The position numbers were made by a program, and so were the translations under genes. Positions 1 to 64,000 of a stretch of 64,000 nucleotides of DNA are shown here, piece by piece (position 1 is the stretch's first letter; each line of letters starts with the position of its first letter). Under the pieces are notes generated by a model. The model saw only the letters and a program-made list of their open reading frames with translations, had not been told where the DNA came from and searched no databases. Source of the stretch: Peptostreptococcaceae bacterium VA2 (GTDB lineage Bacteria > Bacillota > Clostridia > Peptostreptococcales > Peptostreptococcaceae); NCBI GenBank assembly GCA_000686145.1, contig JMMB01000007.1:1550001-1614000 (forward strand). The letters are read 5' to 3'.

Positions 1-64
1 GATATGAAGTAAGAATAACAATAAATATATATAAATTATTAAAATAGGTTTTGGAGGTAGTATT

Positions 65-919
65 ATGGAACTTTGGTACACAGAACAATGGACTAATAAT
101 GTACGTTTCTCAATAAAAGTAGAAAAACATTTATTTAGTGAAAAATCAGATTTTCAACAAGTGGATGTTTTTGATAGTGAAGAGTTTGGAAAATTTTTAA
201 CAATAGATGGGCTTATGATGGTAAGTTATAAAGATGAATTTATATATCATGATATGATAGTTCATACTCCTATGGCTACTAATATGAATATAAAAAATGT
301 ATTAGTTATAGGTGGTGGAGATGGAGGAACTGTAAGAGAACTTACTCGTTATCCACAAATTGAAAAGATAGATATGGTTGAAATAGATAAGATGGTAGTA
401 GATGTATCAAGAAAATACATTGATATATGTGCATGTAAACTAGATGATGAAAGAGTTAACTTATATTATGAAGATGGAGTAGCTTTTGTTAAGAATTCTA
501 AAGATAAAGTTTATGACTTAATAATAGTTGATTCGACAGATCCAATAGGACCAGGAGAAGGATTATTTTCATTAGATTTTTATAATGACTGTTATAGAGT
601 ATTGAGTGATGATGGAATACTTGTAAACCAAAATGAAAGTCCATATTTTGATTTTAATGCTAAAGAAATGAAAAGAGCAAATGAAAAAATAAAAAACATA
701 TTCCCTATAACTAAAGTTTATCAAGCTCATATACCAACTTATCCATCAGGGCACTGGTTATTTGGATTTGCCTCTAAAAAATTAGACCCAACAAAACATC
801 AAAATAAAGAAGCTTGGGAAAATTTAAAACTTAAAACTAAATACTACAATAGTGACATACATCAAGGAGCATTTATGTTGCCTCAATATGTTAAGGATAT
901 GCTAAATGAAGAAAAATAA
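65..919 (+). CDS. speE: Spermidine synthase (polyamine aminopropyltransferase)
   Basis: Transfers the aminopropyl group of decarboxylated SAM to putrescine in the cytosol, giving spermidine. The 284-residue length is typical. Visible motifs are the SAM-binding GGGDGG at residues 83-88 and the catalytic-loop VDSTDPIGPG around 155-164. An ATG preceded by GGAGGT sets the start. The stop overlaps the start of speB by 14 nt, so the two are translationally coupled. The preceding gene of the operon lies off the left edge; related clostridia carry an arginine or SAM decarboxylase there (known context, not visible here). Confidence 0.95.
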   Translation: MELWYTEQWTNNVRFSIKVEKHLFSEKSDFQQVDVFDSEEFGKFLTIDGLMMVSYKDEFIYHDMIVHTPMATNMNIKNVLVIGGGDGGTVRELTRYPQIEKIDMVEIDKMVVDVSRKYIDICACKLDDERVNLYYEDGVAFVKNSKDKVYDLIIVDSTDPIGPGEGLFSLDFYNDCYRVLSDDGILVNQNESPYFDFNAKEMKRANEKIKNIFPITKVYQAHIPTYPSGHWLFGFASKKLDPTKHQNKEAWENLKLKTKYYNSDIHQGAFMLPQYVKDMLNEEK

Positions 920-1796
920 TTTTTCGCATATAAATACATTTATGGCAATGGATACTACTTATGAAGAAGCAAATGTAGTAGTTTATGGTGTGGGATTTGA
1001 TGGTACTACTTCAAACAGACCGGGAACTAGGTTTGCAAGTAGTGCTATGAGGCTTGAATTTGATGGACTTGAGACTTATAGTCCAACTCTAAATTTAGAT
1101 TTAGAAGATTTTAAAGTTTGCGATAGAGGAGATTTAGAACTAAGCATAGGAAATACTGATAAAGTATTAGAAGAAATATATGAAGGAACTAAAGAAATAG
1201 TAAATGATAATAAAGTGCCTTTTATGATAGGTGGAGAACATTTAGTAACGCTTCCTGCTTTTAAAGCAGTTTATGAAAAATATGAGGATGTATATATAAT
1301 TCACTTTGATGCTCATACAGATCTTAGAGAAAGCTATAATAATAATAAAAATTCTCATGCAACAGTAATAAAAAGGATATGGGACATAGTGGGGGATAAT
1401 AAGATATTTCAATTTGGAATAAGATCCGGAACTAAAGATGAATTTAACTTTGCATTAAAAGAAAAGCATACTTATATGGAAGTATCAACTATAAATACTT
1501 TTGAAACAATAGTTAAAAATTTAGAAGGTAAAAATGTTTATTTAACAATAGACTTAGACGTATTAGACCCATCAATATTTCCTGGGACTGGAACGCCAGA
1601 ACCTGGTGGTATAACGTATAGAGAATTAGAAAATATTTTTAAAATATTAAAAAATAGAAATATAAATTTAGTAGGTTGTGATATAGTTGAGCTTAGTCCA
1701 GATTATGATAATTCTGGCGTATCTACAGTAGCCGCATGTAAAGTATTAAGAGAATTAATACTTATAATTTGTGATAAACTAAAAGTCAAAAACTAA
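906..1796 (+). CDS. speB: Agmatinase
   Basis: Ureohydrolase-family enzyme that hydrolyses agmatine to putrescine and urea, feeding SpeE. The family's Mn-binding signatures are present: GGEH at residues 109-112, FDAHTD at 134-139 and DLDVLDP at 216-222. The 296-residue length is normal. It overlaps speE and is followed by a hairpin terminator, so it ends the polyamine operon. Arginase is the main alternative, but the pairing with speE favours agmatinase. Confidence 0.93.
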   Translation: MKKNNFSHINTFMAMDTTYEEANVVVYGVGFDGTTSNRPGTRFASSAMRLEFDGLETYSPTLNLDLEDFKVCDRGDLELSIGNTDKVLEEIYEGTKEIVNDNKVPFMIGGEHLVTLPAFKAVYEKYEDVYIIHFDAHTDLRESYNNNKNSHATVIKRIWDIVGDNKIFQFGIRSGTKDEFNFALKEKHTYMEVSTINTFETIVKNLEGKNVYLTIDLDVLDPSIFPGTGTPEPGGITYRELENIFKILKNRNINLVGCDIVELSPDYDNSGVSTVAACKVLRELILIICDKLKVKN

Positions 1797-1833
1797 TTTA
1801 TATATAATAATATAAAGCTAAATAGTTTGAAGA

Positions 1834-1869
1834 TAAAGCATAGTGGTGAAAATTAACCGCTATGCTTTA
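1834..1869 (+). terminator. Hairpin terminator after speB
   Basis: An inverted repeat (TAAAGCATAGTGG, paired with CCGCTATGCTTTA, with one mismatch) lies about 40 nt after the speB stop. The T-tract is weak, so efficiency is uncertain. Confidence 0.55.
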
Positions 1870-1931
1870 TTTAAATATATCACTATTTATAAAATAGGAA
1901 TATATAAATAGTGATATAATATAAATTAATA

Positions 1932-2350
1932 AACCTAATAGCATCTTTTTCTATGGGTATTTTTAATATGTTTGTAGGGATATATTAATAATGTGTCAAT
2001 TAATATCAATACCATTTCCACAAGGTATATTTATAATAACTGTATCTTTTTTTATGAGAAATGGACTTATGAATATGGCAATGCCATTAATTCAAAATTT
2101 ATCTATGGAAATGATAGAGGATAAAGATAGGACAAATATGAGCAGTTTAATGTCATTGTCAGGTAATATAAGCAGAGCTATAGGTATAGCAATAGGTGGG
2201 TTTTTAATGCAAAATGTATCATATACAGCACCGTATTACTTTACAGTACTATTTTATATAATAGCAGTAGCGTTATTTGTATATATTTACAAACAAGGTG
2301 CTAAAATAAAAAAAGAAAGCTTATGTATTAATTTAATAAATAAAGATTAA
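1932..2350 (+). pseudogene. C-terminal relic of an MFS transporter
   Basis: The open frame from 1991 encodes 119 residues that look like the last three or so membrane segments of a major-facilitator permease, including a loop with NMSSLMSLSGNISRAIG and a final hydrophobic helix. No N-terminal half is present. In a different frame just upstream (1932-1985) a hydrophobic stretch ends in two stops, suggesting a frameshifted continuation. There is no good ribosome site at 1991. I read it as decay debris rather than a small membrane protein. Confidence 0.6.
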
Positions 2351-2404
2351 TAAATAGTTTTTATTATGTTAATATAAATATAAAACTTAATTTAGGAGGG
2401 AATT

Positions 2405-2584
2405 ATGCTAGAAAATGGAAGAACTACATGTAGCTGTAAAAACACAAAATGCTCAAGATTTGGAAAGTGTAGAGAGTGTATAAAACATTATAAAGATCAC
2501 AATAATAAATTACCTCATTGTAAAGTACCTGAGAATATAGAAGCAGCTAAAAAAATTAGTGGATTTTCTCATGTCATTTGCTAG
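2405..2584 (+). CDS. Small cysteine-rich protein, 59 aa
   Basis: An ATG sits 5 nt after a strong TAGGAGGG ribosome site. The product has seven cysteines: C9 and C11 (CSC), C16, C22 and C25 (CREC), C41 and the penultimate C59. The cluster near the N-terminus resembles a small metal-binding domain. It is flanked by hairpins on both sides, so it is probably monocistronic. I do not recognise the family. Confidence 0.6.
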   Translation: MLENGRTTCSCKNTKCSRFGKCRECIKHYKDHNNKLPHCKVPENIEAAKKISGFSHVIC

Positions 2585-2643
2585 TATATTCATATTTAAG
2601 ATTATATGAATAATAAAAAATGGAAAAATAAATAGATTAACAG

Positions 2644-2679
2644 TAAAGCACAGCGGTAAGTAATTATCCTGGTGCTTTA
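2644..2679 (+). terminator. Hairpin terminator after the small Cys-rich gene
   Basis: TAAAGCAC pairs with GTGCTTTA around an 18-20 nt loop, followed by TTTTA. It lies 60 nt past the stop. Confidence 0.5.
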
Positions 2680-2762
2680 TTTTAATGTGAAAGTAAGCTG
2701 CATAAATTAAAATCTTAAAATGTGGTAAAATAATATATCATTAATGAATAAGGAGAAAAAAT

Positions 2763-4772
2763 ATGTTTTGGTTTTCAGACAATAAATATAAAGCTAAGGA
2801 TAGCTTAGATAAATACGAACAACTAGAAAAATTAGTATGGAACTTTTTTATGGAAGAAATCCCAAGGTTAGGCTTTGAACAAAGAGAAGGTCAGGAAGAT
2901 ATGGCACTTGATATTTGTTATAGTATAAAAGAGAAAAAACATACAATAGTAGAAGCAGGAGTTGGAATAGGAAAATCTTATGCATATATTGTACCGCTTC
3001 TTTATTATAATCTTTTATTTAATAAACCGATATTAATAGCTACTTCAACAATAGCACTTCAAGAACAATTAATAAAAGACGTTAAAAAAATATGTTCTTA
3101 TATAAATCATAGGCCAGAAATAATACTAGCAAAAGGTATGACTCATTTTGCATGTAGGAAACGAGCGGATGAATACTTCAAAGATAATAACAAAATCAAT
3201 GAAGAAGATGAAGTTCTTTACCAATATGTACAAAATGGAATTGTTGATAAAAGATTTATAAACTTAGAAATAAACGATGAGATGTGGGGAAATGTATCTA
3301 TAAAAAGTACAGACCATAGTAAGTGTGAGTACTTTAAGACATGCAGATTTATGAGACTTAGAAATAATATGTTAGAAACTAAAGGGGTTATACTTTGTAA
3401 TCAAGACTTATTAACAGTACATTTTCAAAAGCTTAGAAAAGGTCATAAAGGGTTATTAAGTGAGAATATAGATTTAATAGTGATAGATGAAGCTCATAAC
3501 TTAGAAGACAAAGTAAGAAATTCACTTATTGAAAGTTATAGTAAAAATAGTATAAAGACTTTAATTAAAGAATCTAGAAATAGTATTAAAAAAGTTAGTA
3601 TTAAAAATAGCCTGGATTTAGAAATTAAAAATGCAAATGATATATTAAATTTATTATTTTTAGAGTTAGAAAAACAAATCAAAGTTCAAATAAAGGAAAA
3701 TCTAAAATTAAAAAATAATGACATAGAAAGATTCTTTATAAGGATTGAAGATATAAAAATTTTAATAGATAAAATACAAAAACAAATTAAAATAATATAT
3801 GAAAAAGTTCAATTTTATAGTGATAGCAATTTGAGTGAAGAAATAATTGAAAGTCTAGCTGACTTAGACTTATTTTTAAATAATATATTAGATGAAAATT
3901 CTAATGATTTATTTTGGATGGAAAAGAATCGTAGTATAGAAATTTTTTCATGTCCTAAAAATATAGATAAAGAAATAAGAAAATTATATTTTGATAAAAC
4001 AAAAACCACAATACTAACTTCAGCTACAATTGCAGACAAAAACAAAGGCGACGAGAAAGATAGATATGAATACTTTATAAAAAATACAGGATTCAAAGTT
4101 GAGGATGGATTCTTATCTAGCCCGAAATACTCTCCTTTTAAATATAATAAAAATGCAATGATTTATTGCGCAGAAAATATGCCTCATCCAACTTATGAAA
4201 GAGAGGATTTTATAAAAAAGGGGACAGAAGAAATAATAAAACTAATAGATATTACTAAAGGTAAAGCTTTGATATTATTTACGTCAAAGAATGATTTAAA
4301 TGAGGTATATAATATATTGAATAAAAGAAATCTTGGGTATAATTTGTTAAGGCAGAGTATGTCATCATCACAAGATGAGATACTAGACGAATTTAAAAAA
4401 GATGAAGATTCTGTACTTTTAGCTACAGGTACATTTTGGGAAGGAATTGATATTCCAGGTAAAGCTTTATCAAATTTAATAATATTTAGGTTGCCATTTC
4501 CAGTACCAGATCCTATCATTGAATATAAAAGAAATACTAGCAAGGATTTTTTGATGGAGGTTAGTGTACCATATATGATAGTTAAACTTAGACAAGGTAT
4601 AGGAAGGCTAATTAGAAAAGATAATGATAATGGAATAGTAGCTATACTTGACTCAAGAATAGCATCAAATTCAAATAGCAGATATAAAGATGTTGTATTT
4701 GATTCACTTCCTATTAAAAATAGAAGTAGTAATATTGAGTATATGAGAAAATTTTATAATGGCCATTTATAG
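2763..4772 (+). CDS. DinG/XPD-type ATP-dependent DNA helicase
   Basis: Superfamily-2 helicase of the DinG/YoaA group, 669 aa. Seen: Walker A EAGVGIGKS at residues 64-72, a DEAH box at 242-245, and the C-terminal motif VI region KLRQGIGRLIRK. Cysteines at 131, 188, 194 and 212 sit between motifs I and II and match the iron-sulfur cluster position of XPD-like helicases. No N-terminal exonuclease domain is present, unlike the long Bacillus DinG. Likely role: unwinding damaged or structured DNA. Start ATG follows an AAGGAGA ribosome site. Confidence 0.88.
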   Translation: MFWFSDNKYKAKDSLDKYEQLEKLVWNFFMEEIPRLGFEQREGQEDMALDICYSIKEKKHTIVEAGVGIGKSYAYIVPLLYYNLLFNKPILIATSTIALQEQLIKDVKKICSYINHRPEIILAKGMTHFACRKRADEYFKDNNKINEEDEVLYQYVQNGIVDKRFINLEINDEMWGNVSIKSTDHSKCEYFKTCRFMRLRNNMLETKGVILCNQDLLTVHFQKLRKGHKGLLSENIDLIVIDEAHNLEDKVRNSLIESYSKNSIKTLIKESRNSIKKVSIKNSLDLEIKNANDILNLLFLELEKQIKVQIKENLKLKNNDIERFFIRIEDIKILIDKIQKQIKIIYEKVQFYSDSNLSEEIIESLADLDLFLNNILDENSNDLFWMEKNRSIEIFSCPKNIDKEIRKLYFDKTKTTILTSATIADKNKGDEKDRYEYFIKNTGFKVEDGFLSSPKYSPFKYNKNAMIYCAENMPHPTYEREDFIKKGTEEIIKLIDITKGKALILFTSKNDLNEVYNILNKRNLGYNLLRQSMSSSQDEILDEFKKDEDSVLLATGTFWEGIDIPGKALSNLIIFRLPFPVPDPIIEYKRNTSKDFLMEVSVPYMIVKLRQGIGRLIRKDNDNGIVAILDSRIASNSNSRYKDVVFDSLPIKNRSSNIEYMRKFYNGHL

Positions 4773-4875
4773 GATATGAATTATAAAAAATAGATTATAA
4801 ATATCTAATTTAAAACATCTTCTAGAATACGATTTCCTGGGTAATATGAGTTAGCTGAAAATATATGCAGGATTT

Positions 4876-4923
4876 GTCAAAATTTCGTCAAGGTTTTGAC
4901 ATAATAATGACACAATTTATATG
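4876..4923 (+). promoter_or_regulatory. Probable cbiM promoter with overlapping inverted repeat
   Basis: GTCAAAA at 4876-4882 and TTTTGAC at 4894-4900 form a perfect inverted repeat. The right arm runs into a consensus -35 (TTGACA, 4896-4901), with a TATATG -10 at 4918-4923 (16-nt spacer). The arrangement suggests a repressor site. No cobalamin riboswitch is visible upstream of cbiM. Confidence 0.45.
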
Positions 4924-4993
4924 TATAATAAATTTGTAATAAAAAATAAAATTATATTAATAAACAAAAGTGTATGGAAGAGGGAGAGATTAG

Positions 4994-5725
4994 ATGAAAA
5001 AATTAAAATTAGTATTAGCATCTGCATTTATGTTAGTAATATTAAATCCAATTAATTCAAATGCGATGCATATAATGGAAGGCTTTTTACCGATGAAGTG
5101 GTCTATTATATGGAGTATTATATTTATACCATTTTTCTTAGTAGGTGTAAAATCTATAAATAAAATAGTAAAAGAAGAACCTAAAAAGAAAGTATTGTTA
5201 GCTTTATGTGGAGCATTTGTATTTGTGCTATCTGCGCTAAAAATACCATCATTAACAGGAAGTTGTTCACATCCAACAGGGGTAGGATTAGGAGCAATAT
5301 TATTTGGACCAAGTGTTATGGCAGTATTAGGAACAATAGTACTTTTATTCCAGGCACTACTTTTAGCACACGGGGGGATAACAACACTAGGAGCCAATGC
5401 TTTTTCAATGGCAATCGTTGGACCAATAGTTACATTTTGTATATTTAGATTTTTAAAGAAAAGAAATGTTAAAATTGGAACAAATGTATTTATAAGTGCA
5501 GCTCTAGGTGATTTATGTACATATACAATAACAGCGCTTCAACTTGCATTAGCTTTTCCAGATGCAACTGGTGGAGTAATGGTTTCTGCAGCTAAGTTTT
5601 TAGGGGTTTTCTTTATGACTCAAATACCAATAGCAATAGCAGAAGGTATCCTTACTACTGTGATTTATAACTTAATAACTACAAGAGAAGGAAAGGAAGT
5701 GGATTGCGATGAGTTCCAATGCTAA
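4994..5725 (+). CDS. cbiM: Cobalt ECF transporter substrate-binding subunit CbiM
   Basis: S-component of the cobalt energy-coupling-factor importer, a multi-pass membrane protein of 243 aa. It has an N-terminal signal-like helix followed by MHIMEGFLP, the conserved metal-binding N-terminus of CbiM after processing (Met-His pair at about residues 25-26). Further family marks are SCSHPTGVGLGAILFGP and LLAHGGITTLGAN. It overlaps cbiN by 17 nt. The usual partners cbiQ and cbiO do not follow. Confidence 0.92.
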   Translation: MKKLKLVLASAFMLVILNPINSNAMHIMEGFLPMKWSIIWSIIFIPFFLVGVKSINKIVKEEPKKKVLLALCGAFVFVLSALKIPSLTGSCSHPTGVGLGAILFGPSVMAVLGTIVLLFQALLLAHGGITTLGANAFSMAIVGPIVTFCIFRFLKKRNVKIGTNVFISAALGDLCTYTITALQLALAFPDATGGVMVSAAKFLGVFFMTQIPIAIAEGILTTVIYNLITTREGKEVDCDEFQC

Positions 5726-6014
5726 ATTAGACAATAAAAAAAATAAATCTAACAATAAAAAAAATATAATACTAATGTTACTAGCTGTAGGAATTATAAT
5801 AATCCCTCTTTTACTTAATCCAAAGGCAGAATATGGTGGAGCAGATGGGCATGCAGAGGATCTTATAACACAAATAAATCCAGAGTATGAACCATGGTTT
5901 AAAAGTTTATATGAACCGCCAAGTGGAGAAATAGAAAGCTTGTTATTTTCAACTCAAGCTGCTTTAGGAGCTGGAATTATAGGATATTACTTAGGAAGTA
6001 GAAAGAAAAAATAA
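5709..6014 (+). CDS. cbiN: Cobalt transport protein CbiN
   Basis: Small two-helix auxiliary subunit that pairs with CbiM, 101 aa. Two hydrophobic segments (about residues 18-36 and 78-96) flank an extracytoplasmic stretch with GGADGHAEDLI and PSGEIESLLF, as expected of CbiN. ATG start inside the end of cbiM. CbiMN alone can bind cobalt with limited transport in known systems; a shared CbiQO module elsewhere in the genome is likely but not visible. Confidence 0.88.
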   Translation: MSSNAKLDNKKNKSNNKKNIILMLLAVGIIIIPLLLNPKAEYGGADGHAEDLITQINPEYEPWFKSLYEPPSGEIESLLFSTQAALGAGIIGYYLGSRKKK

Positions 6015-6075
6015 ATATATATTGAAAAAGGAATAAAGATAGACTAATATATATAATATAACAACTTAAAAATAT

Positions 6076-6226
6076 TATGGGTACTCTAAGAGAGTAAAAG
6101 GGAAAAAGGTAAAAACCTTTGCAGCACCCGCTACTGTAATGTGGACGAACGTTTGTAACCACTGTAAAAATTTTACGGGAAGGAGACTAGTAGGATGAAG
6201 CTAAGCCAGGATACCTGCCTATAATA
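6076..6226 (+). ncRNA. Cobalamin (B12) riboswitch aptamer
   Basis: Contains the B12-box core GCAGCACCCGCTACTGTAA (6121-6139), preceded by AAGGGAA and GGTAAAAACC, and followed by GGGAAGGAGACTAG and the conserved AAGCCAGGATACCTGCC (6203-6219). These are the signature blocks of the adenosylcobalamin aptamer, in the right order and spacing. It lies downstream of cbiN, and its own expression platform (terminator at 6301-6328) is not followed by a cobalamin gene: the next gene is a response regulator 150 nt further on. Confidence 0.92.
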
Positions 6227-6300
6227 GCCAAGAAGTTCTTCGGGGATGGGGAATGTTCTTATTATCAAATATGATATAAGTATATCTATGATATAAAGAT

Positions 6301-6328
6301 AAGCTCAACCCATTTCGGTTGGGCTTTT
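6301..6328 (+). terminator. Terminator of the cobalamin riboswitch
   Basis: AAGCTCAACC pairs with GGTTGGGCTT across a CATTTC loop and is followed by TTTT. It is probably the expression-platform terminator of the riboswitch. Confidence 0.8.
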
Positions 6329-6378
6329 AAATTTGCCCTTAAGCAATTTAAATATAGATGTAAAAACCTAACCTTATT

Positions 6379-6415
6379 AAATGCTTTAGTTGCCATACTA
6401 AAGCATTTTTCTTTT
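6379..6415 (+). terminator. Second terminator before the two-component system
   Basis: AAATGCTTTAG pairs perfectly with CTAAAGCATTT and is followed by TTCTTTT. Together with the preceding hairpin it should isolate the two-component genes from riboswitch transcription. Confidence 0.8.
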
Positions 6416-6484
6416 GCTTAAAAAATAATACATTAAAATGAAAAGTAATTTTACATAATTTTATAAATAGGGGAGTGGGATAGA

Positions 6485-7168
6485 TTGTCTAAGACACTGA
6501 TTTTAATATGTGATGATCAAGAATCAGTACATGAAACAATAGGAGAATATTTAAAAATAGAGGGTATGGATTATATATCAGCATATGAAGGGTTAGACGC
6601 ACTGAATAAAGCAAAAAAATTTAAACCTGATTTGATACTATTAGATTTAATGATGCCAAAAATGTTTGGGACTGATGTATGCAAAGAAATACGTAAAAGT
6701 AGTGATGTACCAATTATTATGCTTACTGCAAAATGCGAAACTATAGATCGAATAATTGGGTTAGAACTAGGTTCAGATGATTATATTTCTAAGCCGTTTT
6801 CACCAAGGGAAGTTGTGACACGTATAAAAACTGTTTTAAGGAGAACTTCTAATGTAAGTAAAGCACTAAATTGTATAAAGTATAAAGATCTTGAAATAAA
6901 TTTAGATAGCCATGAGGTTTATGTAAAAGGTGAATTAGTGAAAGTTACACCAAAGGAAATAAAAATATTTTATATGCTTGCTTCTAATCCTGGAAATATA
7001 TTAAATAGAGAACATATACTATCTGAAGTTTGGGGATATGATTACTTTGGAGATACGAGAGTTGTAGATACTCAAATAAAAAGACTTAGAAAAAAACTTC
7101 CGCCATATGATTTAAACTGGGAAATTAAATCAATATATGGAGTAGGTTATAAGTTTGAGGTATCATAA
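6485..7168 (+). CDS. OmpR/PhoB-family response regulator
   Basis: The receiver domain (about residues 4-115) has the acidic pair DD near residue 10, the phosphoacceptor Asp in LILLDLMMPK (about residue 55), Thr in IIMLTAK and Lys in DYISKPF. The C-terminal winged-helix DNA-binding domain (about 130-225) ends in IYGVGYKF. The start is TTG after AGGGGAG. The stop overlaps the ATG of the sensor kinase (TAATG), so they form an operon. The signal is unknown. Confidence 0.9.
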   Translation: MSKTLILICDDQESVHETIGEYLKIEGMDYISAYEGLDALNKAKKFKPDLILLDLMMPKMFGTDVCKEIRKSSDVPIIMLTAKCETIDRIIGLELGSDDYISKPFSPREVVTRIKTVLRRTSNVSKALNCIKYKDLEINLDSHEVYVKGELVKVTPKEIKIFYMLASNPGNILNREHILSEVWGYDYFGDTRVVDTQIKRLRKKLPPYDLNWEIKSIYGVGYKFEVS

Positions 7169-8601
7169 TGAAAGAAAGTATATTTAAAAGATTATTTAAA
7201 ATCATAATAATAACAGCTGTAGGGGCAGTAGTAGTTACAATATTTTTTTGTAGTTTTACAGTAAAACAATATTTTTTAAGTGTAAATATGAATGAAATTA
7301 AGCAAGAAATAAACACACTGGCTATAAAGTTTGTAGAAAATGGAGCTAGCTTAAATGGAATAGTAGAGTCAGATTTAATGAAATCTGCCATTATTCAATG
7401 TTATGACAAATCGAGAAATGAAATTTCAAGTGAATATAATCATGAATCATTTACAGACGAAACTATTAATGAAGCCTTAGACCCATACATAGGTACAGTT
7501 TTAAAAGGCAATTCTGTAAAAGGTGTCACAAAATTATATGGAGTAGGAGATGATGTAGTACTTGTAGGACAGCCAATAAAACAAGATGGAAAAATAATAG
7601 GTGCTATGTTTTTTATTAAAATTGCATATCAACTTACCTCTTCCTTAAAAGGATTTTATATAGTATTAGGAGTAAGTATGATTTTATCTCTAATATCTAT
7701 AATAATACCATTGTACATATTTATAAAGAGAATGATAAAACCATTGGATAATATGACTAGTGCTACAATAGATATGGCAAAAGGTAAATTTTCTACAAGA
7801 ATAGAACAATATAAAGAAGATGAGATAGGTGAGCTTGCGAGTGCATTTAATTATTTAGCATCAAAGCTCCAGGAAAATGATGAACAAGCTAAGTTGTTAG
7901 AGCAAACTAGAAGAGACTATATTGCAAATATATCTCATGAACTAAAAACTCCAGTAGCATCTATACGAGCAATCGGAGAAACTCTAAATGATGATATATT
8001 TTTAGAAAAAATCGATAGAAAAAAATACTATAGTATGATACTTAGAGAATCAATGAGATTAGAGTTGCTTATTGAAGATATGTTAGAATTATCAAGATTG
8101 CAATCAGGAAATGTGGCACTTGAAAAATCTTTTGTAAGTATTGAAGAGATAATACATCAAGTTGTAGATGAGTTTGAAGTTAGAGCTGATGACTTAGATA
8201 TAAATTTTAATGCGCCAAATAATTTAAAAGATATTCCGATGTTAGTTACTAATAAAAATCGGATAATACAAGTACTTGTAATATTATTAGATAATGCATT
8301 TAAATTTACAGAAGCTGAAGGAAATGTAAATATAGAAGTTGAAGAAGAAGAGGAGTTTGTAACAGTGAGTGTATGTGATAATGGACATGGAATTGATAAA
8401 TCTGATATGCCATTTATTTTTGATCGCTTCTACAAAGTTGACAAGGCACACTCATCAATTGGGACAGGTATTGGATTATCAATAGCTTATGAGATTATGA
8501 AGCATTTAGATGAAAATGTATATGTAAAATCAGAAATAGGAAAAGGGTCAAAATTTATTTTCACAATAAAGAAGGCCTGTTTATTAAAACACTCGATATA
8601 G
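7168..8601 (+). CDS. Membrane sensor histidine kinase
   Basis: Cognate kinase of the preceding regulator, 477 aa. Two membrane helices (about residues 10-32 and 163-188) flank an extracytoplasmic domain of about 130 residues, followed by HAMP. The HisKA box is NISHELKTP with the phospho-His at about residue 256. The ATPase domain has N-box DNAFKF, G1 DNGHGI, F-box FDRFYK and G2 GTGIGLS. All catalytic boxes are intact. The layout resembles PhoR/VicK-type kinases. Confidence 0.9.
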   Translation: MKESIFKRLFKIIIITAVGAVVVTIFFCSFTVKQYFLSVNMNEIKQEINTLAIKFVENGASLNGIVESDLMKSAIIQCYDKSRNEISSEYNHESFTDETINEALDPYIGTVLKGNSVKGVTKLYGVGDDVVLVGQPIKQDGKIIGAMFFIKIAYQLTSSLKGFYIVLGVSMILSLISIIIPLYIFIKRMIKPLDNMTSATIDMAKGKFSTRIEQYKEDEIGELASAFNYLASKLQENDEQAKLLEQTRRDYIANISHELKTPVASIRAIGETLNDDIFLEKIDRKKYYSMILRESMRLELLIEDMLELSRLQSGNVALEKSFVSIEEIIHQVVDEFEVRADDLDINFNAPNNLKDIPMLVTNKNRIIQVLVILLDNAFKFTEAEGNVNIEVEEEEEFVTVSVCDNGHGIDKSDMPFIFDRFYKVDKAHSSIGTGIGLSIAYEIMKHLDENVYVKSEIGKGSKFIFTIKKACLLKHSI

Positions 8602-8664
8602 ACCAGTTGGAATAAAAATATGAAATTCAATCATATAATTTATATTATTAGGAGATGATTTAAT

Positions 8665-9273
8665 TTGGCACACAATATTAGTGTTATAAAAAAGAAAGAT
8701 TATAAAGTAAGTGAATGGTCGGGAGGAACTACAACTGAGTTATATATATACCCTAAAGAATCAAAGTATAGTGAACTTGATTTTAAATGGAGATTGAGCT
8801 CTGCTAAAGTTGATATAGAAGAATCTGAATTTACGCATTTATCTGGAATAGATAGAAAAATAATGATTCTTGATGGAAAGTTAATTTTAGAACATGATGG
8901 TAAATACACTACTGAATTAAACGAATTTGATATGGATAGTTTTAGTGGAGATTGGACAACAAAAAGCTATGGAAAAGCAACTGATTTTAATCTTATGACA
9001 AGCAAAGGATGCACGGGTGACTTAGAATACATATTAGTTAATAAATCTAAAGAAATTACGCTTAAAAATAAACAACAGATGTATAAGAATATAGCAGAGG
9101 TTTTATATTGTGTAAGTGGAAAAATATCAATAGGATTAGATTCGAAAATAGATATATATGAAGGTGATTTATTTGTATTAACTAGAAATATAAATGATGA
9201 TATGAAAAAAATAAATCTTTATAATAAATCTGAAGAATGCACTAAAATTATTAGAAGTATAATATATTTTTAA
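8665..9273 (+). CDS. HutD family protein
   Basis: Cupin-fold HutD/Ves family, 202 aa. The diagnostic N-terminal stretch EWSGGTTTELYIYP and RLSSAKVD is present, as is a C-terminal cupin-like half. HutD is associated with histidine utilisation in other bacteria, possibly as a flux sensor, but no hut genes lie nearby, so the role here is open. TTG start with a TAGGAGATG ribosome site. Probably an independent unit. Confidence 0.8.
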   Translation: MAHNISVIKKKDYKVSEWSGGTTTELYIYPKESKYSELDFKWRLSSAKVDIEESEFTHLSGIDRKIMILDGKLILEHDGKYTTELNEFDMDSFSGDWTTKSYGKATDFNLMTSKGCTGDLEYILVNKSKEITLKNKQQMYKNIAEVLYCVSGKISIGLDSKIDIYEGDLFVLTRNINDDMKKINLYNKSEECTKIIRSIIYF

Positions 9274-9380
9274 ATAGCTAGTATCTATTAAAAATAAGCC
9301 TTAATAAGTATAAATCTGTATAATGAATAGTTTGAAGAATTTTAACATAAAGAGTATTTTTGAAGTTATGCAAGGAAAGT

Positions 9381-9654
9381 GTTATAGCTATTGATTCTGA
9401 TTTGAAATTTATATATTCAAGTGATAGTTTTTTAAAGAGAATAGGATATTAACTAAAGGATGATTTGAAGGTAAAACACCTATATGATGTTTATTCACAA
9501 TATAGGGGAGATGAAAATGCTCAAGAGTTTTGTGGAAAATATAAATAATATTAAATCTGATACCAATGAATTAGAAAAAGAAACATTAAGTGAGGAAGAA
9601 ATATCGAAATATATTAATAAAGGATTCCAATTAACAAATCCTTTTTTTATTTAA
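9381..9654 (+). pseudogene. Relic of a PAS-type sensor protein
   Basis: One frame (9381-9548) reads VIAIDSDLKFIYSSDSFLKR, a PAS-like strand-turn-strand, is broken by an in-frame stop, and continues with a KDDLKV..LYDVYSQYRG stretch to a second stop. A second frame (9517-9654) encodes 45 acidic residues and ends inside a terminator stem. I see no intact gene. Together they look like the eroded remains of a sensory protein, and the 45-codon frame alone is unlikely to be functional. Confidence 0.45.
9619..9648 (+). terminator. Intrinsic terminator
   Basis: AAAGGATT pairs with AATCCTTT and is followed by seven Ts in total. It overlaps the end of the short open frame at 9517-9654. Confidence 0.7.
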
Positions 9655-9754
9655 AATGAGTATTCTTTCTCCATAATTATAAATTAAAATCTAAATGAAA
9701 AGAAAAAGACTATGAAGGGAGTGTGATTATATGGACAGTAGCCCCTTACCATTG

Positions 9755-9854
9755 AGGGAAAACTATAGAATTAAAAAATGTATAGAGTTCATATACATCA
9801 CTATAAAACACTTATTATAGTTTATGGATATGAGCTCTTAAAGGGAGTGAGAGC
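9755..9854 (+). promoter_or_regulatory. Structured leader upstream of the mgtE relic
   Basis: AAACTATAG near 9755 can pair with TATAGTTT near 9817-9824, enclosing a hairpin of ATGTATA with TATACAT (about 9777-9796). mgtE genes of Gram-positives often have magnesium riboswitch leaders, but I could not match the M-box consensus. This is only a fold-able leader, possibly decayed with its gene. Confidence 0.25.
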
Positions 9855-10637
9855 ATGAGAGAAATAATTGAAGAATTATTCTTAGATGATACCGTTGACT
9901 TTATTCAAGAATTACCTGCAAATATAATAAAAAAGTTCTTAGAAATACATCAATAGAAAAAAGAGAGCTTATAAACCAATTTTTAAAATATGAGGAAGAT
10001 TCGGCTGGGTCAATAATGACAATAGAATTCGTTGACTTAAAAGAAGATATAACTTTAAAGCAAGCTATAAATCATGTAAGAAAAAATATATTAGATAAAG
10101 AAACTATTAAAACTTGTTTTGTAATTGATAAAAATATAAAATTAAAAGGGACGATATTTTTAAAAGATTTAATAGTAAGTGAAGAAGATGCTATTATAGC
10201 TAATATCATGAATAAAAATATAATATATACTAAAACAACGGAAGATCAAGAAAATATAGCAAGAATACGACTTGGTATATATGGCAGTAGTAGATAAAGA
10301 AGATAGGTTATTAGGTATGATTACAGTATATGATATTGTAGATATTATAGAACAAGAAAATACAGAAGATTTTCAAAAGATGGCTGCAATGCAACCAAAT
10401 GAACAGCCATATCTAAAAACTCCTGTATTAGAACTTGCAAGACATAGAGTTATATGGCTTTTAGTTCTTATGATTTCAGCAACACTAACAGGGTCTATAA
10501 TAAAGAGATTTGATGATGTTATACAATCAGTAGTAATATTAGCTGCAATAATGGCAAGTCCATTAATGACAACTATAGTAGATACATTCGCATTGATAGT
10601 TTACTTTGGTTTAGCCAAATTGATTTTAGGCGTATAA
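9855..10637 (+). pseudogene. mgtE: Degraded magnesium transporter MgtE
   Basis: Clear MgtE pieces lie in different frames. The N-domain piece DDTVDFIQELPANIIKK ends in a stop at about 9957. EDSAGSIMTIEFVDLKED and the first CBS domain run to a second break near 10290. The next frame has VVDKEDRLLGMITVYDIVDI, the QENTEDFQKMAAM linker and the first membrane helix. VVILAA then joins directly to IMASPLMTTIVDTFALIVYF, so the middle of the membrane domain has been deleted. The usual N-terminal start is missing as well. At least two frameshifts plus one internal deletion make this non-functional. Confidence 0.85.
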
Positions 10638-10651
10638 CAATTTAGATAAAT

Positions 10652-10695
10652 AAAGTCTACTAATAATTAAAAATTATTAGTAGACTTTATTTTTA
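10652..10695 (+). terminator. Strong intrinsic terminator
   Basis: A 17-bp perfect stem (AAAGTCTACTAATAATT and its complement, 3-nt loop) is followed by ATTTTTA. It probably once terminated mgtE. Confidence 0.85.
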
Positions 10696-10794
10696 TAATA
10701 CTAATAGACAATTTAATAAAGTTATTATTTAAAGTTTTAAAATAATGATTTTATTAGAGATAGATAAGAAAGAGGGCATAGATAAAATGAAAAA

Positions 10795-11089
10795 ACTAAT
10801 ATACCTGTAGTAATGTTAACCGCTAAGGTAGAAGACGAGGATAGAATTGAAGGATTTAACTTAGGCTGTGGTGATTATATGTGTAAACCTTTTAATGATG
10901 GCTTCAAATCCTAAAAGGATATATACAATATAAGAACTTTTAGAAAATGTAGTAGAGGGATATTATGAAAAAATGGATAGAGTTATAGACAGTCATATAA
11001 AAAACCTAAGACAAAAAATAGAACTAGATTCAAAAGATTGTAAAATAATACAGACTGTTTATGGGGTAGGATATAAATTTGGGTTATAA
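10795..11089 (+). pseudogene. Degraded OmpR-family response regulator
   Basis: Two pieces of one regulator survive in different frames. The receiver core reads IPVVMLTAKVEDEDRIEG to DYMCKPF and then stops near 10914. The DNA-binding end reads [10 protein letters not shown]-like sequence, then [12 protein letters not shown] and [10 protein letters not shown]. The receiver N-terminus with the phosphoacceptor Asp and the linker are missing. The wording resembles BaeR-type regulators. Its 3' end overlaps the TTG start of the following intact kinase, so the pair was once an operon. Confidence 0.85.
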
Positions 11090-12482
11090 AATCAAAAGAA
11101 TATCATTAAATAAACAGATAATCATATCCTTTACTATAATAATGACTTTAACTATTTTAACTATAGGTATATTTGTTAATAAATCTTTTGAATCAGAATT
11201 TAGGAAGTATGTAGATGAGAGTAACAAAGCAGAAGTAGACCATCTTGTTTTGGATTTAAGAAATGTATATAAAGATTATGAATGGGATAGCGAAGCAATA
11301 AAGATATTAGGAGAAGATGCAATTAAAAAAGGAATAGCATTAGAGGTTTATGATAAAGATAACAACTTAATATGGGGCGTATTTGAAGATGAAAAAATGC
11401 TATCTAATCAAACCTTAAATAATATTCGTGAGAACATGAAAACCATAGATCAAAATTGGAATGGTAAACTTAAAGAGTATAAATTTAACATATATGATGA
11501 TAGTAATAATTTTATAGGATATGAAAAAATAGTTCACTATGATTCAATATATTATATGGAAAATGACATTGAAATTTTGAATATAATGGATAGATTTATG
11601 ATAACTATAAGTGTTGTATCTATAGGAAGTATTATAATTATATCAATAATAATATCTAAATCAATATCAAATCCCATAGAAAAAGTATCTAGTATGGCTA
11701 AAGTTATAGGAGAGGGAAAGTACAAAAATAAGTTAGATTATAAAAGCAACATAAAAGAAGTAGATGAACTTATAGTTTCTATAAATAAGTTAGCTGATGA
11801 GTTAAGTAAACAAGAGCAACTAAGAAAAAGATTAACTACAGATATAGCACATGAATTAATAACTCCAATAACTAGCATTCAAGGGCATTTGGATACTATT
11901 ATAGATGGTATATGGGAGGCAACTCCAAAGAGACTTGTAAGTATAAGAGAAGAAGTATCTAGACTTGGAAATTTAATAGGAGATCTTAGAAATTTAGCTA
12001 AATTTGATAGTGAAACAAATAAAATTTATAAAACGAATACTAATTTAAAAGAGCTTATAGAAAATATAGTTTATAATTATGAAAGTAAAGCTTTAGAGAA
12101 AAATATAAATATAAATTGCGATTTAAAGGATATATGGATAGATATAGATAAAAATCAATTCTCACAGATTTTAGTGAATTTATTATCAAATGCTATTAAA
12201 TATACCAATTATAAAGGAAGCATAAATATAGCTGTACATGAAGAAGATGATGCTATCAATATAGTTGTTAAAGATAATGGTATTGGAATACCCAATGAAG
12301 ATTTAAATTATATATTTGAAAGATTTTATAGAGTAGATAAATCTAGAAACAAAGAAACTGGAGGTATTGGTGCAGGTCTTGCTATAGCAAAGTCTATAGC
12401 CAATGCACATGAAGGAGATATAATTGTAAATAGTGAATTAAACAAAGGAACTGAATTTATTATTAAGCTTCGTAAATTATAA
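11079..12482 (+). CDS. Sensor histidine kinase (BaeS-like), partner regulator decayed
   Basis: 467 aa. It has a membrane helix near residues 12-32, an extracytoplasmic domain of about 130 residues, a second helix (about 172-195), then HAMP and HisKA with [18 protein letters not shown] (His about 257; the usual Arg after HEL is Ile). The HATPase domain has [24 protein letters not shown] and a G2 loop reading [11 protein letters not shown]. The frame is intact, but the cognate regulator is a relic, so the kinase must either act on another regulator or be on its way to decay. The TTG start overlaps the relic. Confidence 0.82.
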
Positions 12483-12549
12483 AAAATTAAAAATAGTTAT
12501 TGACAGTTAGAAACAAAAGGATTACTATCTAAATATAAAAACTTAATAA

Positions 12550-12657
12550 ATCTTCAGGGCAGGGTGAGATTCCCTACCGGCGGTAAAGCCCGCGAGCCTT
12601 AAATGGTTGATTTGGTGAAATTCCAAAGCCGACAGTATAGTCTGGATGGAAGAAGAT
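12550..12657 (+). ncRNA. FMN riboswitch (RFN element)
   Basis: Canonical RFN blocks are present: AGGGCAGGGTGAGATTCCC, TACCGGCGGTAAAGCCCGCG, AGCC, GATTTGGTGAAATTCC, AAAGCCGACAGT and AGTCTGGATG. They are closed by the P1 helix ATCTTC/GAAGAT. It precedes the riboflavin operon and should shut it off when FMN is plentiful. Confidence 0.97.
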
Positions 12658-12714
12658 AATATAAAAATATAGTAATGTAAGCTTACACAGAATACATATA
12701 TTTATTTGATTTAT

Positions 12715-12749
12715 AAGTTCTGAAATATTTTATATTTCAGAACTTTTTT
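12715..12749 (+). terminator. FMN riboswitch terminator
   Basis: AAGTTCTGAAATAT pairs with ATATTTCAGAACTT and is followed by a T-run. This is the likely regulated terminator of the riboswitch. Confidence 0.85.
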
Positions 12750-12793
12750 AATTAAGTAGGTTTATTTGTGTTACTTAATTTATATTGATACAT

Positions 12794-12824
12794 AAAACCC
12801 TGAGTTATTTTGCTCAGGGTTTTT
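12794..12824 (+). terminator. Second terminator before ribD
   Basis: AAAACCCTGAG pairs with CTCAGGGTTTT and is followed by T residues. A second, GC-rich terminator between riboswitch and ribD is unusual. It could be a backup or the scar of a lost gene. Confidence 0.75.
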
Positions 12825-12902
12825 ATATTTTAATAAATGAATAATCAAAAGCCTTAGAAGATTTTGTTTTTGAGAATAAGATTAAAGAAAGAAGGGCTTA
12901 AA

Positions 12903-14018
12903 GTGGAATTATATTATATGAATTTGGCATTTGATCTAGCTGAAAAAGGTAGAGGAAAGGTTAATCCAAACCCTATGGTAGGAGCAGTGATAGTAAAGAA
13001 TAATAAAATAATAGGTCAAGGATATCATGAACAATATGGAAAAAATCATGCAGAAATAAATGCACTAAATAGTGCAAAAGAAGATGTAGAAGGAGCAACT
13101 ATGTATGTAACATTAGAACCTTGCTATCATTATGGAAAAACACCTCCTTGTGTAGAAAAAATAATAGAAAATAAAATAGAAAAAGTTATAATAGCATCAC
13201 TTGATCCTAATCCTTTGGTTAGTGGTAATGGAATTAAGAAGCTTAGAAATGCAGGAATTTACGTTGAGGTTGGACTTTTAGATGAAAAAAATAAAAAATT
13301 AAATGAAGTATTTATGAAGTACATAGTGAAAAAAAAGCCATTTGTAGTTATGAAATCTGCAATGTCTTTAGATGGGAAGATAGCCACATATAGTGGAGAG
13401 TCAAAATGGATAAGCAGTGAAAAATCAAGAAAACAAGTTCACAAGCTAAGAAATGAATTTATGGGAATCTTAGTAGGTGTAAATACAGTAATTAAAGATG
13501 ACCCAGAATTAACTTGTAGATTGGAAAATTGTACAAATCCAATAAGAATAATAGTAGATAGCACACTTAGAATTCCACTTAATTCAAAAGTAGTTAAAGA
13601 AAGTAATAAAGCCAAAACTATTATTGTAACTACAGAAAAAGCTGATAAATATAGTATCAAAAACTTAGAAAGTAATGGTGTAAAAGTAATAATAGCTAAG
13701 TCGAAAGATAATAGAGTAGATTTAGATAATATGATGAAAAAGTTAGGAAAATTAAAAATAGATAGCATTTTGTTAGAAGGGGGATCATCATTAAACTTTT
13801 CAGCACTTGAACAAAATATAGTAGATAAGATACAAGTGTATATTGCACCAAAGATAATTGGTGGGCAAAATTCAAAAACCCCAATAGGTGGAAAAGGAAT
13901 AGATTTATTACAAGATGCTTTTAAGGTGAAGGATATAACCTTAAAAACTATAGGAGAAGACATTTTGATTGAGGGATATTTTGAGGGGAGAGAAAAAGTA
14001 AATTGTTTACAGGCATAG
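12903..14018 (+). CDS. ribD: Bifunctional riboflavin deaminase/reductase RibD
   Basis: Deaminates the GTP-derived pyrimidine, then reduces its ribosyl side chain. The N-terminal deaminase zinc site is NHAEINAL with EPCYHYGKTPPC. The reductase domain starts near KPFVVMKSAMSLDGKIAT. I chose GTG at 12903 (VELYYMN..) because family members begin a few residues before the conserved NPNPMVGAVIV. An in-frame ATG at 12864 would add 13 atypical residues. 371 aa. It overlaps ribE by 16 nt. Confidence 0.93.
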   Translation: MELYYMNLAFDLAEKGRGKVNPNPMVGAVIVKNNKIIGQGYHEQYGKNHAEINALNSAKEDVEGATMYVTLEPCYHYGKTPPCVEKIIENKIEKVIIASLDPNPLVSGNGIKKLRNAGIYVEVGLLDEKNKKLNEVFMKYIVKKKPFVVMKSAMSLDGKIATYSGESKWISSEKSRKQVHKLRNEFMGILVGVNTVIKDDPELTCRLENCTNPIRIIVDSTLRIPLNSKVVKESNKAKTIIVTTEKADKYSIKNLESNGVKVIIAKSKDNRVDLDNMMKKLGKLKIDSILLEGGSSLNFSALEQNIVDKIQVYIAPKIIGGQNSKTPIGGKGIDLLQDAFKVKDITLKTIGEDILIEGYFEGREKVNCLQA

Positions 14019-14659
14019 TAGAAGAGATAGGTAGTATTGAAGATATTAAAAATGGAGAAAAATCATCAAAACTTATAATTAGAGGTAATAAGGTTTTAGA
14101 GCAAAGTAAGCTAGGAGACAGTATCTGTACAAATGGGGTTTGCTTAACAGTAAGTAAGCTAGATTCTAATAAATTTGAGGCTGATGTTATGGCAGAGACT
14201 CTTAGAAAAAGTAATTTAGAAATTTTAAAAGTTGGAAGTAAAGTAAATTTAGAAAGGGCCTTAAGTCTACAAACTAGACTAGGAGGGCATATAGTAAGTG
14301 GTCATATTGATGGATTAGGTGAGATTATCTCTTTAGAGAAAGAAGGTAATGCAGTTTGGGTAAGTATAAAAACCTCGCCAGATATATTAAAGTATATTGT
14401 TTATAAAGGGTCTATTGCAATAGATGGAATAAGCTTAACAGTGGCTTATGTAGATGAGGAAATGTTTAAAGTATCAATAATTTTACATACCTCAAAACAA
14501 ACTACCTTACTAAATAAAGTAGTAGGTGAAAGTGTAAACCTTGAATGCGATGTAATAGGAAAGTATGTAGAAAAATTATTAGGTTTATCTAATAAAATTC
14601 AACAAGTAAAAGAAAGTTCTATAAATGAAGATTTTCTTAAGGTAAATGGATTTTTGTAA
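14003..14659 (+). CDS. ribE: Riboflavin synthase alpha chain
   Basis: Dismutates two 6,7-dimethyl-8-ribityllumazines to riboflavin. Two homologous lumazine-binding barrels are visible. The first starts MFTGIVEEIG (TTG start) and the second contains GGHIVSGHIDGLG. 218 aa, normal length. Translationally coupled to ribD. Confidence 0.93.
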   Translation: MFTGIVEEIGSIEDIKNGEKSSKLIIRGNKVLEQSKLGDSICTNGVCLTVSKLDSNKFEADVMAETLRKSNLEILKVGSKVNLERALSLQTRLGGHIVSGHIDGLGEIISLEKEGNAVWVSIKTSPDILKYIVYKGSIAIDGISLTVAYVDEEMFKVSIILHTSKQTTLLNKVVGESVNLECDVIGKYVEKLLGLSNKIQQVKESSINEDFLKVNGFL

Positions 14660-14703
14660 AAAATAATTATGTATAGGTACTTTTAATATAGGAGGAATAG
14701 ATT

Positions 14704-15903
14704 ATGTTTGAATTTAATACTATTGAGGAAGCAATTGAGGATATAAGGGAAGGGAAAATGATAATAGTAGTAGATGACCCTGATAGAGAAAATGAAGGTG
14801 ATTTACTAATGGCAGCAGAAAAAGCTACTCCAGAAGCTATAAACTTTATGGCTAAATATGGAAGAGGACTTATATGTATGCCAATGGAAGCGCAACAATT
14901 AAGCAAATTAAATATAAATCAAATGGTACAAAATAATACTGATAATCATGAAACAGCTTTTACTGTAAGTATTGACCATGTGGATACTACTACAGGAATT
15001 TCAGCTTATGAAAGAGCATTGACAATACAAAAAACTTTAGATAATTATGCAAAACCAGAAGATTTTAGAAGACCGGGACATATATTTCCACTGCAAGCAA
15101 AAGAAGGTGGAGTGTTAGTAAGAAAAGGCCATACAGAAGCTGCTGTAGATTTACCAAGATTAGCTGGATTAAAGCCAGGTGGAGTAATCTGTGAAATAAT
15201 GAATGATAAGGGTGAGATGTCTAGGACTCCTGAATTAATGGAATTTGCAAAAATACATAAATTAAAAATTATAACGATAGCAGATTTAATATCATATAGA
15301 AAGAAAAGTGAAAAACTTGTTGAAAGAGTAGTAGAAATAGAAATGCCAACAAAGTATGGTGATTTTAAAATGTATGGATTTATAAATAAAATTAATGGTG
15401 AGCATCATGTAGCCTTAGTAAAAGGTGATATATGTGAAGATGAACCTATATTAACTAGAGTTCACTCTGAATGTTTGACAGGTGATGCATTAGGTTCTAA
15501 AAGATGTGACTGTGGAGAGCAATACGACTTGGCTATGAAAAATATAGAAGAAGAAGGAAGAGGAATACTTTTATATATGAGACAAGAAGGAAGAGGAATA
15601 GGTCTAATAAATAAATTAAAAGCTTATGCTCTTCAAGACCAAGGTTTAGATACAGTTGAAGCAAATATTAAATTAGGATTTGAAGCAGATATGAGAGAGT
15701 ATTTTATAGGAGCTCAAATACTTCAAGATTTAGGGGCTACAAAACTTAATTTAATGACAAATAATCCAAGAAAGCTTAATGGATTAAGTGATTATAATCT
15801 TGAAATAGTAAATAGAATACCGATTCAAATGAATCATAATGAAGTAAATGAGTTTTATTTAAGAACAAAACAAGAAAAGTTAAAGCATATGTTAGCATAC
15901 TAA
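14704..15903 (+). CDS. ribBA: Bifunctional DHBP synthase / GTP cyclohydrolase II
   Basis: The N-terminal half makes 3,4-dihydroxy-2-butanone 4-phosphate ([18 protein letters not shown] near residue 22). The C-terminal half opens GTP (zinc cysteines in [18 protein letters not shown], and RQEGRGIGL). Together they supply both riboflavin precursors. 399 aa, ATG after a GGAGG site. Confidence 0.95.
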
Positions 15904-15933
15904 AATAATAAAAAAATTAGGGGGAGATTTAAT

Positions 15934-16395
15934 ATGAGAACAATAGAAGGAAATTTAGTGTCAAATGGTTTGAAGGTTGGAATCGTAGTTGGAAGATTTA
16001 ATGAATTCATAGTTTCAAAATTACTAGGAGGAGCATTAGATGGATTAAAAAGACATGGTGTAGAAGAAGATAGCATAGAGGTTGCGTGGGTACCAGGAGC
16101 ATTTGAAATACCATTATTAGCAAAAAAAATGGCTAAAAGTAAAAAATATGATGCTGTTATATGTTTAGGTGCAGTTATAAAAGGATCTACTCCACATTTT
16201 GACTATGTATGCTCAGAAGCCTCTAAAGGTGTTGCATCAGTGTCATTAAGTGAAGAATTACCAGTTGTATTTGGAATATTAACTACTGACACAATAGAAC
16301 AAGCTATAGAAAGAGCTGGAACTAAAGCGGGCAACAAAGGTTATGATGCAGCAGTAACAGCTATAGAGATGTCTAATCTATTAAAGAACTTTTAA
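15934..16395 (+). CDS. ribH: 6,7-dimethyl-8-ribityllumazine synthase
   Basis: Condenses the RibD and RibB products. 153 aa with the family's [42 protein letters not shown] and the late motif [14 protein letters not shown]. Last gene of the operon, followed by a strong terminator. Confidence 0.95.
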
Positions 16396-16463
16396 TTAAA
16401 AGAAAAATATAATTTACTAAGACTATTATCTATAATTCAAAGTGATAGAGATTAGTAAAATAT

Positions 16464-16504
16464 AAAAGGCACTATACTTTTAATAAAGTATAGTGCCTTT
16501 TTGA
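16464..16504 (+). terminator. rib operon terminator
   Basis: AAAAGGCACTATACTTT pairs with AAAGTATAGTGCCTTTT around TAAT, followed by T residues. The A-run on the left means it can also act for the opposing gene at 16513-17607. Confidence 0.88.
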
Positions 16505-16512
16505 AATTATAG

Positions 16513-17607
16513 TTATATAAATAAAAGTGAAAGTAAGATTATTATAAAAGGAATAGCAAAGAATATTTTACCATTAGTATTACCTATATTTACAGTCCAA
16601 CCAACACCAAATCTTTTTTGAACAAATAAAGAAGGGTCATTTGGATTATTATAAATTGAACCTAAAATCCATAAAGAATCATCATCATCAACAGAATAAA
16701 CAGCATTCTTACTTTTACTAGGTGATTTATAATATAAATAAGTTTGGTAAATAGCTACTAATATAATGATTATAATATCTGGCCATAAAATAAACGTATT
16801 TATAGAACTAGCATTAGCCGTAGCAAGTAGTATAGCAATAAACATAACTTGAGTAGCTAAATTTAAAATGAAGAAAGTGATTCCAAATTTGTTCAAATAA
16901 TATAAATGAACTTTTTTACTTTCTTCAATATCATTTACAGAAAGCTTAGCTCTACTTTTTAGAGAAGCAACTGAAGAAATATATATAACAAATCCAAGAC
17001 CTACCATCATAGCTACTTGAGTTAACACAGTAACAAAAGATTTATCAGTAAAAGCATCAGCTTCACCACTAGGACCCCAATGAGAAGGAATAAGATCAGG
17101 CATAGAATTATATTGAGTTAATGTATAAATTCCAACTAAAGTTACTATTATAACAGGAATAACAAATAATAGAGAAAATTTCTTTATTATTCTATTTTTT
17201 TCATTAATAAATTCAGTATCAAAAATAACTTTAGTTTTTTCTAAATCTAAATCACAAATATTTAAGGCTAATTCTTTTTTCAAAGATTTAACATTATTAT
17301 GAATGTATACATATACTGCAAATTGATACAAACAAAAGGCTAGTATAGGACCTATTGATGAAAATATATATGCTTCAAAACCATAAATAGAAACTAAAGT
17401 AAATATTGTAAATATTATAAATCCAATAGTAACTAAAATCTTAAAGCGCTTATCTAAAGCCTTAAATTGTTCTTTATCAAAATAATCACTGTTTAAGCTA
17501 ATTCCATAAAATTGTCTTTTACCACTTAAGGCTTGAGTAAAGTAAATCATTATATAAATTAGAAATAAAGTTGGAACGTTAACAAGTAAAGCTGTAGTAC
17601 TATTCAT
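16513..17607 (-). CDS. DUF1648/DUF5808 membrane protein
   Basis: A 364-residue membrane protein with about eight hydrophobic segments. The region around residues 165-200 (LIPSHWGPSGEADAFTDKS) is the DUF1648 signature shared with SdpI-like immunity proteins. The C-terminus has a DDDSLWILGSIYNNPNDPSLFV block typical of DUF5808. The start overlaps the upstream GntR gene by 8 nt, so the regulator very likely controls it. Exact function unknown; immunity or cell-envelope stress is a guess. Confidence 0.8.
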   Translation of the reverse strand: MNSTTALLVNVPTLFLIYIMIYFTQALSGKRQFYGISLNSDYFDKEQFKALDKRFKILVTIGFIIFTIFTLVSIYGFEAYIFSSIGPILAFCLYQFAVYVYIHNNVKSLKKELALNICDLDLEKTKVIFDTEFINEKNRIIKKFSLLFVIPVIIVTLVGIYTLTQYNSMPDLIPSHWGPSGEADAFTDKSFVTVLTQVAMMVGLGFVIYISSVASLKSRAKLSVNDIEESKKVHLYYLNKFGITFFILNLATQVMFIAILLATANASSINTFILWPDIIIIILVAIYQTYLYYKSPSKSKNAVYSVDDDDSLWILGSIYNNPNDPSLFVQKRFGVGWTVNIGNTNGKIFFAIPFIIILLSLLFI

Positions 17608-17989
17608 AATCTTTCACCCCATATTTATCAAATAATTTATTGCTATAATCTAAAAACTCCTCACGAGACATACCAGTAAGATATGTTTGTGCAACTAAAA
17701 GGTCTAGCATAGACTTAATTTTATTATCATTTAAGTCATTTTTAGGTAAGGGAAGGGTATTTACAATAGCACCTTTTCGTCTATCAATATTTATATAACC
17801 TTCATCTTTAAGTAAATTATAAGATTTGTTAACCGTATGAAGATTAACACCTATTTCCTCAGCCATATTTCTAACAGATGGTAAAGATTCATTAAGTTTT
17901 AAATTACCATTTGCAATAGCCTTAATAATTTCTTCTCTAATTTGTGTGTATATAGGTACATCACTGTTAAAGTCTAAATTTAAAATCAC
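17600..17989 (-). CDS. GntR/YtrA-family transcriptional repressor
   Basis: 129 aa. A winged helix (VPIYTQIREEI, then LPSVRNMAEEIGVNLHTVNKSY) is followed by a short C-terminal tail, as in the YtrA subfamily. The GTG at 17987-17989 follows GGAGGTG at the right spacing; an upstream TTG at 18004 lies ahead of that site and is rejected. A 25-bp palindrome about 55 bp upstream is the expected autoregulatory operator. Confidence 0.88.
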   Translation of the reverse strand: MILNLDFNSDVPIYTQIREEIIKAIANGNLKLNESLPSVRNMAEEIGVNLHTVNKSYNLLKDEGYINIDRRKGAIVNTLPLPKNDLNDNKIKSMLDLLVAQTYLTGMSREEFLDYSNKLFDKYGVKDYE

Positions 17990-18044
17990 ATAGAACACCT
18001 CCAAATATAAATAGATTTTAAAAATGTTTACTTAATAAATTCTA

Positions 18045-18069
18045 TTTGTTATATATATTATATAACAAA
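18045..18069. promoter_or_regulatory. 25-bp perfect palindrome, likely GntR operator
   Basis: TTTGTTATATA and TATATAACAAA are separated by TAT, with no mismatch. It sits in the promoter region of the minus-strand GntR/DUF1648 operon. YtrA-type regulators bind such palindromes over their own promoters, so autoregulation is the simple reading. Confidence 0.7.
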
Positions 18070-18137
18070 CTATGATGGTGTTACAAGTATATTAAAAAAA
18101 TAAATAATAAAAATAAAAATTAGTACAAAATAAAAGA

Positions 18138-18159
18138 GCCATGGTTATTTAACCACAGC
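18138..18159 (-). terminator. Minus-strand hairpin terminator
   Basis: Read on the minus strand, GCTGTGGTTA pairs with TAACCATGGC (two G-U pairs), followed by TCTTTTATTTT. It lies just after the stop of the minus-strand relic at 18167-18304. Confidence 0.5.
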
Positions 18160-18166
18160 TATAAAT

Positions 18167-18304
18167 CTATCTATTTTTGCCTAATATAAAGTTTTTATAT
18201 TTTTTGACTAACAAACTATCCTTATCTTTAATGTAAACATCTTCATCTAAAATCCTCATTCTATAAGAATACATAGCATATTAACCAAGCTTATCAACTA
18301 ACAT
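18167..18304 (-). pseudogene. Unidentified minus-strand coding relic
   Basis: A frame reading MLVDKLG, stop, YAMYSYRMRILDEDVYIK and a basic tail KYKNFILGKNR ends at a stop followed directly by a terminator hairpin. The composition is coding-like, but there is an in-frame stop and no ribosome site. I cannot name the family. It looks like the C-terminal remnant of a deleted gene. Confidence 0.35.
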
Positions 18305-18364
18305 CTTTTATAGGAGTCCCTTCCTTCCTATACTTAATAATAAAGCAACAGAGAGGATAATATT

Positions 18365-18661
18365 ATGAGTTTGATAATAGAAGATATATATTTGCTAGAT
18401 GAACCTACTAGCTTTTTAGATATAAAAAATCAAATTGAAGTTATGAAGATAGCTAGAAAATTAGCTGACAATGGGAAAATAGCTATAATAGTTGTTCATG
18501 ATTTAAATATGGCTATGAAATATTCTGATAAGATAATACTTCTTGAAAATGGGAGTGTAGTAGCATCAGGTAAACCACTTGATGTTTTAACTGAGGAAAA
18601 TATAAAAAAAGTATATGATGTGGATGTTGACATAGTAAATAATTATATTATTGCTGTATAG
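18365..18661 (+). pseudogene. C-terminal fragment of a FepC-type ABC ATPase
   Basis: 98 residues with a Walker B and D-loop reading IYLLDEPTSFLD, an H-loop VVHDLNMAMKYSD, and a C-terminal ENGSVVASGKPLDVLTEE typical of iron-siderophore or cobalamin importers. Walker A and the ABC signature are absent, so it cannot hydrolyse ATP. No permease or binding-protein gene is adjacent. A truncated remnant. Confidence 0.75.
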
Positions 18662-18819
18662 ATAATCAGCTCATAAAAGACATTAGCTAAATCGTCAACG
18701 TTTTTTTATACAAAAAAGAGGGGGACTATACCCATCTTAAAATATATATGATTCTTACTTTGGGGAAAGTAGAATATAGACTAAAAAGTTAACGTATTTA
18801 GTCGAAATAGAAACAAAAA

Positions 18820-18847
18820 AGTCAGAAGACCAAAAAGTCTTCTGACT
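18820..18847 (-). terminator. Perfect-stem terminator, minus strand
   Basis: AGTCAGAAGAC pairs perfectly with GTCTTCTGACT. Read on the minus strand, the stem is followed by a T-run (TTTTTTG). Confidence 0.8.
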
Positions 18848-18970
18848 ATATAAAGATATTTTCAAATATCTAAGTTTCTATTAAATATGTATTTCACAAG
18901 ATTAATTATAGGATAGCGTAATATAGAAGTCAATAAAAAAATTACTATTTATGTAATTTAGAATATTCAC

Positions 18971-19030
18971 AAAAAAACTCCCTAAGTTTATTGTATAGAA
19001 ATCCTACATATTTAAACCTTTAAGGAGTTT
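18971..19030 (-). terminator. Terminator of the ferredoxin gene
   Basis: On the minus strand, AAACTCC and GGAGTTT close a long stem-loop whose right arm runs into seven Ts, directly after the ferredoxin stop codon. Confidence 0.6.
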
Positions 19031-19038
19031 ATGTATAA

Positions 19039-19428
19039 TTATCCTTCTTGAATAGCAAGAATATCCATAGGACAAGCCTTAACACATATTCCACAAGCTA
19101 TACATTTAGATGGAGTAGGTTTACCTTCTACAGTAGCGATTACACCTTTTGGACAAGCTTCAACGCAAGTAAGACATCCATCACATTTTTTCTTGTTTAT
19201 CATATATACACCTTTAGCATTTTGAGTTATAGCTTCTTGAGGACATTTCTTAGCACATAGACTACATTGATTACATACCTTTACATTTATAGAATTATCT
19301 TTTTTTGTATCGATTTCAATACATGACGTATGTAATCCATAAGATTTGTAAAATGCTTCTGAACATGACATTTCGCATGCTAAACAATCTTGACATAAAG
19401 TTCTATCTGTAACAACTAATTTTTTCAT
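19039..19428 (-). CDS. Multi-cluster 4Fe-4S ferredoxin-like protein
   Basis: 129 aa with four cysteine clusters: CQDCLACEMSC near the N-terminus, CNQCSLCAKKCP, CDGCLTCVEACP and CIACGICVKACP. They should hold up to four 4Fe-4S centres, as in HycB/DmsB-like electron-transfer subunits. No partner enzyme gene is adjacent, so it is probably a stand-alone electron carrier in anaerobic metabolism. Confidence 0.85.
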   Translation of the reverse strand: MKKLVVTDRTLCQDCLACEMSCSEAFYKSYGLHTSCIEIDTKKDNSINVKVCNQCSLCAKKCPQEAITQNAKGVYMINKKKCDGCLTCVEACPKGVIATVEGKPTPSKCIACGICVKACPMDILAIQEG

Positions 19429-19582
19429 ATTCTATTCCCCTTTTAAATTTAGTATTAGTAACTATCATTAATTATATAAATCCCTATTCAATTTAAGTGT
19501 AGGATATAAATAGACAAAAATCAACTAAAGTTTGATTTCAAATTATTACTTTCAAGTATTAATTATACGAAGTAGATAATAA

Positions 19583-19610
19583 TTGACATGTATAGAAACA
19601 ATATGATACT
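19583..19610 (+). promoter_or_regulatory. Putative sigma-A promoter of the methyltransferase
   Basis: TTGACA (19583-19588), a 16-nt spacer and GATACT (19605-19610) lie about 110 nt before the methyltransferase start. Confidence 0.45.
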
Positions 19611-19721
19611 ATTTTGTTGAAATTTAATTTTACAAAATTAAGCCATGAAGGTGTGCAATATAAGATAAATTCTTATATAAATATCTTGATGGATTTTTTA
19701 TATTAAGGGGGAAACTTTATT

Positions 19722-20567
19722 ATGGATAACTTAACTTATTGGAAAGATAAATGGATAGAGGTTGGAAGTGAATATATTTTAAATAAAAAAACTACAAATG
19801 AAGCTATAGAAATCTGGAATGAGTCGTCAAAAAATTATAATGGAATGGTAGATATTGATAGAATTGATACTGTAATTAATAAACTAGAAAATGAAGGATA
19901 CATAAATGAAGATAGCGTGGTACTTGATTTAGGATGTGGAACGGGGGCTTATCCTATTCCATTAAGTGGTATATGTAAAAGCGTAGATGCATTAGATTAC
20001 TCAGATGGGATGTTGAAAGTTTTACAAAGAAAAATAAGTGAAAATAACATAAATAATATAGATATAATAAAAAATAACTGGAATGACTTAGATTTAAAAA
20101 AAGAGGGAATGTATAAAAAGTATGATTTTGTAGTATGTAGCCTTAACCCAGGTTGTTATAATCCAACTAATCTTTTAAAAATAAATGAAGCTTCAAAATA
20201 TGGGTGTTGCTATATCTCTACAGATGGAAAAGGTAAAAATGAAAGATTAGAAGAAGCAGATAATATTATTTTAGGTGAAAAAATAACTACAACAGATATA
20301 AGTAATATAATATATCCTTTTAATGTATTGCATTTTAGTAATTATAATCCAAGTATTTTTTATGTACCTTGTAATTGGATAGTAAAAAGTGATTACGATA
20401 AAGCTGTAAAAAAGTTAACAAATAGATATAAAGATTATGTAGATATTGATAAAGATATAGAAGGAAATATAAAAAAGTTTGTAAAAGATAATATAATAGA
20501 GGATGTATTTTTAGAAGAAAGTAAAAATACATTAGGAGTAATAACATGGAAAGTTGTTGATAGTTAA
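19722..20567 (+). CDS. Class I SAM-dependent methyltransferase
   Basis: 281 aa. SAM-binding motif I VVLDLGCGTGAYPIPL lies at about residues 66-81, with the motif II acid in VDALDYSDGM and motif IV around FVVCSLNPG. The N-terminal YWKDKWIEVG region and Cys-containing loops resemble methyltransferases found near metal-uptake genes in Clostridia, but the substrate cannot be told. ATG after an AAGGGGG site. Confidence 0.75.
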   Translation: MDNLTYWKDKWIEVGSEYILNKKTTNEAIEIWNESSKNYNGMVDIDRIDTVINKLENEGYINEDSVVLDLGCGTGAYPIPLSGICKSVDALDYSDGMLKVLQRKISENNINNIDIIKNNWNDLDLKKEGMYKKYDFVVCSLNPGCYNPTNLLKINEASKYGCCYISTDGKGKNERLEEADNIILGEKITTTDISNIIYPFNVLHFSNYNPSIFYVPCNWIVKSDYDKAVKKLTNRYKDYVDIDKDIEGNIKKFVKDNIIEDVFLEESKNTLGVITWKVVDS

Positions 20568-20569
20568 AA

Positions 20570-20677
20570 GTTAATAATAATGCAAAACCTCATAATGCAC
20601 ACTATAATGAATTTTTAGTAATAATAAAAAATAAGGATAAGACTGAAGAACACTTAGTTTATCTAAAACATAGATAG
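20570..20677 (+). pseudogene. Short coding relic without start
   Basis: A 35-codon frame reading PHNAHYNEFLVIIKNKDKTE and HLVYLKHR, ending in TAG. It has no start codon or ribosome site. The composition is coding-like, so it is probably a fragment of a lost gene. Family not recognised. Confidence 0.25.
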
Positions 20678-20804
20678 GCAAAAAATCACTTGATTTTATT
20701 ATCAATATATAAATTAAAGAGCTTTATTATATATTTTTATGGGGAAAATAGTAAGATATGTTATATTATAAATAATAAATTATAATATAGGGTGGGGATA
20801 AAAG

Positions 20805-20969
20805 ATGAAAGATAATCATGATTTAATAGATCCATTATTAAATAAGGGGAATGTATACAAACTTAAATGTGAAAAGTGTCAATCAATATCAGTGCAAATT
20901 AGTGAAAAATCACAACCAGATAATATATGTTTTGAATGTGGTGGCAAATGTAGATTATTAAACAAGTAA
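20805..20969 (+). CDS. Small zinc-ribbon protein, 54 aa
   Basis: ATG after a GGGTGGGG site. Two CxxC knuckles (CEKC at 22-25 and CFEC at 42-45) plus C49 suggest a single zinc ribbon. Flanked by a strong hairpin. Function unknown; small zinc-ribbon proteins of this size often bind nucleic acid or a partner protein. Confidence 0.65.
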   Translation: MKDNHDLIDPLLNKGNVYKLKCEKCQSISVQISEKSQPDNICFECGGKCRLLNK

Positions 20970-20992
20970 AGACTATAAAATAATTAAAAAGG

Positions 20993-21048
20993 TTTCACAT
21001 AAATAAAGTCTAGAGGATATTAATTTTCTAGACTTTATTTATGTGAAA
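20993..21048. terminator. Long perfect hairpin, terminator-like
   Basis: TTTCACATAAATAAAGTCTA and its exact complement form a stem of about 22 bp with an 11-nt loop. It separates the zinc-ribbon gene from sbcD. There is no long T-run, but the stem is very strong. Confidence 0.65.
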
Positions 21049-21100
21049 TATACCCATATAATAGAAAGAGTATAATAGTAAGCATTATGGAGGTAAAAGT

Positions 21101-22303
21101 ATGAAAATTATTCACACAAGTGATTGGCATATAGGAAAAATTGTAAATGAATTTTCAATGATTGAAGATCAAAAATATATTTTAAATAAATTAATAGAAC
21201 TTATAGATATAGAAAAACCAAAAGTACTTATAATAGCAGGAGATATATATGATAGATCAATTGCTCCAGTAGAAGCTGTGGAGCTTTTAAATGAAACTTT
21301 AAGCACATTAGTAATGGATAAAGGTATAAAGGTAGTGGCAATATCAGGAAACCATGATAGTGGAGAAAGACTAAGCTTTGGTAGTAAGATACTAGAAAAG
21401 CAAGGGTTATACATATGTGGTTGTGATAATGAGCTTTATAGACATGTTGTTATAGAAGATAATAATAGAAATATCAATTTCTATTTAGTACCATATAAAG
21501 ACCCTGCATTAATAAAAAAAATACTAGATAATAAAGAAATAAGAAATCACAATGATGCAATGAGTTCAACTATAGAATGTATAAAAGAAAATTTAAATAA
21601 AGAAGAAGTAAACATATTAGTAGGTCATGGATATATCACTATGAAAAGAAGTGATGCGATGGATTGTACAGATCATAATTATGAAGTTGCAGACCTTGAA
21701 GTATCTGAATCAGAAAGACCCTTATCAATAGGAGGTACTGATCTCATTGATGGAAATTTATTTGAAGATTTTGATTATGTAGCTTTAGGTCATTTACATG
21801 GTAGACAAAGAATAGGAAGAGAAGAAATGAGATACTCAGGTTCACTACTTAAATATTCATTCTCTGAAGTAAATCAAAAAAAAGGAGTTACAGTATTAGA
21901 TATAAATGATGATAAATCTATAAATATAGAATTTGAAAAATTAAAGCCACTTAGAGATTTAAGAGTAATAAAAGGTAATATAGAAGATTTAGTAGAAGAA
22001 GGACGAAACATAGAAGAAGGTAAAGAAGATTATATACAAGCTATATTAACTGATGATGGAGAATTAATAAATCCTATGGAAAAGCTAAGATCAGTTTATC
22101 CAAATACTATGCTTATAACTAGGGAAAGAAAGCGTGAGTATAGTGAAGATAAGACTTCTGCTAAAGGAGAATACAAAAGCAAAAGTAAGATAGATTTATT
22201 TAAAGAATTTTATGAGGATTTAGGTAGTGGAGATTACACTAAGGAAAAAGAAGAAGTTTTAATAAATACTATTAATGAAGTATTAAAGAAGGTGGTTAAG
22301 TAG
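21101..22303 (+). CDS. sbcD: Exonuclease SbcCD subunit D
   Basis: Mre11-type manganese nuclease, 400 aa. Metal-binding motifs: TSDWHIG (about 6-12), AGDIYDRS, SGNHDSGERL, VGHGY and LGHLHGRQ. Works with SbcC to cut DNA hairpins and blocked ends. Directly abuts sbcC (the stop is followed at once by its ATG). Confidence 0.95.
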   Translation: MKIIHTSDWHIGKIVNEFSMIEDQKYILNKLIELIDIEKPKVLIIAGDIYDRSIAPVEAVELLNETLSTLVMDKGIKVVAISGNHDSGERLSFGSKILEKQGLYICGCDNELYRHVVIEDNNRNINFYLVPYKDPALIKKILDNKEIRNHNDAMSSTIECIKENLNKEEVNILVGHGYITMKRSDAMDCTDHNYEVADLEVSESERPLSIGGTDLIDGNLFEDFDYVALGHLHGRQRIGREEMRYSGSLLKYSFSEVNQKKGVTVLDINDDKSINIEFEKLKPLRDLRVIKGNIEDLVEEGRNIEEGKEDYIQAILTDDGELINPMEKLRSVYPNTMLITRERKREYSEDKTSAKGEYKSKSKIDLFKEFYEDLGSGDYTKEKEEVLINTINEVLKKVVK

Positions 22304-25300
22304 ATGAGACCTATAAAATTAACTATAAGTGCTTTTGGACCATATGCTACAGAGCAAATAATAGATTTTGAAGAATTGAATGGAAGAAATATATTTGTTA
22401 TCTCTGGTAAAACTGGAGCAGGAAAGACTACTATCTTTGATGCAATAAGCTATGCACTTTATGGAGAGGCAAGTGGTGAATCTAGAGAAACTGATTCTTT
22501 AAGAAGTCACTTTGCAGAGGATACTGTAGAAACCTTTGTAGAATTAGAATTTGACCTTAGAGGAGAAAAATATATAGTAAACAGATTTCCTAAGCAAAAG
22601 AAGAAAAAAGCTAGAGGAGAAGGATATACAGAGAAAAGTGCAGATGCAACTTTAACATTACCTGATGGAAAGGTAATAACTAAAGTTAAGACTGTTACTG
22701 ATAAATTGGTAAAAATTCTAGGCATAACTAGAGATCAGTTTAAGCAAATAGTAATGTTACCACAAGGAGAGTTTAAAAAGTTATTACTTGCAGATTCCCT
22801 AGAGCGTGAAAGTATTTTTAGAAAAATATTTAACACTTATGACTTTGAAAAAATTCAATCAGAACTTAAAGACAAGGCTATAGACCTTAATAAAAAAAGA
22901 AATAAGAGCAAAGAAAAAATGCAAACTAACTTAGAAAATATAAAAGGAGAACATGATATAGTTCTTGGAGAGTATGTTGATTTTCCTTTAGTTATAGCAA
23001 ATTTAAAAAACCTTATAGATAAAAATGATGAAAGCTATAAATTAATTAGTGAAGAGTCTAAGAAGATTCAAATTAAATTAGATAATCTTAATACACAAAA
23101 AGTTAAAATAGAAAATAATAATAATTTACTTAAAGAAAAAGAAGCTAGTATAAAAAAGATTGAAGACCTTTTAACTAAAAAGCATGAATTTGAAGATAAG
23201 AAAAAAGATATAATTAAAGCTAAAAGTGCCAAAGAAGTTAAATACATAGAAGATAAGCTTATTGAGAATAAACAAAAATTATCTAAAAGACAAGAATATT
23301 ACAACTTAAGCTTAGAGAATTTAGAAAAGCTAAATAATGATTTTAATATAGCTACGGAAAAATTAAGTTTAGAAGAAAATAATGAAAGTGAAAGAGAAAA
23401 ACTTACTATAGAAATAGATAACTTAAAAAAGATTGAACCTAAGATAGCGGAGTTTGACCATCTTAAAGAAAATCTTATAGTTCTTAATAAAGAAGTTGAA
23501 GATATAAAGATACAAATATTAAATAATAAAAATTTAATACAAAATCTAAAAATTGAAAAGTTAAATAATGAAAATGTATTAAAAGAAATAGCTACCTTTG
23601 AAACTAAAAAGGTAGAACTTGAAAATGAAATAAATAATAAGAATAAAACTATAGAAGATATAAGAAATTTATTCAAAGTTATAGCAGCTTATGAAAAACA
23701 TAAAGCTAAACACTTTGAACTAAACAAGGAATATGAAGTGTTTGAAAAAGAGTACTTAAAAGTTAAAAAAGAATATGAATTAATGGATGATTTATACAAA
23801 AAAGAACAAGCTGGTATACTTGCAAGTAAGCTAGAAACTAATAAACCTTGTCCAGTATGTGGATCAAATAATCATCCAAGTCCTGCAACTATAAACAATG
23901 ATGGCAATATACCCACTAAAGAAGAACTTAAAATAACAAAAGTTAAACTAGACAAACTAGAAGAAGAAAAAAACTTAAAAATTACAAACTTAACAGCTAT
24001 AAATTCAGATATAAAAAATTCACTAGAGTTTGTTAACAATTCTTTAGCTAGGTTTGCTGATAATATAAACTTAGATAAAGTATACTCACAAAATACTTAC
24101 AATAATGTTAAGGATAAGGGTACAGAGTTAAAAGATATAATTGAAAATCTTCAAAAGGAATTAGTAAAGGTTAAGGAAAAAGTAGATTTAAAAGAAAGTA
24201 TATCTAAAAAGCTTAGTCAAATAGATTCTAGTATAGAAGAAAATGAAAAGAAATTAGTTAATATTGAAGAAAAAGAAAAGAAGGATTCAAAAAATCTTAC
24301 ACAAGTAAGTACTAAGATTGAGGAATATAAAAAAGATATACCACAAAATATTGAATCTATTAAAATATTAAAAGATTTAATAAATGAAAAAACTAAAATT
24401 TTAAATGAAAGTAAGCAAAACTTATTAAATTTAAGAAATCAAAAAGAAACTATTTCTAAAAATCTGCAAGGTGAAACTTCAACTTCAAAGGAAATTAACA
24501 AATCTATTGAAGAATTAAAGTTAGAAATAGAAAAAACTAAAGATGAGTTTGAAGCTTTAATGAAAAAAGAACTTTTTGAAACTTTAGAACAATATGAAGT
24601 AGCAAAGCTAAACATATTAAAAATAAATGAGACAGAAAAGCAAGTTGAAAATTATTATTCAGAGTTAAATCTTAAAAGCACAAAAAAAGAAGAACTTATA
24701 AATAAATGCAAGGATATAGAATTTATAGACTTAAGTAGTATTGATGAAGAAGCTAAGATTATAAATGAAAATAAAAAAGAAATGGAAGCTAGTTTAAGAG
24801 AAAATCACCATATACTTGAAAACAATAAAACAATTCTAAAAAACGTAGAAGAATTAAATATTGAGTTTAAAGAAAAAGAAGAAGAGTATAAGGTAGTTGG
24901 AGAACTTGCTGACTTAGCGAATGGTAGAAAATCACCATACATATCTTTTGAAAGATATATATTAGCATCATACTTTGAAGATATTATAGATGCAGCAAAT
25001 ATTAGACTTGAAAAAATGACAGGTGATAGATTCTCCTTAATAAGAAAGAAAAGCAAAAGTAAAGGTGCGGGTCAAAAAGGTTTAGAACTTGAAATTTATG
25101 ATAATTACACAGATAGTTCTAGAGATGTAAGTTCACTATCTGGAGGAGAAAGCTTTAAGGCTTCTTTATCATTGGCACTTGGTCTTTCTGATGTTGTACA
25201 ATCAAACGCAGGAGGAGTATCTCTTGATACAATGTTTGTAGATGAAGGATTTGGAACACTTGACCCACAATCTTTAGATAATGCAATAGATAGTTTATTA

Positions 25301-25429
25301 GAACTTCAAAGAGGTGGAAGATTGGTAGGAATAATATCTCATGTTGAAGAACTTAAAGAAAGGGTTGAAGCCAAGCTTGAAGTAACAGCTACATCAAGAG
25401 GAAGTAAAGCTAAATTTAATATATTATAA
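22304..25429 (+). CDS. sbcC: Exonuclease SbcCD subunit C
   Basis: Rad50-type SMC ATPase, 1041 aa. Walker A SGKTGAGKTTIFDAI is near residue 35. Two long Lys/Glu-rich coiled coils flank the zinc-hook CPVCG (about 515-519). The ABC signature LSGGESFKASLSLALGLSD is near 945 and Walker B MFVDEGFGTLD follows. The layout is complete. Confidence 0.95.
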   Translation: MRPIKLTISAFGPYATEQIIDFEELNGRNIFVISGKTGAGKTTIFDAISYALYGEASGESRETDSLRSHFAEDTVETFVELEFDLRGEKYIVNRFPKQKKKKARGEGYTEKSADATLTLPDGKVITKVKTVTDKLVKILGITRDQFKQIVMLPQGEFKKLLLADSLERESIFRKIFNTYDFEKIQSELKDKAIDLNKKRNKSKEKMQTNLENIKGEHDIVLGEYVDFPLVIANLKNLIDKNDESYKLISEESKKIQIKLDNLNTQKVKIENNNNLLKEKEASIKKIEDLLTKKHEFEDKKKDIIKAKSAKEVKYIEDKLIENKQKLSKRQEYYNLSLENLEKLNNDFNIATEKLSLEENNESEREKLTIEIDNLKKIEPKIAEFDHLKENLIVLNKEVEDIKIQILNNKNLIQNLKIEKLNNENVLKEIATFETKKVELENEINNKNKTIEDIRNLFKVIAAYEKHKAKHFELNKEYEVFEKEYLKVKKEYELMDDLYKKEQAGILASKLETNKPCPVCGSNNHPSPATINNDGNIPTKEELKITKVKLDKLEEEKNLKITNLTAINSDIKNSLEFVNNSLARFADNINLDKVYSQNTYNNVKDKGTELKDIIENLQKELVKVKEKVDLKESISKKLSQIDSSIEENEKKLVNIEEKEKKDSKNLTQVSTKIEEYKKDIPQNIESIKILKDLINEKTKILNESKQNLLNLRNQKETISKNLQGETSTSKEINKSIEELKLEIEKTKDEFEALMKKELFETLEQYEVAKLNILKINETEKQVENYYSELNLKSTKKEELINKCKDIEFIDLSSIDEEAKIINENKKEMEASLRENHHILENNKTILKNVEELNIEFKEKEEEYKVVGELADLANGRKSPYISFERYILASYFEDIIDAANIRLEKMTGDRFSLIRKKSKSKGAGQKGLELEIYDNYTDSSRDVSSLSGGESFKASLSLALGLSDVVQSNAGGVSLDTMFVDEGFGTLDPQSLDNAIDSLLELQRGGRLVGIISHVEELKERVEAKLEVTATSRGSKAKFNIL

Positions 25430-25444
25430 TATGGAGGGGCATAT

Positions 25445-26335
25445 ATGAAAAATAAAGAACAATATTTTAAGGGGATACAAGAATTACCGATACACTATAA
25501 GATATATGAAGTAAAGGATGAAAAAGCCAAAATAGTTATATCACATGGGTTTTGTGAAACTTCAGTAAGATACAGAGAATTAATAAAAGCATTCAATAAA
25601 GAAGGGCACTCTGTTTATATATTAGATCATAGAGGTCATGGATACTCTGGAAGATTAGGCATAGATGATAGCCAAATAAATGTAGAAAAATTTGATTACT
25701 ATGTAGAAGACTTTAAAATTTTTATAGATACTATAGTTAAAAAAGATGAAACTAAATTATTTTTATTTGCGCACTCTATGGGTGGATGTATAGGTGGATT
25801 ATTTTTAGAAAGATATCCTGATTATTTTGATGCAGCAGTTTTAAATGCACCTATGATGCAAATACATACAGGTAAATACCCAGACAGTATTTCTAAATTA
25901 ATAGCTAATATTGTATGTGCTTTTGGACAAGGGAAAAGATATATTTTAGGTCATAAACCATATGACGGTAAACCTGATTTAATAGGTTCTGGAACTAGTT
26001 CACAAAAAAGATATGATACTTACTTTGATAAACAACTTAAAGATAAAAATTTGCAAACATCAGGAGGATCTTTTAATTGGTTAAAGGAATCTTTTAAAGC
26101 TACTAAAGAAGTTGTAGAGAATTCTAGTAAAATACAAGTACCAGTATTATTGATACAAGCTGGCAAAGATTCATATGTTAAACCCGGTGGGCATGATAAA
26201 TTTGTGCAAGGAAATACTAAATGTGAACTACATCATATAAAAGAATCCAAACACGAGGTTTACATAGAAAAAGATGAAATTTTCAATCCGTATATAGAAA
26301 AAATGTTAGGATTTTATGCTTCTAATTTAAAATAA
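25445..26335 (+). CDS. Alpha/beta hydrolase, lysophospholipase-like
   Basis: 296 aa serine hydrolase of the monoacylglycerol lipase/PldB group. Seen: oxyanion region VISHGFCETSVRY, DHRGHGYSGR, nucleophile elbow FAHSMGGCIGG (Ser about 112), a late Asp in LLIQAGKDSYVKPGG, and a His in ESKHEVYIEKDE. Only 15 nt after sbcC, so probably cotranscribed. Followed closely by the IS element. Confidence 0.85.
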   Translation: MKNKEQYFKGIQELPIHYKIYEVKDEKAKIVISHGFCETSVRYRELIKAFNKEGHSVYILDHRGHGYSGRLGIDDSQINVEKFDYYVEDFKIFIDTIVKKDETKLFLFAHSMGGCIGGLFLERYPDYFDAAVLNAPMMQIHTGKYPDSISKLIANIVCAFGQGKRYILGHKPYDGKPDLIGSGTSSQKRYDTYFDKQLKDKNLQTSGGSFNWLKESFKATKEVVENSSKIQVPVLLIQAGKDSYVKPGGHDKFVQGNTKCELHHIKESKHEVYIEKDEIFNPYIEKMLGFYASNLK

Positions 26336-26422
26336 CAAAAATACAAAAAATTAAATAAAAATATATATCACAACTAAAGATTGAACTGCCCCCTGTCAAG
26401 TAGACAGTGTAAAAAATAAAAA

Positions 26423-27333
26423 CTAAGCAGATAAGGTCTGTTCTCGATATTCTATCGGAGCAAGGCCTTTTAACTTTTTCTGTAATCTTTTATTATTATA
26501 AAAATCTATGTAATTATCAATTGATAATTTTAATTCATCAAAAGTATTAAATTTTCTTAAATAGTACATTTCAGATTTAATAATTCCCCAAAAACCCTCC
26601 ATAGGTCCGTTATCTATACATCTTCCCACTCGTGACATGCTTTGTGTTGCAGATATACTATCTAGTTTTGATTTAAAAACTTTATTTGTGTATTGAAATC
26701 CACGATCACTATGAAACAATGGCTTCGCCGTAGGATTATTTTTAATGGCTAAATCAAAGGTCTCAAATACTAATTGGTTATTATTTGAATGTCCTAATAC
26801 ATATGAAACGATACTATTATCTCCCAAATCTAATATTGCACTTAAATAGGCCTTTGTCCCATTAGCTAACTTAAACTCTGTTACATCAGTTAACCATTTA
26901 TTATTAGGCGAAGCCTCAATAAATTTCCTATTTAGTATATTTTCAGCTGTTATTTGTGGTGTACTTTTAATGTATTTTTTTCTCTTTTTACGAATCACTG
27001 ATTGCAAATTTACACACTTCATTAAACGATAAATTCTTTTGTGATTATAGCATTTGCCTAGAGTTCTATTAACATTCATAGTTATACGTCTATATCCATA
27101 AACGCCATTTACTTCATTATATATTTTAATTATTTCCTCTAAAATAGCTACATTTTCCTTATCTACAACTGTTTCGACTTTATTTAACCATTTATAATAT
27201 GAAGAGCGAGAAATAGAAGCAAAACTGCATAGTGCTAATATAGAATAGCCTTCTTTATTTAGTTCTTTTATTGCAATATATATAGTTTTTTTCTTAATAT
27301 TAGTTAGCCTCGCCTCCTTTCTACTTCCTCCAA
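26423..27333 (-). CDS. IS3-family transposase OrfB (integrase core)
   Basis: DDE transposase made by -1 frameshifting from OrfA. After the slip the frame reads GGSRKEARLTNIKKKT and is open to 26423. The DDE residues are visible in WLTDVTEF, HSDRGFQYT and DNGPMEGFWGIIKSE. An internal ATG at 27079 would yield only the C-terminal 218 residues and is not the natural start. Confidence 0.88.
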
Positions 27334-27990
27334 TTTTTTTAAAAAAGCATTCTCCATTTCTAAACGTTTATTTTGTGCTTTAAGTAGTTTTATTTGTACT
27401 TCTAATTTTTTATTCTCACTCATTGCCTCTGTATTTTTAGACTTTCCACGATTATCAACTAGTGCTTCGCACCCATTTTCGTTATATTTTTTAACCCAAG
27501 TGTAAACTTGTTGATATGATACTTTATATTTATCTGAAGTTAATTGGTAATTATCATTATTTTCAATACAAAATGCTACTATTTCAATTCTTTCACCATA
27601 TGTTGTTTTTCTGCCTTTAATCATAATTTTATCCTCTCTTCTGTTATGAGATCTATTTATACTATGATTATTATTATACTTCATAATCCAGTTTTGAAGT
27701 GAACGTCTAGATGATAGATTATATTTAAGTGCTATATCTTCTAATGAACCTTTACCAGAAATATAATCGTTAATGGCAAGCATTTTAACTTCATTTGAAT
27801 AGAATGTATTTTTAGATGATGATTTAAGCCCTTCGGCTCCATACTTTTTATACTTATGAATCCATTCATAAAATATTGTTTTACCAACTCCAATCATTTC
27901 ACAGATAGCCATTGGACCCTTTTCACCATTTAAATACATTTCAATTGATTTAATTTTTGTTTCAAAATCTATTTTAGATTTTCTTGACAT
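27304..27990 (-). CDS. IS3-family transposase OrfA (helix-turn-helix)
   Basis: 228 aa with two helix-turn-helix modules (residues about 5-60 and 115-165) and a C-terminal leucine-zipper-like coil (KKLEVQIKLLKAQNKRLEME), the InsJ/IS150 layout. The heptamer A_AAA_AAA at 27334-27340 on the minus strand, followed by TTGGAGG, is a typical -1 slippery site joining it to OrfB. Confidence 0.88.
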   Translation of the reverse strand: MSRKSKIDFETKIKSIEMYLNGEKGPMAICEMIGVGKTIFYEWIHKYKKYGAEGLKSSSKNTFYSNEVKMLAINDYISGKGSLEDIALKYNLSSRRSLQNWIMKYNNNHSINRSHNRREDKIMIKGRKTTYGERIEIVAFCIENNDNYQLTSDKYKVSYQQVYTWVKKYNENGCEALVDNRGKSKNTEAMSENKKLEVQIKLLKAQNKRLEMENAFLKKLEEVERRRG

Positions 27991-28119
27991 AAAAATATAC
28001 TCCCTTCATAGTGACAGTTTTTATTATTTCAACTGTCTACTATAAAGGGAGCATATCAGATTCTCCATGGATATATTATATTAAATGATAATTAACTTGA
28101 AAAAGTAGGTTTATATAAA

Positions 28120-28458
28120 ATGAGATTTTTCATAGGTGATGTAAGAGATAAAGAAAGATTGTATAGAGCCTTTGATGGTGTTGACTATATAATACATGCT
28201 GCACAAAATGTAATTGATGCAGGAAGTAGAGGATCAGTAATACCATTTTTAAAAAGCTTAATAGAGCAAGGATGTACACAGTTGCCAATTACAGACTTTA
28301 ACATGACAAGATTTTGGATAAGTTTAAAAGAGCCTGTAGAATTTTTAAATTACATGATAGAAAATATTTTAAATAAAAATACTAGAAATAAAATGATTGA
28401 TATGGAGAATAAAACAGGGGGTGGATTATGTAGTAGACTAGAAGATATAATCCAATAA
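28120..28458 (+). pseudogene. Deletion-riddled pseB (UDP-GlcNAc 4,6-dehydratase) relic
   Basis: The frame is open for 112 codons but is a patchwork. RFFIGDVRDKERLYRAFDGV and YIIHAA are typical PseB N-terminal half. They then jump to QNVIDA and directly to GSRGSVIPF and PITDFNMTRFWIS from the C-terminal half. The Rossmann start and the catalytic Tyr-Lys region are gone. At least two internal in-frame deletions plus truncation at both ends. It lies beside the IS element, but the internal deletions are not explained by the insertion. Confidence 0.8.
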
Positions 28459-28488
28459 AAAAAGACAGGCTTTGCTGTCTTTTTTTTT
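28457..28488. terminator. Bidirectional terminator
   Basis: AAAAAAAGACAG pairs with CTGTCTTTTTTT around GCTTTG. The A-run on one side and T-run on the other serve the pseB relic (+) and the small gene at 28487-28675 (-). Confidence 0.85.
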
Positions 28489-28675
28489 ATTTCTTTACCA
28501 TATCTATACTACCAAGTAATATATGAGCTACACCTAAGCCCACTAAAAATGTTCCTAACAAACTTGTGTAATCATTTCTTCTACATAAATTAATTTTACT
28601 TTGACTAGAATCTAAAGTAACTCCTACTGCTGTAACAGCAGTTCCTAAAGCTACAGGTATTAATCCTTTTCTCAT
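28487..28675 (-). CDS. Small hydrophobic protein, 62 aa
   Basis: ATG after a TAGGAGG site. Two hydrophobic segments (residues 5-20 and 39-57, rich in Gly/Ala/Val) flank a polar loop with CRRNDY. Probably a small membrane protein. Function unknown. Confidence 0.6.
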   Translation of the reverse strand: MRKGLIPVALGTAVTAVGVTLDSSQSKINLCRRNDYTSLLGTFLVGLGVAHILLGSIDMVKK

Positions 28676-28776
28676 AAATATAACCTCCTAGATGAATATC
28701 ATCAAATATATTTTTATCATATAGGTTATTTTTTATAGCTAGTAATTAATTTTAAAAAAGTAATTATAAGCCATAT

Positions 28777-29055
28777 TTAAACTATCATATTTTGCCTAAT
28801 ATAGTTTAAAGTTTTATCCATATCATTAAATACCTTCTTAGAGATCATTAATCTTTCGATTCCTGGATTTATACCTTTAAAATCAAATACTTTGTCTATT
28901 TTTATTTCTATATTTTCTTCGAAAAAATTTATATAAATACATTTTGTATATTTAGTACAACATTTAAAGATAACTAATTTGTTAGGGGTAGTTTTTAATA
29001 GTGTAAAATCAGACAAGTCTAATTTGGATTTTAAAAAAATTATAAAATTATTCAT
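28777..29055 (-). CDS. Hypothetical protein, 92 aa
   Basis: ATG after AAGGAGG. A soluble alpha/beta-looking protein with alternating hydrophobic strands and no motif I recognise. The spacing from the preceding minus-strand gene and its own ribosome site support a real gene. Confidence 0.55.
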   Translation of the reverse strand: MNNFIIFLKSKLDLSDFTLLKTTPNKLVIFKCCTKYTKCIYINFFEENIEIKIDKVFDFKGINPGIERLMISKKVFNDMDKTLNYIRQNMIV

Positions 29056-29268
29056 TTACTAATCCTCCTTATAGGTTTTATAAGAAATAGTATTGACATA
29101 TTTTTCAAATTTTATAGCACTTAATAAAAAGTATTTATTTTTATAGATTGAAAAGTATAGTATATGAAGATAATAAATAAAATGGTACAAAAAATTAGCT
29201 TTTGAAAGTAATTATGTGTATAATAGTTAAGTACGAATACTTGTAAAATACATACTTAAGGAGATAAT

Positions 29269-29523
29269 ATGATAAAAAGAGAATTTGAAATAAATGATAT
29301 AGCATATCTTGCTAAAGATAGAAGAATAAAGGTACACGTTGATGGAAGTGACACTTATACTAAAAACATATCTTTAAGAACTGGAGATGCTGTTAAAATA
29401 TTAGATTTTTATGAAATAGAGAAATATGGATTTTCATATGAAGCAGAATTTAAAAAAGATAATACATCATATATTATAAGAAAACACTTAAGTCAATCAG
29501 ACTTAAGACCTAAAAAAGCTTAA
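29269..29523 (+). CDS. Hypothetical protein, 84 aa
   Basis: ATG after TAAGGAGA. A basic, strand-rich sequence ending SDLRPKKA, without a recognisable motif. It is followed 18 nt later by the next hypothetical gene, so the two probably form an operon. Confidence 0.6.
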   Translation: MIKREFEINDIAYLAKDRRIKVHVDGSDTYTKNISLRTGDAVKILDFYEIEKYGFSYEAEFKKDNTSYIIRKHLSQSDLRPKKA

Positions 29524-29541
29524 AAATCAGGAGAAAAATAA

Positions 29542-30258
29542 ATGAATTATATAACAGTAGATAGTAAGAAAGAAGTATTTGTTAAGAATATAGCTATAAA
29601 ACAAAAATTTGATAAATTAATGACTAAATCAGTAAACATAACTCGTGATCAAGTAAAAGGGTGTATGGAGTTTGCAAAAGAAAGCGTTGAAAGCTCTAAG
29701 GATTATATAAAATTAGTACCTAAAGATATAAAAGACAAAGACCTTCAAGTAGAAGTAGGAATGCAAAGATTATTTGTAGAAAAGATTGCAGAATGTGCAT
29801 TTTTAAACTATTTAATGGAAAGAAATTTAGATGAAAGTGTAATAGAAAAACATAAAATAGGAATAAAAACGGCAATAGCTAATGAAATACACACTAGACT
29901 TATAATAGGTAAAGAAGAGTTTGAAGCTAAGAAAAATAAGAAAAATTATTATGTAGGTATACACTTAAATTTAGAAATGGAAGATAAAAAAGATCGTATA
30001 AAAAGACATTTAATAAAAGATTTATATAAAATAGAAAAAATTCAAATCTTTGGATATTTAGATTATAAATTTATAAATGAACTTAAATATGAAACTACTA
30101 AAAATAAAATGGGAAAAAATGAATTTAAATTCTATAATAAAAAAGCTTCTAATTACTCATCAAAAGATGAATTTGCTAAGCTTTTAGATGGAGAATGTAA
30201 GTGGTATTACTTAGACAGATTAATGCCAATAGACAGCTTATCTAAAAAAATAAAATAA
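29542..30258 (+). CDS. Hypothetical protein, 238 aa
   Basis: A Lys/Glu-rich, mainly helical protein with no membrane segment and no motif I recognise. It contains a central AECAFLNYLMERNLDES helix and a strand-rich C-terminal third. ATG preceded by CAGGAGA. Second gene of a two-gene unit ended by a clear terminator. Confidence 0.6.
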   Translation: MNYITVDSKKEVFVKNIAIKQKFDKLMTKSVNITRDQVKGCMEFAKESVESSKDYIKLVPKDIKDKDLQVEVGMQRLFVEKIAECAFLNYLMERNLDESVIEKHKIGIKTAIANEIHTRLIIGKEEFEAKKNKKNYYVGIHLNLEMEDKKDRIKRHLIKDLYKIEKIQIFGYLDYKFINELKYETTKNKMGKNEFKFYNKKASNYSSKDEFAKLLDGECKWYYLDRLMPIDSLSKKIK

Positions 30259-30275
30259 AATTTATAAAACATTGC

Positions 30276-30303
30276 AAGCACCGTATTTTACGGTGCTTTT
30301 GTT
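30276..30303 (+). terminator. Intrinsic terminator
   Basis: AAGCACCGTA pairs with TACGGTGCTT and is followed by TTGTTT. Confidence 0.85.
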
Positions 30304-30335
30304 TATTGCAAAATATGAATAAAATATATCAAATT

Positions 30336-30363
30336 TTGCACTTTTCAGAAAATATGTTATACT
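30336..30363 (+). promoter_or_regulatory. Promoter of the osmoprotectant transporter operon
   Basis: TTGCAC (30336-30341), a 16-nt spacer and an extended -10 TGTTATACT (TATACT at 30358-30363), 60 nt before the ATPase gene. Confidence 0.6.
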
Positions 30364-30423
30364 GAGTTGTAGCAATATAGCACATTGAGTCTAAATTGAT
30401 ACAAATTAAGGGGATGATAATAG

Positions 30424-31560
30424 ATGATAAAAATCAAAAATGTAACAAAAAAAGTAGGAACTAAAGTCATACTTGATGATATAACTTTAGACATTGAAAA
30501 AGGCACATTAGTAGTTTTAATAGGTTCTAGTGGGTGTGGAAAAACCACTACACTTAAGCTTATAAATAAATTAATAAAACCTACATCTGGAGAAATTTAT
30601 ATAGATGATAAACCTATATCAAAAGAAAACACTATAGAACTTAGAAGGCAAATCGGATATGTTATTCAAAATACAGGTCTTTTTCCACATTTAACTATAA
30701 AAGAAAATATCGAATTAATTCCAAGATTAAAAAAAGAAAAAACTATAGAAGAAATAGAAAAAACTACAATAGAGCTTTTAGAAATGGTAGGACTTAAATA
30801 CGAAGACTATATAGACAAATATCCATCACAACTTAGTGGAGGACAACAACAAAGAATCGGTGTTGCAAGAGCAATAGCCACAGATGCAGAAATAATACTA
30901 ATGGATGAACCATTTAGTGCACTAGATCCAATAACTCGAACATCTCTTCAAGAACAATTATTTACACTTCAAGATGAGCTTAAAAAGACAATAATATTTG
31001 TAACTCATGATATGGATGAAGCTTTAAAAATAGCTGATAAAATTTGTATTATGGATAGCGGTAAAGTAGCTCAATATGATACTCCTGAAAATATTTTAAG
31101 AAACCCAGTAAATGAATTTGTAAAAAACTTTATAGGATTAGACAGAGTTTGGAATAATCCAGAATATATAAAAGCAAAAGATATTATGATAAAAGACCCA
31201 GTTTCAGTAAAGCCATCTAGAACTATAATTCAAGGAATTGAAATAATGAGGACTAGCAAGGTAGATAGTTTGTTGATAACAGATAAAAATCATAAGTTAG
31301 AAGGAATAGTTACTGTAAAGGATATGAAATCAAATATAAGTAAATCACAATCATTAGGAAGTATAATGTCATCAGAAGTATTAGTAGTAAAAGAAGACGA
31401 TAACTTGGTAAATATATTGAGCATTATGAATGAACGCTCAGTAGGATATATACCAGTAGTTACAGATGAATATAAATTAGCAGGATTAATAACAAGAAGC
31501 AGTTTACTTTCAGTTTTAAGTGAGCAATTTTTAGAAATGGAGGTGAGTGTTCTTGGATAA
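30424..31560 (+). CDS. opuCA: Osmoprotectant ABC transporter ATPase with CBS domains
   Basis: 378 aa. Walker A IGSSGCGKTTTLKL (about 33-46), signature LSGGQQQRIGVARA, Walker B ILMDEPFSALDP and the H-loop VTHDMDEAL. Residues from about 250 onward form two CBS repeats (KAKDIMIKDPVSVKPS and MSSEVLVVKEDDNLV), which in OpuA/OpuC-type importers sense ionic strength. The natural partner is the fused permease/binding protein that follows with overlap. Confidence 0.92.
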   Translation: MIKIKNVTKKVGTKVILDDITLDIEKGTLVVLIGSSGCGKTTTLKLINKLIKPTSGEIYIDDKPISKENTIELRRQIGYVIQNTGLFPHLTIKENIELIPRLKKEKTIEEIEKTTIELLEMVGLKYEDYIDKYPSQLSGGQQQRIGVARAIATDAEIILMDEPFSALDPITRTSLQEQLFTLQDELKKTIIFVTHDMDEALKIADKICIMDSGKVAQYDTPENILRNPVNEFVKNFIGLDRVWNNPEYIKAKDIMIKDPVSVKPSRTIIQGIEIMRTSKVDSLLITDKNHKLEGIVTVKDMKSNISKSQSLGSIMSSEVLVVKEDDNLVNILSIMNERSVGYIPVVTDEYKLAGLITRSSLLSVLSEQFLEMEVSVLG

Positions 31561-33067
31561 AATTATAGAACTAACAATACAACATATGACTCTTACAGCA
31601 GGAGCTATTTTGATAGCTATACTAATCGGTGTACCACTTGGAATAATTATATGTAGAGTGAAGCCGCTTAGAAAAATAATATTAGGATTTGTAAATTTAG
31701 TACAAGCAGTACCATCAATGGCATTACTTGGGTTACTTGTACCAGTACTTGGGATAGGAAGTAAGCCAGCTATATTTATGGTTGTAGTTTACTCATTACT
31801 TCCAATAGTAAAAAACACATATATCGGGATTTCGGGCATTGACCCTGTAATACTAGAATCAGCAAAAGGAATAGGTCTTACTAAAAATCAAACTTTATTT
31901 AAAATACAATTGCCATTAGCACTTCCAATAATAATGGGAGGAGTTAGAATATCAGCAGTTACAGCTGTTGGTCTTATGACATTAGCAGCATTTATTGGAG
32001 GCGGGGGATTAGGATACTTAGTATTCTTAGGAGTTGGAACCGTTAATAATACTATGATACTACAAGGAGCAATACCAGCATGTATACTTGCGCTAGTAGT
32101 AGATTATATATTTGGAAAAATTGAAAAAGCAGTATCTGCAAAAGGATTAGATCCTAGAGCTCCTAAAAAGAACTTAAAAGCTCTTAAAATAATGGGGATA
32201 TTAATATTAATTGCAGCATTAGTTACAGGAACAATAGCAATGTTTTCAAATAAAAAAGATAGTATAACAATAGGTTCTAAAAATTATACAGAACAACTTA
32301 TACTTGGAAATATATATGCAGAATTAGTAGAGGAACATACCGATTTAAATGTGGAAAAACAATTGAATTTAGGTGGAACAATGATTGCATTTAATGCAAT
32401 TAAAAGTAACGACTTAGATATGTATATTGATTATACAGGAACTATGTTAGTAAACATACTAAAAAAAGAACCAATGAGAGATGAAAAACAGGTTTATGAC
32501 GCTGTAAAAAAAGAAATGAAAGATAAACATAATTTAGATGTACTTAAGCCACTAGGATTTAATAATACGTATGCTTTAGGAATGATGCCAGATGTTGCTA
32601 AAAAATATAATATAAACACTATATCAGATTTAAAAAAACATACAAGTGAAGTACTTTTATCACCAACTTTAGAATTTGAAGTAAGAGAAGATGGATTAGT
32701 AGGTTTAAATAAACACTATAATATGAAATTTGAAAATATTAAAGCTATGGACGGAGCTATTAGATATACTTCATTAAGCGAAAATAAATCTCAAGTCACA
32801 GATTTATTTTCAACTGATGGGTTAATTAAAAAAATGGGAATTAAAGTATTAGAAGATGATAAAAAATTCTTTACTCCTTACTATGCAGTACCTTTAGTAA
32901 ATGAAAAAACTTTAGAAAAACATCCAGAGTTGGAAGATGTGTTCAATTTATTAGCAGGAAAAATTGATGAAGAAACTATGACAAATCTTAACTATGAGGT
33001 AGATGTGCTTGGTAAGTCACCAGAAGAAGTAGCACATAAATTCTTAGTTGATTCAAAACTTATATAA
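31553..33067 (+). CDS. Osmoprotectant ABC permease fused to its substrate-binding domain
   Basis: About 504 aa. The N-terminal 210 residues are a BPD-type permease with several helices and the EAA-like loop ILESAKGIGLTKNQTLFKIQLPLALP. After another helix (about 215-232) comes an OpuAC-type binding domain starting ITIGSKNYTEQLILGNI. This is the fused OpuCB/OpuCC architecture. TTG at 31553 is preferred (9 nt from GGAGG); a GTG at 31547 is only 3 nt from it. Overlaps opuCA. Glycine betaine, carnitine or choline are the likely substrates. Confidence 0.9.
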   Translation: MDKIIELTIQHMTLTAGAILIAILIGVPLGIIICRVKPLRKIILGFVNLVQAVPSMALLGLLVPVLGIGSKPAIFMVVVYSLLPIVKNTYIGISGIDPVILESAKGIGLTKNQTLFKIQLPLALPIIMGGVRISAVTAVGLMTLAAFIGGGGLGYLVFLGVGTVNNTMILQGAIPACILALVVDYIFGKIEKAVSAKGLDPRAPKKNLKALKIMGILILIAALVTGTIAMFSNKKDSITIGSKNYTEQLILGNIYAELVEEHTDLNVEKQLNLGGTMIAFNAIKSNDLDMYIDYTGTMLVNILKKEPMRDEKQVYDAVKKEMKDKHNLDVLKPLGFNNTYALGMMPDVAKKYNINTISDLKKHTSEVLLSPTLEFEVREDGLVGLNKHYNMKFENIKAMDGAIRYTSLSENKSQVTDLFSTDGLIKKMGIKVLEDDKKFFTPYYAVPLVNEKTLEKHPELEDVFNLLAGKIDEETMTNLNYEVDVLGKSPEEVAHKFLVDSKLI

Positions 33068-33078
33068 AATTTAATGTA

Positions 33079-33215
33079 TGAACTGCACCTTGTCGACTAG
33101 ACAGTGCAAAAAATAGAAAATAAATAACTAAGGTCTGTTCTCCATATTCAATAGGAGTCAGGCCTTTTATTTTTGTGAAATATCTTTTTATTGTAAGTTT
33201 CTATATAATTAGTTA
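33079..33215 (-). mobile_element. Relic of a second IS3-family element (left end only)
   Basis: Starts TGAACTGC and follows the left end of the intact element at 26382 base for base with scattered changes, including the TAGACAGTG repeat, AAGGTCTGTTCTC and GGCCTTTTA blocks (the 3' end of orfB). Similarity fades near 33215. No right end is visible. An older, mostly deleted insertion. Confidence 0.75.
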
Positions 33216-33341
33216 CTTAATACTTTACGTTCGTTTAATATTTTATAAAAAATCCACAATAGAAGTATATAAACCATATTCTTGTAATAGTTATATGTAG
33301 ATTTTAATATATATAAAGTTGATTTTTATGGGAGGAATAAA

Positions 33342-34429
33342 ATGAATAATAGTTGTAAAATTTGTGAACTTAGGGGTATGTGGGTAGCAACAGTATATGG
33401 GATAGATTGGCCTAAAGAAAAAAATAATATACAAGATCAAAAAAAACAATTTATAGAGATATTAGATAACCTTAAAAATTTAAACTTCAATGCGGTATTT
33501 GTTCAAATACGACCATCATCTGATGCTTTGTATAAATCATACATAAATCCATGGTCAGAGTATCTTACAGGCACGCAGGGGCAAAATCCAGGGTATGACC
33601 ACTTAAATTTATGATCACAGAAACTCATAAAAGAGATATGGAGTTTCATGCATGGCTAAACCCTTATAGAATAACTACTAGTGGAACAGATTTAGATAAA
33701 TTATACAAGCTTAATCCGGCAAGGTTAAACCCAAGCTGGGTATTATCATATGAAGATGCACTATTTTATAATCCAGAAAATCCAGAAGTTATCAAATATA
33801 TTGCGACAACAGTTTTTGAGATAGTAAAAAAATACTATGTAGATGGAATTCATTTTGATGATTACTTTTATCCATATAATTATCCGTTGCCAAAAGGAGA
33901 AAATAGAGAAGGTAATGTAGCAAATAAGAGACGTGAAGCTGTTAATGATATGATGAGGTTAGTAAACAAGGTTATAAAAAGTACGAGAGAATGTGTTCAA
34001 TTTGGAGTGAGTCCTTTTGGAGTATGGAAAAATAAAAGTAGTGATTCTAGGGGATCTGATACAAAAAATTTAGAAAGTTATTATGACGTTTATGCAGATA
34101 CTTTAACATGGATAGAAGAAGGTATTATAGATTATGTAGCACCTCAAATCTACTGGAGCATAGATAATAAAACTAGTGCTTATGAAACTTCGGTAAACTG
34201 GTGGAGTGATATAGTTCGAGGTAGTGATGTTAGACTATATATTGGGCAAAATATAGGGAATATAGATATAGCTAAAGAAATAGAAAAACAAATAAATATA
34301 AATAGAGATTACTGTGAAGTTGAAGGAAGTATATTTTTTAGTATGATAGATATTGAAGAAGATACAGGAAATGTAGTTGAACAGTTGAATAAAGTATATA
34401 GCTGCAAGGTAAATATAGCGAATAAATAA
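33342..34429 (+). pseudogene. Frameshifted glycoside-hydrolase-like GHL10/YngK protein
   Basis: Two frames together make one family member. Residues 1-88 (ELRGMWVATVYGIDWP, NAVFVQIRPSSDALY, NPGYD) are followed after a break by PLKFMITETHKRDMEFHAW, NPYRI, DGIHFDDYFYPY, FGVSPFGVWKN and DYVAPQIYWSI. The frame breaks at GACCACTT near 33599, where family members have Pro-Leu; adding one C restores the reading. The second frame alone has no ribosome site. Either a true single-base deletion or a sequencing error. Intact homologues act on cell-surface or peptidoglycan-linked sugars. Confidence 0.8.
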
Positions 34430-34550
34430 CTATTATACAAGTTTGATTTTACATTTTATATTTATAGTTACATTTATGAATATAAAAAAATGTTATTTAA
34501 ACCGCTAGTGATGAATATATTTATACCGAATAAGTATAGGGAGGTATAAA

Positions 34551-34760
34551 ATGAGATGGATTAATGTAAAATCTGTTGAAGAACTAAAATCACTAGGTAA
34601 TTTTAGATATGTAACAAAAGTAATAAAAGAAGATGTAGGAGATATGGTTAGAATAAAAGGTAAAAGTTGGGAAGAAGTTTATAATAATATAGTTGAATTT
34701 AGAATTTTATTACAAGACATAAATAAATCAATACAAAGAGATGAAAATTATAATAAATAA
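34551..34760 (+). CDS. Hypothetical protein, 69 aa
   Basis: ATG after a GGGAGG site. A compact sequence starting MRWINVKSVEELKSLGNFRY, with no motif I recognise. Followed by its own terminator, which supports a real gene. Confidence 0.55.
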   Translation: MRWINVKSVEELKSLGNFRYVTKVIKEDVGDMVRIKGKSWEEVYNNIVEFRILLQDINKSIQRDENYNK

Positions 34761-34763
34761 TGA

Positions 34764-34803
34764 ACAAAAAAGCATTATATAGGAATTCTTATATAATGTT
34801 TTT
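34764..34803. terminator. Bidirectional hairpin terminator
   Basis: AAAAGCATTATATA pairs with TATATAATGTTTT around a GGAATTCT core, with T-run. Confidence 0.8.
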
Positions 34804-35279
34804 TTATTTGAATTAATTTTACTTTAATATATTTTAAAAATTATTATTTATAAAAAAGCTATAATAGAAGTCAGAAAAAATTAAAAACTCTTGTAATGAC
34901 AAATGGATAAGCGTTATAATATAATACGGTGTTTAAATTAGATTTTTAATTATAAAAGTCAGTATATGTAGAAGGGTTATTAAATGCATCTTTATAATAC
35001 TAATGAACTATTCAAATATAAAAGTTAGTATACGATACATTTTTATAAGAACTTCAATCATAATTTTTTTATATTAACGTAAGTAGCCTATATAATGAAA
35101 ATACTTATGAAGTAGTACATAATTAAAACTTCGGTGCATACAAAATAAAAATAGTTGAATAATAAAAAATATTATAGTGTATTTAAAGCCTAGATTTAAG
35201 CTTAATTAATGAGCTTAAGAGTTATATATCATAAAAATTAAACCCAACATACAATATTAAAGAAATAGAGGAAAAAAAT
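34804..35279. other. 476-bp non-coding gap before nupC
   Basis: No credible gene on either strand. Two similar stretches, AAAAGTCAGTATATG near 34956 and AAAAGTTAGTATACG near 35020, occur about 64 bp apart. Otherwise very AT-rich. No riboswitch class was recognised; the nupC ribosome site (AGAGGA) lies at the right end. Confidence 0.4.
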
Positions 35280-36530
35280 ATGACAATATTGATAAATGTA
35301 TTAGGTATAGCTATTTTATTTGGAGTATTATACCTTTTATCATCTAACAAAAAAGAAATTGATAAAAAATTGATAATAAAAGCATTTTTAATTCAACTTG
35401 CAGTGGCATTTTTATTAGTAAAGTTTCCACTAGGGAGAGTAGCTTTACAGAAAGTATCTGATGTAGTAACAAGCATATTAAGTTATGGGGCTGAAGGACT
35501 AAGCTTTATATTTGGTCCGTTAGCAGATGCAGGAGCACCAACTGGAATGATATTTGCGATACAAGTATTAGGTAATATAATATTTATATCAGCATTAGTA
35601 TCGGCATTATACTATCTTGGAATTATAGGATTTGTAGTTAAAGCAATAGGTGGAGTTATAGGGAAAATACTTGGAACTAGTGAAGTTGAAAGTTTCGTGG
35701 CAGTTGCGAATATGTTCTTAGGTCAAACTGAATCTCCAATACTTGTAGCAAAATATCTAAGTGATATGAGCGAAAGTGAAATAATGTTAGTTTTAATATC
35801 TGGTATGGGTAGTATGTCTGCAACTGTTTTAATGGGATATGCAGGACTTGGAATACCAATGGAATATCTTTTAATAGGAGGAGCATTAGTTCCACTAGGT
35901 AGTATAATAGTATCAAAGATGATACTTCCAGAAGTAAAGCCATCATTAGCAGATTTAGATTTAAATGCAGACTTAGATGAAATTGCGGCTTCTGCGGAAA
36001 AGAAAAGTGTAGAAATAGATAATAAAGGTGACAATGCAAATCTTATAGCAGCAATATCACAAGGTGCTAATGACGGTCTTAATATGGCTCTTGGTATAGG
36101 TGCATCTCTTATAGCTATAATATCTTTAGTTGCTTTAGTTAATGGGACATTAGGTATTTTTGGATTATCATTAGAAGAAATATTATCATATATATTTGCA
36201 CCAATAGGATTCTTAATGGGACTAGCAAAAGAAGATATATTAACTGCAGGACAATTACTTGGAAGTAAGTTAGTATTAAATGAATTTGTTGCATTTGGAC
36301 AATTAGGGCCAATGTTAAGTAGCTTAGATTATAGAACGGGACTTATGATGGCAATATCTTTAACAGGTTTTGCAAACATATCTAGTATGGGTATATGTAT
36401 ATCAGGAATATCAGTATTCTGTCCAGAAAAAAGAAATCAATTAGCAAAACTTGCATTCAGAGGAATGTTAGGTGGATTTACAGTAAGTTTATTAAGTGCG
36501 TTAGTTGTAGGCTTAATAATAGCTATATAG
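35280..36530 (+). CDS. nupC: Concentrative nucleoside transporter (NupC family)
   Basis: 416 aa CNT-family sodium- or proton-coupled nucleoside importer with about ten helices. Characteristic motifs are GQTESPILVAKYL, MSATVLMGYAGLGIP, LGSKLVLNEFVAFGQL and the C-terminal GFANISSMGICISGIS. Likely supplies purine and pyrimidine nucleosides, which fits the purine island 10 kb away. Single gene with its own terminator. Confidence 0.92.
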   Translation: MTILINVLGIAILFGVLYLLSSNKKEIDKKLIIKAFLIQLAVAFLLVKFPLGRVALQKVSDVVTSILSYGAEGLSFIFGPLADAGAPTGMIFAIQVLGNIIFISALVSALYYLGIIGFVVKAIGGVIGKILGTSEVESFVAVANMFLGQTESPILVAKYLSDMSESEIMLVLISGMGSMSATVLMGYAGLGIPMEYLLIGGALVPLGSIIVSKMILPEVKPSLADLDLNADLDEIAASAEKKSVEIDNKGDNANLIAAISQGANDGLNMALGIGASLIAIISLVALVNGTLGIFGLSLEEILSYIFAPIGFLMGLAKEDILTAGQLLGSKLVLNEFVAFGQLGPMLSSLDYRTGLMMAISLTGFANISSMGICISGISVFCPEKRNQLAKLAFRGMLGGFTVSLLSALVVGLIIAI

Positions 36531-36552
36531 ATAATATATAATTAAAATACAA

Positions 36553-36593
36553 GAGAACTCCCATTTTGATAAAAATATCAAAATGGGAGTTCT
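36553..36593. terminator. nupC terminator
   Basis: AGAACTCCCATTTTGATA and its complement form a long perfect stem around a short AT loop, followed by TTTAG. Confidence 0.85.
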
Positions 36594-36640
36594 TTAGTTT
36601 GATAAACAATAGTTAATACACTACAATTAAATCATAAAAA

Positions 36641-36717
36641 CATATGGGGGTGGGCAATAGAATGCAGCTGCATATATAATCCCTTGATTAATTAATAAAT
36701 TAGTAAATCAGGGGGAG
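36641..36717 (+). promoter_or_regulatory. Possible translational attenuator: leader peptide plus SD-masking hairpin
   Basis: A strong GGGGGTGGG site is followed by ATGCAGCTGCATATATAA (36662-36679), a five-codon leader MQLHI. Immediately after its stop, TCCCTTGATT (36680-36689) can pair with AATCAGGGGG (36706-36715), a ten-pair stem with two G-U pairs. It covers the GGGGG ribosome site of the MFS gene that starts at 36721. This layout matches leader-peptide attenuators of resistance genes. Inference from sequence only; ATGCAGCTGCAT is also a 12-bp palindrome and could instead be an operator. Confidence 0.45.
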
Positions 36718-36720
36718 TTT

Positions 36721-37869
36721 ATGAAAAGAAATTTGTATTTAATGTATATAACAGCGTTCTTGCAAGGGCTTGTATTTTATGGTCCAGTAAGTTTATTGTT
36801 TAGGATAGAAAGAGGACTTTCAGTAGGAGAGTTTTTCTTTTTAGATTTTTTGTTAACGATAATTGGGATAGTTACAGAGGTTCCTTGGGGATACTTTGCA
36901 GATAAATATGGTTATAAAAAAACATTAGTAATATCATATTCATTGTTTTTCTTAAGTAGATTGGCTTTGTTATTTTGTAATGGATTTAATGACTTCTTGG
37001 GTCAAACAATTTTAATGGCAATTTCTTTATCAGGGATATCTGGATGTGATATAGCCTTTTTATATAACTCATGTAGAAGTGAAAATAAGGAAAAAGTATT
37101 TGGAAGATATAGCGCATCTGGTAGCTTTGCATTTTTTTTAGCCTCTATATGTTCTTATTTTATAATATCAAAATCAATGGGGTTCGCAGTGTTTTTAACT
37201 GTAATCGGATATGGATTAAGTGTTATAATGATATGCTTTACAAAAGATATAGATATAGAAAAATCCAGCGATAAGAAAGATATTAGTATTAAAAAATGCT
37301 TTAAAAATTTAAAATCTATTAAACATATATTCATATTTGTAATAGCTACAACAGTAATAGCAGACATATCTTATGGAATAAGTATAAATTTAGGTCAACT
37401 ACATTTTAAAGGTATTGGATTAGAAATTAAGTACTTAGGGTATATAAGTGCATTTTCAGAACTTTTAGGTATGCTTTATTGTAAAACATATATATTAAGC
37501 AATAAATTTGGTCAGTATAAAACGTTAAAAGCTATGATTATGGGAATGCTAATCTGTATAGGTATATTGATCTTTACTAAAAGCATATTTGTAAGTATTA
37601 TAGCTATAGTTGGATTAAGCGGACTAATATCTATGATATCGCCTATAGTTTTAGATATTAAAAATAAATCTATAAGCAAAAATAGAGCAACGATGCTTTC
37701 TGTTTATTCTATGGTTGGAAGTGTAGCTAGTGCATTTATATCTATAGCTATAGGATTTTGTGCAGATATATATTTGAAATATGCATTCATGATTTGCTTT
37801 GTAATAATGGGTATCGGCTTATGTGGAGTTTATTTGTATATAAGTAAAGAAAAATATAATGTGATTTAA
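36721..37869 (+). CDS. Major facilitator superfamily transporter
   Basis: 382 aa with about 12 hydrophobic segments. It has the MFS loop 2-3 motif GYFADKYGYKKTLVI (about 59-73) and a second-half GLSGLISMISPIVLDIKNKSI loop. It resembles drug-efflux type MFS proteins more than sugar carriers, but the substrate cannot be read from sequence. The leader in front hints at inducible expression. Monocistronic. Confidence 0.8.
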   Translation: MKRNLYLMYITAFLQGLVFYGPVSLLFRIERGLSVGEFFFLDFLLTIIGIVTEVPWGYFADKYGYKKTLVISYSLFFLSRLALLFCNGFNDFLGQTILMAISLSGISGCDIAFLYNSCRSENKEKVFGRYSASGSFAFFLASICSYFIISKSMGFAVFLTVIGYGLSVIMICFTKDIDIEKSSDKKDISIKKCFKNLKSIKHIFIFVIATTVIADISYGISINLGQLHFKGIGLEIKYLGYISAFSELLGMLYCKTYILSNKFGQYKTLKAMIMGMLICIGILIFTKSIFVSIIAIVGLSGLISMISPIVLDIKNKSISKNRATMLSVYSMVGSVASAFISIAIGFCADIYLKYAFMICFVIMGIGLCGVYLYISKEKYNVI

Positions 37870-38035
37870 GTAGATTAACTAAGAAAATAAGCAGTATTAT
37901 TTAGATATATATATTTATTTAAAATATGCTTATTTTCTATTTTGAAATATAAAACGTATAAAGTGTTGACATAATTATTTATATGAGTTAATATAGTACT
38001 TAGGCAATAGATAAAGCAACAGATAAAAATAATGA

Positions 38036-38111
38036 CGCGGGGTGGAGCAGTTGGCAGCTCGTTGGGCTCATAACCCAAAGGTCGTAGGTTCGAGTCCTAC
38101 TCCCGCAACCA
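38036..38111 (+). tRNA. Initiator tRNA-fMet (CAT), copy 1
   Basis: 76-nt cloverleaf with encoded CCA. Initiator features: a C1/A72 mismatch at the acceptor end and three G-C pairs flanking the CTCATAA anticodon loop. Here position 7 is G opposite T66 (wobble). Confidence 0.95.
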
Positions 38112-38154
38112 AAAGTATAATAAAACTGTATAGGATTTAAGAATAAAATAATGA

Positions 38155-38230
38155 CGCGGGATGGAGCAGTTGGCAGCTCGTTGGGCTCATAACCCAAAGG
38201 TCGTAGGTTCGAGTCCTACTCCCGCAACCA
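38155..38230 (+). tRNA. Initiator tRNA-fMet (CAT), copy 2
   Basis: Same as copy 1 except A at position 7, giving a Watson-Crick pair with T66. Starts exactly 119 bp after copy 1, with near-identical spacer. Confidence 0.95.
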
Positions 38231-38273
38231 AAAGCATAATAAAACTATATAGGATTTAAGAATAAAATAATGA

Positions 38274-38349
<76 letters not shown>

Positions 38350-38361
38350 ATAAAGTATAAT

Positions 38362-38393
38362 CAAACTCTTATATCTTTTGATATGAGAGTTTT
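38362..38393 (+). terminator. Terminator of the tRNA cluster
   Basis: AAACTCTTATATC pairs with GATATGAGAGTTT, followed by TTTT. Confidence 0.85.
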
Positions 38394-38457
38394 TTATGTA
38401 AGAATAAAATAAAAGCATAGTGAACTAAAATAGCACATATTTTAGATGGAGGAAGAA

Positions 38458-39111
38458 ATGGATAAAAAGAAAACTGTAAATGATAAATTTAACTATAACA
38501 ATATAAAAAAAATAAATAAGAATTTTATGTATAAAGACTTAAGAAGAAGCAACTGTTATAATTGTGACTTCTCAGGTTCAAACTTTAATTTTGCAAGTTT
38601 TAGAGGAGCGCAATTTAAGTCATGTAATTTTTACGAAGTTACATTTGATTCAGCTGAATTTGTTGCTACAAACTTAAAAAAGAGTAAGTTTAAAAAAGCT
38701 AAATTTGAAAATACAATATTTGATTCTGCTAATTTAGAGGGTGTAGATTTTAATGGGGCAACTTTTAAAAATGTTATATTTGTATCTACAGACATTACTA
38801 AAGCTATAAACTTAAATTTATCAGATGATATTAAAATATTTGAGGAAATGCCAAAGTTAGAAGTTAGCAAGTCTTTACAAAAGGCTGCAAAATCTGCAAT
38901 GAATAACAGTTTTGTAAAAGCTGCACGAGTATTAGATACAAAAACAGGAGCGGTTAGTCCTATAAGTATGATGATATTATTAGAAAACTTTGAAGAAGAA
39001 ACTTTAATAAAAGGATTAGGTATTATTGAAGAAAACTTAGATAAAGATTTTTGTACATTAAGTTATATAATAAAAACTTTACAAAAATACCAAGAAGAAG
39101 GAATTCTTTAA
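38458..39111 (+). CDS. Pentapeptide-repeat protein
   Basis: 217 aa. Residues about 30-110 are a run of A(D/N)LxX-type pentapeptides (NCDFSGSNFNFASFRGAQFK and onward) that should form a right-handed quadrilateral beta helix, followed by a helical C-terminal domain. Function unknown; some family members protect gyrase. The ATG at 38458 follows GGAGGA; the in-frame ATG at 38446 overlaps that site and is rejected. Confidence 0.82.
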   Translation: MDKKKTVNDKFNYNNIKKINKNFMYKDLRRSNCYNCDFSGSNFNFASFRGAQFKSCNFYEVTFDSAEFVATNLKKSKFKKAKFENTIFDSANLEGVDFNGATFKNVIFVSTDITKAINLNLSDDIKIFEEMPKLEVSKSLQKAAKSAMNNSFVKAARVLDTKTGAVSPISMMILLENFEEETLIKGLGIIEENLDKDFCTLSYIIKTLQKYQEEGIL

Positions 39112-39156
39112 TATTATTTTAAAATGAGTATAATTTTCTATGTATTATAAAATATA

Positions 39157-39192
39157 AAACCGTGCTGAGATATACTTCTTAACACGGTTTTT
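39157..39192 (+). terminator. Intrinsic terminator
   Basis: AAACCGTG pairs with CACGGTTT, followed by TTTAG. Confidence 0.75.
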
Positions 39193-39235
39193 AGTATATA
39201 ATTAAATATATAAATATAACTAGGGGATGATAGAT

Positions 39236-40612
39236 TTGAACAATTATGAAGCAATGTTAAAATACCAAAAACAATATAGATCAGATTTAGGAAATATAAG
39301 TGTAGAAAATAGAATAGAAGCTTTACAAAATTTGAAAAATACTATAAAAAAATACGAGAAAGAAATAATAAAATCATTATACGAAGATTTAGGGAAATCA
39401 GAATTTGAAGCTTTTACAAGTGAAGTAGGGTTTATATATAGATCTATAAATTATACTATAAAAAATATAAAAAAATGGAACAAAGTCAAGAAAGTCAAAA
39501 ATGATGTAGCTCAACTTCCAGGCAAATCATATATTTACAATAGTCCATACGGATGTGTATTAATAATAGGGCCATATAACTACCCATTTCAATTAACTAT
39601 AGAGCCTCTAATTGGAGCGCTTGCAGGAGGAAATACAGCGGTTATAAAACCATCAGAATTTACTCCTAAAGTAGAAGCAGTTTTAGTTAAAATAATAAAA
39701 GAAACTTTTGATAAAAGATATGTGGATATAGTAAGTGGAGATTACACTGTAAATAGTCAATTGCTTGATTTACATTTTGATTATATATTTTTTACAGGTA
39801 GTGTAAATGTAGGTAAAATAGTAATGGAAAAAGCAAGTAAACATTTAACTCCTATAACTTTAGAATTAGGAGGTAAGTCGCCTGTAATAGTTGATAAAAC
39901 TGCGAAATTAGATATAGCAGCAAAACGTATAATATGGGGTAAATTATCGAATGCAGGCCAAACTTGTGTAGCTCCAGATTATATTTTGGTTCATGAAAGT
40001 GTGTATGAAAAGTTTATACAACAGTCAAAAATTATGGTCAAAGAATTTTATAGTGAAAATATAAAACAAAACAAAGATTACGGAAGAATTGTAAATGATA
40101 GGCATATGAAGAGACTTAGTAATATTATTGAAAAAGATAGAGAAAAAATAATAATTGGAGGAGAAATTGATTTAGAAAAAAGATATATATCCCCAACAAT
40201 ATTAGGTAATGTTACATATTTAGATGAAGTTATGCAAGATGAAATATTTGGTCCTATAATGCCAGTTATAAAGTATAAAGATATGAAAGATATAGAATTT
40301 TACTTAAATAAATATGAAAAGCCACTTGCATTATATGTATTTTCAGAAGATAAAACTTTTAGTGAAAAAATAATAAGTAATTTCACATTTGGTGGAGGTT
40401 GTGTGAATGATACTATAAGCCATGTGGCATCTGTGTATCTTCCATTTGGTGGAGTAGGTAAATCGGGTATAGGTAAATATCATGGACTAAGTAGTTTTAA
40501 GACTTTTACATATGAAAAAGGGATAGTTAAAAAATCATCTAAGATAGATATTAAATTAGTATTTCCTCCATACAATGAAAAAATAAATTTAGTGAGAAGA
40601 GTTATGAAATAA
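39236..40612 (+). CDS. Aldehyde dehydrogenase (ALDH3-like)
   Basis: NAD(P)-dependent oxidation of aldehydes to acids, 458 aa. Cofactor and active-site motifs: GPYNYPFQLTIEPLIGALA, FTGSVNVGKIV, general base Glu in TLELGGKSPVIV and nucleophilic Cys in NAGQTCVAPDY. The short length without the CoA-acylating pattern fits the ALDH3/YwdH class. TTG at 39236 has the better spacing to AGGGGATGA; the upstream ATG at 39227 abuts the ribosome site. It is not part of the microcompartment cluster. Confidence 0.88.
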   Translation: MNNYEAMLKYQKQYRSDLGNISVENRIEALQNLKNTIKKYEKEIIKSLYEDLGKSEFEAFTSEVGFIYRSINYTIKNIKKWNKVKKVKNDVAQLPGKSYIYNSPYGCVLIIGPYNYPFQLTIEPLIGALAGGNTAVIKPSEFTPKVEAVLVKIIKETFDKRYVDIVSGDYTVNSQLLDLHFDYIFFTGSVNVGKIVMEKASKHLTPITLELGGKSPVIVDKTAKLDIAAKRIIWGKLSNAGQTCVAPDYILVHESVYEKFIQQSKIMVKEFYSENIKQNKDYGRIVNDRHMKRLSNIIEKDREKIIIGGEIDLEKRYISPTILGNVTYLDEVMQDEIFGPIMPVIKYKDMKDIEFYLNKYEKPLALYVFSEDKTFSEKIISNFTFGGGCVNDTISHVASVYLPFGGVGKSGIGKYHGLSSFKTFTYEKGIVKKSSKIDIKLVFPPYNEKINLVRRVMK

Positions 40613-40663
40613 TATAAAAAACTTTGATTAGCATTTACTATAATATATAAAAAATAATATCAT

Positions 40664-41608
40664 AAATTTTGATTTTAAAGATATAAAACATTTTGTAGAA
40701 TATAATATATTTCTGATAGTAATTTATGCTATTGTAACAATAACTTACTTAGTAAAGAGTATAAAATATGAAGAGTATATACAAGTAACGATAAAAAGAA
40801 TATTGTAATTATATTTAATGATATATCAGAAAGACTAAAAACTAAAAGATACTTATTAGAATATGAAAAAATGAAAAATCAAGAACAAATTAGGAATGAT
40901 TTTTTTGCTAACATATCTCATGAATTAAGAACTCCATTAAATATTTTTTATTCAACGATACAATTATTAGATATGAAATGTAAAAATAATCCAGAGGATT
41001 TTACAGAAGTATACTCGAATCATAAGCAATGTCTAAAAAGCAATTGTCAACGTATGTTAAGACTTATAAACAATATTATTGATATAACTAAAATAGATGT
41101 AGGATTTAAACAACCTAAATTTGTAAATTATGATATAGTAAGGCTAGTTGAGGATATAACTTTGTCAATAGTTAATTATGCAAAGCCTAAACAGATTAAT
41201 ATTTTATTTGATACAGAAATTGAAGAACATATAATAAAATGTGATATAGATATGATAGAGCGTATTATGCTTAATCTATTATCAAATGCTATAAAATTCA
41301 CAAGACAAAAAGGGAATATATTAGTTGAAATTAGTGTAGATAGTCAGTGGGTACATATAAGTGTAAAAGATGATGGAATAGAAATACAAGGAAGTATATT
41401 TTATAGATTTTTACAAAGTTACAAATCTATAACCAGATTAAATGAAGGTGAAATATATATAGACAGTGATGGTGAAAACGGAACTGAATTTGAAGTACTT
41501 TTACCTAATAAGATACTAGAAGGATATGTTGAAGAAAAAGAGGATTATAAAATAGATGTTCAAAAAATAGAATTAGAACTATCAGATATATATGAATTAT
41601 GCAGCTAG
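40664..41608 (+). pseudogene. Degraded membrane histidine kinase
   Basis: An N-terminal hydrophobic stretch (NIFLIVIYAIVTITYLVKSI) is cut by a stop near 40807. The frame from about 40800 has ..ISERLKTKRYLLEYEKMKNQ, then an intact HisKA box FFANISHELRTPLNIFYST and N-box LLSNAIKF. In the ATPase domain DDGIEIQGSIFYRFLQSYKS runs straight into LNEGEIYIDSDGENGTEF, so the G2 ATP-lid loop (GxGIGL) has been deleted. It cannot bind ATP normally. The 245-codon frame from 40871 is therefore a remnant. Confidence 0.72.
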
Positions 41609-41621
41609 ATAGTGTTAGAAG

Positions 41622-41651
41622 AGATTATGCACAATATGCATAATCTTTTTT
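41622..41651 (+). terminator. Intrinsic terminator
   Basis: AGATTATGCA pairs with TGCATAATCT, followed by TTTTT. Confidence 0.85.
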
Positions 41652-41724
41652 ATTATAGAGAAAAGGAATTTCTTTAAAATTGTCGAATTATGAAGTGAAG
41701 ACAATTTATGGAGGAATAAAAATT

Positions 41725-42045
41725 ATGAGCGCAAGAAATCGGGTAAATGAAGCTATGCAGTATTTATATATTCAAATGTTAAATGATGGAATAATGAAAG
41801 AGGATAGATTACAACAAATACAATATATATTAGATATGATATCGATATTTAATGATAATAAGCTAGATATGATTGAAGATATTATCGATAATATAAAAAA
41901 GTTTGGATATAAGGAAGAACATATATTAGCACTATATAGCAAATTATTGACTTATATAACTAAATCAGATAGTTTGCTTGATATAGATTATATAGTAGGA
42001 AAATATAATCCTAATAAAGAAATTGATACCTTAATAGGATTATAA
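41725..42045 (+). CDS. Hypothetical helical protein, 106 aa
   Basis: ATG 9 nt after GGAGGA (MSARNRVNEAMQYLY..). A TTG-initiated 121-residue reading from 41680 starts before this ribosome site and is rejected. All-helical look, no membrane segment, no known motif. Confidence 0.55.
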   Translation: MSARNRVNEAMQYLYIQMLNDGIMKEDRLQQIQYILDMISIFNDNKLDMIEDIIDNIKKFGYKEEHILALYSKLLTYITKSDSLLDIDYIVGKYNPNKEIDTLIGL

Positions 42046-42085
42046 TATATTTTTAATATATAAAATTAATATCTAGGAATACATG

Positions 42086-42114
42086 TTGACATCGTTTTAT
42101 ATTAACTATATAAT
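42086..42114 (+). promoter_or_regulatory. Consensus sigma-A promoter of ade
   Basis: TTGACA (42086-42091), exactly 17 nt, then TATAAT (42109-42114). Both hexamers are perfect. The transcript would have a leader of about 150 nt with a small AACATT/AATGTT hairpin. No purine riboswitch is seen in it. Confidence 0.8.
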
Positions 42115-42271
42115 AAATAGAAAATTAAGAGTATATTAAACATTCATAAGTAGCTATCATAATGTTTATTATAAGTATCTAATTAAATATTGGATATTTA
42201 GAAAAACTATGTTAGTTATTTTTTTATACAAAAATACAATATTATAGAATTTATTATAAGGAGATAGCAAT

Positions 42272-43966
42272 ATGCTTAAATCAAAAAAAATGTGTAATGT
42301 AGCATCAGGAAAAGAAAAGGCGAGTAAAGTGCTTAAAAATGCTAAGATAATAAATGTATTTACAGAAGAAATAATAATAGGGGATGTCGCTATTTTAGAT
42401 GATACTATTGTTGGGATAGGGAGTTATGACGGAGAAATAGAAATAGACTGTAAAGGCAAATATGTATGTCCTGGTTTTATAGATGCTCATATGCATATTG
42501 AGTCTACTATGGTAATGCCTATAGAATTATCAAAGCGAGTTATCAAAAGTGGTACAACAACTTTAATTGCAGACCCACATGAGTTGGTTAATGTAAATGG
42601 TGAATCTGCAATAGAATTCTTGTTAGATGCAACAGAAAACATTCCTATGAATATTTATATTATGTTACCATCATCAGTTCCAGCTACCAAATTTGAAACT
42701 AACGGAAGTGAATTTACATCCGATGAAATAAAAAAATTCATAAATCACCCTAGAGTATTGGGTCTAGGAGAAGTTATGTGTTTTAACGATGTAATAGATG
42801 CACAAGCAGAAATATTAACAAAGCTTTCTTATAGTAAAGATAAAATTTCAGATGGGCATGCTCCAAACACACATGGGAAAAGACTGCAAGCTTATGCATG
42901 TTCTGGAGTAGAAACTGATCATGAGTGCACTAATTTTGAAGAAGCTTATGAAAAAGTTCAAGCAGGATTAAAGATATTGATTAGAGAAGGTAGTGCTGCT
43001 AAAAATTTAGATGCTATAGTAAGCGGGTTACTTAAATCTAATTTACCAATAGATAATTTTATGTTTTGTACAGATGATAAGCATTTAGATGATATAGAAA
43101 AAGAAGGACATATTAAACATAATATTAAGCGTGCCATAGATTTAGGCATGAATCCGATTAAAGCAATAAAGATGGCTACTTACAATAGTGCTAATACTTA
43201 TGGTCTAAAAAGAATGGGAGCTATAGCACCAGGATATAAAGCAGATATAGTTATATTAGATAACTTAGAAAATATAGATGTTTTAGATGTATATAAAGAT
43301 GGTGACTTAGTAGATGATACTACATTTGATAAATGTAGATATGATATTAAAGATTTAGATATGTTAAAAACTGTGTATTTTAAAGAAATAACAGTTGATA
43401 AATTAAAATTAGAAGCGAAAGATAAAAATCACATTATAGAGATAGTTCCACATCAAATACTTACTAACCACTTATTTGAGGAACTGCCACAAGAAAATGG
43501 ATATTTCAAGCCTAACGAAGAATATTCAAAAATTTGTGTAATAGAAAGACATAGAGGCACAGGCAATGTTGCTGTAGCACCTCTTAAAGGTTTTAAAATA
43601 AAAAATGGTGCGATTGCAACTACTGTAGCTCATGATTCACATAATATTATTGTAGCTGGTGACAATGATGAAGATATATTGTTAGCTATTAATCATTTAA
43701 ATGAAATACAAGGGGGATATGTCATAACTTCTAATGGAAAGGTTGTAGGAGAACTAGAACTTCAAATAGGAGGGCTTATAAGTCAATTAAGCGGACATGA
43801 AGTTCAAGAAATTACTAGCCAAATGATAAACACAGCAAGAAATATGGGAGTACCCAAACATACTGATCCATTTATAACATTATCATTTATGGCATTACCA
43901 GTTATTCCACAAATACGTTTAACAGATATAGGATTATTTGATGTGGATTTATTTGAATTAATGTAA
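42272..43966 (+). CDS. ade: Adenine deaminase
   Basis: Converts adenine to hypoxanthine and ammonia, 564 aa. Metal ligands of the amidohydrolase fold are all present: HMH in IDAHMHIES, Glu in LGEVMCF, His in SDGHAPNTHGK, His in ETDHECT, and TDD in FCTDDKHLDD. The C-terminal domain has IERHRGTGN and VAHDSHNIIV. Single gene with its own strong promoter. It supplies hypoxanthine to the xanthine pathway encoded further right. Confidence 0.93.
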   Translation: MLKSKKMCNVASGKEKASKVLKNAKIINVFTEEIIIGDVAILDDTIVGIGSYDGEIEIDCKGKYVCPGFIDAHMHIESTMVMPIELSKRVIKSGTTTLIADPHELVNVNGESAIEFLLDATENIPMNIYIMLPSSVPATKFETNGSEFTSDEIKKFINHPRVLGLGEVMCFNDVIDAQAEILTKLSYSKDKISDGHAPNTHGKRLQAYACSGVETDHECTNFEEAYEKVQAGLKILIREGSAAKNLDAIVSGLLKSNLPIDNFMFCTDDKHLDDIEKEGHIKHNIKRAIDLGMNPIKAIKMATYNSANTYGLKRMGAIAPGYKADIVILDNLENIDVLDVYKDGDLVDDTTFDKCRYDIKDLDMLKTVYFKEITVDKLKLEAKDKNHIIEIVPHQILTNHLFEELPQENGYFKPNEEYSKICVIERHRGTGNVAVAPLKGFKIKNGAIATTVAHDSHNIIVAGDNDEDILLAINHLNEIQGGYVITSNGKVVGELELQIGGLISQLSGHEVQEITSQMINTARNMGVPKHTDPFITLSFMALPVIPQIRLTDIGLFDVDLFELM

Positions 43967-44122
43967 TATTTGATTTATATTTTTTATGTTTAATTGGGAT
44001 ATAGATATATTTGTGTAGATACAAATTTATTTATATCCTTTTTAATATGTAAAATTGGTGAATTTAAAATAATAGAGTATAATGTAAATTAAGCATATTT
44101 AGAATTAGGAAGGTTATTACAA

Positions 44123-44770
44123 ATGGAAATAATAAATAAGTTTAAAGAACATAGGAATGAAGAAAACTCTTTGGCTATGAAAGCTTATATGAAAGATAGA
44201 TTTGAATTTCTGGGAATAAAAAGCCCGCTAAGAAAAGAGTTACAAAAAGAATTTTTAAAAAACATAGATAAGGAAGCATCAATAAATAAAAACTTAGTAA
44301 AATTATTATGGAATGAAAATAGTAGGGAATTTCAATATTTAGCAATGGATTATTTAGTAAAAGTAAAAAAACAATTACAAAAAGAAGATATAACCTTTAT
44401 GGAGGAATTAATAACTACTAAGTCATGGTGGGATAGTGTAGACCTTATAGCTAGTCATTTAGTAGGAGAGATATGTAAAATGTATCCAGACCTTGTAGAT
44501 GAATATATTTTAAAATGGAGTACAGATGAAAATATGTGGTTAAGAAGAACATCCATACTATATCAATTGAAATACAAGGGAAATTTAGATACAGAAAATT
44601 TAGAAAAAGTAATAAAAGTTAATATAAATGATAAAGAATTTTTTATAAGAAAATCAATAGGATGGGCGCTTAGAGAATATTCTAAAACTAATAAAGAATG
44701 GGTTAGAAATTTTATTAACAATAATAAATTAAGTAGTTTAAGTATTAAGGAAGCGAGTAAGTATTTATAA
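44123..44770 (+). CDS. DNA alkylation repair protein (AlkD-like)
   Basis: HEAT-repeat DNA glycosylase, 215 aa. Family marks: FLGIKSPLRKELQKEF, SREFQYLAMDYL, TTKSWWDSVDLIASHLVG, ENMWLRRTSILYQL and FFIRKSIGWALREYSKT. The Trp-Trp/Asp of the substrate pocket are visible. Excises bulky alkylated purines. Probably cotranscribed with the phosphatase 30 nt downstream. Confidence 0.9.
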   Translation: MEIINKFKEHRNEENSLAMKAYMKDRFEFLGIKSPLRKELQKEFLKNIDKEASINKNLVKLLWNENSREFQYLAMDYLVKVKKQLQKEDITFMEELITTKSWWDSVDLIASHLVGEICKMYPDLVDEYILKWSTDENMWLRRTSILYQLKYKGNLDTENLEKVIKVNINDKEFFIRKSIGWALREYSKTNKEWVRNFINNNKLSSLSIKEASKYL

Positions 44771-44801
44771 ATATTTTAAACTAAAGGGAGAAGATAGTAT
44801 A

Positions 44802-45596
44802 ATGATAAAATTAATAGCATCTGATATGGATGGAACTTTATTAGATTCAAATAAAAATATAAATCCAGAGTTTCACCAAGTTTTAAAGGATTTAAAACAT
44901 AAAAATATAATATTTGCAGCTGTAAGTGGAAGAGATATAGTTTCTTTAAAAAATGTATTTAAAGATATCGATGAAGACATAATACTAGCTTCAAATAATG
45001 GCAATTTAATAGTATATAAAGATGAATTATTATTTGAAAACTATATAGAAAAAGAAAAAATAATTAAAATAGCACAAATAGTAAGAAAAAATTCAAGAAG
45101 ATTTACTATGTATTGTGGTAAAGATAATATATACAGTGAAAGTATAATGCCGGCGATAATAGGAATAAAATATAAACTTAAAATTCAAGTAGTTAGAGAT
45201 ATTACCAAAATAGACGATAAGATAATAAAAGTAACTACATTTGGAAAAGAAAAAATGATAAATAAGTCTTTAGAGGCTTTTAAAGGATTGAAGGATGAAT
45301 TTATGATAACACCTTCAGGAAAAGCTTGCTTTGACATATGTAGACTAGGTGGAGATAAAAAACAAGCTATAGAAATATTACAAGAAAAATTTGATATTAA
45401 ATATGATGAAACTATGGTATTTGGAGATCATATGAATGATTTAGAAATGATGGAATCGGCATTTTATAGTTATGCAATGGAAAATGCTAAAGAAGAAATT
45501 AAAGATAAAGCTAGATTTGTTGCAAAAACAAATGATGAAAATGGGGTTGTTGAAGCTATAAAAGAAGTAGCATTAAAAAAAGAAGCAACTATATAA
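44802..45596 (+). CDS. Cof-type HAD phosphatase
   Basis: 264 aa. HAD motif I SDMDGTLLDS at 8-17, motif II VSGRD, Lys in motif III (GGDKKQAIEIL) and motif IV VFGDHMNDLEMM. The type IIB cap lies between motifs II and III. Likely acts on sugar phosphates or flavin nucleotides; the exact substrate is unknown. Confidence 0.88.
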   Translation: MIKLIASDMDGTLLDSNKNINPEFHQVLKDLKHKNIIFAAVSGRDIVSLKNVFKDIDEDIILASNNGNLIVYKDELLFENYIEKEKIIKIAQIVRKNSRRFTMYCGKDNIYSESIMPAIIGIKYKLKIQVVRDITKIDDKIIKVTTFGKEKMINKSLEAFKGLKDEFMITPSGKACFDICRLGGDKKQAIEILQEKFDIKYDETMVFGDHMNDLEMMESAFYSYAMENAKEEIKDKARFVAKTNDENGVVEAIKEVALKKEATI

Positions 45597-45651
45597 CTAA
45601 GTTTTATAGAGGGTATCTGCTATTTTGAGATAGCCTCTTAATAAACTTAGT
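45597..45651. terminator. Convergent-gene hairpin
   Basis: ACTAAGTTT pairs with AAACTTAGT at the base, with an inner AGGGTATCT/AGATAGCCT stem. It sits between two convergent genes and can serve both. Confidence 0.65.
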
Positions 45652-45653
45652 CT

Positions 45654-45971
45654 TTAAAAATATTTTTCGCCTAAAGACTCAATTTCTTTTAAAACTTTAG
45701 CATATTCAAAACCCTTATTTGTAAGATAATATTCTACTTTTGGAGGGTATTCATTATATATTTTTTTACATATTAATTCGCTATTTTCGAGTTCTCTAAG
45801 TTTTTCATTTAAAACTTTATGGCTAACACCACTAGTGATTCTTTGCAACTCTAAAAATCTTTTAGTTCCATCTAATAGATGACAAAGTATAACTGCTTTC
45901 CATTTACCACGAATAATTTCAAATGCCCAATCAAGTTTACATACATACTTTTTACCATCTCTAGTAATCAA
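45654..45971 (-). CDS. HxlR-family transcriptional regulator
   Basis: 105 aa winged helix. Characteristic stretches: LDWAFEIIRGKWKAVILCHL, RFLELQRITSGVSHKVLNEKLRELE and YPPKVEYYLTNKGFE. It usually controls a divergent redox or detoxification gene. The divergent neighbour here is the broken monooxygenase at 46098, so its target may be lost. Confidence 0.88.
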   Translation of the reverse strand: MITRDGKKYVCKLDWAFEIIRGKWKAVILCHLLDGTKRFLELQRITSGVSHKVLNEKLRELENSELICKKIYNEYPPKVEYYLTNKGFEYAKVLKEIESLGEKYF

Positions 45972-46097
45972 AAAATCACCTCAAATTAATTAATAAGAAC
46001 TCTTTATATTTTAAACTATTTTAAAAAATAATATAATACTAACTTTTAGGTAACTATAAGAATATTAAAAATAAAATTATAGAAAGTGAGATAAAAA

Positions 46098-46381
46098 ATG
46101 TTTATAGTAACTGCAAAATGTATATTAATAGAAGGTAAAACTGAGGAATTTAAAGTAATCGTAGAGACATTAATAAAAAAACAAGAGAAGAAAATGGATG
46201 TATTTCATATAATTTATATCAAGATATAAATAATCAAAATATACTAACATTTTTTGAAGAATGGGAAAGTAAAAATAGTCTAGATAGACATATGAATACA
46301 AAACATTTTAAAGATATAGCACCTAAACTAAGAAAATTACAAAAAGAAGATAGTATAGTAAACATATATAATAACATATAG
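46098..46381 (+). pseudogene. Frameshifted antibiotic-biosynthesis-monooxygenase-like (YgiN) gene
   Basis: Frame 1 starts MFIVTAKCILIEGKTEEF and hits a stop early. The remainder is in another frame: TREENGCISYNLYQDINN, ILTFFEEWESKNSLDRHMNT and the HF motif before the C-terminus. The two join at a run of seven As near 46170, pointing to a single-base indel. It lies divergent from hxlR, a common pairing. Confidence 0.75.
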
Positions 46382-46439
46382 TATCTTTTCCAATAATATT
46401 AGAAGAGTACACTAATTAGTACAAAAACATAATATAGAT

Positions 46440-46484
46440 TTAATCCCCTGATTAATTAGTAAATTCAATAATCAGGGGATTTTA
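46440..46484. terminator. Bidirectional hairpin between convergent genes
   Basis: AATCCCCTGATT pairs with AATCAGGGGATT, followed by TTAATT. It closely resembles the hairpin at 36679-36716 (see findings). Confidence 0.7.
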
Positions 46485-46510
46485 ATTAAAAATATTATAT
46501 TTTAGAATTA

Positions 46511-47845
46511 TTACTTTTCTTCCTTTAAGGCTATATTAAGCACTAATGCAGCTATAGTACCAGTGCTTATACCAGATGCAAATAGCATTTGAAGGCTATT
46601 TGGTAAATTAGATAATAAGTCAGGTCTAGTAGTTATTCCAAGACCTAAAGCAATAGAAACGGCTATAATAAGAAGGTTTCTATTATTCATACTAACTCTG
46701 CTTAAAGTTTTCATACCGCTAGCAGCAACAACACCAAACATAACAATACCAGCTCCACCTAATACGGGACTAGGAATAGAGGCAACTATAGCACCAAGTT
46801 TAGGAAATATTCCAAGTAACATCATTATAATACCTGCCATAATAACTACATGTCTACTAGCAACTCTAGTCATAGGAATAAGTCCAACATTTTGACTGAA
46901 AGAAGTATTAGGTCCAGCTCCAAAAAATCCTGCTATGAAGCTTCCAATACCATCAGCCAAAACGCCTCTACTTAAATCTTCACTAGTAGGTGTTTTTTGT
47001 GAAGCTTCTCCAACAGCTATCAAACATCCAACTGTTTCTATAGTAGTCACCAAGTAGGCTATTATAAAAGGAACAACACCTGCTAGGCTAAACTTGATTC
47101 CGTGTTCTAATAGTAATGGAATACCTGGAATACCTATAAAGCTAGCTTCTTTTATAGGTGTAAAATCAACAAGACCTAAAGCAATACAAATTAAGTATCC
47201 TAAAAACATACCTATAAGAATAGATGCGCTACTAAATATGCCTCTACCATATCTGTTTAATAACACAACTATAATCATAACGACTAAGGATACACTGATA
47301 TTAGTTATATTTCCATATGTAGGGGAAGCAATGCCACCTGCACACCAATCCATAGTGACAGGAATTAAAGTAAGTCCTATAAGTGTAACAACAGTACCGG
47401 TAACAACAGGTGGGAAAAACTTCATAAGTGGTTTTATAAACCTACTTAAAATAATTTCAATGAATGAACCCAGTATTGTAGCACCAAATATTCCGCCAAG
47501 TCCTAGGGTACTACCTACAGCTATAGAAGGACCAACAAATGTAAAGTCAGTACCCATTATACAAGGAAGCCTTGAACCTATCTTTCTAACTCCTCTAGCT
47601 TGAATTATAGTTGCAATGCCTGCTACAAATATTGCAGCACTTACCATCATAGCACTTGATTGAATATCAAGACCTAGTGAGCTACTAACAACTAACGGAA
47701 CGGCAACAATACCTCCGAAAGCTGCTACAATATGTTGAAATCCTAGAAGTATAGAAAGTTGTAGATTTGGTTTATCATTAATTTGATAAAGCAGTTCGCA
47801 ACTTTCTACTTCTTTTATCATTTGAGAAGAATCAATTTTACTCAT
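46511..47845 (-). CDS. NCS2 xanthine/uracil permease
   Basis: 444 aa, about 13-14 helices. The NAT signature reads QNVGLIPMTRVASR, with upstream GAGPNTSF and the CIMGTDFTFVGPSIAVG block. Imports a nucleobase by proton symport. The signature and neighbourhood favour xanthine or urate over uracil. It is transcribed in the same direction as the cyclase gene upstream (about 90 nt gap), divergent from the purine operon. Confidence 0.88.
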   Translation of the reverse strand: MSKIDSSQMIKEVESCELLYQINDKPNLQLSILLGFQHIVAAFGGIVAVPLVVSSSLGLDIQSSAMMVSAAIFVAGIATIIQARGVRKIGSRLPCIMGTDFTFVGPSIAVGSTLGLGGIFGATILGSFIEIILSRFIKPLMKFFPPVVTGTVVTLIGLTLIPVTMDWCAGGIASPTYGNITNISVSLVVMIIVVLLNRYGRGIFSSASILIGMFLGYLICIALGLVDFTPIKEASFIGIPGIPLLLEHGIKFSLAGVVPFIIAYLVTTIETVGCLIAVGEASQKTPTSEDLSRGVLADGIGSFIAGFFGAGPNTSFSQNVGLIPMTRVASRHVVIMAGIIMMLLGIFPKLGAIVASIPSPVLGGAGIVMFGVVAASGMKTLSRVSMNNRNLLIIAVSIALGLGITTRPDLLSNLPNSLQMLFASGISTGTIAALVLNIALKEEK

Positions 47846-47936
47846 AATATTCCTCCTAAATATTAAAATTTTAGTAGTGATAAACGTATACTGATATTTA
47901 TAGTATAGGAGTGTTAACTAATTTTAATGACACATT

Positions 47937-48629
47937 TTATTCTTCTAAAAGTGCAATTGCTCTTATTGGGGAACCAGATCCGCCTCTTATTTTAAGGGGA
48001 AGTCCAAAATATAAAAATCTTTTATTAACAACTTTGTCTAAGTTACATAAATTTTCACTATTGGTTATATCATATTCTCCACAAACTAAATGGCCAGAAA
48101 AATTCAAATCATCAGGATGGTCTATAGCTGGAGCGTCAACACCTATATTTACAACACCACAATCAGCTAAATATTTAGCAGCTTCATAGCTAAGACCAGA
48201 ATACTCTGTTTGCCACTTGTCAGTTTTAAAATTTCTATCATAGTGACCAGTATACATCAATACTATGTCCCCTTTACTTAATTCTTCTTTAGCACTTTTT
48301 AAAGCATTTTTTATATCATCGGTTTCTATGTATCTACTGTAAGGAATATTTGATAAATCTATACAAATAGCACTTCCAAAAAAGTATTCTAAAGGCATAT
48401 TTTCAATAGTCTCACCACTTGGTTTATATTCCCATACTGCATCACAGTGAGTACCTCCATGTTCACTTATAAGTAAATTTCTAGCTGAAAATCCTAAACT
48501 TTTGCTTCCTGTTTGTTTCATATTTTCCTCGTGTGTCATATTAGTCATTATAAAGGTTGGTTGATGCATAGGGAAAACAGACATCCCTTGAAATATTTCT
48601 TGTGATAAATCAATAACTTTTAAACTCAT
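47937..48629 (-). CDS. Cyclase-family (kynurenine-formamidase-like) metal hydrolase
   Basis: 230 aa. The metal-binding signature HGGTHCDAVWEY and the later VDAPAIDHPDD are those of the cyclase/arylformamidase family, which opens cyclic amides or hydrolyses formamides. In the purine pathway the matching step would be ring opening of 4-imidazolone to formiminoglycine. That assignment is an inference from context. Start ATG with GGAGG in front. It is divergent from the formiminotransferase operon. Confidence 0.75.
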   Translation of the reverse strand: MSLKVIDLSQEIFQGMSVFPMHQPTFIMTNMTHEENMKQTGSKSLGFSARNLLISEHGGTHCDAVWEYKPSGETIENMPLEYFFGSAICIDLSNIPYSRYIETDDIKNALKSAKEELSKGDIVLMYTGHYDRNFKTDKWQTEYSGLSYEAAKYLADCGVVNIGVDAPAIDHPDDLNFSGHLVCGEYDITNSENLCNLDKVVNKRFLYFGLPLKIRGGSGSPIRAIALLEE

Positions 48630-48868
48630 ATAAATACCTCCTATAAAAAAAATTCTTTAGTAAGGTATATTCATAAAGTTATTAAAATATAATTTATTAA
48701 ACAAGCACTTACAGAAAAAAGTTTTACAAGCTTTTTTATAAAGCTGTTATATTTTATACGGCAGTTATATTTTAATAAAATTATGAATTTAGGATAAATG
48801 AAGATTTGCTTGTTTTAATAATTTATCTACTTAAAAATTAAAAAAATTATAAGGAGATAAGTGAAAAG
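48630..48868. promoter_or_regulatory. Divergent control region of the purine operons
   Basis: Two direct repeats, GCTGTTATATTTTATA (48743-48758) and GCAGTTATATTTTAATA (48761-48777), have an 18-bp period. An imperfect inverted pair, TTATTAAACAAGC (left, to 48706) and GCTTGTTTTAATAA (from 48808), flanks them. All lie between the divergent starts at 48629 and 48869, where a shared regulator would be expected to bind. Confidence 0.4.
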
Positions 48869-49813
48869 ATGGAAAAAAAACAATTTGTATTAGCTGTACC
48901 GAATTTTAGCGAAGGTAGAAGAAAAGACATTATAGAAAAAATAGTTGATGAAGTAAGAAAAATTAAAGGTGTAAAACTAGTAAGCTATGAACCAGAAGCA
49001 GATTTTAATAGAACTGTTGTTACTTTTATAGGAGAACCAGATCCTGTAAAAGAAGCATTGGTTAATATGGCAGCAAAATCTGCACAACTTATAGATATGA
49101 GAAAACATAAAGGAACTCATCCAAGAATAGGTGCTCAAGATACACTTCCTATATTTCCATTTAAGGATATTACAATAGAAGAATGTGTTACTTTAGCAAA
49201 AGAAATAGGAAATGAGTTACATAAAAAAACACAAATACCAGTATTCTTTGCAGGAGAAGCTGCAAGTAATGAAGATAGAAAAGCATTTGCATATATAAGA
49301 AAAGGTCAGTATGAAGGCTTAAGAGATTTATTAAAAGAAACTAAGAATAATAAAGAAAGAATTGATGAGTACGATAATAGAAAACCAGATTTAAGTATAG
49401 ATGGATTAATAAGTGAAAGCGCAGGAGCCACTATATGTAGCGCAGAATGTGATGGCTTGACTGCTTATAATATATTTTTAGGAACTGAAAATATTCAAAT
49501 AGCTAAAGAAATAGCTAAGGGACTTAGAGGACCTACTGGAGGTTTTTCTACAGTAAGAGCTGTTGGAATAAAATTCCCTGAAAGGGAAGGCGTAGTAGTC
49601 TCAATGAATTTACTTGATTGTTCAAAAACTCCTATGCACAGAGCTTTTGAATTTGTAGAAAGAGAAGCTAAAAGATATGGGGTTATGGTTACAGGAACTG
49701 AACTTGTAGGACCGATAAAATTAGATTATATATTAGATAGTTTTCAATACTTCTTTAGATTAGAAGGATTTAATAAAGAACAAATTTTAGAAACTCATTT
49801 AATGGATATGTAG
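48869..49813 (+). CDS. Formiminotransferase (formimino-glycine/glutamate:THF)
   Basis: 314 aa, equal to the formiminotransferase half of FTCD, without the cyclodeaminase half. Motifs: VPNFSEGRR, RTVVTFIGEPDPV, and the catalytic-His block HKGTHPRIGAQD (about 82-93). Transfers the formimino group to tetrahydrofolate. Beside purine-ring enzymes the donor is probably formiminoglycine rather than formiminoglutamate. First gene of the rightward operon. Confidence 0.88.
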   Translation: MEKKQFVLAVPNFSEGRRKDIIEKIVDEVRKIKGVKLVSYEPEADFNRTVVTFIGEPDPVKEALVNMAAKSAQLIDMRKHKGTHPRIGAQDTLPIFPFKDITIEECVTLAKEIGNELHKKTQIPVFFAGEAASNEDRKAFAYIRKGQYEGLRDLLKETKNNKERIDEYDNRKPDLSIDGLISESAGATICSAECDGLTAYNIFLGTENIQIAKEIAKGLRGPTGGFSTVRAVGIKFPEREGVVVSMNLLDCSKTPMHRAFEFVEREAKRYGVMVTGTELVGPIKLDYILDSFQYFFRLEGFNKEQILETHLMDM

Positions 49814-49824
49814 GGGGAGAAAAA

Positions 49825-51372
49825 ATGATAGATGTAATTATAAAAAATGCAAGAATACCTCAAGGTGATGAAAGTGTACTTACAAATATATTAGTTAAAG
49901 ATGAAAAAATAACAGGATTTTCAGATGATATAAGCATGATACAAGCTAAAGAAGTTATAGATGCAAATGGAAATTTAACACTTCCAGGATGTATAGATTC
50001 TCATACTCATCTTATGTATCAAGGATTTCCACATAGAGAAAATTTCTTAAGTGGAACAGCTGCAGCTGCTACAGGAGGGGTTACAACTATAATAGATATG
50101 CCTTGTTGTTCAGTACCATCTGTTAGAAGCGTTGAACAATTAGAAACAAAACTTTCTATATGTGGACCACAAGCAGTTGTGGATTATGCTATGTGGGGTG
50201 GAGTTACAGGAGAGGATGTTAGAGAAGGTTGGATGTACAATGTTAAAGAACAAGCAGATTATGGAGTAGTTGCATTTAAAGTTTATATGACTCCATCTGT
50301 TCCAACTTATCCAAGAGTTACAGATCCTGAAATGTTTGAATGCTTTAAGGCAGTAGCTAAAACTGGTTTACCAATAGGTATACATGCAGAAAACTTTGCT
50401 ATGTGCGATTTTTATGTAAATAGATTTAGAGAAGAAGGAAGACTAGATGGCCCAGCTTGGGCAGAAGCTAGAATGGAGTTAGCAGAAAAAGTGGCTATAG
50501 AACTTGGAATAAGTTTTGCAGAAGCTAGTGGAGCTAGACTTCATATAGTTCATATGAGTACTGGAATAGGTGCAAAACTTGTAAAAGAAGCTAAGATAAA
50601 AGGAATAAATGTAACAAGTGAATCTTGTCCTCATTACTTAACATTAAATTATCAAGAATCAATGAGTAAATATGGACCACTTGCAAAAATAGCACCACCA
50701 CTAAGAACTAAAAAAGATAATGAGGAACACTGGAAAGGTATAAATGATGGAAGCATAGATTTTATAGCTACAGATCATGCTCCATATGAAATAGAAAGTG
50801 AAAAGCATAAAGACGGAATGAATATATGGACTTCATTCCCAGGAATACCAGGGGTTGAAACTATGGTTCCAGTTGTTGTAAGTGAAGGATACAATAAAGG
50901 AAGAATATCTTTAAGCAAGTTAGTAGATATATTAAGTACAAATGTAGCTAAACATTATGGATTATATCCTAAAAAAGGTGCTTTAAATATAGGTTCTGAT
51001 GCAGACTTTACAATATTAGATTTAGAAAAAGAATGGACTATAGACCCTAAAACTATGGTATCTATGTGTGGATACACTCCACTTGAAGGAATGAAGTTAA
51101 AAGGTAAGGTTTATAAAACTGTAGTTAGAGGTAACTTGGTGTACCAAGACGAAGAAGAGGGAATTTTAAGTAAATTAGAAAATTATGATGTGGTATTTAA
51201 TAACCCAGAAGAATTAACTAGTGCGGAATACAAAGTTAGCTATAGAAAACAACATCCAGAAGTTATAGTTGACCATATTAAAAATATAAAAGGGATAATG
51301 GTTAAACCTGGATTTGGTAAATTTACAAAAAGAGTACAAATAATGAAATTAGATAAAAAAATAACTTATTAA
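49825..51372 (+). CDS. Dihydropyrimidinase/allantoinase-like amidohydrolase
   Basis: 515 aa amidohydrolase. Seen: DSHTHL (metal HxH), the carboxylated Lys in VVAFKVYMTPS, HIVHMSTG, ESCPHYLTL and the Asp in FIATDHAPYE. It should hydrolyse a cyclic amide. The best step is xanthine to 4-ureidoimidazole-5-carboxylate (inference). About 70 residues after 445 extend past the usual end of the family and could be a compartment-targeting tail. 11 nt after the formiminotransferase gene. Confidence 0.85.
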   Translation: MIDVIIKNARIPQGDESVLTNILVKDEKITGFSDDISMIQAKEVIDANGNLTLPGCIDSHTHLMYQGFPHRENFLSGTAAAATGGVTTIIDMPCCSVPSVRSVEQLETKLSICGPQAVVDYAMWGGVTGEDVREGWMYNVKEQADYGVVAFKVYMTPSVPTYPRVTDPEMFECFKAVAKTGLPIGIHAENFAMCDFYVNRFREEGRLDGPAWAEARMELAEKVAIELGISFAEASGARLHIVHMSTGIGAKLVKEAKIKGINVTSESCPHYLTLNYQESMSKYGPLAKIAPPLRTKKDNEEHWKGINDGSIDFIATDHAPYEIESEKHKDGMNIWTSFPGIPGVETMVPVVVSEGYNKGRISLSKLVDILSTNVAKHYGLYPKKGALNIGSDADFTILDLEKEWTIDPKTMVSMCGYTPLEGMKLKGKVYKTVVRGNLVYQDEEEGILSKLENYDVVFNNPEELTSAEYKVSYRKQHPEVIVDHIKNIKGIMVKPGFGKFTKRVQIMKLDKKITY

Positions 51373-51421
51373 AAATAAATTGAAAATTATATGGAAATAA
51401 GGTTTATAGGGGGAAATAAAA

Positions 51422-52033
51422 ATGCCAAGACATGGGATTGTTGTTATAGATATGTTAAATGATTTTGTTGGGGAGAATGCTTCTTTAAGATGTCCAGGAG
51501 GAGAACAAATAGTACCTAAGTTACAAAAATTATTTACTTGGGTAAGAGAAAGAAATGCAAGAGGGCTTGATGATATTCAATTAATACATGTGCAAGAAGC
51601 TCATAGAAAAAATGATGCAGACTTTAGGGTAAGACCACGCCACGCAGTTAAAGGAACTTGGGGTTCTGATTTTATAAAAGAGTTATATCCTCAAGGCGAG
51701 GAATATACTATACCAAAGAGAAGACATAGTGCATTTGCACATACTGACTTAGATTTATATTTAAGAGAAGAAAATTTAGATACAGTAGTAGTTACTGGTG
51801 TTTGGACTAATGTATGTGTAAGAAGTACAGCGAGTGATGCATTATATAATGCTTACAAAGTTATAACTTTAAGTGATGGTGTACATTCTAAGAATGATGA
51901 AATGCACGAAGCTGGTCTTAGAGATTTAAGTATATTTACAAAAGTTATGCCAATTGATGAATATATACAGGCTTGGGAGAACGGACTTGATCCATGGGTT
52001 GGTGGTGGAGACCAAGAAAATAAAGTGAAGTAA
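51422..52033 (+). CDS. Isochorismatase-like cysteine hydrolase
   Basis: 203 aa. Catalytic triad of the family: Asp in VVIDMLNDF (about 10), Lys in TIPKRRHSAF, and Cys in VTGVWTNVCVRSTASDA. Members with this layout include ureidoacrylate and N-carbamoyl amidohydrolases. Removal of the carbamoyl group from ureidoimidazole-carboxylate fits the pathway (inference). The extended WGSDFIKELYP segment is usual. Confidence 0.82.
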   Translation: MPRHGIVVIDMLNDFVGENASLRCPGGEQIVPKLQKLFTWVRERNARGLDDIQLIHVQEAHRKNDADFRVRPRHAVKGTWGSDFIKELYPQGEEYTIPKRRHSAFAHTDLDLYLREENLDTVVVTGVWTNVCVRSTASDALYNAYKVITLSDGVHSKNDEMHEAGLRDLSIFTKVMPIDEYIQAWENGLDPWVGGGDQENKVK

Positions 52034-52107
52034 TAAATTTAATTAGGTAATTATTAAGCTTAGGCTTTTTAATTACCTAAAAATAAAACTTTGGAAGGAG
52101 AAGTTTT

Positions 52108-52662
52108 ATGAAAATAATAGTGGGTATATCAGGAGGAAGTGGTGCAATTTATGCACTTGGAATATTAAAAGTTTTAAAGGATTTAAATGTTGAAACTCAT
52201 TTAGTAGTATCCAATATGGGAGAATATGTAATAAACCATGAGTGCGGAGTTAATATAGACGAGCTAAAAGAAATGGCTGATTGTTATCATGAAAACTATG
52301 ATCTAGCAGCTCCAATTGCAAGTGGATCATTTAAAACTGATGGAATGATTATAGTACCTTGTTCTATGAAAACACTAGCAGCAATTACTATGGGATATAG
52401 TGATAGTTTACTTACAAGAGCTGCTGATGTTTGCATTAAGGACAAGAGAAGGCTTGTAATTGTACCAAGAGAAACTCCACTTAGTTCTATACATCTTGAA
52501 AATATGCTTAGACTTTCAAACTTAGGTGTAACTATAATGCCACCGACACCAGGATTTTATAATCACCCACAAGATTTAAGTGATATAGTAACTTCAATAG
52601 TTGGGAGAAGCTTAGATTTATTATATATAGAACATGATTTACTTAAAAGATGGGGTGATTAA
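52108..52662 (+). CDS. ubiX: UbiX-like flavin prenyltransferase
   Basis: 184 aa. Prenylates FMN to make the prFMN cofactor for UbiD enzymes. Motifs: VGISGGSGAIYALGIL, ASGSFKTDGMIIVPCSMKTLA, RRLVIVPRETPLS and MPPTPGFY. Immediately upstream of ubiD, its functional partner. Confidence 0.92.
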   Translation: MKIIVGISGGSGAIYALGILKVLKDLNVETHLVVSNMGEYVINHECGVNIDELKEMADCYHENYDLAAPIASGSFKTDGMIIVPCSMKTLAAITMGYSDSLLTRAADVCIKDKRRLVIVPRETPLSSIHLENMLRLSNLGVTIMPPTPGFYNHPQDLSDIVTSIVGRSLDLLYIEHDLLKRWGD

Positions 52663-52663
52663 T

Positions 52664-54004
52664 ATGGAAACTCAAATGTTAAGGTACACTTTAGAAAAGT
52701 TAGAAAAATTAGGGCATATTAAAACTTGTACTAAAAAAGTAGATACTAAATTTGAACTTGGAGCAGTACTAAGATACTTTGATAACGAAGTTCCAATAAT
52801 ATTTAATAATATAAAAGAACATAAAGTGCCTTTGGTTGGAGGTCTTTATGGAAATAGACAAATATTTTATGATTTAATGGATATGAATAAAGAAGATAGG
52901 ATATTTAAATTTATGGATGCGATAGCTAATCCTAAATCTGTAAGAAAAATTAGTACTGGCCCTATTAAAGAAAATATTATAACTAAAAATATAGATGTAA
53001 AAAAATTATTTCCAATTCCAACATCACATGAAAAAGACTCGTTAAGTTTTATAACTTCTGGAATGCTTATTGTAAAAGACCCAGAAACTAATGATACTCA
53101 TATGGCAGTTAGAAGATTTCAAGTAAATTCAAAAACAAATATAAGTGCATTAGTATCAGGGGCGTCTCCTCATTTAAGAAAAATCATAAAAAAAAGTGAA
53201 GAAAATAATAAACCTATAGAATGTGCAGTGGTATTAGGTTATGATGCTGAATATTTAATAGCATCTCAAATAAGTTCTTCAAAATATGGACTTGATAAGC
53301 ACAAGGTGTATAGTGCCCTAAAAGGTGAAGAATTAGAAGTTGTAAAGTGCCATAGTGTAGATATAGAAGTTCCAGCTTATTGTGAAATAGTGTTAGAAGG
53401 AGAAATAGTTCCTAACAAAAAGGTAGTAGAAGGTCCTTTTGGAGAATTAATGGGATACTATGGTGAAGTAGCACCTAATCCGGTTATGGAAATAAAAACA
53501 ATAATGCATAGAGATAAACCAATATTTCAACATGCATTCCCTTGTAGAGAAGAACACTTATCAAATGGGCTTATAAGAGAAGCAGAGATGTATAGTATAT
53601 TAAATAGTGTTGTAGATGTAGATGATGTAAATGTAACTGTTGGAGGAGGATGTAGACTTCATGCAATAGTTAGTATAAATAAAAATAATGAAGGTGATGG
53701 AAAAAGTGCAATTTTATCATCACTTGGAAGTAGTAAGGATTTAAAACATGTAGTAGTAGTAGATACTGATGTTGATATATATAATTGTAAAGATATTGAA
53801 TTTGCACTTTCATCTAGAGTACAAGGTTCAGATGATGTAGTTATAATTAAAAATGCATTAGGAAGTGGTCTTGAAGCATCTCATGTTTATAAAGGTCTTA
53901 GTGATAAAATAGGAATAGATGCCACAAAACCATTAGATGTAGATTTGTTTGATAGAGCTATAATACCAGAATATGAAAATATAAATATAAATGATTATTT
54001 TTAA
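52664..54004 (+). CDS. UbiD-family prFMN-dependent decarboxylase
   Basis: 446 aa. Family features: a central ECAVVLGYDAEYLIAS region, GPFGELMGYYGEV (with the active-site Glu) and a long C-terminal domain. With UbiX it should decarboxylate an aromatic or heteroaromatic acid; 4-aminoimidazole-5-carboxylate to 4-aminoimidazole fits the cluster (inference). ATG at 52664 follows GGGGTGATT; an in-frame ATG 30 nt earlier lies inside ubiX and lacks a site. Confidence 0.9.
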   Translation: METQMLRYTLEKLEKLGHIKTCTKKVDTKFELGAVLRYFDNEVPIIFNNIKEHKVPLVGGLYGNRQIFYDLMDMNKEDRIFKFMDAIANPKSVRKISTGPIKENIITKNIDVKKLFPIPTSHEKDSLSFITSGMLIVKDPETNDTHMAVRRFQVNSKTNISALVSGASPHLRKIIKKSEENNKPIECAVVLGYDAEYLIASQISSSKYGLDKHKVYSALKGEELEVVKCHSVDIEVPAYCEIVLEGEIVPNKKVVEGPFGELMGYYGEVAPNPVMEIKTIMHRDKPIFQHAFPCREEHLSNGLIREAEMYSILNSVVDVDDVNVTVGGGCRLHAIVSINKNNEGDGKSAILSSLGSSKDLKHVVVVDTDVDIYNCKDIEFALSSRVQGSDDVVIIKNALGSGLEASHVYKGLSDKIGIDATKPLDVDLFDRAIIPEYENININDYF

Positions 54005-54043
54005 GACTAATAAATAAAACCTACTTCAAGAGGGGTGAAGAAT

Positions 54044-54304
54044 TTGAATGCTTTAGGGATAGTAGAAGTAAAAAGTATGATAGGAGCGATAGTAGCAGCA
54101 GATACTATGTTAAAATCTGCAGATGTAGATTTAATTGATATAAATTTAGTAGGATCAGGTATAGTAGCAGCGATAGTAAGGGGCGACGTAGCAGCAGTAC
54201 AAGCGGCAGTTGAAAATGGAAAAGAAAGTGCTAGTAAAGTAGCACAAATAATATCAACAAATGTCATAGCAAGACCTCATGATGAAGTAAGCAAAATATT
54301 ATAG
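54044..54304 (+). CDS. BMC-H microcompartment shell protein 1
   Basis: 86 aa single BMC domain forming hexameric shell tiles. It has NALGIVEVKSMIGAIVAADTML, the RGDVAAVQAAVENG strand-helix and the terminal ARPHDEV of the family. The pore loop reads NLVGSG. TTG at 54044 is 8 nt from AGAGGGG; the GTG at 54035 overlaps that site and is rejected. Confidence 0.92.
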   Translation: MNALGIVEVKSMIGAIVAADTMLKSADVDLIDINLVGSGIVAAIVRGDVAAVQAAVENGKESASKVAQIISTNVIARPHDEVSKIL

Positions 54305-54316
54305 GTGGTGAAGCAA

Positions 54317-54649
54317 GTGGCGAGTTCATTAACTAAAACGATAATGAATAATATATCAAAGAAGGCTCTTAATAAAAATGATAGCAAATATTTTGAAACT
54401 AATAGCGTAAGCGTTAATCATATAAATGAAAAAGAAGAAGAGTTTTTAAAAAATATACTACATAAAAATAATACTAAAATAAATTTAAACTCTATAAAAA
54501 ATAAGCAACAACCTAAAAATAACAATTCAAAAATAACAATTCAAAGTCTAAAAAGCTTTAGTGAAAAAACAAATAACAACTCTGTTAAAGAAAAACCTAA
54601 AGATAAACAAAATAAAAATATGATTAGCTTAAAAGAGTTAGCTAAATAA
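54317..54649 (+). CDS. Low-complexity BMC-associated protein A, 110 aa
   Basis: GTG at 54317, 8 nt after AGGTGG (an upstream GTG at 54305 overlaps the site). No fold I recognise; rich in Asn, Lys and Ser, so probably largely disordered. The N-terminus SLTKTIMNNISKK can form an amphipathic helix and matches the N-terminus of the protein at 55285. Short hydrophobic blocks recur: INLNSIKN, ITIQSLKS and a C-terminal MISLKELAK. Encoded between two shell genes. A cargo adaptor or scaffold is a plausible guess. Confidence 0.7.
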   Translation: MASSLTKTIMNNISKKALNKNDSKYFETNSVSVNHINEKEEEFLKNILHKNNTKINLNSIKNKQQPKNNNSKITIQSLKSFSEKTNNNSVKEKPKDKQNKNMISLKELAK

Positions 54650-54660
54650 GGGGGATAACG

Positions 54661-54984
54661 ATGAGAAAAGCCCTAGGAATGATAGAATCTATAGGAATTA
54701 CAACTGCAATAGCTGCCCTAGATAGTGCGAGCAAAGCAGCAGATATTACGTTAATTGGTTTTGATAAAGTTATTGGTGTAGAAAAATCAGTAAGTATTAC
54801 CATTCACATAGCAGGAGAAGTAGCAGCAGTAAACGCAGCAATAGAAGCAGGGGTAGAAGCAGGAAACAAAGTGGGAAGAGTTGTTTGTAGTAAAACTATA
54901 CCAAGACCACATGAAGAAGTAGATTTTTTAATAAAAGAATTTGAAAAGAATTTAAAAGAAAAAGAAGCTAAAAAAAGTAAATAA
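54661..54984 (+). CDS. BMC-H microcompartment shell protein 2
   Basis: 107 aa. BMC domain (KALGMIESIGITTAIAALD, GEVAAVNAAIEAG, IPRPHEEV) with a C-terminal Lys/Glu-rich extension of about 20 residues. The pore loop KVIGVEKS is unusual, without the common GSG, so it may pass a different metabolite. Confidence 0.92.
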   Translation: MRKALGMIESIGITTAIAALDSASKAADITLIGFDKVIGVEKSVSITIHIAGEVAAVNAAIEAGVEAGNKVGRVVCSKTIPRPHEEVDFLIKEFEKNLKEKEAKKSK

Positions 54985-55004
54985 AATTATAGGAGGTATA
55001 TATT

Positions 55005-55280
55005 ATGGGTCAAGCATTAGGAATGATAGAAACTAAAGGATTAGTAGGTGCTGTTGAAGCAGCAGATGCTATGGTGAAATCTGCAAATGTAACTTTAATG
55101 GGATATGAAAAAATAGGATTTGGGTTAGTAACAGTTATGGTAAGTGGAGATGTAGGTGCTGTAAAAGCAGCAGTTGATGCAGGAAGTGAAGCAGCAAGAA
55201 ATGTTGGAGAGCTTCATTCAGTTCATGTAATACCAAGACCACACTCTGAAATTGAAAGAGTTATGTTAAGCAGAGAATAA
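55005..55280 (+). CDS. BMC-H microcompartment shell protein 3
   Basis: 91 aa canonical PduA/CcmK-like shell protein: [33 protein letters not shown] pore strand, [23 protein letters not shown]. Strong TAGGAGGTATA ribosome site. The closest of the three to the bulk shell type. Confidence 0.94.
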
Positions 55281-55284
55281 GTAA

Positions 55285-55653
55285 ATGAAAAATAAAAAAA
55301 ACTTAACCGATTCAATATTAAAAAATATAGGAGAGAGTTTAAAAAAAAATGTTGCTACAACAAATAAATTTATAAAAAATGAAGATGTTAAGTCAAATTC
55401 ATTTATAATGGTTCCTACAAATCACCATAACATAGATGAAATATTAAAACTGTTAAACAATTTTAAAGAAGATAATGTATCTGAAGACATTAAAGAAGAA
55501 ACTAAAAAATCCGTAATAACTTTAAGTGATATATTAAACTCTAATCAAGAAAAATTAATTATACCAAAATATTCTATAATAACACCGATGGCAAAAGACT
55601 ATATAAAACAAAAGAAAATAAAAGTGATTTTTACTGAAAATAAAGAACAATAG
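55285..55653 (+). CDS. BMC-associated protein B with EutT-like terminal motif, 122 aa
   Basis: The N-terminus NLTDSILKNIGESLKK is an amphipathic helix matching protein A (LTxxIxxNI). A middle SVITLSDILN resembles its repeats. The C-terminus IITPMAKDYIKQKKIKVIF matches the (I/L)TPxAxxxxxxxxIxIxF motif at the N-terminus of EutT-type proteins and other BMC-associated proteins. Only 4 nt after shell gene 3. No catalytic motif seen. Likely a structural or targeting component. Confidence 0.7.
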   Translation: MKNKKNLTDSILKNIGESLKKNVATTNKFIKNEDVKSNSFIMVPTNHHNIDEILKLLNNFKEDNVSEDIKEETKKSVITLSDILNSNQEKLIIPKYSIITPMAKDYIKQKKIKVIFTENKEQ

Positions 55654-55663
55654 GGGAGAAATT

Positions 55664-55936
55664 ATGCAAATAGGAAAAATAATAGGAACAGTAGTTGCAA
55701 CTAGAAAAGATGAGTCATTAGTAGGTAGCAAGTTAATGATAACTCAACCGTTAAATTTTAGAAATGAAATAGAGGGAAAACCCCTGATTGCAGTAGATAC
55801 AGTAGGAGCAGGAATTGGTGAATTAATTATATACACAGAAGGAACAGCTGCTAGAAATGCAACTAAAAAATATGATTCATCAATAAATGCTGCAATAATA
55901 GGAATTGTTGATAACATAGATGTATGGGAGGAGTAA
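55664..55936 (+). CDS. BMC-P vertex protein (EutN/CcmL)
   Basis: 90 aa pentamer-forming protein that closes shell vertices: MQIGKIIGTVVATRKDESL, SKLMITQPL, VDTVGAGIGELIIYTEG and an IGIVDNIDVW ending. The only vertex gene in the cluster. Confidence 0.94.
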   Translation: MQIGKIIGTVVATRKDESLVGSKLMITQPLNFRNEIEGKPLIAVDTVGAGIGELIIYTEGTAARNATKKYDSSINAAIIGIVDNIDVWEE

Positions 55937-55938
55937 CA

Positions 55939-57741
55939 TTGAAGTATATAAAGCAAGCAATGGAATATAAAGAGTTAATAGATACTCTTATGAGCGATAA
56001 ACACCATGCAGATATTGTTTTGTATGGAGGAAATGTAGTAAATGTATTAACTAGAGAAGTATATAATGCAGATATTGCTATAAAGGGAAAGTATATATTA
56101 TTAGTTGGAGATTGTGAAGATTTAATAGGTGAGAATACTATAGTTGTAGACGTATCTGGTAAATATTTATCTCCTGGGTTTATAGATTCTCATATGCATT
56201 TTGAGAGTAGTATGTTAACGGTAACTGAATTTTCTAGACTTTCAATACCATCAGGAACAACAACACTAATAGCAGATCCTCACGAAATAGGAAATGCATT
56301 AGGACCGGTTGGAATGAAAGCTATGGCTGATGAAGCGAATGTATTACCAAATCATGTTAGATTTGTAGTGCCAGCACTTACTCCAGATTGTCCAAATTTA
56401 GAAACAGCAGGCGTAGATGTAAGTTCTAAGGATATGGAGGACTTATTAAACTATAAAAATATAATAGGTATAGGTGAACTTCAAGGATTTAGCAATGCAA
56501 AACATGTATACAAAAATACACCAGAAATAATAACTGATTTATTAGCATCAACTACATATGCAAAGAGTATAGGAAAAGTAGTGGATGGAAATGCACCTGA
56601 TTTGTTTGGTAAAGAACTTGCTGCACATATAGTGTGTACTGGTGGAAAATGTTCTTGTCATGAAACTACAACCAAAGAAGAGTGTGTAGAAAAACTAAGA
56701 CAAGGTGTGTATGTATTTATGAGAGAAGGCTCAACTCAAAAGAATATGGGTGAATGTATAAAAGCTATAACTGAAGAAAAATTAGATTCTAGAAGATGTA
56801 TATTAGCAACTGATGATATGGTAGCAGAAGACCTTGAAAAATTAGGGCATATGAATGAAATCGTAAAGAGAACTATAAATCAAGGGGTAGATCCTATTGA
56901 AGCGATACAAATGGTAACAATAAACCCAGCAACATATTTTGGTTTAGAAGATAGAGGTATATTATCACCTTCGAAAGTTGCAGACATAGCTATAATAAAT
57001 GACTTGAAAGAAATGGATGTTGAGGCTGTATTTATAGAAGGAAAATTAGTAGCATCAGACAAAGAACTTTTAGTTCCTATGCCAAAATATACTTATCCAG
57101 ATTCTGTTAAGAATTCTGTAAAAAGAGAAAAACTAGTAAATAAAGATTTAGAAATAAGAAGTGATGAAAAGAAAGTAATTGTAAGGGCTATAAAAGTAAT
57201 ACCTGACCAAAACTTGACAGAATGTTTAGAAGAAGCAACTACTGTTAAAAATAGTGTAGTAGAAGCTGATGTATCTAATGATTTATTATATATAGCTTGT
57301 GTTGAAAGATATGGAAGAAATAATAATATAGGTAAGGCATTTGTAAAAGGTTTTGGACTTAAAAAAGGAGCTTTTGCAGAAAGTGTTGCACATGATACTC
57401 ATAATATAACTGTTGTTGGAACTAACATAGCTGATATGGTAGTTGCAGTTAATAAAGTTATAGAAATGGGTGGAGGAATAGCTGTTGTAAATAATCAAAG
57501 AGTGCTAGAAGAATTAAGACTTCCAGTTGGAGGGCTTATAACTGATGAACTTACTGGTAGCGAAGTTAGTGAAAAAATAGTATCTCTTGAAAAAACTGTA
57601 AGCAAAGACTTAGGCGGAAGTATACATGCACCTTTCATGCATTTATCCTTCTTAGCACTATCTACAAGCCCTAAGTGGAAGATTACTGATAAAGGGCTTA
57701 TCGATGTTAACAATTTTGAGATACTAAGCCCAATTATTTAG
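55939..57741 (+). CDS. Divergent adenine-deaminase-family enzyme of the BMC operon
   Basis: 600 aa amidohydrolase related to Ade. It keeps HMH (IDSHMHFES), Glu (IGELQGF) and TDD (ATDDMVAED), but the usual metal-ligand His of DGHAP is Asn (VDGNAPDL), and the second His region reads TGGKCSCHETT instead of TDHEC. The intact Ade at 42272 keeps both. So the metal site and substrate probably differ. Deamination of 4-aminoimidazole fits its place in the operon (inference). TTG at 55939 follows GGGAGGAG; the ATG at 55924 lies within that site. Confidence 0.85.
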   Translation: MKYIKQAMEYKELIDTLMSDKHHADIVLYGGNVVNVLTREVYNADIAIKGKYILLVGDCEDLIGENTIVVDVSGKYLSPGFIDSHMHFESSMLTVTEFSRLSIPSGTTTLIADPHEIGNALGPVGMKAMADEANVLPNHVRFVVPALTPDCPNLETAGVDVSSKDMEDLLNYKNIIGIGELQGFSNAKHVYKNTPEIITDLLASTTYAKSIGKVVDGNAPDLFGKELAAHIVCTGGKCSCHETTTKEECVEKLRQGVYVFMREGSTQKNMGECIKAITEEKLDSRRCILATDDMVAEDLEKLGHMNEIVKRTINQGVDPIEAIQMVTINPATYFGLEDRGILSPSKVADIAIINDLKEMDVEAVFIEGKLVASDKELLVPMPKYTYPDSVKNSVKREKLVNKDLEIRSDEKKVIVRAIKVIPDQNLTECLEEATTVKNSVVEADVSNDLLYIACVERYGRNNNIGKAFVKGFGLKKGAFAESVAHDTHNITVVGTNIADMVVAVNKVIEMGGGIAVVNNQRVLEELRLPVGGLITDELTGSEVSEKIVSLEKTVSKDLGGSIHAPFMHLSFLALSTSPKWKITDKGLIDVNNFEILSPII

Positions 57742-57767
57742 ATAGAAAATTAAATATATAAAAATAT

Positions 57768-57804
57768 AATAAGGTTGCCTTTTAATAAAAAGGCAACCTT
57801 ATTT
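57768..57804 (+). terminator. Terminator of the BMC operon
   Basis: AATAAGGTTGCCTTTT pairs perfectly with AAAAGGCAACCTTATT, followed by TT. Marks the end of the transcript that begins at 48869. Confidence 0.9.
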
Positions 57805-58020
57805 TGTGGATTTATATAATTTAAAAGGCATAGATGTAATACTACAGTTTCAAACTTGATAAAATTAAACAATATAAGTAACCCAAACTTAATTCAGATT
57901 GGTATGGTTTTAAAAATACAATAAATAATAAACTTAAATTGTATGGGTACGTTTTCTGTTGTTAATTATTATATATTTAATTATAATCTAATTATAAAGA
58001 ATTAATAAGGGGAGATAGAA

Positions 58021-58539
58021 ATGAATTATAAAACTAGAAAAATTGTATTAAATGGACTATTAACAGCTTTAGTATGTATAGCTACAATGGTTATTCAAAT
58101 TCCTACACCTGGCACAAATGGATACATTAACGTAGGGGATGCTATAATATTTATTTCATCAATTTTATTTGGACCAGCTTCAGGTATGGTTGCAGGAGGG
58201 ATTGGATCTGCATTAGCAGATATTTTAAGTGGATATTCTCATTGGGCATTATTTACTCTTATTATAAAAGGGTTTGAAGGATATTTAGTAGGTGTAATCA
58301 TAAGAAGTAACCATACAATTATAAAAAATATATTTGCAACAGGAATTGGATCTCTAGTAATGATTACAGGTTATTTTTTAGCAGGTGGAATATTAAATGG
58401 AAGTTTTATAGCTTCTGCAGCGTCTATTCCATCTAATATTGTCCAAGGTATGGTTAGTATGGTCATAGCTATTGTGCTTTCTAATTATTTAAGTAAGGTA
58501 AGTTATGTAAAAGCATTTAAGTCTAAAGTCAGGGCTTAA
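58021..58539 (+). CDS. ECF transporter S component
   Basis: 172 aa, about six helices. The loop GDAIIFISSILFGPASGMVAGGIGSALADILSG is typical of the PF07155-type S components (riboflavin/vitamin-like). Substrate unknown. It sits inside the purine island, so a purine-derived or cofactor substrate is possible. A 280-nt upstream region shows no recognised riboswitch. Confidence 0.82.
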   Translation: MNYKTRKIVLNGLLTALVCIATMVIQIPTPGTNGYINVGDAIIFISSILFGPASGMVAGGIGSALADILSGYSHWALFTLIIKGFEGYLVGVIIRSNHTIIKNIFATGIGSLVMITGYFLAGGILNGSFIASAASIPSNIVQGMVSMVIAIVLSNYLSKVSYVKAFKSKVRA

Positions 58540-58560
58540 ATTCAAAAAATTAAAGCATAC

Positions 58561-58612
58561 ATAAAATAAACAGTGCTCTAGGGTTATATTTCTAGGCTAC
58601 TGTTTATTTTAT
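58561..58612 (+). terminator. Hairpin terminator after the ECF gene
   Basis: ATAAAATAAACAGT pairs with ACTGTTTATTTTAT at the base, with an inner CTAG/CTAG stem. Confidence 0.75.
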
Positions 58613-58707
58613 ATATTTTAAATAATATACAAATCAAGTAGCTATTGATATAATTATGCAAATGACAAATTTTGTTTACAATAAACATTAACATAGAGGA
58701 TAGTTAG

Positions 58708-58782
58708 ATGATAAATATATTAGTTGCAGAAGATGATAAAAGGATACTAAAATTAAATCTACCTCTTTTTTATAGTGTATAG
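58708..58782 (+). pseudogene. N-terminal scrap of a response regulator
   Basis: 24 codons reading MINILVAEDDKRILKLN, the start of an OmpR-type receiver with its acidic pair, then an unrelated tail and a stop. An AGAGGA site precedes it. The gene has been cut off by the guanine deaminase region. Confidence 0.6.
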
Positions 58783-58786
58783 GAAA

Positions 58787-60037
58787 TTATATTAATTTAC
58801 CACTTACATATCTATGATAAATATATCTATCATCACCTAAATAAATGAATTTTTCCAATCTTTCAAGTAAACTGTAATTATCAAAATTAAGCTCAGAATC
58901 GTCTATAACAAGAGCATCAAATTCATAATCTTTTTCAAAACTTCCAACATTTCCAAAGAAAGAACCACCACCCTTAGTAGCTATATAAAAAGCTTCACTG
59001 AGAGTTAAAAAGTTATACTCTTTATTTTGAGCCCATATAAGTTTTGAAAATTCTATAGCATAAACCATAGCCTTAAAAATTGAAAAACTATGACCACCGC
59101 TTACATCACTTCCAAATGCTATCTTAACATTATTGTTTAAAAGCTTTCTTATAGGCATTATACCACTACCTAAATTTGCATTTGAAGTAGGGCAGTGAAC
59201 TGCATAAATGTTTTTAGTTTTCATAAGATTTATTTCATCATCTGCCAAATGAACACAATGTGCCATAAGTGTAGGAGTATCACCAAATAAATTACAACTA
59301 TCATACACATCTCCATAAAATTTAGAACGTGGATGAAGTTCTTTTACCCAATTTATTTCACCTATGTTTTCAGATAAATGAGATTGGACAGGTAAATTGT
59401 ATTTTAGGGCTATTTCACCTAGACTTTTTAGCAAATGTTCACTACAAGTTGGTACAAATCTAGGTGTTATAATAGGTTTAACTAATTCTGATTTATTTAT
59501 ATATCTTTGGATAATATCTAAAGTATCATTAAGCGAAGTTAATGTATCTTCACAAAGACTATCACACGAGTTTCTATCCATATTTACCTTACCAACATAA
59601 CCACCGATGCCAGCCTCTATTAAAATATCCATCAACTTCATTGTGGATTCTTTATGTATTGTTGCAAATGCAGCTACTCTAGTAGTTCCATTTTTATATA
59701 TTTCTTTTACGAACTTAGAATACATTTTTTCTGCATAATTAATATCTTTATACTTTGATTCCTCGGGAAATGTATAATCGTTAAGCCAAGGAAGTAACTC
59801 TTTGTCCATAGCGATGCCAACATTTCTAAATTGAGGAGCGTGACAATGTAAGTCATTCATTCCAGGTATTATGAGTTTATCTTTGTAGTCTATTAATTCA
59901 TAGTTTTTGTATTCTTTGGGAATTTCATTATAAACACCAACTATTTCATTACTAGATAAAGCAATATACCCATTTTTTATTATTTCAAATTTATCATATG
60001 TAGGAGTAAAAATAATGTTTCCTTTAATAATTTTCAT
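58787..60037 (-). CDS. guaD: Guanine deaminase
   Basis: Converts guanine to xanthine, 416 aa. Motifs: PGMNDLHCHAPQFRN (zinc HxH), QSHLSEN, MAHCVHLADDE and FGSDVSGGHS. The start at 60037 (MKIIKGN) follows GAGGTG; a TTG 18 nt earlier is rejected. Divergent from the xanthine dehydrogenase operon across a long palindrome. Feeds xanthine into the microcompartment pathway. Confidence 0.92.
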   Translation of the reverse strand: MKIIKGNIIFTPTYDKFEIIKNGYIALSSNEIVGVYNEIPKEYKNYELIDYKDKLIIPGMNDLHCHAPQFRNVGIAMDKELLPWLNDYTFPEESKYKDINYAEKMYSKFVKEIYKNGTTRVAAFATIHKESTMKLMDILIEAGIGGYVGKVNMDRNSCDSLCEDTLTSLNDTLDIIQRYINKSELVKPIITPRFVPTCSEHLLKSLGEIALKYNLPVQSHLSENIGEINWVKELHPRSKFYGDVYDSCNLFGDTPTLMAHCVHLADDEINLMKTKNIYAVHCPTSNANLGSGIMPIRKLLNNNVKIAFGSDVSGGHSFSIFKAMVYAIEFSKLIWAQNKEYNFLTLSEAFYIATKGGGSFFGNVGSFEKDYEFDALVIDDSELNFDNYSLLERLEKFIYLGDDRYIYHRYVSGKLI

Positions 60038-60060
60038 TAAACACCTCTTAAACAATTTAT

Positions 60061-60118
60061 TATATTTGATATTGAATATATATGATTATTGCTCAATAAA
60101 TATTCAATATCAAATATA
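60061..60118. promoter_or_regulatory. Long perfect inverted repeat between guaD and the xdh operon
   Basis: TATATTTGATATTGAATA (60061-60078) and its exact complement (60101-60118) are separated by 22 bp, in the divergent promoter region. An 18-bp perfect arm is well beyond chance even in AT-rich DNA. A dimeric regulator controlling both guanine and hypoxanthine or xanthine use is the likely reader. Confidence 0.65.
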
Positions 60119-60276
60119 CCTCTAAATTACTTATAAATTAAAGTTTTAAAGTTGTACAAAAAAGTTTTTAAAAGGTACTATAAAAAACTAAAAAATCATA
60201 TATTTTAAGTAACCAAAAATTTAATCAATATGAGATTAGTATAGTAAAAGAAGTAAATTTTATTTTGGAGGAGAAT

Positions 60277-61140
60277 ATGGTTAAAGAAGTATTTAAAGTT
60301 AAAAGTTTAGAAAATGCGCTACATATACTTGAAGTCAATAAATATAGAGCAAAAGTTATAGCGGGTGGAACCGATTTAGTTGTTGATATAAAAAATAATA
60401 AGTTTGATAAAGAGATTTTAATTGATATATCAGATATAAAACAGCTTAAGTTTATAGAAGATGAAGGCGATATTATGAAAATAGGTGGGTGTACTACACT
60501 TAATGAAATTATAAAATCGCCAAAGATAAACTCTAGTTTACAAGGTTTAAAAAAAGCATGTAGTTTAGTGGGTTCACCTCAAATAAGAAGTAGAGCCACA
60601 ATAGGTGGAAATATATGCAATTCATCACCAAGTTCAGATTTAATACCTCCACTTTTAGCTTTAGATGCTAAGGTATGTATACAAAGTAAAAATTCTAAGA
60701 GAAAAGCATACTTAAAGGATATATTATTAGATAAAAACAAAATCAAGTTAAATGAAGATGAAATTTTAAAGTACATAGAATTTAAAAATTTAAATCAAAA
60801 TCAAGTGCTATCTTTTGTTAAACTCGGTTTTAGAAAATCATTATCAATATCTAAAATCTCATGCAGTGTATTGCTAGAAATAGAAGAAAATAAATTCGAA
60901 AATATGAATATAGCATTAGGTGCATTAAGTAAAATAGCTATGCGAGAACATGAAGTTGAACTATATTTAAAAGGAAAATCTATTAATCAAAATACTATCA
61001 ATAAAGCATTAGATATAGTGCAGGAAAGCATTAGTGAGCGATTAAAAAATAGAGGAAGTGTAGGATTTAAATCTCATGCAGTTAAAGGTGTATTAAAGCA
61101 AGCTATATATGAAGGCATAAGCTTATATAATATTAATTAA
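60277..61140 (+). CDS. Xanthine dehydrogenase-type FAD subunit
   Basis: 287 aa CoxM/XdhB-type subunit. FAD motifs AGGTDLVVDIKN (about 30-41) and TIGGNICNSSPSSDLIPPLLAL (about 108-129, split here for length: TIGGNICNSS then PSSDLIPP). The ATG at 60277 follows TTGGAGGAG; the TTG at 60265 lies within that site. First gene of a three-subunit hydroxylase operon. Confidence 0.92.
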   Translation: MVKEVFKVKSLENALHILEVNKYRAKVIAGGTDLVVDIKNNKFDKEILIDISDIKQLKFIEDEGDIMKIGGCTTLNEIIKSPKINSSLQGLKKACSLVGSPQIRSRATIGGNICNSSPSSDLIPPLLALDAKVCIQSKNSKRKAYLKDILLDKNKIKLNEDEILKYIEFKNLNQNQVLSFVKLGFRKSLSISKISCSVLLEIEENKFENMNIALGALSKIAMREHEVELYLKGKSINQNTINKALDIVQESISERLKNRGSVGFKSHAVKGVLKQAIYEGISLYNIN

Positions 61141-61159
61141 AAATAGTAGGAGAAAATTC

Positions 61160-61618
61160 ATGAAAAATATTAATTTAAATATAAATGAAACTATATATAA
61201 AGTAGATATAAAAGAGGATGATAGGCTTATAGATGTTCTTAGAGATACCCTAAAACTAACTGGAACCAAAGAAGGTTGTGGGGAAGGCGAATGTGGTGCT
61301 TGTTCTGTTATTATGGATGAAGAACTAGTCAACTCTTGTTTGGTACTTGCTTTTCAAGCAGATGGGAAGAAAATAACAACTATTGAAGGTGTAAAAGATG
61401 AGTATATAAAGCAAGCATTTATTGACGGAGGAGCAGTACAATGTGGGTTTTGTACGCCCGGTATGATACTTAGTGGAAAATCTATATTAGATAAAAATGC
61501 TTCTCCAAGCAAAGAAGAAATAAGAGCTGGTATATCAGGTAATTTGTGTAGGTGCACAGGTTACAATAAGATAGTAGATGCTATATATTTAGCATCAACT
61601 GTAAGGAGAGATAAGTAG
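61160..61618 (+). CDS. Xanthine dehydrogenase-type 2Fe-2S subunit
   Basis: 152 aa. The plant-type cluster CGEGECGACSV with a later Cys (NSC) and the second cluster CGFCTPGMI with GNLCRCTGYNKI are the two 2Fe-2S sites of the family. Carries electrons from molybdenum to FAD. The stop overlaps the start of the next gene by one base. Confidence 0.95.
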   Translation: MKNINLNINETIYKVDIKEDDRLIDVLRDTLKLTGTKEGCGEGECGACSVIMDEELVNSCLVLAFQADGKKITTIEGVKDEYIKQAFIDGGAVQCGFCTPGMILSGKSILDKNASPSKEEIRAGISGNLCRCTGYNKIVDAIYLASTVRRDK

Positions 61619-63768
61619 TGAAGAGTGTTGGAAAAAATATAAAAAGAGTAGATGCTTACGACAAAGTTAATGGAAAAGCCATATACCCGCAAGACATATA
61701 TTTTGAAGATATGCTATATGGAGAAACTTTAAGGTCTAATAAACCTCATGCATACATAGAACTTGATATAAGTGAAGCTAAAAAGATAGAAGGCGTCATA
61801 AAGATATTTACAGCAAAGGATGTACCTTATAATCATCATGGTGTAGTATTTAAAGACAATGAGGTATTTTGTGATAAAAAGGTAAGAAGGATAGGAGATC
61901 CGATAGCTTTTGTTGTAGCTATAAATAAAGAAATTGCAAAAAAAGCGTTAAAGAATATAAATGTAAAATATAAAGAAATAGAAGCTGTATTTGATCCAAT
62001 AAAAGCAATGAAAGAAAATAGCCCAAAGGTACATGACAATGATACTAACATAGTTCATCATTTTAAACTTAGAAATGGAAATGTTGAAAGGTCGTTTGAA
62101 GATTGTGATGTAATAGTTGAAAACGAATATGTTGTTCCACAGGTTGACCATGCTTTTTTACAACCTGAAAGTGGAGTAGCAAAAATTGATGAAAAAGGCA
62201 AAATAATATTATACACTGCAACTCAATATCCACATTTTGATGTATGTGAAATAGCACAGGCATTGCAAATGGATGAAAAACAAGTGAAAATAATAAACTG
62301 TGCAGTTGGAGGTGCTTTTGGAGGAAGAGAAGATATAACAATGCAAATTCATCTATCTCTTGCAGCAAAAGTATTAAAAAGACCAATTAAAACTACCTAT
62401 TCTAGAGAAGAGTCATTTATAGCACATTCAAAAAGACATTCAATGATTATGAAATATAAAACCGGAGCAACTAAAGATGGAAAATTAAAAGCATTAAAAG
62501 TTACTATAATAGGGGACACTGGTGCCTATGCATCCTGGGCAATAAATGTATTAAGAAAAGCAGGAGTACATGCAACTGGACCTTATGAAATAGAAAATGT
62601 ATGTGTAGATAGTTACGCAGTATATACAAATAATCCATTTAGTGGCGCTATGAGAGGCTTTGGAGCAACACAAGTTCCAATAGCTTATGAACAACAAATG
62701 GATATAATAGCAAATAAGCTAAATATAGACCCTATAGAATTTAGACTAAAAAACATATTTAAAAAAGGAAGCAAAACAGCTACTAATCAAATATTAAAAG
62801 AAAGTGTACCACTTGAAAAATGTATAAATGAAGTTAAAAAACATATGGATTTTAGTAAAAAGGGATGCGGTATAGGAATAATGTTTTATGGAACAGGATA
62901 TGGGAATGGATTTCCGGACGTTTCAAATGCAATAGCTAAAATAAATCAAGATGGAAAAGTAGAAATATATATTGGAGCAACTGAAGTAGGGCAAGGTGCA
63001 AAAACTATAATGAGTCAAATAGGAGCAGAGGTTTTAAAAATTAATGTAGAGGATATAATATTTGTAAACGAAGATACAGAAATAACTCCAGACTCTGGAA
63101 CAGCAGCGGCAAGTCGTCAAACTTACAATAGTGGAAATGCTGTAAAAATAGCTTGTGAAAAGCTAAAAGACGAAATAAATAAAAAATATGATATAAACAA
63201 CTGTAATTTAAAAGACGTATATAAGAATATTGATAAAGAACTTTTAATTAAAGAAGGATCTTTTAAAGCATATTCAACAATGATGGATGAAGAAACGGGT
63301 ATTGGAAACCCATATTGGCCATATACTTTTGGAGCTTGTGGAGTTGAAGTTGATGTAAACGAAGAAACTGGAGAAATTAAAATATTAAATGCAGTTGTAG
63401 CACAAGATGTAGGAAAAGCAATAAATCCTCATTTAATAGAAGGTCAAATAGATGGAGGCTTTGCTATGGGTGTTGGGTATACTTTAATGGAAGATTTAAA
63501 TGTTGTAAATGGAGAAATTAAAAATAACAGATTATCTAAATATATTATACCAACAGCACTAGATACAATAGACTTTAAGAAAATAATAGTAGAAGATGAG
63601 GAAAGTTCTGCACCGTTTGGAGCAAAGGGAATAGGTGAACCAGTAATGGTATATGTAGCCCCTGCAATTTTAAATGCAATCTCTAGTGCTAGTGGAATTA
63701 GGGTGAAAAAATTACCTGCGACACCTGATAATATAATTAAAAATATAAAAGAAAAAATGAAAATTTAA
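61618..63768 (+). CDS. Xanthine dehydrogenase-type molybdenum subunit
   Basis: 716 aa catalytic subunit with GTG start (TAGTG overlap). Molybdopterin motifs: VGGAFGGRED, GAMRGFGATQ, GATEVGQGAKT, and the catalytic Glu in GAKGIGEPVMVY near the C-terminus. Expected to oxidise hypoxanthine to xanthine, or to reduce urate to xanthine, in the anaerobe. Substrate assignment rests on the purine neighbourhood. Confidence 0.92.
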   Translation: MKSVGKNIKRVDAYDKVNGKAIYPQDIYFEDMLYGETLRSNKPHAYIELDISEAKKIEGVIKIFTAKDVPYNHHGVVFKDNEVFCDKKVRRIGDPIAFVVAINKEIAKKALKNINVKYKEIEAVFDPIKAMKENSPKVHDNDTNIVHHFKLRNGNVERSFEDCDVIVENEYVVPQVDHAFLQPESGVAKIDEKGKIILYTATQYPHFDVCEIAQALQMDEKQVKIINCAVGGAFGGREDITMQIHLSLAAKVLKRPIKTTYSREESFIAHSKRHSMIMKYKTGATKDGKLKALKVTIIGDTGAYASWAINVLRKAGVHATGPYEIENVCVDSYAVYTNNPFSGAMRGFGATQVPIAYEQQMDIIANKLNIDPIEFRLKNIFKKGSKTATNQILKESVPLEKCINEVKKHMDFSKKGCGIGIMFYGTGYGNGFPDVSNAIAKINQDGKVEIYIGATEVGQGAKTIMSQIGAEVLKINVEDIIFVNEDTEITPDSGTAAASRQTYNSGNAVKIACEKLKDEINKKYDINNCNLKDVYKNIDKELLIKEGSFKAYSTMMDEETGIGNPYWPYTFGACGVEVDVNEETGEIKILNAVVAQDVGKAINPHLIEGQIDGGFAMGVGYTLMEDLNVVNGEIKNNRLSKYIIPTALDTIDFKKIIVEDEESSAPFGAKGIGEPVMVYVAPAILNAISSASGIRVKKLPATPDNIIKNIKEKMKI

Positions 63769-63858
63769 ATCTTGATAAGATTAAATATTTATAAATTATC
63801 TCGTTGTTGATAATTACCATTAAAGCATATTTTATACTGAATAAATAAAGATAGTTGT

Positions 63859-63938
63859 TTAAGTTATATTAACTTAATTTATATACTATAAATAGCTAGC
63901 TGAAACTACTTACTTATAAAGTGAGAGTTTAAGTATAG
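63859..63938 (+). promoter_or_regulatory. Palindrome and hairpin upstream of the last permease gene
   Basis: TTAAGTTA-TAT-TAACTTAA (63859-63877) is a perfect palindrome. It is followed by a fold-able leader in which TATACT near 63881 can pair with AGTATA near 63933, and AAACT with AGTTT inside. No known purine riboswitch consensus matches. Confidence 0.4.
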
Positions 63939-63964
63939 TAATAAAATTAGGAGGATTTGTGTAT

Positions 63965-64000
63965 ATGGAGTTTTTAGAAAAAAAGTTTAAGCTCACACAA
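63965..64000 (+). CDS. Start of a purine permease gene (cut by window edge)
   Basis: ATG 7 nt after AGGAGG. Only MEFLEKKFKLTQ is visible. This opening (hydrophobic-Lys-Phe-Lys-Leu) matches the start of AzgA/PbuG-type NCS2 hypoxanthine/guanine permeases, and the position after xanthine dehydrogenase fits. The call is tentative. Confidence 0.45.
   Translation, partial: MEFLEKKFKLTQ

Follow-up and report, generated by a model that had tools for sequence, protein, structure and literature searches.

A deaminase-like gene in a BMC operon

What does an adenine deaminase (Ade)-like protein do in an operon of BMC shell genes, and is it still an Ade when an asparagine stands where a metal-ligand histidine is expected? 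The question is posed by a gene, here called XauE, in the window, i.e. the whole 64,000-nucleotide stretch of DNA from Peptostreptococcaceae bacterium VA2 that was analysed. XauE was found where the original prediction had placed it (55939..57741, forward strand) and encodes an Ade-family amidohydrolase of 600 aa from a TTG, or of 605 aa from an alternative upstream ATG at 55924 in the ORF listing. Because a ribosome-binding-like GGAGGAG lies between the two, the TTG at 55939 looks the better start; residue numbers given here nevertheless count from ATG 55924 (subtract 5 for the TTG). The motifs quoted for XauE are all present, namely HMH (H90, H92), GE (E185), VDGNAP (N223), KCSCHET (C243, C245, H246) and TDD (D297), as are SDGHAP and ETDHEC in an adenine deaminase at 42272..43966 (forward strand) that by sequence search and alignment is 38% identical to XauE and keeps all six ligands. 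Computed from ATG 55924, the N223 codon, at the position of the strand-5 metal-ligand His, occupies 56590..56592, and C243-S244-C245-H246, with Cys at 243 and 245 and the strand-6 His retained, occupies 56650..56661 (both forward strand). These two genes are the clear Ade-like genes of the genome, which holds two further weak matches (E 3e-4 and 5e-4).

It had been proposed that the DGHAP histidine is a metal ligand and that the paralogue has Asn in its place, a view upheld by the ligand spacing of YerA, by the solved Ade 3NQB, which aligns a His at the position of N223, and by the Asn present in 95/95 XauE proteins. In the accessible text of PMC12133300, the YerA metal ligands, placed with AlphaFold 3, are H87, H89, E179, H210, H231 and D283 (spacing 2, 90, 31, 21, 52). 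The corresponding spacing is 2, 92, 29, 21, 51 in the window's Ade and 2, 93, 38, 23, 51 in XauE, where the extra length between ligands represents insertions, and since this agrees with the ligands named for YerA, N223 can be assigned to the strand-5 ligand position. The five remaining Ade ligands are retained in XauE and, with the strand-6 His (H246) among them, a single ligand has been lost.

In other respects the protein has the build of an Ade. Both the amidohydrolase barrel and the C-terminal Adenine_deam_C domain are present (Pfam; fold match), and the closest fold match of its structure model, which has a mean pLDDT of 83 and contains no metals, is 3NQB. The NCBIfam Ade equivalog TIGR01178 scores window XauE at 489 against a 472.5-bit cut-off, its missing strand-5 ligand notwithstanding; orthologues straddle this value, with 440-469 in five other XauE proteins and 497 in one.

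Asparagine for histidine throughout the XauE clade

How widely is the replacement shared? An alignment of 193 sequences, left from 196 once identical cores and sequences of 480 aa or less had been dropped, has Asn at 223 in 95/95 distinct XauE proteins and in 0/98 other Ade-family proteins. The latter are a non-random sample: the 70 matches used from one Ade-family search comprise 30 loci cut from the best matches and 40 chosen lower-scoring ones, 7 of which proved to be XauE; from loci L005-L053 the set omits XauE and includes only the Ade-like L047-L049. The 95 XauE proteins are 56-100% identical to the window protein and the 98 others 29-42%; at strand 5 the latter have 96 His, one Ser and one Cys. 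HxH, the bridging Glu, the strand-6 His and the strand-8 Asp are invariant in 95/95 XauE proteins. The complete two-His second-metal site of the binuclear amidohydrolases, which we take to be the superfamily's subtype I, is not found in XauE, one His being Asn. In the wider order, 45 of 297 genomes have, among the matches listed, a XauE orthologue of at least 58% identity; between this level and the Ade proteins, which start at 40% or below, the matches listed leave a gap.

FastTree groups the 95 XauE proteins as a single clade (local support 0.977, stem 0.53), and midpoint rooting makes the Ser protein (L218) its sister. The same gene, seen as L239 8845-10674, lies near xanthine dehydrogenase-like genes. 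Under the rule used, four columns separate XauE from the others: I183 (94/95), Q187, which follows the bridging Glu by two residues and is Met in Ade, N223 and H235, which is His in 95/95 XauE proteins and Tyr in 92/98 of the others. Comparison with two orthologues gives dN/dS values of about 0.07 and 0.09, indicating that XauE is under purifying selection, and the invariance of the Asn down to 56% identity argues for function rather than decay. The clade-wide change of the active site is thus genuine, and the suggestion that a metal ligand was lost in a protein with a role other than that of Ade is supported by this invariance, by purifying selection and by gene context.

The same cannot be said of the cysteine pair, which had been read as part of a signature and of a new metal site. 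C243 is present in only 45/95 XauE proteins; C245 is present in 93/95, and a Cys at that position also occurs in 9/98 non-XauE proteins, so that these counts leave both readings unsupported. The two remaining XauE proteins carry Asp at 245, which is also the most frequent residue at this position among the other 98. Copies in which Asp replaces the Cys before the strand-6 His occur in L160 and L163, from two purine fermenters, one being the lone copy and one the BMC copy. Nor does the DGN motif depend on a BMC: a BMC-less subclade (7/80 loci, best 80 of 582 matches) keeps DGN, which is a property of the whole XauE clade, with and without BMC. An N-terminal helix (model residues 3-23) was considered as a BMC targeting tag, a reading that found no support, the aligned stretch being present in BMC-less L034 and L035 as well.

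The operon and its counterparts in other genomes

The window operon is the known XAU/BUF1 xanthine BMC, whose neighbours of XauE (BMC shell, UbiD/UbiX, amidohydrolase, amidase and formiminotransferase) are all present. On the forward strand, profile matches identify a formiminotransferase of the FtcD family (48869..49813), a UbiX flavin prenyltransferase (52108..52662) and a UbiD decarboxylase (52634..54004), and Pfam identifies BMC-domain shell proteins at 54035..54304, 54661..54984 and 55005..55280 and a EutN/CcmL (BMC-P) shell protein at 55664..55936, directly upstream of XauE. Two further forward-strand genes are given their steps tentatively, a cyclic amidohydrolase of the allantoinase/dihydropyrimidinase group (49825..51372) as the proposed xanthine amidohydrolase and an isochorismatase-family amidase resembling RutB/biuret hydrolase (51422..52033) as the proposed ureidoimidazole-carboxylate hydrolase. 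Divergent from the operon and upstream of it, on the reverse strand, is a Cyclase-family (PF04199) hydrolase (47937..48629) that co-occurs with XauE and is the putative 4-imidazolone ring opener. Among the shell genes, small proteins at 54305-54649 and 55285-55653 have no Pfam match above cut-off; at the latter position a protein of ~260-300 aa is encoded in several further clostridial loci, and the one in L036 matches a flavoprotein domain. Farther out are a permease-like gene upstream of the operon (46511-47845) and xanthine dehydrogenase-like genes downstream (60265-63768), all read from translations only, and, downstream of XauE, a guanine deaminase-like gene scoring 374 bits, just under its cut-off of 375.

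Named genomes were scanned with patterns including HMHFES and DPHEIGN, and the best 80 of 582 matches, a sample biased to XauE, come from Clostridia, Bacilli and a few others. BMC genes occur in 71 of these 80 loci; the nine BMC-negative ones are the seven of the BMC-less subclade plus L071 and L086, which are cut by contig ends near XauE. In 71/71 of the loci with a BMC-P gene, XauE starts -178 to +77 bases from the end of that gene, the overlaps partly reflecting ORFs extended to the first possible start. When only fully covered loci are counted, again among the best 80 of 582, UbiD occurs in all 29 from Clostridia and other non-Bacilli, amidohydrolase, amidase and formiminotransferase in 26 each and cyclase in 25; the 31 from Bacilli have UbiD and cyclase in all 31, amidohydrolase and amidase in 21 each and formiminotransferase in 0/31 within the flanks read, this last count speaking against the pathway role proposed for XauE below. 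The seeming absence of the cyclic amidohydrolase from 10/31 Bacilli loci is at least partly an effect of the 10-kb flanks: in L104 (Paenibacillus typhae), the sole such genome tested, the gene is farther out on the same contig. An Ade gene shares the locus with XauE in 23/29 non-Bacilli loci (best 80 of 582), which implies that XauE need not serve as the Ade.

Pairing with a cyclase-family hydrolase and a proposed reaction

Where in the pathway might XauE act? The BMC-less subclade is informative here, because its cyclase gene adjoins XauE in 7/7 loci (in L110 as a fragment cut by a contig end), lying between two XauE copies in L127 (Moorella mulderi) and as the immediate neighbour in the other six. 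These loci have a formiminotransferase in 3/7 and UbiD in 1/7 (32% identity), and at the identity cut they have amidohydrolase in 0/7 and amidase in 0/7 (an L127 amidase reaches 38%). Elsewhere in the six genomes of this subclade, several of which are drafts or metagenome bins, a xanthine-type amidohydrolase occurs in G297, G301 and G602 (62-70%), matches of 33-34% occur in G299 and G300, and G298 has none at cut-off; the best UbiD is 61% in G297, 52% in G602, 43% in G301, 42% in G299 and 29-33% in G298, with none in G300, so that G298 and G300 have no close homologues of UbiD or amidohydrolase. Gene sets of this kind place XauE after decarboxylation, next to ring opening. Two side observations concern the same loci. 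In L127 (5123-11773), two XauE genes flank a purine-type permease and the cyclase and are followed by formiminotransferase and cyclodeaminase genes. In L119 and L125, XauE and cyclase are followed by genes sized as a branched-chain-type ABC transporter, suggesting substrate import; three of these genes are Pfam-confirmed in L125, and those of L119 are recognised by size only.

The pairing extends across the order. Among the matches listed for 297 genomes, XauE occurs in 45, cyclase in 44 and both in 43 (Fisher p about 3e-48, kinship ignored); of the XauE genomes outside the shared 43, G269 (the same as G300) has the cyclase in two frames just under cut-off, and G049 is 79% complete. Such constant company implies joint action, most simply after decarboxylation. 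Isatin hydrolase and other PF04199 enzymes open lactams with a five-membered ring, and as Ade chemistry fits deamination, XauE would be the deaminase and the cyclase-family hydrolase, as its pairing with XauE suggests, the enzyme that opens the imidazolone ring.

We therefore consider it likely that the window gene encodes XauE, the 4-aminoimidazole deaminase of the XAU/BUF1 system, with a second metal site changed by Asn and with the cyclase acting next. Orthology, the clade-wide Asn, gene context and co-occurrence are direct observations; from here on we infer the substrate, the number of metals and the roles of Asn and H235. During anaerobic purine fermentation, XauE would convert 4-aminoimidazole and water to 4-imidazolone and ammonia. 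It would do so while retaining the Ade fold and C-terminal domain as well as a complete first metal site (H90, H92, D297 and the bridging E185), a site that should persist because all of these residues are intact. At the second metal the invariant Asn would replace the strand-5 ligand, leaving E185 and H246, and either the Asn may hold this metal weakly via its side-chain oxygen or XauE may work with one metal. Asn ligands occur in other two-metal enzymes. Together with the clade-fixed Q187 (Met in Ade) and H235 (Tyr in Ade), the Asn might also fit the smaller imidazole ring. The cyclase-family hydrolase would then open the 4-imidazolone, and the formiminotransferase would take over the product. 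A bolder version, offered tentatively and one that we would not expect to hold in full, makes XauE a distinct deaminase class whose Asn-held or absent second metal was fixed once at the clade root and is needed for the small imidazole, with H235 perhaps compensating, and makes XauE, cyclase and formiminotransferase a portable module for imported amino-imidazoles outside the BMC.

Do all XauE proteins then share one substrate? Some genomes carry two copies, which means that a shared substrate is not required of all members. It is conceivable, if rather doubtful, that 4-aminoimidazole is the substrate of the BMC members only and that the BMC-less subclade (~58% identity) uses another amino-imidazole or a related ring, which might be imported, making XauE a family of deaminases. 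Both types occur, with a single copy of each, in Andreesenia-like and Acidaminobacter genomes, BMC-less copies have a purine-type permease (L127, L129) or, in L125, an ABC transporter of the branched-chain type in their vicinity, and the lack of close UbiD and amidohydrolase homologues in G298 and G300 points the same way; against it, signature and ligand residues are common to both types, and in L128 the formiminotransferase beside XauE is 70% identical to that of the window. This idea overlaps the 4-aminoimidazole reading of XauE and, as far as the window gene is concerned, is no rival to it.

Adenine or 4-aminoimidazole?

Could XauE instead act on adenine and simply tolerate an odd ligand, its place in the operon being explained by adenine that feeds into the pathway? 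The score of window XauE above the Ade equivalog cut-off (489 against 472.5) speaks in favour. According to the accessible sections of PMC3519856, C. acidurici, a classical purine fermenter, has three named adenine deaminase genes, yet adenine is not used, and genes for the ring-breaking steps were not found. The genome of C. acidurici 9a (G303) contains three Ade-like genes, as many as were reported and, judged by tag order, at the same map positions, and two of these 'adenine deaminases' are XauE (74% and 70% identity). The 74% copy is near shell, UbiD, UbiX, amidase, amidohydrolase and cyclase genes, none of which is found within the 32 kb read around the 70% copy; no formiminotransferase is seen within the 32 kb read around the 74% copy. 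The third gene (L162 6293-8143) has Cys at strand 5, a separate loss of the His. With two XauE proteins and this Cys protein, none of the three has the usual Ade site, which in an organism that leaves adenine unused argues against adenine as the XauE substrate.

Other members of the family complicate the picture. G. purinilytica grows on adenine, and G304, probably Gottschalkia purinilytica, has only two Ade-like genes, both of XauE type, and no PF00962 deaminase in a profile search in which controls were detected. This speaks against strict specificity of XauE, and one G304 copy may take adenine, or the draft may be without a gene. In the Andreesenia-like G302 and G297 there is an Ade that keeps the strand-5 His, yet A. 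angusta fails to grow on adenine, so adenine growth and the presence of Ade do not go together in this family; adenine growth thus gives mixed evidence on the function of XauE, with C. acidurici, G304 and G302/G297 counting on both sides. With C. acidurici, the separate Ade present in the window and in 23/29 non-Bacilli loci (best 80 of 582) and the strand-5 His kept by 96/98 other family members also argue against adenine, and on these grounds an adenine deaminase reading is unlikely. The substrate of XauE is most likely 4-aminoimidazole rather than adenine.

That XauE is an imidazolonase opening 4-imidazolone, with the cyclase-family protein or another gene as the deaminase, would fit their nearly constant association and the existence of amidohydrolases such as HutI that open imidazolones, but is very improbable given that Ade-family chemistry is the deamination of amino-heterocycles, that lactam opening is what PF04199 enzymes such as isatin hydrolase do, and that no other deaminase candidate was found among 20 scanned neighbours of BMC-less XauE in four loci.

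Relation to known systems

With XauE as the probable 4-aminoimidazole deaminase, what would follow beyond this locus? The label adenine deaminase can be given to XauE proteins, an instance being the C. acidurici account available in PMC3519856. A single diagnostic residue, the Asn that replaces His in DGH, tells the two families apart and could serve to correct annotation and to mend models of purine breakdown, uric acid included. If the metal site really is changed, XauE would provide a natural test of how many metals Ade chemistry needs. The pathway role itself was proposed earlier (the relevant part of PMC6620236); new here are the clade-fixed active-site change, the cyclase pairing and the re-reading of two C. 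acidurici genes as XauE.

The closest known counterpart is Amet_4572. In the accessible part of their paper, Ravcheev et al. (2019) propose xanthine breakdown for the XAU BMC and assign Amet_4572 to step five, the 4-aminoimidazole step (PMC6620236); the same BMC is called BUF1 in the available text of PMC8156839. Window XauE is an orthologue of Amet_4572 by 75% identity and by gene order in G131, which is taken as A. metalliredigens partly on that gene order. The order there fits XauE as Amet_4572 and cyclase as Amet_4587, with six ORFs listed between XauE and UbiD where the tags in the accessible text of PMC6620236 leave room for eight. Operon type, gene and proposed step are thus common to the two systems, and the original prediction that the operon position matches the 4-aminoimidazole step is the best-supported assignment, already in print for Amet_4572 in that part of PMC6620236; its companion statement that few genes of the pathway are assigned is out of date. 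The two accounts differ over the two ring-opening steps, which the available text of PMC6620236 gives to the two hydrolases in the opposite way; by gene pairing these 2019 assignments would be swapped, a correction to the share of each hydrolase in ring opening that can be put to the test. The pathway section of PMC6620236, as far as accessible, does not mention the ligand change.

The accessible text of Li et al. (2025) (PMC12507026) describes a cluster for the same pathway, the xanthinase pathway cluster of Clostridia and Bacilli, whose identification it credits to Tong et al. (2023), with xanthinase kinetics reported as measured. In the literature text covered, which takes in Tong et al. 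(2023) only through Li et al. (2025), no mention of the strand-5 ligand change was found, and 4-aminoimidazole deaminase activity is not stated for XauE.

Comparison with Ade-family enzymes places XauE close to, and apart from, the classical type. Ade itself (TIGR01178; 3NQB, Atu4426) shares with XauE the fold, the C-terminal domain and five of six ligands; unlike 3NQB, XauE has the strand-5 Asn, insertions around strands 4-5, Q187 and H235. YerA, an N6-methyladenine/adenosine deaminase in the portion of PMC12133300 at hand, is likewise an Ade-family enzyme with a differing substrate and has a predicted two-metal site, but it keeps all six ligands, whereas XauE has five.
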